Assembly (NCBI GenBank): GCA_016207905.1
Contig: JACQZC010000096.1
Span: 1 to 33,696, forward strand
Direction: 5' to 3'
Source: Nitrospirota bacterium
GTDB taxonomy: Bacteria > Nitrospirota > Thermodesulfovibrionia > Thermodesulfovibrionales > JdFR-86
Length of the DNA: 33,696 nucleotides
Shown here: piece after piece, positions 1 to 33,696 of the stretch
Numbering within the stretch: position 1 is the stretch's first letter
Layout: the number at the start of each line of letters is the position of its first letter
Program-made: the position numbers and the translations under genes
Notes under the pieces: generated by a model
The model's input: only the letters and a program-made list of their open reading frames with translations
The model's database searches: none
Told to the model about the DNA's origin: nothing

Positions 1-44
1 AAACCTGAAAAATTTGGAAACCTTTTTTTGCCTCTTTTTCATGG

Positions 45-2105
45 TCAAGGAGGATTTTCAGAGCCTGTTTCATCGCCCATTTGCATAGTCAAAGGACGGA
101 CAATTCCCATATGGATTAAGGACTTAAGAGCCTTAGGCACCTCCTCATTCCATAAATTTGGCAGAGCAATGTCTGCATGTTCATTGAAGAAAGTGTTACC
201 TTTCTTGGGCGAAGGTTTCCCTTTACCCTCAGTCAATGACCCCGTAGCGCGGAGGCTGGGCTTACGCCCAGCCTGTCCCGTCGCCCCCTGAATCATCGCT
301 CTGGTAACAGTAGGCCTGGTTTCCCGAGCCGCCTCTTGGGCTGAGGCTATTTCCTGTTCAGCCTTTTCAAGTATATTAAATGCACTGTTTAAATCTCTGT
401 GATGAACTGTGCCACATTTTTCACATTTCCACACTCTTACAGAAAGGTCTTTTTTAGGGACTGTAAGCTCCTTGCAGAAAGAGCATATCTGCGTAGAATA
501 AGCCTCGTTGACATTGGGCAAAGCATAAATAGAAGCCCTTTTGGCTTTCTCTTCAATTAAACTCCTCAGTGATGCAATAGAACGGTCTCTCCCGCCTCTT
601 CTTCTTTTCTTTGCCCCTTTTGGCCCTTGTTTGGATTTTTCTTCCATGTGTGCTTTTAAAGCCTCTGCCGCTCCTTCAATCCCCTGCCCCACCTGCTTCT
701 TAAGCATTTTCAGCTTTTTGCGATAAGAGACTTCCCTTACAGGCTCCCAATGGCCAATACCAACAACATCACAGCCTTCGGCTAAAGCCCTGCTTATCTT
801 ATGAAGCACATCTGCCCTGCGGTTGGCAATCTTAAACTGTAAAGCTGAAACCCTTTGTGACCAGCGCCTCCATCTTTTGCTTGGTCCATTTTCTGTAAAC
901 ACCATTGTTTTCTCAAGCCGTTTTCTCTTTTTTTCAATTTCTTTTTTCCTTTCGGTTTCTGGTAATTTTTTGACTGAGCTTTTACTTTCAAACTTTTCTA
1001 AAGCCTCTTTTATTTCTTCTTCTGTTCTTTTCCTCCGTGGACCTTGTTTTAAAGAAAGAGCCTGCTGAAGTTTCTCAAGTTTAGATAGGCTTTCTTCAAG
1101 GAATTCGTAATGGATAGCCAAATGTCTTAATTCATTGCTATTTGAATTTTTAAGTGCAACTGTAAGGGCTGTTTGTGCGCCCGGGTCTATGCCTGCATGC
1201 CAGCCTGCCTGCATAGGAATAATCTGCCATGCGCTGTCGGGCACTTCCGTGCTTAAGACTACAAAATACCTTCTTGCCCTTTCTTTTATAGTAAGCTGTT
1301 TGATTTTGCTATCTTCAGGTATTGGCCTGTGGTAAGCCATATCAAGCCATCTCATTCCATCTGGCAATGCATTAATAAATATTGAGAACTCTGACCTTCT
1401 TTTTTCACAAATAAGGTTGTCTTTTGCAGTGTTCTGGTATGTAAACCCTTCACAGCGTCTTTTATACTGCGGCTCTCCTGTTGCGCCATATGCCCTTTGC
1501 TCAGGAGTTGGATTAACCGCCCTGTTCCACCTTACCTCACTTTCCCCTGACCCTGATACATTAAATCTGATGGTGGAAATCGCCATCCCTTTTGGAGACT
1601 CAAAAGAATTATCCATATAAGTTTTTGCTGCAAATCCTGCATAACGGTTAATCGTCCTCATCATCTGCCAATAAACAGTTAGCTTCGGAAGTTTTTTCTT
1701 ATCAACACCTGCTTTTTTAGCCTCTTTCCTTTTAGCTAATTCGGCCTCGTGCTTTGCTTTTAGTTCGTCTGCAAGCAGGTTTATATCCAAATATTTCTGG
1801 TCGGGTTCTAAAACTTTTCCAACAAGGTTGCTTATATCATAAAGTTTTGCCGCAAGGTCAAAGTCAAGATCAGGATATTTCTTTTTTATTGCGGCACTCC
1901 TCTTACCTTGAGTATTACTTTTCTCCAAAGAGAGACAGGTTTTAATAACATGCTCAAGCTGGCCTGAGTTGAGGGCTGTCTTTAGTTTTCTTCGGATTGT
2001 AACTGCCTTGTTCCATTGAATTCTTGTTCCTCTGAGGATTTTATTGAGTTGAGCGCGCTGAGGCTGGGTTGGAAAGATTTCATACTTATAATTAAGTATT
2101 GCCAT
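45..2105 (-). CDS. cas12: Compact Cas12-type (type V) CRISPR effector nuclease, TnpB-like
   Basis: Probable RNA-guided DNA nuclease of a type V CRISPR system, about 686 aa. The N-terminus is TnpB-like (Y-x-IFPT-x-PQ-x-QL). With numbering from the ATG at 2105, the RuvC-I motif GIDPG gives D307. RuvC-II HWEP gives E454, the zinc ribbon is C541-x2-C544 and C561-x2-C564, and RuvC-III HHRDLNSA gives D571. All three catalytic acids are therefore present. A highly charged, probably helical insert of about 100 residues separates RuvC-I from RuvC-II. About 100 residues follow the nuclease domain as a low-complexity tail. A TTG at 2123 would extend the frame by six residues and overlap cas4, but the ATG eight bases after the cas4 stop, preceded by GAGAG, matches the family N-terminus better. 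The effector is last in the cas1-cas2-cas4-cas12 operon. Size and adaptation genes fit Cas12f-like systems (known range about 400-700 aa), but the subtype is not assigned. A stand-alone TnpB is the alternative, made unlikely by the tight operon. Confidence 0.85.
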   Translation of the reverse strand: MAILNYKYEIFPTQPQRAQLNKILRGTRIQWNKAVTIRRKLKTALNSGQLEHVIKTCLSLEKSNTQGKRSAAIKKKYPDLDFDLAAKLYDISNLVGKVLEPDQKYLDINLLADELKAKHEAELAKRKEAKKAGVDKKKLPKLTVYWQMMRTINRYAGFAAKTYMDNSFESPKGMAISTIRFNVSGSGESEVRWNRAVNPTPEQRAYGATGEPQYKRRCEGFTYQNTAKDNLICEKRRSEFSIFINALPDGMRWLDMAYHRPIPEDSKIKQLTIKERARRYFVVLSTEVPDSAWQIIPMQAGWHAGIDPGAQTALTVALKNSNSNELRHLAIHYEFLEESLSKLEKLQQALSLKQGPRRKRTEEEIKEALEKFESKSSVKKLPETERKKEIEKKRKRLEKTMVFTENGPSKRWRRWSQRVSALQFKIANRRADVLHKISRALAEGCDVVGIGHWEPVREVSYRKKLKMLKKQVGQGIEGAAEALKAHMEEKSKQGPKGAKKRRRGGRDRSIASLRSLIEEKAKRASIYALPNVNEAYSTQICSFCKELTVPKKDLSVRVWKCEKCGTVHHRDLNSAFNILEKAEQEIASAQEAARETRPTVTRAMIQGATGQAGRKPSLRATGSLTEGKGKPSPKKGNTFFNEHADIALPNLWNEEVPKALKSLIHMGIVRPLTMQMGDETGSENPP

Positions 2106-2113
2106 TGGCTCTC

Positions 2114-3991
<1,878 letters not shown>

Positions 3992-3996
3992 GGCTG

Positions 3997-4025
3997 AATA
4001 TATTCCAAATCCTGCTAAAAAGCAA
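3997..4025 (-). promoter_or_regulatory. Putative cas operon promoter
   Basis: On the minus strand TTGCTT (4020-4025), a 17-bp spacer and TATATT (3997-4002) end five bases before the cas1 ATG at 3991. Box spacing is ideal for a sigma-70-type promoter. The -10 lies so close to the ATG that transcription would begin at or next to the start codon. Reading this as the cas promoter is inference. Confidence 0.5.
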
Positions 4026-4128
4026 GAGATTACTTCCTCCCTCGCAATGACAAGAGGGGGGCTGAGATTCTGAAATGAATTCAGAATGACAGCTAACTGA
4101 GATTGCTTCGGCAAAGCCTCGCAATGAC
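4026..4128. repeat. REP-like palindrome cluster A (three modules)
   Basis: Three modules of the form GATT-stem-loop-AATGAC lie in tandem: 4026-4051, 4064-4090 (GATTCTGAA...TTCAGAATGAC) and 4097-4128 (GATTGCTTCGGC...CTCGCAATGAC). Each can fold on itself, and the second and third are linked by AGCTAACTGA. The same design recurs at 4762-4829. They lie between cas1 and the CRISPR-type repeats and create a false N-terminal extension of cas1. Confidence 0.75.
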
Positions 4129-4180
4129 AAAGGGGGGTTGCTGGGGCTTGAGAAGTGTCCAGATTTTCTTTTCAGAGGAG

Positions 4181-4224
4181 AGGGATTCAACCACGCGTCT
4201 ATGGCGATGCGCGTCTCAATCCCT
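4181..4224. other. Nested hairpin abutting CRISPR repeat 1; candidate anti-repeat
   Basis: AGGGATT (4181-4187) is the exact complement of AATCCCT inside repeat 1 (4218-4224). Between them, ACGCG (4193-4197) and CGCGT (4210-4214) form an inner stem. The seven-base complementarity to the repeat and the position between the repeat and the cas operon are what one would expect of a short tracrRNA anti-repeat, but the pairing is short and chance is possible. Confidence 0.3.
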
Positions 4225-4243
4225 GTTTTCAAAGAGCCTTAAC
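4214..4243 (-). CRISPR. CRISPR-type repeat, copy 1
   Basis: Thirty bases, identical to copy 2 at 4589-4618. Read on the minus strand it begins GTTAAGGCTC and ends GGGATTGAGA. The GTT start and the ATTGAGA(C) end resemble many CRISPR repeats, and the next base on the minus strand is C, which would complete an ATTGAGAC tag. It lies 31 bp after the stop of the 32-aa gene and about 220 bp before cas1. There is no further unit at normal spacer distance on either side, so this is not part of a standard array. Confidence 0.7.
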
Positions 4244-4274
4244 TGTAACTCTTTTATATTTTACCCGCAGGAAT

Positions 4275-4373
4275 CTACTTAGATTTCTTCGGGTGGTCTT
4301 CCTTATAGGAGACTATAAAAGCGAAAACAGCAATAAGTACAAGCCCCACAAGGATTATATAGCCAGCGTTCAA
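4275..4373 (-). CDS. 32-aa single-pass membrane microprotein between CRISPR repeats
   Basis: A TTG-started ORF of 32 codons, too short for ordinary gene finders. It encodes a short N-terminus (MNAGY), one hydrophobic helix of about 20 residues and a charged tail (KEDHPKKSK), so a single-pass inner-membrane protein with a cytoplasmic, lysine-rich end is likely. The TTG overlaps the TGA stop of the 66-aa gene (TTGA), and a strong AAGGAGG Shine-Dalgarno lies within the last codons of that gene, so translation is probably coupled. I do not recognise the family. The strong ribosome site, clean stop overlap and membrane pattern argue that it is real. It sits wholly inside the 345-bp interval between the two CRISPR-type repeats. 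Confidence 0.7.
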   Translation of the reverse strand: MNAGYIILVGLVLIAVFAFIVSYKEDHPKKSK

Positions 4374-4570
4374 CTTATACCTCCTTTCTTTGGAGGAATC
4401 GTATAAAAGGCTATGATTGTTAATCCCAGCACAACAATTGTTATTACCAGTCCTACTTCAAAAGTAAGGGTTCTGGTAAGAAAACTACCAATAAGCCCAA
4501 CTGTTGCAAGATATTTTGCAACATCCATCAGCATCTTGCCCAGTTCTTTACGCCTATCCTCGTGTTTCAT
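4370..4570 (-). CDS. 66-aa two-helix membrane protein between CRISPR repeats
   Basis: A small membrane protein of unknown function. The charged N-terminus (MKHEDRRKELGK) is followed by two hydrophobic stretches, about residues 18-32 and 37-56, and a basic end (PPKKGG). The general look recalls small DUF-type membrane proteins of the RKELGK-x-L-x-D-x-x-K kind, but no function is known to me. An extended -10 (TGGTATAAT, 4576-4584 on the minus strand) ends five bases before the ATG and directly follows CRISPR repeat 2, so the message should be leaderless or nearly so. An 8-bp inverted repeat (TGTTGCAA / TTGCAACA, 4502-4523) lies inside the coding region. The stop overlaps the start of the 32-aa gene. 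Being framed by two identical repeats in a cas locus suggests a role linked to CRISPR, perhaps as a toxin-like guard or membrane effector; this is speculation. Confidence 0.75.
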   Translation of the reverse strand: MKHEDRRKELGKMLMDVAKYLATVGLIGSFLTRTLTFEVGLVITIVVLGLTIIAFYTIPPKKGGIS

Positions 4571-4575
4571 ACCTC

Positions 4576-4584
4576 ATTATACCA
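4576..4584 (-). promoter_or_regulatory. Extended -10 promoter at the edge of CRISPR repeat 2
   Basis: TGGTATAAT on the minus strand, five bases before the ATG of the 66-aa gene and four bases after the end of repeat 2. A -35 region at normal distance would fall inside the repeat, where no good TTGACA is visible (TTGAAA is 20 bases away). The TG motif may compensate. The arrangement would let repeat-bound factors control the cassette. Confidence 0.55.
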
Positions 4585-4588
4585 CACA

Positions 4589-4618
4589 TCTCAATCCCTG
4601 TTTTCAAAGAGCCTTAAC
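4589..4618 (-). CRISPR. CRISPR-type repeat, copy 2
   Basis: Perfect 30-base match to copy 1 in the same orientation. The flanking bases differ (A instead of G before it, A instead of T after it, on the plus strand), so the repeat boundary is sharp. On its downstream (minus-strand) side it passes straight into the extended -10 of the 66-aa gene. Exact identity over 345 bp of unrelated sequence suggests selection or recent duplication and not decay. Confidence 0.7.
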
Positions 4619-4724
4619 ATAAGTCTCGGCTTGTAAAAGAGCTTAATTGCCTATATTATTGCATTATATACATGAAATTTCAAGAGAAATGTATGGGTTC
4701 AGGACATATGAGACAAGTTATATC

Positions 4725-4865
4725 CCCCTCACCCTCGCCCCCTCCCGCAAGGGGAGAAGATGGATTCCGAACAAGTCGGAATGACACTTAACTGAGATTC
4801 TTCTGCCGAAGCATCGGCATCAGAATGACCCCTCACCCTCGCCCTCTCCCGCAAGGGGAGAGGGA
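4725..4865. repeat. REP-like palindrome cluster B
   Basis: Two kinds of palindromic unit are interleaved. A CCCTCACCCTCGCCC...GCAAGGGGAGA unit occurs at 4725-4757 and again at 4829-4865; the second copy forms a nine-base stem (CCCTCTCCC / GGGAGAGGG). Between them are two GATT-stem-AATGAC modules, 4762-4785 and 4794-4829, of the same design as cluster A. The stretch 4619-4870 holds no gene that I can support. Confidence 0.75.
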
Positions 4866-4870
4866 AATGG

Positions 4871-4934
4871 AAACCATAGTTCATTTTTTTCTTGACAAAA
4901 GGGATTAAAAAGGTTATTATTATAACTATGGTTT
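4871..4934 (+). promoter_or_regulatory. Consensus promoter flanked by an 11-bp inverted repeat
   Basis: TTGACA (4892-4897), a 17-bp spacer and TATTAT (4915-4920) form a near-perfect sigma-70 promoter for the plus-strand gene at 4953. It is bracketed by AAACCATAGTT (4871-4881) and its exact inverse AACTATGGTTT (4924-4934). The paired arms could be operator half sites, possibly for the HTH-like product encoded immediately downstream (inference). Confidence 0.7.
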
Positions 4935-4952
4935 GTAAGATAAGCGGTAAAT

Positions 4953-5375
4953 ATGAAAAAGACTGAGGAAGTGAGAGAGCTTGCATACAGAGAGTATGAA
5001 AGGCATGAAGGGAAGATTTCTCTTGTGCATGATGCCCTGAAAAACAAGGGGATAGAGGTCTCAGAAAGAAGCATCCGTGAATGGAAAAAACAAGGCAGAT
5101 GGTTAGACCGCATGAAAAGAGACAGCAACCTCGAGCAATGGCTTCTGGATGTGCTAATTAATGCTATAGAGGACTGCCATAAGAGGCTCGGCTCATCAAA
5201 ACGCATGGACAGCCAGTCTGCATTTGCACTGGTCTGTCTGGTCAGATTAGTATATGAACTTAAAAAACCAGTGGAAAAGCCTGTTGATGTAGAGGAGATG
5301 CAGAGGGTTGCAAATGAGATACTTGAGCGGGAATACGGTATAATCCAGAACCAAAACGGAACTAAACAGAACTAA
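4953..5375 (+). CDS. HTH-like DNA-binding protein, possible phage terminase small-subunit relative
   Basis: A 140-aa protein of unknown function. Residues about 5-52 look like a helix-turn-helix of the terminase-small-subunit or transposase-N-terminal kind: ELAYREYERHEGK, then a spacer and SERSIREWKKQGRW. The rest is helical with no motif I recognise, ending in a glutamine- and asparagine-rich tail. It is one of only two plus-strand genes in the window, and its strong promoter is flanked by an 11-bp inverted repeat, suggesting autoregulation. No other phage genes are nearby, so it may be a remnant of a mobile element or a domesticated regulator. The Shine-Dalgarno is weak (AAGCGGTAAAT). Confidence 0.65.
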   Translation: MKKTEEVRELAYREYERHEGKISLVHDALKNKGIEVSERSIREWKKQGRWLDRMKRDSNLEQWLLDVLINAIEDCHKRLGSSKRMDSQSAFALVCLVRLVYELKKPVEKPVDVEEMQRVANEILEREYGIIQNQNGTKQN

Positions 5376-5469
5376 AATGGAAGCAGGAATCATTAAAAAT
5401 CAAGGACTTAGGAGATACCCCCCCTACCCTATTAAATTAAAGCAAGGGCTCAGGAAGACAGGGTGTGTG

Positions 5470-5478
5470 TGCTATAAT
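5470..5478 (+). promoter_or_regulatory. Extended -10 promoter of the PfkB kinase gene
   Basis: TGCTATAAT ends eight bases before the ATG at 5487. No Shine-Dalgarno can fit between a normal transcription start and the ATG, so the message is probably leaderless or has a leader of a base or two. Confidence 0.55.
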
Positions 5479-5486
5479 ATCAGAAT

Positions 5487-6395
5487 ATGGGACTATTAGT
5501 TGTAGGCTCTGTTGCATTTGACTCTGTAAGCACACCTTTTGGTGTGGTAGAAGATGTTCTTGGTGGCTCTGCCACATATTTTTCCACCTCTGCCAGCTAT
5601 TTTACGGATGTTAATTTAGTGGCAGTTGTTGGCGAGGATTTTCCTCGTGAGCATATAAACTTTCTTAAGCTGAGAAAGATTGATATAAGGGGGCTTGAGA
5701 GGGCAAATGGCAAGACATTCAGATGGCAGGGCAAGTATGGCTATGACCTGAATGAGGCTCATACTCTTAAAACAGAGCTTAATGTGTTTCAAAACTTTAA
5801 ACCAAAGATCCCGGAAGAATATAAAGAATCCAATGTGGTATTTTTAGCAAACATAGACCCTGATTTGCAGAGGGATGTCTTAAGACAGGTCAAAGACCCT
5901 GAGATAGTTGCCGCAGATACAATGAATTTCTGGATAAATGGAAAGAAAGACTCCCTCATAGAGACCCTTAAGGCAGTTGACATACTGCTTATAAACGACT
6001 CGGAGGCAAGAGAGCTTGCAGAGGAGCCAAATCTCGTTAAAGCCGCAAGAAAGATTTCCTCCTTTGGGCCTAAAACACTCGTCATAAAAAGAGGCGAATA
6101 CGGTGTGTTAATGTTTAATGGACACAGTGTCTTTTCGGCACCTGCCTACCCTCTCGAGAATGTCTTTGACCCAACCGGTGCAGGCGATACATTTGCAGGC
6201 GGATTCATGGGCTATCTTTCAAATATAATGGACTGGTCAGAGCCCAGCATGAGAAAGGCAATAGTAATGGGCTCTGTCATGGCATCGTTTAATGTCGAGG
6301 ACTTTAGCTTAAACCGTATCAGAAACCTCCAATACCCGGAGATAGAGTCAAGGTACAGGGAATTCAAGGGACTTTCCCATTTCGAGGATATTTAA
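5487..6395 (+). CDS. PfkB/ribokinase-family carbohydrate kinase
   Basis: A 302-aa cytoplasmic ATP-dependent kinase of the PfkB family, which phosphorylates sugars, nucleosides or related alcohols. The N-terminal di-glycine motif is in EDVLGGSATYFS (G26-G27). The C-terminal signature DPTGAGDTFAGG (228-239) carries the catalytic base D234 and the anion hole. The middle contains LLINDSEAREL, a usual PfkB segment. Length is typical. The substrate cannot be read from the sequence, and no pathway genes are adjacent. The stop codon overlaps the stop of the convergent gene on the other strand. Confidence 0.9.
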   Translation: MGLLVVGSVAFDSVSTPFGVVEDVLGGSATYFSTSASYFTDVNLVAVVGEDFPREHINFLKLRKIDIRGLERANGKTFRWQGKYGYDLNEAHTLKTELNVFQNFKPKIPEEYKESNVVFLANIDPDLQRDVLRQVKDPEIVAADTMNFWINGKKDSLIETLKAVDILLINDSEARELAEEPNLVKAARKISSFGPKTLVIKRGEYGVLMFNGHSVFSAPAYPLENVFDPTGAGDTFAGGFMGYLSNIMDWSEPSMRKAIVMGSVMASFNVEDFSLNRIRNLQYPEIESRYREFKGLSHFEDI

Positions 6396-7045
6396 TCCTC
6401 CTCAAGCTCCTTTAGCTTGTCTTCTATAACTTTTTTCTCATCGAGCAAGGTCTTTTTCTCCTCAAAAAGGTAGTCAACCTCTCTCTTACTGTTCATCATA
6501 TCCTTTTCGAGCTTATCCTTCTTGAGTGTATTTAGCTGAACCCACTGCCTCTCCTGAGGGATAAGATAATTAAGCCACTTCGAGGCATCCTTTCCGTCTG
6601 CAATAGCCCTCTTTAGCCCGCTTTGAAAAAGCACCTCTATCCTCAGCCTCACACTATCGTACTCTTTTAGGAGCTTTTCGTATTCGGTCTCTTTATTTTT
6701 TATCTCATTAAGCCTTTCTTCTATGGCAGTGAGTTTATCCTTTAGAGCCTGGCGTTTTTCCTCTGTATTATCCTCTTTAACCGTAGGGGTAATCTCAGGG
6801 GCAGGCTTAATAAATATCTTGTCTTCCCTTGGAGGCTCCAATGCTTTCTCTTCAATCCCAAGGACATCCTCCTCTGAGATTTCTACTATGCCTCCAGAAA
6901 TACTTAATCTGACTTTTCCATCGACCTTCTCATAGGCAGTTACATTTTTTATGATAGAGCCATTTTTAAGATAAACATCCGTTGACTCCGAAACCCCTGA
7001 AAAAGACATAATAAGTATGACTACTAAAAATAATACTTTTTTCAA
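6392..7045 (-). CDS. Secreted coiled-coil protein of unknown function
   Basis: A 217-aa protein with a clear signal peptide (MKKVLFLVVILIMSFSGVSES). A small beta-rich segment follows (DVYLKNGSIIKNV, residues about 24-65), like the short domain found at the start of many periplasmic proteins. From residue about 95 to the end it is almost wholly charged and helical, with heptad-like coiled coil. The start is TTG at 7043-7045, preceded at ideal distance by a perfect AAGGAGG, so this start is firm. It is the last gene of the envelope operon on this strand, after wecB, and converges with the PfkB gene. A periplasmic structural role is inferred only. Confidence 0.75.
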   Translation of the reverse strand: MKKVLFLVVILIMSFSGVSESTDVYLKNGSIIKNVTAYEKVDGKVRLSISGGIVEISEEDVLGIEEKALEPPREDKIFIKPAPEITPTVKEDNTEEKRQALKDKLTAIEERLNEIKNKETEYEKLLKEYDSVRLRIEVLFQSGLKRAIADGKDASKWLNYLIPQERQWVQLNTLKKDKLEKDMMNSKREVDYLFEEKKTLLDEKKVIEDKLKELEED

Positions 7046-7123
7046 GTCTGCCTCCTTGCTTTATAGGTTTTTAAGCCTGCCATATAAGATTTTAGCATAA
7101 ATCATATTGCGGGGACACAATAC

Positions 7124-8251
7124 TTAATTCAGCTTCTTTTTAAATTCCCACAGAGCCTTTATTATTCTTTCCGATGCAAGACCATCTCCATAGGGGTTTT
7201 TATGCCCTGTCATTTCCCTATAAGCCTTTTTGTCATAAATGAGTTTCTCTACTGCCTTTACTATGGAGGTCTTTTTAGTGCCCACAAGCCTTGCCACACC
7301 TGCACTTATTGCCTCTTTCCTTTCTGTAACATCTCTCATCACAAGCACGGGTTTTCCTAAGGAAGGTGCCTCCTCCTGAATGCCTCCTGAATCGGTAAGG
7401 ATGATATAAGACTTCATCATGAGATATACAAATGTCTCATACTCTAAAGGCTCTATGAGATGGATATTCCTTATACCCTTAAGAATCCTCATTACAGGTC
7501 CCCTTACATTCGGGTTAAGGTGAACAGGATAGATTATCGTTATAGCAGGGTTTCTCTGTGCTATCTCCCTCAGAGCAGAACAGATGTTTTTAAAGCCTTC
7601 GCCAAAACTTTCCCTCCTATGAGCTGTAACGAGGACTAAAGTGCCATCGAGCATTGGAAACTCTTTCTTTAGCTTTTCGGTCTTTTTCCTGTTAGAGGCT
7701 AACTGGGTTTTTATATGTAAAAGCGCATCTACCGCAGTGTTTCCTGTCACAGTAATCTTATCCTTTGAAATACCTTCTTTAAGTAGATTTTCTCTTGCCT
7801 TATTCGTTGGTGCAAAATGCAGGTCTGCGATGTGGGTTGTAAGACGCCTGTTTATCTCCTCGGGAAAAGGCTGATATTTGTAATTCGTTCTCAACCCTGC
7901 CTCAACATGTCCTACAGGGATTTTGAGATAAAACGAGGCGAGAGAGGCAGTAAATGTGCTCGTTGTATCTCCCTGAACAATAACCATATCGGGTTTTTCT
8001 TTCCTCAAGACACCTTCGATAGCAGTAAGACTTTTCGATGTAACCTCAAAGAGGCTCTGGTTTTCCTTCATTATGTTCAGGTCATAGTGAGGCTTTATCC
8101 TGAAAACCCTAAGAACCTGGTCAAGCATCTCTCTATGCTGTGCAGTAACGCAGAGCCTCGGCACAAACCTCTTGTCATCTATCGTCTTGAGTATTAAAGG
8201 AGCAAGTTTTATAGCCTCGGGCCTTGTGCCAAGGATAAAGAGTATCTTCAT
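7124..8251 (-). CDS. wecB: UDP-N-acetylglucosamine 2-epimerase (non-hydrolysing)
   Basis: Interconverts UDP-GlcNAc and UDP-ManNAc in the cytoplasm, supplying ManNAc-type sugars for surface polysaccharides. The 375-aa sequence carries the family landmarks in order: GTRPEAIKLAPLI at the N-terminus, VEAGLRT, FPEEINRR, TAHRRES and DSGGIQEEAPSLGKPVLV near residues 280-310. Length matches WecB. It overlaps the upstream glycosyltransferase gene by four bases, which ties it to the glycan operon that starts at murA. Confidence 0.95.
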   Translation of the reverse strand: MKILFILGTRPEAIKLAPLILKTIDDKRFVPRLCVTAQHREMLDQVLRVFRIKPHYDLNIMKENQSLFEVTSKSLTAIEGVLRKEKPDMVIVQGDTTSTFTASLASFYLKIPVGHVEAGLRTNYKYQPFPEEINRRLTTHIADLHFAPTNKARENLLKEGISKDKITVTGNTAVDALLHIKTQLASNRKKTEKLKKEFPMLDGTLVLVTAHRRESFGEGFKNICSALREIAQRNPAITIIYPVHLNPNVRGPVMRILKGIRNIHLIEPLEYETFVYLMMKSYIILTDSGGIQEEAPSLGKPVLVMRDVTERKEAISAGVARLVGTKKTSIVKAVEKLIYDKKAYREMTGHKNPYGDGLASERIIKALWEFKKKLN

Positions 8252-8973
8252 AGTCTCTTTAATATAAGTCTCAGGGTTTCACCTATGGTCTTTGCCACCT
8301 TCATCTTGCTTTCGCCTGCCTTCTGGTCGTATCTGAGGATTAGAGGTGCCTCGCCAATTATCACAGGGTATTTTCTTATCTTTAAAAGCACATCCACCAT
8401 TGCCGAAAACCCGGGCTGGCTGATGAAGGCATCTCCATATGCATTAAACATGTCTTTTATAACCTGCGCCCTATATGCTCTGTATCCGCTTGTGTAATCC
8501 TTAACGCCTTTTATAGGGAAAAGGTTTCTAAAGATAAGGCTTGCACCAAAGCTAAGAAGCCTTCTTAGAAAAGAAACACCTATGACCCTCGAGCCCTTTC
8601 GATACCGTGAGCCTATAACAACATCATGCCCTTCCCTTATCATTCGGGTCATTGTCATTATGAGCCCCGGCGTGTGGGTGTTGTCGGCATCCATCGTAAT
8701 GATTATGTCTTTAGGGGATGCATAACCGACTGCGGATAAAAGCCCTGTCTTAAGGGTCTCTGCAAGTCCCTTGTTCTGGGGATGCTCTATCAGGGCGATG
8801 GGCATTGTTCCTTCTGCCTCCCTGACAACCCTAACAGTGCCATCTGTGCTTCCGTCATTGACAACTATGACCCTATATGGCAGGCGTGCCTCATCCATGT
8901 TTTCCCTTATTGCCTCAAGCAAAGGCAGAAGGGTTCTCTCCTCGTTATATGCTGGTAAGACTATGTATATCAT
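8248..8973 (-). CDS. GT2-family glycosyltransferase, polyprenyl-phosphate hexose synthase-like
   Basis: A 241-aa GT-A fold enzyme that probably transfers a hexose from a nucleotide sugar to polyprenyl phosphate at the inner face of the membrane. Motifs: LPAYNEERTLLPLLEAI at the start, VVNDGSTDGTV (about 37-47), DADNTHTPGLI (about 95-105, holding the metal-binding DAD) and the DYTSGYRAYR segment (about 159-168). No clear C-terminal transmembrane pair is visible, as in the short DPM1-like forms. Neighbours on both sides, YfhO-like and TMTC-like GT-C membrane proteins, would use a lipid-linked sugar, so the three may act together (inference). Confidence 0.88.
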   Translation of the reverse strand: MIYIVLPAYNEERTLLPLLEAIRENMDEARLPYRVIVVNDGSTDGTVRVVREAEGTMPIALIEHPQNKGLAETLKTGLLSAVGYASPKDIIITMDADNTHTPGLIMTMTRMIREGHDVVIGSRYRKGSRVIGVSFLRRLLSFGASLIFRNLFPIKGVKDYTSGYRAYRAQVIKDMFNAYGDAFISQPGFSAMVDVLLKIRKYPVIIGEAPLILRYDQKAGESKMKVAKTIGETLRLILKRL

Positions 8974-11560
8974 TCCTTTTTATAAGATACACGATTATAC
9001 CTATTACAATAAAGAGGCTTAATCCGATTAAAGCTACTACCTTATATGGCAGATACCTAAAAATAACCACATGCTTGCCTTCTGGCACAACCACTCCCCT
9101 TAAAATTCCATTTACCTCGTAAATCTTTGCCTCTTTACCATCTATGAATGCCCTCCACCCGGGATAATACTGGTCTGCCAAAACCATAACCCCCTTCCCT
9201 GAAAACCTTGCATCCACTGTAACACTGTTTAACCTATAATCCGTTATCGAAACCTCTCCCTTCGTGATTTCTCCTATTTCAGCCATATCACACTCATAAA
9301 CCATTGCCTGTTTTGCCGGGTTAATCTCAAGGAGGTCGAGCCTTCTTTTTATCTCTGAGAAATCCTTAACGGAAATCAACTCTCTAACAGACCACACCCT
9401 CGGAAGGTAATTCCTGTTTAGATAGAATTCATAAGCATTGGTCTCGGAAACCAATTCATAAACGGAAATCTCCTTTAGATAGGCATCGTCTTGTCCTAAG
9501 AAAAGCGGGGCATAGTCATTTAGCCTTTCTATCTTTATGTCCTTTATCTCAACGGGCTTATTTGAAAATGTGGCTATGGTGATAAGATACAGGTCTTTGT
9601 TTTTAATATGAAACACCCCATGGAATTCCTTAAACTCTTTTCTTATATGGTCAGGAATTATATGCAATATCTCCTCCGAGCTACCATCCAATAAGGGAAT
9701 AAGAAATGCAATTGTCCTGTTATCAGCTCCTCTTTGAGCCTTAACCTTAAGGGAAATCACATATGCTCCCTGGGAGAGCGGAATTGTAGTAGAAATCTCA
9801 CTGCCTCCCTTGTCGGATTCCTGAAAACTGTAATGACCTTCTGCCTTAAGCAGGGCATTTACAGGTCTCCATCCTTTAACAGAGACATCATATTTAACAG
9901 GTGTTTTATCGGCAGTCAAAATGTTATTCATGGTTAAGCCCATGTCTTTCATAACCTTTATATACTTTACTCCGAGCATTCCCATGATAATATTATTTCT
10001 CAGGTTATTGTCCCACTTGTGAGTGTAATAGCCTGAAAGCCAGAGATCTAAAAGAGAACTGTACTTTTCAAGGCTGAATGGGTCATATGCATTTATGGAG
10101 CTCATTCTGCATGTCAGGTTTGCCGATGGATTGGATGTATTTATGTCCTTAAATATATTAGCTATCCTTCCTGTCTCCAAGTCTTTTTTTAAAAAGACAC
10201 TATATGGCTCTGAGGCGCAGAGTTCTGTCTGAGAAAGCGGAATACCACTAAGTTTATTGAAGCCCGAAAGGAGAAATATCTCAAAAGATAAAAGTAAAAC
10301 AAAAAGATACTTAAATGCACGGCTCGGAAATCTCATACTTAGGAATAGCCGTTTGCTGTCATAAAATATACTGTTTAGACCAATAGCAAACAAGACAGAT
10401 ACTGCAAGGGTAAACTCAAAGAGATTCCTTCCATGTGCCCTGAACATATTATAAACAGGGACATGATACAGAACCTTATTAAGAGGGGTATCGGAGCCAA
10501 AAGAAAGAAGGAGACTTACCACTGCCACAATGCCGAAGAATTGCACATGGCTGTTTGTTCTAACTTTTTTCAAAAGAGTTATGAATGCAACCACTAAAGG
10601 CAGGATGCCGAGCAGAACAGGTGTTGCATCCTTTGGACCTATGGAATTAAATAAACTTGGAAATATCATGCTGGGCAGTGTTGTTAGATATAAATGATAG
10701 AGGGAAAAATACTCATATCCCCTATATATCTTAGTATTTTGCATCCACGATAGTCCTGAAAGCTCCATGGTCGAGATTATCTGAGGAAGGGCAATAACAA
10801 AACCTATAAGCAGTCCCAAAACACCATAGATTAAAAACCTGCCTCGGCTCTCTGCATCTTTTCTTATGAGCCAGAAAATCAAAAAGAAAGAGACGACCAT
10901 GTATGTATAAACACATATCTGCATATTGCCTGCAAAGAGCTGAACTGCCACGGTAAGTGCAATCAAAAGGCAGTACTTGAACATGGGCTTCCTTCTGAGT
11001 TTTTCATAGAAATACATGATGAGTGAGATGTAAACTGCCGAGTTTACAATTGCCGTATGGTCTTTGCCTGCAATCAGGAAACCCGAAAAAGCAAATACGA
11101 GCCCTGAAAGAAACGAAGGAAGCGTCCTTGCACCAATGAGCCTTACATAAAGGAAAGTAAAGAATCCTGCAAGGGCAAAATGCAGGATGTAACTTAGGTT
11201 ATAGGCATAGGGGGCAGAAAGAAAAAAATAAAGGATAAGGTTCAGGGGATAAAGCGCACCGTTTTGCATCTCTCCTAAAAAAGGCATCCCTGCAAACTCA
11301 TAAGGGTTCCAGAGGGGAAACTGTAGACTCTTAAGTGCATAAGAATAAAGATGCCTTATAGGATAATTAAGCTGTAAAGCATCGTTATTCGGTGCAATAA
11401 GAATCCCATCGAGAAAAACCCTGTAATGAAAAATAACAGAGACTAAAATAAACAGGACAAGATATTTCAGGTCTCCTTCAAAAAATCTTTTCAATGCCCT
11501 TCTATTAATCAGGACTGTTCTCCTTAAAAGCATGCTTGAATTTCCTGAATGATAATGCAT
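8945..11560 (-). CDS. YfhO-like polytopic membrane protein, probable GT-C glycosyltransferase
   Basis: A protein of up to 871 aa with about a dozen hydrophobic helices in the first half, a large soluble domain from about residue 470 to 825, and a last helix near the C-terminus. The first loop contains APNNDALQLNYP and the segment PLWNPYEFAGMPFLGE, typical of the YfhO family, whose known members help glycosylate lipoteichoic acid in Gram-positives. The soluble part ends with a beta-rich stretch (DQYYPGWRAFIDGKE) that is also family-typical. The start is uncertain: the open frame overlaps the upstream TMTC-like gene by 56 bases, and later starts (ATG at 11533 or TTG near 11494) are possible. 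The overlap of 29 bases with the downstream GT2 suggests coupled translation. Confidence 0.85.
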   Translation of the reverse strand: MHYHSGNSSMLLRRTVLINRRALKRFFEGDLKYLVLFILVSVIFHYRVFLDGILIAPNNDALQLNYPIRHLYSYALKSLQFPLWNPYEFAGMPFLGEMQNGALYPLNLILYFFLSAPYAYNLSYILHFALAGFFTFLYVRLIGARTLPSFLSGLVFAFSGFLIAGKDHTAIVNSAVYISLIMYFYEKLRRKPMFKYCLLIALTVAVQLFAGNMQICVYTYMVVSFFLIFWLIRKDAESRGRFLIYGVLGLLIGFVIALPQIISTMELSGLSWMQNTKIYRGYEYFSLYHLYLTTLPSMIFPSLFNSIGPKDATPVLLGILPLVVAFITLLKKVRTNSHVQFFGIVAVVSLLLSFGSDTPLNKVLYHVPVYNMFRAHGRNLFEFTLAVSVLFAIGLNSIFYDSKRLFLSMRFPSRAFKYLFVLLLSFEIFLLSGFNKLSGIPLSQTELCASEPYSVFLKKDLETGRIANIFKDINTSNPSANLTCRMSSINAYDPFSLEKYSSLLDLWLSGYYTHKWDNNLRNNIIMGMLGVKYIKVMKDMGLTMNNILTADKTPVKYDVSVKGWRPVNALLKAEGHYSFQESDKGGSEISTTIPLSQGAYVISLKVKAQRGADNRTIAFLIPLLDGSSEEILHIIPDHIRKEFKEFHGVFHIKNKDLYLITIATFSNKPVEIKDIKIERLNDYAPLFLGQDDAYLKEISVYELVSETNAYEFYLNRNYLPRVWSVRELISVKDFSEIKRRLDLLEINPAKQAMVYECDMAEIGEITKGEVSITDYRLNSVTVDARFSGKGVMVLADQYYPGWRAFIDGKEAKIYEVNGILRGVVVPEGKHVVIFRYLPYKVVALIGLSLFIVIGIIVYLIKRNDIHSLTSI

Positions 11561-13106
11561 CTAATTTAATTGCGCTACTCAATGCCTGATTATAACTCTT
11601 TTGTGCCTTTTCATAATCACCCATTGCCTCATAAGACTTACCGTAAAGATAATTAACTTCAAATATATCCTCTTTCTTGGGATGAGTTATCTCCCCCAAA
11701 AGTCTTAATGCCTCATTCGGATTATTAAGCTCTATGGCACGCAGTGCCTCGAAGACCCTATAATTTATTCCGTATAATGGGTCCATCTCCTCTGCTACGG
11801 CAAGGGACCTGAATGCCTCCTCATACCTTGCCATATAGAAATATTCTCTTCCCAGGCGGAAGTGAGCAGAAGCCCTGTCAGGAGAAACCCTGACGCTTGA
11901 AAGAAAAAGTGTCTCATTGTCTTTCCAATCGAAGTTTCGATTGTAAGAGATAAACATAAAACCCGAAATAATAAGACCAAAGGCAATGGGCAATCCCCAC
12001 CTGAGTGTCTTTTGCATCTCTATGCCCTTTTGAATAAGAAGTCCTATTGCAAGGCAAAAACCAAGAGACGGTAAAAAAAGATACCTCTCTGCTATTACAA
12101 TACCTGTAGGAATCAAGCCAATAGCAGGAATTATGCTTATCATAAACCATGCACCCGAAAAAGACAAAACAGGTCTTGCCTTTCTCACGAGATAAATTAA
12201 ATACAGCATTACTGCTACCCCAATGATCGAAAATATCACCTTAAGCTCGAAAAGGCTCCTTGAAATAGAAAACCTCTGAAAAACATCGAGCGGATAGGGA
12301 ACAAAAAGAAGTTTGAGATAATAAAAAACCGCTCTGAAAGAAGAATAGACTCTGAATTCATAACCGCTTCCAAATGAGTACTCGGTTTTAAACACCCCTG
12401 TTTCCTTAAGAACCATTATTTCAACAAGAGAAATAATTGCCCCTATAAAAAGATACGGCATAACCCTGATGAGCTTTCTCTGTATGCCTTCCTCGGCATA
12501 AGTTAGAGAATCTATAAGAAATATCGTCAGAGGTAAAAAAACCACTGTTGACTTGGAAAGTAAAGACAGGGCAAACATCGCTATGGAGCCTGAATAAAAC
12601 AAGAGCCTTCCTTTATCTTTATAAAGGATAAACCCATAAAGACTTAGGAAAAAGAAAATCCCTGACACAAGGTCTTTTCTCTGAGAAATGCCTGAAACCA
12701 CCTCCACATGCACAGGGTGAACTGCAAAAACTGCTGTTGATAAAAACGCAATAGCCATGTGAGAAGAATCCCGAAACTTCGGGACTGTAATCACCCCCAG
12801 TAAGAAGAAATAAATCAGGATGCATACTACTATATAGTAGATGAGATTAGACAGATGATACCCAAATGGATTAAGTCCCCATATCTCGTAGTCTATGCAA
12901 TATGTGAGGTCCCTTACAGGTAGGTATTCAAGCCCATTAGTAGCAGAGCTAAAGACTTCCTTAATGTTTTTCATGCTGATGCCATGTAAAGAGGTGTTGT
13001 CAACAATCAAAGAGCCATCATCAAGTGCAAAACCATTTCTCAGGGAGTTTGAATATGCAATGAGGATAATGCCTATTATTGCTATCAGATGAATAGTTTT
13101 GTTCAT
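11505..13106 (-). CDS. TMTC-like membrane protein with C-terminal TPR repeats
   Basis: A 533-aa membrane protein resembling TMTC/PMT-type O-mannosyltransferases: about ten hydrophobic helices, then TPR repeats from about residue 410. The first periplasmic loop carries the paired aspartates (NGFALDDGSLIVDN) where GT-C enzymes hold a catalytic acid, and the IIPAIGLIPTG and AERYLFLPSLGF segments are typical of bacterial members. It probably glycosylates proteins or a polymer using a lipid-linked sugar; the substrate is unknown. It overlaps the end of uvrC by four bases. A related partial gene lies at the right edge of the window (32724-33696), so the genome has at least two paralogues. Confidence 0.85.
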   Translation of the reverse strand: MNKTIHLIAIIGIILIAYSNSLRNGFALDDGSLIVDNTSLHGISMKNIKEVFSSATNGLEYLPVRDLTYCIDYEIWGLNPFGYHLSNLIYYIVVCILIYFFLLGVITVPKFRDSSHMAIAFLSTAVFAVHPVHVEVVSGISQRKDLVSGIFFFLSLYGFILYKDKGRLLFYSGSIAMFALSLLSKSTVVFLPLTIFLIDSLTYAEEGIQRKLIRVMPYLFIGAIISLVEIMVLKETGVFKTEYSFGSGYEFRVYSSFRAVFYYLKLLFVPYPLDVFQRFSISRSLFELKVIFSIIGVAVMLYLIYLVRKARPVLSFSGAWFMISIIPAIGLIPTGIVIAERYLFLPSLGFCLAIGLLIQKGIEMQKTLRWGLPIAFGLIISGFMFISYNRNFDWKDNETLFLSSVRVSPDRASAHFRLGREYFYMARYEEAFRSLAVAEEMDPLYGINYRVFEALRAIELNNPNEALRLLGEITHPKKEDIFEVNYLYGKSYEAMGDYEKAQKSYNQALSSAIKLDALSFRKFKHAFKENSPD

Positions 13107-14890
13107 CGGAAACCCTCCTTAACGGCTTGCGCCACTTTTCGGTTCATCCCCGGGACTTTTAGAATCTCTTCTATATCTGCCCTTCTTATTGCATCGATAG
13201 AGCCAAAGTGTCTGAGAAGAGAAAGCCTTCTTTTTTTACCAATGCCTTTTACCTTTTCGAGGGATGACTCCATCAGCCTTTTCGAGCGAAGCCTTCTATG
13301 AAAGCTAACTGCAAACCTGTGTGCCTCATCCCTGATTCTCTTAAGAAGAAGCGAGGAAGGGGTTTTGTCTTCAAGGTCTAAAGGTGTCTCCGATAAAAGG
13401 GTAAAAGCCCTGTCAGGATTTTTAGCAACCGCTAAAAGTGCTGTGTCCTTTGCATTCACACCCAATGCCTGATAAGCCGCATCGAGCTGTCCTTTTCCGC
13501 CATCTATCACTATAAGGTCAGGCAATTGTATCCCGATGCTTCGGGATTCCATGTCTTTTAAAAAAACTCTTCTAACAGTCTCTTCTACCATTGCACAGTC
13601 ATCAATGCCTAAGACAGTCTTGATTTTTAAGTGACGATACATGTCCTTATTAAAGTATCCATCCGACCAGTAAACAAAGGCACCAACAGAGTCGGTGCCT
13701 GAGACAGTGGAGACATCGAATGCACCTATGGAATGAGGAACTGATTTTATGCCTAATTTTTTTGTTAGCTCCTCAAGAACAGTAACACTGCCTTTTTTGC
13801 TTTTTAATTTAAGCCTTGCATTTTCCTCTGCCATCTTGAGGAGCTCAAGCCTTCTACCTTTCTTTGTAAGGACAATCTTTACCTTTCCGCCCCGTTTTTG
13901 TGAAAGCCATCTTAAAAGTGGCATCTGACCTTCGGGCTTTATACCGACAACTATCAGAGGAGGAATCAGAAGCTCCTTTGAATAAAAGCCCTGAAGAAAG
14001 CTATGATAAAGCTTTTTAGGGGGCATCTTAGAGACATGCCTAAGATAGAAATCCCTTGAACCGAGCATGACACCGTTTCTTATGAAAAACACCTGAAACA
14101 CCGAATCTTTGTTTTCCGTATAAGAGCCAATGACATCCATGTCCCCAAGCTCGGGAGATACAACCTTCTGCGATTCCCAGACCCTTTTAAGGCTGTTTAG
14201 CCTGTCTCTTATCCTTCCTGCATCCTCGTATCTCATCTCATCGGATAGCACTTGCATCTTCCTTTCAAGCCCTTTAATCAGCTCTTTTCTTTCTCCCTTA
14301 AGAAAAAGTGTAACCTCATCCACTGCCTTCATATACTCCTGCCTGCTTATATAGCCTGCACATGGTGCAGGGCACCTTCCCATCTGGTATTGGATGCAGG
14401 GCCTCATGGGTTTATCTAATTTATATCTACATGGTCTGATATTGAAGTTTCTTCTTATGAAAGAAAGTGCGGTCCACATACTGCCTGAAGGCACATAAGG
14501 GCCAAAGTATAAAGAGCCGTCTTTTTTAATCTTTCTAACTACCTCGAGTGTTGGCCACTCCTCTTTGAGTCTCAGTTTTATATATGGGTAGTTTTTGTCG
14601 TCCCTCAATACGATGTTGAACTTGGGCTTATACTGTTTTATGAGGTTTGCCTCGAGCACAAATGCCTCAAGCTCATTGGCAGTGACTATGAAGGAGAAGT
14701 TTTTAACCCCCCCCATCATAGCAGTCTTTCTTATATCGAGCCCTCTAAAATAACTCTTCAGACGGTTTCTGAGATTCTTAGCCTTGCCAACATAAATGAC
14801 CCTTTCTTTTGTGCTTTTAAATGTATATACGCCGGGCTTTTGGGGAACGGATGCGAGTCTTTCAATGACCGACTCCTTAACAGAGGACAT
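13103..14890 (-). CDS. uvrC: Excinuclease ABC subunit C
   Basis: UvrC makes both incisions in nucleotide excision repair. The 595-aa protein has the GIY-YIG nuclease at the start (KPGVYTFKST...IYVGKAKNLRNRL, residues about 17-45), the UvrB-binding UVR motif (about 200-235, with MRYEDAGRIRDRL), the RNase-H-like C-terminal nuclease (GAFDVSTVSGTDSVGAFV and LIVIDGGKGQLDAA) and two helix-hairpin-helix motifs at the end (VKGIGKKRR and VPGMNRKVA). It is complete and normal in length. It starts three bases after the murA stop codon and shares a transcript with it. Confidence 0.97.
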   Translation of the reverse strand: MSSVKESVIERLASVPQKPGVYTFKSTKERVIYVGKAKNLRNRLKSYFRGLDIRKTAMMGGVKNFSFIVTANELEAFVLEANLIKQYKPKFNIVLRDDKNYPYIKLRLKEEWPTLEVVRKIKKDGSLYFGPYVPSGSMWTALSFIRRNFNIRPCRYKLDKPMRPCIQYQMGRCPAPCAGYISRQEYMKAVDEVTLFLKGERKELIKGLERKMQVLSDEMRYEDAGRIRDRLNSLKRVWESQKVVSPELGDMDVIGSYTENKDSVFQVFFIRNGVMLGSRDFYLRHVSKMPPKKLYHSFLQGFYSKELLIPPLIVVGIKPEGQMPLLRWLSQKRGGKVKIVLTKKGRRLELLKMAEENARLKLKSKKGSVTVLEELTKKLGIKSVPHSIGAFDVSTVSGTDSVGAFVYWSDGYFNKDMYRHLKIKTVLGIDDCAMVEETVRRVFLKDMESRSIGIQLPDLIVIDGGKGQLDAAYQALGVNAKDTALLAVAKNPDRAFTLLSETPLDLEDKTPSSLLLKRIRDEAHRFAVSFHRRLRSKRLMESSLEKVKGIGKKRRLSLLRHFGSIDAIRRADIEEILKVPGMNRKVAQAVKEGFR

Positions 14891-14892
14891 CT

Positions 14893-16149
14893 TTATTTTA
14901 CCCGCTTAAGGACTGCGCCCAAGGCTCTGAGCTTATGCTCTATTGCCTCGTATCCCCTGTCAAGATGATATAGCCTATGGATAGTGGTTTTGCCTTTTCC
15001 TACGAGTGCGGCAACTATCAAGGAGGCAGATGCCCTGAGGTCAGAGCTCATCACCTCAACACCCCTAAGCTCCTTAACGCCCTTAACAGTAGCCACGCCT
15101 CCTTGAACACTTATATCAGCACCCATCCTTATCAGCTCCGAGGCATGCATAAACCTGTTTTCGAATATCGTCTCCGTAATAATGCTCGTGCCGCTTGCAA
15201 TACACATTAAAGCCATGAACTGTGCTTGCATGTCAGTGGGAAAACCAGGATAAGGAATGGTCAGTATATCCTTTGAGATGGGTCTTTGACCGGCTTTAAC
15301 CCTAAGCCCCTCAGGGAGTTTTTCAAAAGATATGGATGTCTCTTTCAGTTTCGATATAACTGCATCCATATGCTCGGACATACATCCCTTTAGGAGTATA
15401 TTGCCTCTTGTAATGCCTGCTATGGTCATAAATGTGCCTGCCTCTATCCTGTCAGGGATAACCTTATGGTCAAATGGCTTAAGCTCATCGACACCCTGTA
15501 TCTCGATGGTGCTTTCTCCAGCACCCTTAATCTTTGCGCCCATGGATATGAGGAGATTTGCAAGGTCTACGACCTCTGGCTCTCTTGCCGCATTTTCTAT
15601 TAAGGTAGTACCCTTTGCCAAAGAGCCTGCCATCATCACATTTTCCGTGCCGGTTACGGTTGGTATATCAAAATAAACAGTTGCTCCTTTGAGTCTCTTT
15701 GCCTTTGCGGTTATGTAACCTCCTTCAAGTTCAATATCAGCACCCATTTTTTCAAGCCCTGTTATGTGTAGATTAATCGGCCTTGCACCAATAGCACAGC
15801 CCCCTGGAAGGGAGACCCTTGCCCTGCCAAATCGGGCAATCAGAGGACCGAGCACCAAAACCGATGCACGCATTGTCTTTACAAGCTCATAAGGTGCCTC
15901 GTAATTATTTATATGGGTTGTGTCTATTTCGATTTCCGAGGTGGATTTATCGTGTTTAACCCCTGCGCCCATGTTCTCGATGAGTCTTTCCATCGTCTTT
16001 ACATCCATGAGGTCAGGAACCCTTTTTAGAGTGCTTTTGCCTTGGCTAAGAAGGGATGCCGATATGGCAGGCAAAGAGGCATTCTTTGAGCCACTTATTT
16101 CAACCTCCCCTTTTAGCCTTACACCACCTGTTATAACTAATTTATCCAT
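14893..16149 (-). CDS. murA: UDP-N-acetylglucosamine 1-carboxyvinyltransferase
   Basis: MurA catalyses the first committed step of peptidoglycan synthesis, adding enolpyruvate from PEP to UDP-GlcNAc. The 418-aa protein starts MDKLVITGGVRLKGEVEISGSKN, split as MDKLVITGGV and RLKGEVEISGSKN, with the substrate-binding K and N. The catalytic loop reads LPGGCAIGARPI with the nucleophilic cysteine intact, so it should be sensitive to fosfomycin. The promoter TTGTCT, 18-bp spacer and TATTAT ends five bases before the ATG, with no room for a Shine-Dalgarno, which suggests a leaderless message. It heads the murA-uvrC-TMTC-YfhO-GT2-wecB operon. Confidence 0.97.
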   Translation of the reverse strand: MDKLVITGGVRLKGEVEISGSKNASLPAISASLLSQGKSTLKRVPDLMDVKTMERLIENMGAGVKHDKSTSEIEIDTTHINNYEAPYELVKTMRASVLVLGPLIARFGRARVSLPGGCAIGARPINLHITGLEKMGADIELEGGYITAKAKRLKGATVYFDIPTVTGTENVMMAGSLAKGTTLIENAAREPEVVDLANLLISMGAKIKGAGESTIEIQGVDELKPFDHKVIPDRIEAGTFMTIAGITRGNILLKGCMSEHMDAVISKLKETSISFEKLPEGLRVKAGQRPISKDILTIPYPGFPTDMQAQFMALMCIASGTSIITETIFENRFMHASELIRMGADISVQGGVATVKGVKELRGVEVMSSDLRASASLIVAALVGKGKTTIHRLYHLDRGYEAIEHKLRALGAVLKRVK

Positions 16150-16154
16150 ATTGA

Positions 16155-16184
16155 ATAATACCTGATTGTGTAGAAATGAGACAA
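16155..16184 (-). promoter_or_regulatory. murA operon promoter
   Basis: On the minus strand TTGTCT (16179-16184), an 18-bp spacer and TATTAT (16155-16160), then five bases (TCAAT) and the murA ATG at 16149. It sits just beyond the hppA terminator, so it marks the start of a new transcription unit. Confidence 0.6.
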
Positions 16185-16189
16185 GCTAC

Positions 16190-16228
16190 CTAAAGACAAA
16201 AAAGGGGATGGCTAAAGCCATCCCCTTT
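16190..16228 (-). terminator. Intrinsic terminator after hppA
   Basis: A perfect 12-bp stem (AAAGGGGATGGC / GCCATCCCCTTT, 16201-16228) with a four-base loop, followed on the minus strand by a T-rich run (TTTTTTGTCTTT). It ends the qmoC-CBS-hppA unit. It is the strongest terminator seen in the window. Confidence 0.92.
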
Positions 16229-16243
16229 AGATATTCAAACGCT

Positions 16244-18367
16244 CTATAGCAGTGGAACAATCAGAAGGGCAACTATGTTTATGACCTTAATCATGGGGTT
16301 GATAGCAGGCCCTGCTGTGTCCTTATATGGGTCGCCAACCGTGTCGCCTGTGACAGAGGCTTTGTGAGCTTCGCTCTTTTTCTTATGAACAACGCCTTTA
16401 TCGTCGGTAACGCCATCTTCAAAGGATTTCTTGGCATTATCCCATGCACCACCGCCTGATGTCATGGCAATAGCTTGGAAAAGACCTGTGAGTATCGAGC
16501 CTATCAGCACTCCGCCCAGTGCCTTGGCACCTGCTCCTGGAGCCATAGCCCCGAAACCAAAAGCAACGATTACAGGAACAACCACAGGCAGAAGCGCAGG
16601 TAGCATCATCTCCTTGATTGCGGACTTTGTGACGATGTCAACGCACTTGCCATACTGCGGTTTTGCCTTGTATTCCATGATGCCTGGAATCTCTCGGAAC
16701 TGCCTTCTGACCTCATCGACAACACCGCCTGCTGCTTTACCGACTGCGAGCATCAGTCTGCCGCCATAGTAGTAAGGAATCAGTCCGCCGATAAAGAGAC
16801 CTGCGATGATATAAGGGTCAGAGAGGTCAAATGTAACACCGCTCATCTTCTTAGAGAGCTCGCGCGCATACTCGGCAAAGAGCACGAGGGCGGCAAGAGC
16901 CGCTGAACCGATGGCATAGCCTTTGGTAACTGCCTTTGTTGTGTTTCCGACTGCATCGAGGGGGTCCGTGATATCCCTGACCGAAGATGGAAGTTCCGCC
17001 ATTTCGGCAATACCGCCTGCGTTGTCCGTGATAGGTCCATATGAGTCAATGGCTACAACGATACCGGTCATGGAAAGCATAGATACAGCCGAAAGGGCTA
17101 TTGCGAAGAGACCGACTCCTACATTACCGGCAAAACCTCCGCCAAGAGAAAACGCTGTCAAAATCGCCGTAACGATAACAATGGCAGGAAGTGCTGTTGC
17201 CTCCATGCTCATGGCAAGCCCGGCAATAACATTCGTGCCGTGACCGGTAAGACTGGCCTTGGCAATAGTCTTTACCGGCCTATATTCCTTGGCAGTATAA
17301 TACTCCGTAATCCAGACGATGAGACCGGTTAGGGCAAGTCCTACAAAGGCGGTAAGGAAGATGGACATGGCGCTGATGTCCCATGTTTTCACTACTTCAA
17401 CACCGCCTTCCATCAACTTATAATTCAATACATCGGGGATCTGAAGGAATTTGACTGCGACAAAATAGAAGGCTATTGCAGCAAGCACCCCAGAGGCCGC
17501 AAGCCCCTTATAAAGGGCGCCCATTATGTACTGGCTCTTCCCGAGCTTCACAAAGAAAGTGCCTATAATAGAGGCAATTATGGAGACGCCGCCTAACAAA
17601 AGCGGGAACATGACCCATGGGCTCTCCGCGCCAAACACGGACTTTGCAAGGAGCATTGCGGCAACTAATGTAACAGTATATGTCTCATAAAGGTCTGCTG
17701 CCATACCTGCACAGTCTCCAACATTATCTCCAACATTGTCTGCTATAACAGCAGGATTCCGCGGGTCATCCTCAGGTATTCCTGCCTCTACCTTTCCAAC
17801 TAAGTCTGCACCGACATCAGCCGCCTTCGTGTAAATGCCTCCTGCTATTCGGGCAAACACGCTCATAAGCGAGCAACCAAAGCCGAGTCCCACCAATGCG
17901 TGGAATGCCTGCTCTCCAGCCATCTGCTTGGCAATTGCGAAGTACCCTGCCAATCCGATGATGCCCAGACCGACAACCATTATGCCTGTCACAGAGCCGC
18001 CTTTAAAGGAAAGGGTGAGGGCGTTCTGAAGCCCCTTGGACGCGGCCTGAGTTGTGCGGACATTGGCGCGAACCGTAACCCACATGCCGACAAAACCGGC
18101 AAGGGCAGAGCCAACCGTACCTATCACGAAGCCAATCGCTGTCCAACGCCCAAGGAAGTATGCGAGAATCCCAATAAGGACTACTGCAACCATTGCTACG
18201 GTCTTGTACTCTCTCGCAAGAAACGCATATGCGCCTTCCTTCACCGCATTGGAAATCTCTTGCATGCGCTCACTACCTGGGTCCTGCTTGGATACCCAAC
18301 CTGCGGTGATGAGTGCATATGCAACACCCACTGCACCACAGATTAAAGCAAATAGAATAATACTCAT
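16244..18367 (-). CDS. hppA: Membrane-bound proton-translocating pyrophosphatase, K+-independent type
   Basis: A 707-aa integral membrane pump with about 16 helices that couples pyrophosphate hydrolysis to ion transport. The active-site signature is intact: [19 protein letters not shown] (about 176-194), [19 protein letters not shown] (201-218) and [14 protein letters not shown] near the end. The motif GNTTKA (474-479) has lysine (K478) where K+-dependent enzymes have alanine, which marks the K+-independent, H+-pumping class. The start is preceded by TAAGGAGGTTAGCG. It is third in the unit qmoC-CBS-hppA and is followed by a strong terminator. Such pumps save energy in anaerobes that make pyrophosphate, for example when sulfate is activated, which fits the neighbouring qmoC. 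Confidence 0.96.
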
Positions 18368-18404
18368 CGCTAACCTCCTTACTTAAATTTAGTTTTTACT
18401 CCCA

Positions 18405-18839
18405 TCACCCCGGATACTTATCCGTAATGTAATCCTTAAGATAATGCACCTCCTCCTGAAGGTTGCTCACCTGTGCCTTTACCACATCCCTTATGGAAAG
18501 CACACTGACAACCTTGCCTCTGTCCATGACAGGCAGATGCCTCACCTTCTTCTGTATCATTATTGACATGGCATAAGAGACATCGTTGTCAAGCTCTGCT
18601 ATAAGTAGGTCCTTTGTCATCACATCCCTTATGGGAGTATTCCTAAAATCTCCCTTTGTATGCCAGCACTTAAGCACATCCCTTTCTGTGAACATGCCTG
18701 CTGGACTGCCTTTTTCCACCACAAGAAGGGCACCTATGTTTCTGTCAACCATCTTTGCAATTGCATCTGCAACCGTTGTGTCTCCATCAACTGCTATAAC
18801 CTCGAATCCTTTGTTTTTTATAAGATCTTTTATCTTCAT
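18405..18839 (-). CDS. Two-CBS-domain protein
   Basis: A 144-aa cytoplasmic protein made of two CBS domains (about residues 7-60 and 72-125), a module that senses adenine nucleotides. Typical segments are GALLVVEKGSPAGMFTERDV and MIQKKVRHLPVMDRGKVVSV. No enzyme domain is attached. Its start overlaps the end of the QmoC gene by four bases and the hppA gene follows 37 bases later, so it may sense energy charge for one of these two membrane complexes. That link is inferred from position only. Confidence 0.9.
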   Translation of the reverse strand: MKIKDLIKNKGFEVIAVDGDTTVADAIAKMVDRNIGALLVVEKGSPAGMFTERDVLKCWHTKGDFRNTPIRDVMTKDLLIAELDNDVSYAMSIMIQKKVRHLPVMDRGKVVSVLSIRDVVKAQVSNLQEEVHYLKDYITDKYPG

Positions 18840-19996
18840 TTTTCCCTTCCTGAAACCTTTGCAAATACCATTGCAGTTGTCCTGTAGACCATATGAGCCA
18901 TCTTTGAAAACGGAGAATATGCAAAAAGGAAAAATACTGCCGTAAGGTGCGTAATGTATATTGGGTATGCTAAGGACGCAACCCCTGCCAGCCTAAATAC
19001 CTCCGAGAGTATACCGCTTACCACAATTGCAAATACAACAGTAATGAACAGCCAGTCATAGTAGCTTCCAACACCTGCCTTCTCACTGTTCTTAAACCTG
19101 TTGACAATAACAAGGAATATTCCTACGAGAAGGGCAATCGCACTTATATTGCCGATTATCTTCATGGGGTCTGTAAGCGGATAGGGAGATGTTCCAAAAC
19201 TAAGAATGCCCGGCACTCCCTCGATGCCGAAGAACTCGTGTCCGTAAAGATAAACAAGGGCTATGGTAGTTGTAATGGCAAGCCCAACAAAGCTATAAAA
19301 GACAAAAAGATGGGAGAGTTGCCTGCCCTTTACAACATCGCACTTCCCAAACCTTTTATGGGCAAGGATTTCTTTGACTATATCAAAGATTGAGGCAGGA
19401 ATATTTCCACTTACCTTCCCCCCTTGCGCCATGTCCTTCCAGTACCTTCTGATACCTGTTACAAACACCACAGCCGCAAAGATAGCAGCCAAAATGAACA
19501 CAGGGTCTATAAAGAAGGTTGTCGGAATCAGGTTTGAAAATGCAATACCCTTTTCAGGGTCCAATGGGACATTGTCAAAGTTAAGTTTTCCTTTCAGCCC
19601 AAGATACCCAAGGAATATCAAAAGTGGTAGTGCCAGTAGCAGTATGAGATACTTTGGGTCTCCCACTGCCTTTGCTAAAAACTTAGGGGCCGAATAATGC
19701 TGAAGACTAAGTTTTCTTACTGCACCCAGAACCTCTCCGGGCTTTGCACCACGAGGGCAATATGCAGTGCAGTCGCTACACTGATGACATAGCCATATAT
19801 CGGGGTTTCTAAAGAGCTTATCCTTAAGACCCCACTGGGCATGCAGCATCTCCTTTCTCGGAAAAGGCTTTTCCTCGGGCGTGACATTGCAGAGCACCGT
19901 GCATGTGGCACACTGGAAGCACTTCTTAAGGGATTCGCCACCTCCTGCAATCACTTCATTAATAAACTTTAAATCAGGCTTTATTATCTCTGCCAT
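18836..19996 (-). CDS. qmoC: QmoC-like membrane subunit (HdrC/HdrE-type fusion)
   Basis: A 386-aa fusion of an iron-sulfur domain and a heme-b-type membrane domain, as in QmoC, which passes electrons between the quinone pool and the APS reductase system in sulfur-metabolising bacteria. Two 4Fe-4S motifs are visible: C26, C29, C32, C36 and C70, C73, C76, C80. About six helices follow from residue 115, with histidines in or near them (for example H228 region, LSHLFVFYSF). The start has a good AGGAGG. Its usual partners qmoA and qmoB are not upstream; the next gene there is a transposase remnant. The role could therefore differ from classical Qmo; HdrC/DsrK-related quinone oxidoreductases are alternatives. 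Confidence 0.82.
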   Translation of the reverse strand: MAEIIKPDLKFINEVIAGGGESLKKCFQCATCTVLCNVTPEEKPFPRKEMLHAQWGLKDKLFRNPDIWLCHQCSDCTAYCPRGAKPGEVLGAVRKLSLQHYSAPKFLAKAVGDPKYLILLLALPLLIFLGYLGLKGKLNFDNVPLDPEKGIAFSNLIPTTFFIDPVFILAAIFAAVVFVTGIRRYWKDMAQGGKVSGNIPASIFDIVKEILAHKRFGKCDVVKGRQLSHLFVFYSFVGLAITTTIALVYLYGHEFFGIEGVPGILSFGTSPYPLTDPMKIIGNISAIALLVGIFLVIVNRFKNSEKAGVGSYYDWLFITVVFAIVVSGILSEVFRLAGVASLAYPIYITHLTAVFFLFAYSPFSKMAHMVYRTTAMVFAKVSGREK

Positions 19997-20240
19997 TGAT
20001 ACCTCCTATCTTTTTAAATGCCCTATAGTTTACCTTAATTTGCAACATTTAAGTTATGCGGTTCTTCTGGTCTTTTATGTTGTCAACATCAAGAAAATAG
20101 AACCGTCCCGTTTTCTGTTCTATTTTTACATAAAAATTTCAACTCATTCTCTGCCCCCTTATGCCCCATGGAAGCCGATTTTTCAAACTCAATGCATGAA
20201 GCGATAGCTATTATAACTACTTCCCTCCTTTAAGTCACGA

Positions 20241-20764
20241 GATGTTGTCCCTTCCTTTCGTTGAAGTAGGAAGGACTCCGGTTGCATTATCTTAAGCAGC
20301 CGCCTCCTTTCTGTCAAGACTTTTATGCTGTAAAACAGCAACGAGCTTTGGTATCTCCCTGTAGCCTTGGACGCGCCTGAACTTTCTCTCGGCCATTAAG
20401 AGGGCGGCCACAGCCCACCGCTGAACCATATCTCCACCCCTCCAGCGTTTCACTCTTCCGGTGACCGTCCTTGTAACCGAGAAGCATGACTCGATGGGAT
20501 TCGTAGTCGAAAGGGTCTTCTTCAAAAGCCCCGTAACGCCGAGCTTATGGAGTGTAAGGGTCTCCTCAAGCCCCTCCCTTAAGCTTGCCGCCGCAGAGGG
20601 ATTCAGCCTCTCAAGATACTTCACCGTCAAATCAAGAGACTCCTTGGCATTGGCGTAATCCGCCATGTTGTAGGCCGTGCGAATCCGCGCATCTATGGCG
20701 TTCTGGTGCTCGGGGGGGAAGCTGCTCGTCGCTTCCTACTTCAACAACTTACAGGGACATCATC
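20241..20764 (-). mobile_element. Internally deleted IS256-family element
   Basis: Imperfect terminal inverted repeats of about 33 bases bound the element: 20241-20273 (GATGTTGTCCC...TTGAAGTAGGAAG) and the inverse of 20732-20764 (GATGATGTCCC...TTGAAGTAGGAAG). Inside is only the C-terminal third of a transposase. The right repeat is joined almost directly to the interior of the gene, so most of the coding region was lost. No clear target duplication was found. Confidence 0.8.
20292..20735 (-). pseudogene. Truncated IS256-family transposase, C-terminal part
   Basis: About 147 codons are open, the last 124 after an internal ATG at 20666. The sequence AIDARIRTAYNMADYANAKE, the STTNPIES motif and RVKRWRGGDMVQRWA are typical of the C-terminal part of IS256/Mutator transposases, including the region around the last catalytic glutamate (NPIES). 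A normal protein has about 400 residues, so the DDE domain is incomplete and the product cannot be active. The ends of the element remain and could still be moved by a full-length relative elsewhere in the genome. Confidence 0.88.
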
Positions 20765-20841
20765 CTACCAGGCAAAACAGTTTCTTGATTACTTAAATAA
20801 AATCCAATAAAAGGACAGACTTTGAACCCTGCGGGATAATC

Positions 20842-21528
20842 TCAGACAATAAGCGGGTCTTTCACACCAGCCTCTATGAAGCCCTTCTGCCTTATAAGGC
20901 AACTACTACATCTTAGACATGGGGTCTTTTCTGGCTGGGGGTCATAACAGCTCCATGTAAGTGCATAATCAAGCCCAAGCTCAGTGCCTTTCTCGATTAT
21001 CTCTCCTTTGGTCATATAAAGGAGGGGGGCGATTATTCTAAACCTCATTTTTCCTTCGGCAGATGCCTTTGTGGCAAGGTTTGCCATCAGCTCGAATGCC
21101 TTAAGATAAACAGGACGACAGTCAGGGTAACCGCTATAGTCCATGATATTTGCACCTATAAAAATGTCCTCTGCACTAAGCACTTCAGCCCATGAGAGGG
21201 CAAATGAGAGGAATATGGTGTTTCTTGCAGGCACATAGGTTATAGGGATGTTTTGTTCTATGAGATTTAAAGGCATAACTGCCTTTGGAACTTTGATGTC
21301 ATTGGCTGTAAGTGCAGAGCCACCAATGTCTCTCAGGTTGAATTTTACTATAAGGTGTTTTTTTACGCCTGCATGTTCTGCAACCCTTTTTGCCGATTCA
21401 AGCTCTACAATGTGTCTTTGTTCGTAGTCAAAACTCAGGGCATAAAGTTCATATCCCTCAGACTTTGCAAGAAACAGGGCTGTAGAGGAATCGATTCCGC
21501 CGCTTAAAAGGACAACTGCTTTGGTCAT
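20842..21528 (-). CDS. queC: 7-cyano-7-deazaguanine synthase
   Basis: QueC converts 7-carboxy-7-deazaguanine to preQ0 using ATP and ammonia, for queuosine in tRNA (or for 7-deazaguanine DNA modification). The 228-aa protein has the PP-loop LLSGGIDSSTALFLA at residues 7-21 and the zinc-binding cysteines near the end (SCYDPQPEKTPCLRCSSC). Length is normal. It follows the PATAN-fusion gene by 12 bases and is the last gene of a long minus-strand run. No other queuosine gene is in the window. Confidence 0.96.
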   Translation of the reverse strand: MTKAVVLLSGGIDSSTALFLAKSEGYELYALSFDYEQRHIVELESAKRVAEHAGVKKHLIVKFNLRDIGGSALTANDIKVPKAVMPLNLIEQNIPITYVPARNTIFLSFALSWAEVLSAEDIFIGANIMDYSGYPDCRPVYLKAFELMANLATKASAEGKMRFRIIAPLLYMTKGEIIEKGTELGLDYALTWSCYDPQPEKTPCLRCSSCLIRQKGFIEAGVKDPLIV

Positions 21529-21540
21529 ACGTATTTCCTG

Positions 21541-22584
21541 CTAATATATATCATCCTCTGTGCCTTCTTTTGCATCGGGTCCCTTGCTGAAAAGGACAAA
21601 GCCATTTTCTATAAGTGTATACGAATAGGGCTGTCCCCACAGGTCGGTGGTGTCGCCAATCTGTTTGACTGTGAGTGGATAAGAGCCTTTTTCATACCAG
21701 TATGCCTCTATCTCCTGCCTTAATACATCTATTTCCTTGGATGTCTTAATGTCCTTTATATCTCTGCTTATCTCAGGAAGGCTGATTAATGAGATAAAGA
21801 GGGCTATCAATATTGCCAACAAAGGAATAATCCTTATACCGGGAATGCCGACTGCCTTTGGTTTCACTGCCTCTTTGGCAATCGGCAGAACCTGTTTTGG
21901 TGCTACAATGCCTTTATCAAGCAAGGCAAGAAGGGTCTTTGAAACTTGAAAACTGTCTATTCCGCTTGCATCCGTTATAGCATTGACATTGCTTACACCA
22001 TCAACGAGTTTTAATATCTCCTGTTCATCATAAGTCAGCACAACATCTGTCTTTTGTGTTTTTTCAAAGACCGAGTCGAGATTAATCTTTCCCTCTATTA
22101 ATGTCCATTCATCGACTACCCTCAAGCCGTCCATCAAGAGATGCTGGGTGTCTAAAGAAAGGGGGATGTCTTTGTCCACAGGGACTCCCTGTGGCTTGAA
22201 CTCATACCTGCCTTCTTTCCATGCAAGAAGCTGGGTAACTATTTCTGTTATCTGCACCGTAAGGATTTCCTGTATCTGTTCCTTTTTGGCAAGACTCTTT
22301 TTAAGCAGGATGTGGCCTAATTTAGCGCCGGTTTTTCTCTGCTCTTCCATTGCCATACGAAGCTCATTCTCAGGGACAATGCCCTTTTTAAGGAGGATTC
22401 TTCCGAGCCTGTTTCCTTCGGGCCTTTTTTTGGATTCAGCAAGAACTATCTTGCCTTCGTAAAATAGAAGCCTTACCCTGTCAAGCCTGCTTTCGAGAGT
22501 CAAGACACCTGTTTTTCGCTGATAATAAAGAAGCTGAAGTATATCGGCAAGACCAAATTCCCTTAAAGAGCCTTCTAAAGCCAT
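21541..22584 (-). CDS. PATAN (DUF4388)-MshEN-like protein with pseudopilin-like C-terminus
   Basis: A 347-aa fusion with an unusual order. Residues 1-50 look like a PATAN/DUF4388 domain (LEGSLREFGLADILQLLYYQ, then KTGVLTLE). Residues about 58-112 hold two repeats of the type found in the N-terminal domain of GspE/MshE ATPases (LGRILLKKGIV and LGHILLKKSLA). After a winged-helix-like part there is one transmembrane helix (about 252-268). The C-terminal part (about 285-347) resembles the soluble end of GspG pseudopilins: EAYWYEKGSYP, DLWGQPYSY and GPDAKEGTEDD, the last being the calcium-binding type motif. It may be a signalling adaptor linking c-di-GMP-type input to a secretion or pilus machine; this is inference. 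Confidence 0.72.
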   Translation of the reverse strand: MALEGSLREFGLADILQLLYYQRKTGVLTLESRLDRVRLLFYEGKIVLAESKKRPEGNRLGRILLKKGIVPENELRMAMEEQRKTGAKLGHILLKKSLAKKEQIQEILTVQITEIVTQLLAWKEGRYEFKPQGVPVDKDIPLSLDTQHLLMDGLRVVDEWTLIEGKINLDSVFEKTQKTDVVLTYDEQEILKLVDGVSNVNAITDASGIDSFQVSKTLLALLDKGIVAPKQVLPIAKEAVKPKAVGIPGIRIIPLLAILIALFISLISLPEISRDIKDIKTSKEIDVLRQEIEAYWYEKGSYPLTVKQIGDTTDLWGQPYSYTLIENGFVLFSKGPDAKEGTEDDIY

Positions 22585-24224
22585 CCCTTCTTTTGCCTCC
22601 TTTGTATGGCTAAAATGGACAGAAGATACAAAATAACTATCGATACCAAAGCAGGCACATAAAGCCAGCTATGATTATATCGAGAAGGTGGAGAAAGCCT
22701 GGTGAAAATCCAATTAAGCGTAAGCACCATCAGAGGAAACATAAATAGCCAGAGGTAAATAAATCCTATCAGGAGCTTCCCTGAGTATAAATGTGCAATG
22801 CCCGGCGGAGCAAACGAAAGCATTCCTGTAATCTTTCTCTTTTTATCTTTTTGCTCATGTATGGAAAGAAGGATTGCTACCTTCTCTTTCGGAGCTCTCT
22901 CGGTAGGCGTAATGAAGGAGCTATAGCATTTCGAACACATATCTGCCTTTGCCCTTTTGGCACATTTGCCGCAAAAAACCGAGCCACATCTTGCACAAAA
23001 CCGTGGCTTGTGCTTTGATTTCCTATCGATAAAATAAAAAAGCACAATCAAAAAAACCGCGCTGAGGGAAATGAGTAAGGGATTAATGGCAAAGACCCTT
23101 ATTATTTCCCTGTGCTCCTTGACTGCAATGTCCCAGTAGTCTTTTTCGGTGAGTGTCGTGTCCATGACAAAGCGATTTGGACTCCTACTTGTAATTGCAG
23201 TGAACGAGGAGACCATGTCTCTGTTTAGGTTGACGGCTTGAAGAAAATACTCCTCCCCTTTTGGAAAATCGAATGTGTCACGATAGACCTGACTGAGATT
23301 ATAAAGTCCTGCTACAGACTTCTTAATAGCAATCGCCCTATCGTAAGATTGCTTTGCAAGCTCCATCTCGCCAAGACCAACATAGGCATTACCCATGTTA
23401 ATATAGACCCTGTGGTCATTTTTATCTGCAAGAGCCATATATTCTGCTATTGCTTCCTCGAACCTGCCTTCTTTTTTCAGGGCAAGGGCATAGGAAAACC
23501 TCGATACGAAATCCGCTTTACCCATAAGGGTCTGAACCGCATGCCTTGTATCCCTTCCCTCATTTACTGACACAATTGCCCTCAACTCAGGCGAGGAGGC
23601 TGAAAACAATATGTTTGCCTGTCTCAGAAAGATAGGTGAAAAAAGGATTAAGAGAAGTGTTGCGTAAACTAAAACCTTATCTGCCCTTTTAACATAAAGC
23701 CCTGTGATGAGCAATACACCTGCTATAAAAAACAGTGGACCTAATAGGGAACAGAAGATTACGATAAGTAGAAGGGCAAGTTTTTTCCTGTTTTCCTCTA
23801 TCTCATGTCTGATGAGTGGTATGGTCTTTGGAAGCTGTATTAGAAGCACTAAGGTTACTGATATAACAAATGACAGTAGGAGGCTTACATACAAGAGCCG
23901 AATGAGGCTCAGTCGCCACCAGAAGTTCCTCTTATACGCCTTTATGCCATCGAGGATATAGTCGCTGGATGCAAATATATCGGGAAGGACTTCCTTTGAA
24001 AGCTTAAAATAAAATAAAGGGGTGTCAGGAGAGTGCCGAATGGCATCTGAAAGGAGCTGTCTTTTATCTTGAGAGGTCTCTGCTTTTTTGCTCAGGGTAT
24101 AAGAGTAAGGCTCGTTGTTTCTAATGCCTCTATCGAGTTGCTCTTCGTATATGTTGCTTGCCGAGGCATAAGGGCACAGAAGTAGGAGAAGGACAAGTAG
24201 AACAATCTCAAATCTTCTCACCAA
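22575..24224 (-). CDS. TPR and zinc-ribbon membrane protein, unknown function
   Basis: A 549-aa protein with an N-terminal signal segment (MVRRFEIVLLVLLLLLCPY), a membrane region of several helices around residues 105-205, TPR repeats about 245-330 (YALALKKEGRFEEAIAEY and YINMGNAYVGLGEMELAKQS), another helix near 375-392, a cysteine-rich zinc-ribbon or B-box-like unit around 400-435 (FCARCGSVFCGKCAKRAKAD plus CSKC) and two more helices at the end. I do not recognise a named family. It overlaps the plsY gene upstream by 17 bases and the PATAN fusion downstream by 10, so the three are expressed together, and the TPR part may scaffold the latter. Confidence 0.7.
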   Translation of the reverse strand: MVRRFEIVLLVLLLLLCPYASASNIYEEQLDRGIRNNEPYSYTLSKKAETSQDKRQLLSDAIRHSPDTPLFYFKLSKEVLPDIFASSDYILDGIKAYKRNFWWRLSLIRLLYVSLLLSFVISVTLVLLIQLPKTIPLIRHEIEENRKKLALLLIVIFCSLLGPLFFIAGVLLITGLYVKRADKVLVYATLLLILFSPIFLRQANILFSASSPELRAIVSVNEGRDTRHAVQTLMGKADFVSRFSYALALKKEGRFEEAIAEYMALADKNDHRVYINMGNAYVGLGEMELAKQSYDRAIAIKKSVAGLYNLSQVYRDTFDFPKGEEYFLQAVNLNRDMVSSFTAITSRSPNRFVMDTTLTEKDYWDIAVKEHREIIRVFAINPLLISLSAVFLIVLFYFIDRKSKHKPRFCARCGSVFCGKCAKRAKADMCSKCYSSFITPTERAPKEKVAILLSIHEQKDKKRKITGMLSFAPPGIAHLYSGKLLIGFIYLWLFMFPLMVLTLNWIFTRLSPPSRYNHSWLYVPALVSIVILYLLSILAIQRRQKKGWL

Positions 24225-24795
24225 ATCCCCTTTCAGTGCCTTTTAAAAGCCTTTTTATATTACCAATGTGCCTTATAAAAATGAAAAGCGAGATTATACC
24301 TGCTATAACTATTTTCTCCCTGCCTTCACCGAGCATAAAAGCAATAAGTGGCAGAAACGCAAATGTCACCAGTGCACCAAGCGAGGAATACCTTGTTATG
24401 AGCGCAACTAAAAGCCATATTGCAATTGCAATCATACCTGCTTGTGGCATATAAATCAATACAGCCCCAAGGCTTGTTGCAACACCCTTGCCTCCTCTAA
24501 ATCCTAAAAATAAAGAGAAATTATGACCTGCTATGGCTGAAATACCTAAGATGCCTTCATAAAATGCACCAACACCCAGTGCCCTTCCAATTGCAACTGC
24601 TGCCACACCCTTAAGGCTGTCTCCAAGAAGTGTAAGTATGCCTGCCATCCTGCCAGCAGACCTCAGGATGTTTGTTGCACCGATGTTCCCACTGCCAACC
24701 TTCCTCGGGTCAATGCCTTTCATCCTTGCGATTATTAAGCCAAATGGTATAGAGCCTAAGATAAAGGAATAGATTATAAGCAGGGTAAGTTTCAT
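24208..24795 (-). CDS. plsY: Acyl-phosphate:glycerol-3-phosphate acyltransferase
   Basis: PlsY makes lysophosphatidic acid at the inner membrane, the first step of phospholipid synthesis, using acyl phosphate made by PlsX. The 195-aa protein has about six helices and the conserved loops GSGNIGATNILRSAG (about 36-50) and GHNFSLFLGFRGGKGVATSLG, split here as GHNFSLFLGF and RGGKGVATSLG (about 90-110). Complete and of usual length. It follows pgsA by four bases, so two phospholipid steps are paired in one operon. Confidence 0.96.
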   Translation of the reverse strand: MKLTLLIIYSFILGSIPFGLIIARMKGIDPRKVGSGNIGATNILRSAGRMAGILTLLGDSLKGVAAVAIGRALGVGAFYEGILGISAIAGHNFSLFLGFRGGKGVATSLGAVLIYMPQAGMIAIAIWLLVALITRYSSLGALVTFAFLPLIAFMLGEGREKIVIAGIISLFIFIRHIGNIKRLLKGTERGFGEKI

Positions 24796-24799
24796 CTAT

Positions 24800-25369
24800 T
24801 CAGTCATGCTCTGGCATATTCAAGAGCTTTCTTGAGAAGTTTACCGAATATTGAATCCCCGACACGATGGAAAGTAAAACTGCTACCCATATCAAGACGG
24901 TCCCTATATCAAAGAGGTCAATGCCAAATATCGCCTGAGGAGGTATCGACCTGCCCAGTATGAGGAATATTATTGCAGTGAACTGGGCAGTTGTCTTCAG
25001 CTTTCCGCCCATCTCTGCCTTAATCACTATGTCCTTTGAAAGGGCAACGACCCTGAGTCCTGTTATGAGAAATTCCCTTACTATGATTATAATAGCTATC
25101 CACACCGAGACCTTTCCCATGTCAACGAGCAGTATGAGGGCTGATATGACGAGGAATTTATCCGCAATGGGGTCAAGTATTATTCCAAATTTCGTTATCT
25201 GTCCTGACCTTCTTGCAAAATAGCCATCAAAGAGGTCTGTCAGAGATGCAATGGCAAATACAAGGGCACCCCAAAAAGGATGAAATGGTGTAATCAGGAT
25301 AAAAAGCGGTATTACGATAATCCTGCTTAATGTAAGTATAGTTGGTAGATTAAATCTCAGAGTACTCAT
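24800..25369 (-). CDS. pgsA: CDP-diacylglycerol-glycerol-3-phosphate 3-phosphatidyltransferase
   Basis: Makes phosphatidylglycerol phosphate from CDP-diacylglycerol. The 189-aa membrane protein carries the full CDP-alcohol phosphatidyltransferase motif D-x2-D-G-x2-A-R-x8-G-x3-D-x3-D (DLFDGYFARR, then FGIILDPIADK, about residues 44-72) and about five hydrophobic helices. Its start overlaps the end of kdsC by 20 bases, which links membrane lipid synthesis to the KDO genes in one transcript. Confidence 0.95.
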   Translation of the reverse strand: MSTLRFNLPTILTLSRIIVIPLFILITPFHPFWGALVFAIASLTDLFDGYFARRSGQITKFGIILDPIADKFLVISALILLVDMGKVSVWIAIIIIVREFLITGLRVVALSKDIVIKAEMGGKLKTTAQFTAIIFLILGRSIPPQAIFGIDLFDIGTVLIWVAVLLSIVSGIQYSVNFSRKLLNMPEHD

Positions 25370-25892
25370 CGATGAGTTTATCCCAGAGCCCTTTAGACCT
25401 GAGAAGGAAATCTATTACCTCTCTCACAGCGCCCCTTCCTCCTCTTTTTTTTGTAATCATCATGGCAAATGACTTTGCCTCTTCTTCTGCATCGGAAACT
25501 GCCACAGAAAGCCCTGCACGCCTGAAAAGAGGGATGTCCACTATATCATCCCCTATATAGGCTATCTCGGAATCCGAGATACCGAATTTGCTAAGCACCT
25601 GCTCGTATGCAACTGACTTTATGTGACAACGCTGATAAACCTCTGTTATGCCCAACTCTTTCGCCCTTCTTTCAACTACCTTTGAATACCTTCCTGTAAT
25701 AATGGCAACATGTATCCCAGCCCTTTGGAGCATCTTTATTCCATGTCCATCCCTTACATGAAATGCCTTAAGCTCATTGCCTCTGTTATCTAAAACAATA
25801 GAGCCATCTGTAAGAACACCGTCTACATCGAGAATGAGGAGCTTAATGTTTTTTGCTTTTTTAGTTAGTTCTTTTTTTGAGATCTTTCTCAC
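25350..25892 (-). CDS. kdsC: 3-deoxy-D-manno-octulosonate 8-phosphate phosphatase
   Basis: KdsC removes phosphate from KDO-8-phosphate, third step of the KDO pathway. The 180-aa HAD protein shows LDVDGVLTDG (nucleophile D22, acid D24), ITGR (motif II), a lysine-containing segment (HIKSVAYEQV) and YIGDDIVDIPLF (motif IV). No cap domain is present, as expected for KdsC tetramers. It overlaps kdsD by four bases. Confidence 0.95.
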   Translation of the reverse strand: MRKISKKELTKKAKNIKLLILDVDGVLTDGSIVLDNRGNELKAFHVRDGHGIKMLQRAGIHVAIITGRYSKVVERRAKELGITEVYQRCHIKSVAYEQVLSKFGISDSEIAYIGDDIVDIPLFRRAGLSVAVSDAEEEAKSFAMMITKKRGGRGAVREVIDFLLRSKGLWDKLIDEYSEI

Positions 25893-26854
25893 ACTATCCC
25901 CTTCTTTAAAATATCATGTAGATGAATAATGCCCTCTGCCTTTCCATCCTCATCAGGCACAACCAAAGCTGTAATGGACAAGCCCTCCATTATTGACAAT
26001 GCCTTTGCCGCAAGCTCATCTGCCTTTATTGTCCTTGGATTTTTTGTCATCACCTCCCCTGCACGCATCTCAAATACCTTCTGACCCCATTTCTCTATGC
26101 CTCTTCTTAAATCTCCGTCTGTTACGATTCCCATAATCATGCCTTGCTTATCGGTGACAGTGGTCATACCGAGTCTTTTTGAGGAAATCTCAATCACAGT
26201 CTGAGTCATCGGTGTATCGAGATAAACCTTTGGGATTTCATCACCTTTGTGCATAAGGTCAGAGACCTTTATGAGGAGTTTTTTGCCGAGGCTCCCTTCT
26301 GGATGAAACGATGCAAAGTCTTCTTCTTTGAGTCCTTGCTTAATTAGAAGCGAAACTGCCAAGGCGTCTCCCATTGCAAGTGCGGCTGTTGTTGATGCAG
26401 TTGGCACTATGCCTAAAGGACATGCCTCCTCTTTGACGGATATGTCAATATTGACATCAGAGGACTTTACAAGGGTAGAGTGCGGATTTCCGCTCATCGA
26501 GATTAAGCTTACATTAAACCTTTTAAGGTATGGCAGAAGCCTGACGAGTTCCTCTGTCTCTCCGCTGTTTGAGATGGCTATGATTACATCATCCTTTGTG
26601 ACCATACCCAGGTCCCCATGTCCTGCCTCAGCAGGATGAAGGAAAAACGAAGGAGTGCCAGTTGAGGCTAAGGTTGCAGCTATCTTTTTTCCAACAAGAC
26701 CTGATTTACCCATTCCTGTTACAACAACCCTGCCCTTAGAGCTATGAATAAGCTCTACTGCCCTTTCAAAGTCACTATTGAGCTTATCTATGAGGTCTCT
26801 TATAGCCTCTGACTCAATCCTTAAGACCCTTTTTGCAATATCAAGAACACTCAT
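25889..26854 (-). CDS. kdsD: Arabinose-5-phosphate isomerase (KdsD/KpsF type)
   Basis: Converts ribulose-5-phosphate to arabinose-5-phosphate, the first step of KDO synthesis. The 321-aa protein has an N-terminal SIS domain (VTGMGKSGLVGKKIAATLAS, then HPAEAGHGDLGMV and AISNSGETEEL, about residues 45-110) followed by two CBS domains (about 205-320). This is the complete three-domain form. It is coupled to kdsC by an ATGA overlap and lies 28 bases after the EF-Tu-like gene. Confidence 0.95.
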   Translation of the reverse strand: MSVLDIAKRVLRIESEAIRDLIDKLNSDFERAVELIHSSKGRVVVTGMGKSGLVGKKIAATLASTGTPSFFLHPAEAGHGDLGMVTKDDVIIAISNSGETEELVRLLPYLKRFNVSLISMSGNPHSTLVKSSDVNIDISVKEEACPLGIVPTASTTAALAMGDALAVSLLIKQGLKEEDFASFHPEGSLGKKLLIKVSDLMHKGDEIPKVYLDTPMTQTVIEISSKRLGMTTVTDKQGMIMGIVTDGDLRRGIEKWGQKVFEMRAGEVMTKNPRTIKADELAAKALSIMEGLSITALVVPDEDGKAEGIIHLHDILKKGIV

Positions 26855-26882
26855 ATCTTATAATCCACCCCTAAAAATAGAA

Positions 26883-27140
26883 TCATTCCTCAGTAACCCT
26901 GTAAACCACATCGTGCTCCCTTACATGGTCTTTTACCTTAATAGCAATATCATCACCTTTCTTTGCATGGGTTACATTGTCATGTTCAATCTGTATAGAT
27001 TCCACCTTCTGTGTGAAGTCTGTAGTGTGCCCCTTGATGTGAATGGTATCGCCAATCTTTAATTCACCCTCAAGGACTATAGCACCTACAAACAGTTTGC
27101 TGTAATAATGGCTTATAACACCTATTCTTTGTTCCATCAT
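26883..27140 (-). CDS. Small EF-Tu domain-2-like (translation-factor beta-barrel) protein
   Basis: An 85-aa protein that consists only of a beta-barrel like domain 2 of EF-Tu-type GTPases: VGAIVLEGELKIGDTIHIKG, then THAKKGDDIAIKVKD and HDVVYRV. There is no GTPase domain, so it is not a translation factor itself. Similar stand-alone proteins occur in many bacteria and archaea with no settled function. Start choice is between two adjacent ATG codons after GGGGGAAAAG. It lies between the restriction-modification island and kdsD and is probably part of the original KDO operon. Confidence 0.8.
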   Translation of the reverse strand: MMEQRIGVISHYYSKLFVGAIVLEGELKIGDTIHIKGHTTDFTQKVESIQIEHDNVTHAKKGDDIAIKVKDHVREHDVVYRVTEE

Positions 27141-27235
27141 CTTTTCCCCCTTATGGTTTTTCTTCTATGGGTCATAGACCATTTTTGCTTCACCAAGAAT
27201 GTTCATTGTAGTATGGTTTTTAAATTTTCCCTCCA

Positions 27236-28057
27236 CTATAATGATACCTGCAAAACAAGAAAATAACCGTTAAAGTGATGCTTTATTTTGAAAATATTGA
27301 ATTGTCCCAGGTCAAAGACCAATTCTGCTTTATTCAGTATTTCTTTTTCTTCCTTCTCGTTGTGGCATGGTAGAATAAAATTCAGCGTATCATCCTTTAT
27401 TTCAGGGTATTTCTTTGAATTTAAAATATTTCCCTCTGCTTTTACTTCGGTCATAATTCTAAAACGCAATTTTACGGATGCTTTCTCTACATTTCTAACC
27501 TTACTAAAATTTTCTTGCTGAGAAAAAATGGTTAAAAGGGTTTGCTTAAACTTCTCTGAAATCTCTTTTCCACTCTCTTTTAATCGTTCTTCTAAAACTT
27601 GTGAAAAAGATTGGCTTATCAGATTCTCTATGCTAATTGTTTCAAAAAAGCTGCCATAGACAAGACAAATTTTTGTATGGTTCTTTTTTCTTCCTCTGAC
27701 AAGATAATACACATCTCTTACGGGCAATGAGAAAATCTCATTGCCAACTTCTTCCATTTGTTGCTTAATTATACTATTCTCTCCAGTAATAATCTCTTCA
27801 ACCTTTTTGCTTCGGGAAGGGATAGTCGAATTGAAGGATGAGACAGTGTAAGAATCGCTGTCTTTTAGCTCTATCAACTCACCACCTGTAAATATTTTTC
27901 TATCCGTATTAAGACGAATAGCCATATCTGGGAAAACACCATCATTTTTGCAGGACAATAGCTTCTTGTCAAATGAAAACTGGTCCAACTTTTTGGTTTT
28001 TCTTAAAAGATGTTTTTGCTGAACTAAAGAGTAAAAGAAATGATAAATGGAATACAT
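27236..28057 (-). CDS. Probable type II restriction endonuclease
   Basis: A 273-aa protein paired with a DNA methyltransferase; its start overlaps the methyltransferase stop (TAATG). A PD-(D/E)xK nuclease core is visible: PD at 43-44 (GVFPDMAIRLN) and E63-L-K65 in GGELIELKDSDSY, followed by SFNSTIPSRSKK. This layout is typical of type II restriction enzymes, though I cannot name the recognition site or family with confidence. The gene is clearly richer in A+T, lysine and asparagine codons than its neighbours, as expected for a transferred island. Cleavage of unmodified foreign DNA is the likely role, complementing the CRISPR system at the other end of the window. Confidence 0.8.
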   Translation of the reverse strand: MYSIYHFFYSLVQQKHLLRKTKKLDQFSFDKKLLSCKNDGVFPDMAIRLNTDRKIFTGGELIELKDSDSYTVSSFNSTIPSRSKKVEEIITGENSIIKQQMEEVGNEIFSLPVRDVYYLVRGRKKNHTKICLVYGSFFETISIENLISQSFSQVLEERLKESGKEISEKFKQTLLTIFSQQENFSKVRNVEKASVKLRFRIMTEVKAEGNILNSKKYPEIKDDTLNFILPCHNEKEEKEILNKAELVFDLGQFNIFKIKHHFNGYFLVLQVSL

Positions 28058-28944
28058 TATTCTCCAAACAATGTTAAAATTTCTTCTTTTTTTGATATAG
28101 CTGTGGCAAAATCAATATCCCATATCTTTTTCAGATTATCCGTATAAATATAATCCTTGTAAAAGCGAAGTGTGCTATCTGATTTGCTAATGCCTTTCAT
28201 ACGAGTTTTGATACACTTTACATTTTCTGAATCAAGCTCAATCCCGATAGATTTTCTTCCGAGTTGCTCGGCAACAACCAGTGTCGTTCCTGTGCCTGCA
28301 AATGGGTCTAATACGGTATCTCCAATCTTCGTGGAAGATAGAATTATTCTTAACAGGAGTGCTATTGGTGATTGCTGTTTGTGAAACCTCTCTCCACTTT
28401 CTTTTCTGATAGCTTCATCGCCTGCAAAATACCCTGCTGTTAGTTCGCGAATGTTATCCCATACATCTGTTAAGTAAACCCCATTTTCTCTTTCATGTTT
28501 GTAATTGGCAGGCAATGGTGGAGAAATTCGTAAGCGGTTGAAAACCCTTAAGGTTGTGCCTTTTGTAGCAAAAGCAATAACCTGATAATGTTTGCCAAAT
28601 TTGTTTGAACAAGGAACTGCAGAAGTTTTTTTCTTCCAGATGATAAGATTTTGAAATGTCCATCCTGATTCACGAAGACATTGCAAGACAAATTCCGTGT
28701 TTTTTTCTCTCTGCATAAAATAAATTGCTCCGCCATGAGATGTTATTTCATAAACACCTTTGCAAACTTGTTCCATCATTTGCCAGTATTCGTGTTCCGG
28801 TAAATTATCATTCCATGAATTGTATTCTTTATCCTGATTAAAAGGGGGATCTAAAAAAGTCAACCCGATGTTTTCGATCCCGAATATTTGGGATTCTGAA
28901 AGATACTTTAAGCAATCCCCCTGAAAAATCTTGTAATTACTCAT
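28057..28944 (-). CDS. DNA methyltransferase of the restriction-modification system (beta-class, probably N6-adenine)
   Basis: A 295-aa SAM-dependent DNA methyltransferase. From the ATG at 28944, the catalytic motif DPPF is at residues 32-35 and the SAM-binding DPFAGTGTT at about 213-221. This order (catalytic motif before SAM motif) defines the beta class, and DPPF with a following N suggests N6-adenine methylation. The segment HKQQSPIALLLRII before the SAM motif is typical. The open frame can be extended 10 codons upstream, but the internal ATG overlaps the stop of the 109-aa gene (ATGAGTAA) and begins at the family consensus (NYKIFQGDCLKYL). It protects host DNA from the adjacent endonuclease. 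Confidence 0.92.
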   Translation of the reverse strand: MSNYKIFQGDCLKYLSESQIFGIENIGLTFLDPPFNQDKEYNSWNDNLPEHEYWQMMEQVCKGVYEITSHGGAIYFMQREKNTEFVLQCLRESGWTFQNLIIWKKKTSAVPCSNKFGKHYQVIAFATKGTTLRVFNRLRISPPLPANYKHERENGVYLTDVWDNIRELTAGYFAGDEAIRKESGERFHKQQSPIALLLRIILSSTKIGDTVLDPFAGTGTTLVVAEQLGRKSIGIELDSENVKCIKTRMKGISKSDSTLRFYKDYIYTDNLKKIWDIDFATAISKKEEILTLFGE

Positions 28945-29266
28945 AATTCTCCCATTCAGATTGCTGCCTATCAATGTCCAGATTTTTTTCTATATAAGGC
29001 AAAAAATTCTTGTCAGAGAATAATTCATAGGCACGCTTACTGTATTTGTTTGCCTTTTTACGACTGAGCATCCAATCCGATTCCCAATACATCGATTCAT
29101 TTGAATCAATACCTAATTCTGATAAAATAACATTAATCGTAGTAATGAAAGATATTCTCCTTGTTTTTTTATGAATTGCTTTTATTGAAAAATGGTTGTT
29201 ATTGCAATTGCAATAACAGTTGAATATTTTATAATCATATCGAATTCCTTTTATTGAAGTTTTCAT
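28937..29266 (-). CDS. Unknown 109-aa protein at the head of the restriction-modification operon
   Basis: A basic, AT-rich gene whose stop overlaps the methyltransferase start. I recognise no domain. The N-terminal part has a cluster of cysteines and histidine (CYCNCNNNHF, about residues 17-26) that could bind metal, and a central WESDWMLSRKK segment. It does not look like the usual HTH controller protein. Candidates are a regulator or an accessory subunit for site recognition. The gene is first in the island, directly after a palindrome, and its translation is coupled to that of the methyltransferase. Confidence 0.6.
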   Translation of the reverse strand: MKTSIKGIRYDYKIFNCYCNCNNNHFSIKAIHKKTRRISFITTINVILSELGIDSNESMYWESDWMLSRKKANKYSKRAYELFSDKNFLPYIEKNLDIDRQQSEWENYE

Positions 29267-29294
29267 AACACAAAAATAATTAAGCTGATTTTAA

Positions 29295-29319
29295 TGTTGT
29301 TATACTACCACACTGTGGT
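29295..29319 (-). promoter_or_regulatory. Palindrome and -10-like box upstream of the restriction-modification operon
   Basis: A perfect 13-base palindrome with one central base (ACCACA-C-TGTGGT, 29307-29319) lies just upstream of a -10-like TATAAC on the minus strand, about 40 bases before the 109-aa gene. It could be an operator that times methyltransferase before nuclease expression. Function is inferred from position. Confidence 0.4.
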
Positions 29320-29343
29320 TTTTTATGCTTCATTTTCGGTCTC

Positions 29344-32575
<3,232 letters not shown>

Positions 32576-32580
32576 AGGAT

Positions 32581-32586
32581 ATTATA
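32581..32586 (-). promoter_or_regulatory. -10 box of the kdsB operon
   Basis: TATAAT five bases before the kdsB ATG on the minus strand. No good -35 is visible at 16-18 bases (the region reads GCGATTTT). It is one of several genes in the window with this exact spacing. Confidence 0.5.
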
Positions 32587-32638
32587 TAAAATTACTTAGG
32601 ATAAAATCGCCTTCTTCTTATTATATTTAAATTTTACC

Positions 32639-32734
32639 CTATCGTGTCTCGGTAGTAGATTTATATATATCATTTAGAGATTGTTGGGCCTGGGAATCAG
32701 CAGGGTTTAACTGCAATGCCATCTCATAATGCTT
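32639..32734 (-). other. Frameshifted remainder of the last TPR of the right-edge gene
   Basis: In a frame different from the upstream gene, about 31 codons (KHYEMALQLNPADSQ...DIYKSTTETR, stop at 32639) complete the interrupted TPR repeat. Either the genome has a real deletion or the sequence has an error here. Confidence 0.7.
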
Positions 32735-33696
32735 TATCAGTTAAGCCTTTTAACCTATATGCATTACCGAGATTATAATGTGCCTTAGAAAAGTGAGGCT
32801 TCAGCCTTAAGGCTGTCTCAAAGCATTTTATAGCTTCGGTAGCCAAGCCTTTAGCCCAATAAGCAAGACCGAGATTATTATATATATCTGCATTATTCGG
32901 AGTTAGCTGCAAAGTGATCTGAAATTGTTCTATTGCCTTATCATATAAACCTTTAGAACCATAAGCACTGCCAAGATTGTTATGCCCTATTGCTTTCAAA
33001 GGAGATTTTCTTACCACATCCTCCCATAAACTTATCTTGCTTTTCCATACAGTATTCCGATTATATGTGGCAGGTGAAAGCACAAGTGGCACCAAAGCCA
33101 AAAATGATAATATGGCTGTCTGCGTCTTCTTATTCTTAAGCCTTTCTGTAAATAGAAATGCCCCTGTTACTATGGCAGTAAACACCCCTATTGACGGCAA
33201 ATAAACCCTATATTCATTAATCACCATCGGTATTGGGATTATGCTTGACTCTACTGAAAGGGCTATGAAGAACCAGAAGATGCCAAAAGAGATAAGCCTT
33301 AATGTAGGATAAGACTTAGACCTCAAAAGTAGATAAAACGCAAAGACAAAGATAGATAAAAGAAATAAAAACGATAAAAAGACCTGAATGTCAAAAAATG
33401 AATGATATACAGGGTAGTCATAATATATATTCTGGGTTACCGGTAAAAATAAAAGCCTTATATATGTGACAATCACCCTTGATTGTGTAAGAAGATAATC
33501 CACCCTTGATATGCCCCCATAGCCTCTAGTTGCCGACTCTATCCCACTTATTATCTCTCCAACAGGCTTATCGATGCCTATAAGAGTAAGGGGAATAATA
33601 AGCATAGTTAAAAGAAATGGGATAAGCCATAAGACCCTCTTTGCAATTGTGCCTTTAAAGAAAAAGAATTCATAAAGGGTTATGACAACTGGAAGG
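32724..33696 (-). CDS. TMTC-like TPR membrane protein, partial, with C-terminal frameshift
   Basis: The gene enters from beyond the right edge: the frame is open through 33696, so the ATG at 33605 is only internal. The visible part has about six hydrophobic helices, a segment typical of TMTC-like proteins (INEYRVYLPSIGVF) and about three TPR repeats (AIGHNNLGSAYGSKGLYDKA, then IYNNLGLAYWAKGL and AHYNLGNAYRLKGL). The frame stops in the middle of the last TPR (GLTDKAL, stop 32724-32726). In another frame the missing end continues perfectly as HYEMALQLNPADSQAQQSL and ends at 32639, so an 8-bp loss has probably cut the protein short by about 30 residues. Paralogue of the gene at 11505-13106. Confidence 0.8.
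   Translation of the reverse strand, partial: LPVVITLYEFFFFKGTIAKRVLWLIPFLLTMLIIPLTLIGIDKPVGEIISGIESATRGYGGISRVDYLLTQSRVIVTYIRLLFLPVTQNIYYDYPVYHSFFDIQVFLSFLFLLSIFVFAFYLLLRSKSYPTLRLISFGIFWFFIALSVESSIIPIPMVINEYRVYLPSIGVFTAIVTGAFLFTERLKNKKTQTAILSFLALVPLVLSPATYNRNTVWKSKISLWEDVVRKSPLKAIGHNNLGSAYGSKGLYDKAIEQFQITLQLTPNNADIYNNLGLAYWAKGLATEAIKCFETALRLKPHFSKAHYNLGNAYRLKGLTDKAL

Follow-up and report, generated by a model that had tools for sequence, protein, structure and literature searches.

The KDO/lipopolysaccharide (LPS) operon of a Nitrospirota bacterium carries a horizontally acquired cassette of three overlapping genes, designated U, M and R. This type II-like restriction-modification (R-M) cassette is real and mobile and is ordinary except for its nuclease, which belongs to an orphan family, and for an optional third gene that is likewise an orphan. 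It lies in the window, meaning the whole 33,696-nt stretch of DNA analysed here, which belongs to a Nitrospirota MAG of 98 contigs and 2.03 Mb with 98% completeness. Taken as a whole, it is probable, if well short of certain, that a self-contained unit composed of a leader followed by U, M and R entered this operon by horizontal transfer and that the product of U tunes M or R.

All three genes are located on the minus strand, with U as the first gene (28937-29266, 109 aa, delimited by its open reading frame and by homologue searches), followed by M (28057-28941, 294 aa, assigned by Pfam and alignment) and R (27236-28057, 273 aa, a putative PD-(D/E)xK restriction endonuclease gene recognized by its motif residues). 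The longest form of the M reading frame (28057-28974) begins with TTG at 28974, and an alignment of six relatives favours the ATG at 28941, which is likely to be the start of M. Counted from this ATG, U and M overlap by 5 nt, M and R overlap by 1 nt, and a Shine-Dalgarno-like GGGAG precedes the start of M, with GGAG ahead of that of R. The GC content of this island is 33.7% as compared to the window mean of 42.2%, the lowest value among 633 segments of 2079 bp. The earlier description of three AT-rich, overlapping genes on one strand, made from the letters and open reading frames alone (the sequence-only reading), is thus confirmed, as is the difference in base composition from the neighbours on which it depended. 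NCBIfam assignments also agree with its placement of kdsB-pyrG-kdsA and kdsD-kdsC on either side of the island, with kdsB, pyrG and kdsA (29344-30177, minus strand) upstream and kdsD/kpsF (25889-26854, minus strand), kdsC, pgsA and plsY downstream. Since kdsA and kdsD lie next to each other in G101 and G032, relatives which carry both genes without the cassette and provide the intact operons for comparison, the KDO operon is split in the window. However, the proposed insertion in the KDO operon holds with one amendment, as a native 85-aa gene (26883-27140, minus strand) separates the island from kdsD, and the same gene is present between kdsA and kdsD in G227, which has no cassette. The product of this gene is a stand-alone EF-Tu-domain-2-like protein with 74% identity to the G227 copy.

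In beta-class N6/N4 DNA methyltransferases, the catalytic (D/N/S)PP(Y/F) motif precedes the SAM motif FxGxG. In Pfam, M is assigned to PF01555 (1e-44); it has CcrM (6pbd) and MboIIA (1g60) as its closest PDB relatives and contains DPPF ahead of the SAM motif DPFAGTGTT, an arrangement invariant in 6/6 aligned sequences. Hence, by family and motif order M is predicted to be a beta-class N6/N4 DNA methyltransferase, as had been claimed. Its relatives in viral contigs share only 27-29% identity. PD-(D/E)xK nucleases are defined by conserved PD...(D/E)xK residues, and in R the residues F-P-D44 ... E63-L-K65-D-S are invariant in 5/5 aligned homologues (P43, D44, E63, L64, K65), which also have SFNST and FFET in common. 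These shared motifs, together with the gene context, make R likely to be a PD-(D/E)xK nuclease. The nuclease assignment of the sequence-only reading therefore stands at the level of invariant motif residues, but is not extended by profiles or folds, as R has no useful match in Pfam, NCBIfam, PADLOC or PDB sequences and its structure model (pLDDT 34.8) is unusable. A predicted methyltransferase gene and a putative endonuclease gene, the latter identified by motif alone, are adjacent in the manner of type II R-M systems. R or its remnants occur in 10 of the 230 genomes of the class, seven of which have full-length R, and a single-sequence search returned R in 8/395 genomes of the phylum; searches for its relatives in viral contigs, phages and plasmids gave none.

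Horizontal acquisition of the cassette is shown by comparison with G429, a genome of another family, which has a collinear copy at an unrelated place that aligns without gaps over 2080 bp (88.6% identity). This ungapped match defines the transferred unit (27235-29314, minus strand), since identity ends 1 base past the stop codon of R and 48 bp before U. At the protein level, identity between the window and G429 is 91.6% for R, 87.8% for M and 78.9% for U, as compared to 75.9% for KdsA, and dS is 0.42-0.49 for U, M and R as compared to 1.57 for kdsA. With cassette dS far below that of kdsA, and with the copy in another family and place, the cassette must have moved, and the common origin of the two copies is far more recent than the divergence of the two genomes. 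Measured against the G429 copy, dN/dS is lowest in R (0.08), intermediate in M (0.14) and highest in U (0.27, falling to 0.17 when codons 15-25 are left out), and therefore all three genes are under purifying selection. Neither a mobility gene nor a clear target duplication was found for the cassette. An 8-bp direct match, AAAAACCA, noticed by eye on the two sides of the island, is too short and A-rich to be claimed as a target duplication.

Further R-M copies are found at unrelated loci, where all neighbours other than the KDO genes were named by eye from translations. Besides kdsA|kdsD in the window, the copy of G379 separates carA from carB, those of G237 and G357 lie upstream of nrdJ (with R cut to 104 aa and M intact in G357), that of G440 is next to glnA where the contig ends, that of G295 is close to proS, and in G429 and G301 the copy follows a fragment belonging to a second methyltransferase gene. 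Remnants consisting of R only are present between cbiM and cbiQ in G289 and as a second R piece in G440, and a C-terminal R piece of about 25 residues lies between another R-M and carB in G203. In 10/10 genomes the R gene or remnant is co-directional with at least one immediate neighbour, a count made by eye and with no null model. Concerning the carA|carB slot, it contains an M-R pair in G379 (L034, 5502-7699), and in G203 (L036, 6859-10065) a different R-M together with the remnant, about 25 residues long, that resembles the R of the window, which looks like R-M systems succeeding one another at one slot. Directly upstream of U in G429 (L063, 4003-4233) and G301 (L030, 8455-8616) there is an N-terminal fragment of another PF01555-type methyltransferase, and downstream of R in G301 a fragment resembling, by eye, a 396-aa protein of G203; in these two genomes, a second, disrupted R-M seems to surround the cassette.

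Within this taxonomic order, the kdsA|kdsD junction itself serves as a slot into which R-M and PIN toxin genes have been inserted repeatedly. kdsA was matched in 122/140 genomes of the order, and the slot sample consisted of kdsA with downstream sequence at 90 loci (the window and 89 others), with 32 of the matched genomes outside this sample. kdsD is found behind kdsA on the same strand in 73/90 loci, while 13 have more than 2.5 kb without kdsD and 4 have too little sequence. Gaps above 800 bp occur at kdsA|kdsD in 9/73 loci, as compared to 1/39 at kdsD|kdsC, 0/37 at kdsC|pgsA and 0/35 at pgsA|plsY. Against the pooled downstream junctions (1/111) the Fisher P value is 0.0012, or 0.0028 without the window, in a comparison that omits 20 loci with no kdsC found behind kdsD. 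At the upstream junctions of 8 loci such gaps were counted in 0/8 cases for kdsB|pyrG and 1/8 for pyrG|kdsA. The nine wide kdsA|kdsD gaps include R-M genes or their fragments in 4/9 and PIN genes in 4/9, with G203 and G014 in both sets. Apart from the U-M-R cassette of the window, these inserts comprise a MazE-like antitoxin and PIN pair with a further PF01555 methyltransferase, whose 387-aa partner has no Pfam match, in G203 (L085), a similar pair with a methyltransferase-like fragment (by eye; no Pfam match) in G014 (L042), an Eco57I-type methylase and its unmatched 220-aa partner in G114 (L094), a PIN pair with lipoprotein-like genes in G283 (L090), a PIN_3 gene in G347 (L113) and, by eye, cytochrome-like genes in G351 and G211, with only a native-looking 174-aa gene in the gap of G196. 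Two further features of these operons were noticed by eye. Several relatives (L072, 837-1316; L069, 4134-4526; L107, 3791-4315) share, between kdsA and kdsD, a small, secreted-looking coiled-coil protein with the C-terminal sequence PPGWLRCQF, which seems to be native to the KDO operon. In G104 (L038, 5500-8625), pyrG and kdsA are separated by a 3.3-kb antisense block in which a periplasmic-binding-protein-like gene is accompanied by a PAS/histidine-kinase-like gene.

U represents a real and very rare family under purifying selection. A profile search revealed it in 4 of the 230 class genomes (the genome of the window, G429, G295 and G301), and all four carriers have it beside this methyltransferase, which supports the association that the sequence-only reading had anticipated. 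U is present in 4/10 genomes with R or an R remnant and in 0/220 without R, corresponding to Fisher P values of 1.8e-6, or 4.3e-5 excluding the genome of the window, both uncorrected for shared ancestry. Over the phylum, the profile matched 4/395 genomes, one of them (G377) spuriously. This G377 match (E 0.0017) is antisense to another open gene and has a stop inside, and was left out of the counts as a chance match. When a three-row alignment was used to scan 84,980 species genomes, a method dependent on short conserved patterns, a single locus emerged, beside R-M; G295 was not among the results and may be outside that collection. U was not found in phages, plasmids or viral contigs. It leads M in three genomes (the window, G429 and G301), trails R in G295, and is absent beside full-length R in G440, G237 and G379 (three of the seven genomes with full-length R), where the M-R reading frames are intact; the R of G440 is 85% identical to that of the window, yet is without U. 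Since U is always found with R-M yet is missing from 3/7, it constitutes a linked but dispensable module. The structure model of U (pLDDT 53.5) is of low confidence and begins with beta strands, and its best PDB fold match (E 0.9) is uninformative. No HTH match was found for U in Pfam, NCBIfam or PADLOC, and no DxK/ExK is conserved, the D-Y-K of the window being D-F-Q and N-F-E in two homologues.

Two sequence features had been taken as clues to the function of U, a cysteine/histidine cluster in the protein and a 13-bp palindrome ahead of the operon, and neither survives comparison with the homologues. Residues 16-25 of U read NCYCNCNNNH in the window and IFPRDRNNCY in G429, and the cluster is missing from all three homologues, so that conserved Cys/His ligands as in a zinc finger are not found among them. 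The cluster coincides with a perfect palindrome of 22 bp, TGTTATTGCAATTGCAATAACA (29197-29218), that encodes the Cys/His-rich stretch. With 11-bp arms, this is the longest perfect palindrome in the window (longest in 300 island shuffles: 9); it is absent from the G429 copy and marks the centre of the densest cluster of window/G429 differences, with 13 in 28 bp, a density reached by 14/5000 shuffles. The cluster looks like a mutational accident and no metal site, and the palindrome may have been produced by a quasipalindrome template switch. The second longest perfect palindrome of the window is AAGACTCTTATAAGAGTCTT, of 20 bp, inside pyrG (30918-30937). As to the 13-bp palindrome, ACCACACTGTGGT (29307-29319), it does exist, but it straddles the insertion junction, with its outer 5 bp beyond the transferred unit, where the sequence of G429 differs. 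From this comparison it is to be regarded as a product of the junction and no conserved operator. No conserved palindromic operator of the C-protein kind was found, and no other box is obvious by eye in the 48-bp leader carried with the cassette (29267-29314, minus strand). Because only 2 of its 48 positions are mismatched between the window and G429, this segment is probably a promoter/leader; its divergence is below the synonymous rate (P 5e-7) and, against the mean island rate, not clearly lower (P 0.08). An intrinsic promoter scan gave 8 matches versus a shuffle mean of 9.3, hence no excess, and Rfam gave no match.

These results bear unequally on the explanations that can be offered for U. 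That U binds zinc through its Cys/His cluster would rest on the NCYCNCNNNH of the window copy, and is highly improbable given that no cluster exists in the three homologues and that the stretch is encoded by the longest palindrome, where 13 substitutions are crowded into 28 bp. Very unlikely, too, is an obligatory subunit, be it for specificity or as part of a heterodimeric nuclease: the overlap of U with the M gene in the window and G429 would suit such a role, but M-R remain intact without U in G440, G237 and G379, no DxK/ExK is conserved, and its optional nature together with its position behind R in G295 argues against an obligate specificity subunit. A C-protein-like transcriptional controller, which would bind the leader and delay R, agrees with the leading position of U in 3/4 copies and with a leader nearly invariant between the two closest copies. 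However, it is an unlikely explanation in view of the lacking HTH family match (Pfam, NCBIfam, PADLOC), a low-confidence model starting with beta strands, the non-conserved operator palindrome, the last position of U in G295, and an operon order in which M would be controlled along with R. The proposal of a new control or specificity protein is retained as far as an accessory or regulatory role is possible, although both clues behind it fail and U is optional and trails R in G295.

A more serious contender is that U is a passenger, an independent gene hitch-hiking with some R-M copies without acting on them. The absence of U from 3/7 genomes with full-length R, including G440 with its closely similar R, means that it may be a passenger, and its variable position and the fastest evolution among the three genes point in the same direction; against this, U is found in 0/220 R-negative class genomes and in no phages, plasmids or viral contigs, its sole locus in 84,980 species genomes is beside R-M, and the linkage is kept in two gene orders under purifying selection. 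We regard this as a possible but not the probable explanation, and give it substantial weight. A broader proposal, that U founds a non-HTH class of R-M control travelling with one orphan endonuclease family (for example as an inhibitor or a translational/assembly regulator of R or M) and, jointly, that core operons act as standing addiction-module slots with R-M and PIN toxins replacing one another in envelope and nucleotide operons, is held to be rather doubtful. U is best read as a putative optional accessory or regulator. According to the preferred reading of an acquired leader-U-M-R cassette, the unit would have been inserted behind kdsA and ahead of the gene that follows it in the KDO/LPS operon, in the orientation of transcription, M would methylate a short site, probably at N6-adenine, and R would cut that site when unmethylated. 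The tight overlaps would lead to co-transcription and translational coupling of U, M and R, the cassette's own leader could be used as promoter, and U may act on the R-M, most likely by tuning the expression or activity of M/R.

With this cassette, the R-M repertoire gains two orphans, an endonuclease family and a third protein, and the stretch within U illustrates how a palindrome arising locally in DNA can give a protein the false look of binding metal. Selfish addiction modules are seen to enter one junction of a core LPS operon repeatedly, and its empty and filled kdsA|kdsD sites make the entry of R-M systems into operons testable.

Operons are among the locations described for R-M genes (PMC3031569). 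In open-licence literature on R-M systems inserted into operons, on R-M/toxin-antitoxin hotspots in biosynthetic operons and on R-M in Nitrospirota, an incomplete set represented by titles and the beginnings of abstracts, nothing on an insertion junction at kdsA|kdsD or on a U-like protein was present. Quasipalindrome-associated template-switch mutation is reported as a known mechanism (PMC7202029, PMC8604942). The burst of substitutions giving a perfect inverted repeat in the coding sequence of U is of the same kind, although, unlike the published template switches, it is deduced from one sequence pair with the direction of change unproven. C proteins are described as binding DNA via HTH motifs and regulating R-M operons (PMC12707154, PMC3874152). 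The cassette is similar to such C-protein-controlled R-M systems (PvuII, BamHI, AhdI type) in having a small third gene that leads the operon, but differs in that U has no HTH match, M and R are both downstream, the third gene may trail R and the proposed operator is not conserved. Type II R-M systems with a beta-class methyltransferase are matched in the adjacent M/R operon, the N6_N4_Mtase family of M, the conserved FPD...ELK in R, the mobility and the patchy distribution, whereas an R family outside Pfam, NCBIfam and PADLOC and an optional third gene of an orphan family set the cassette apart from the known members. Operon-inserted and other mobile forms of R-M were reportedly described by Furuta, Abe and Kobayashi in 2010. 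Like these forms, the cassette is inserted in a host genome without a mobility gene; unlike them, one junction, kdsA|kdsD, is reused here, and by PIN toxin genes as well.
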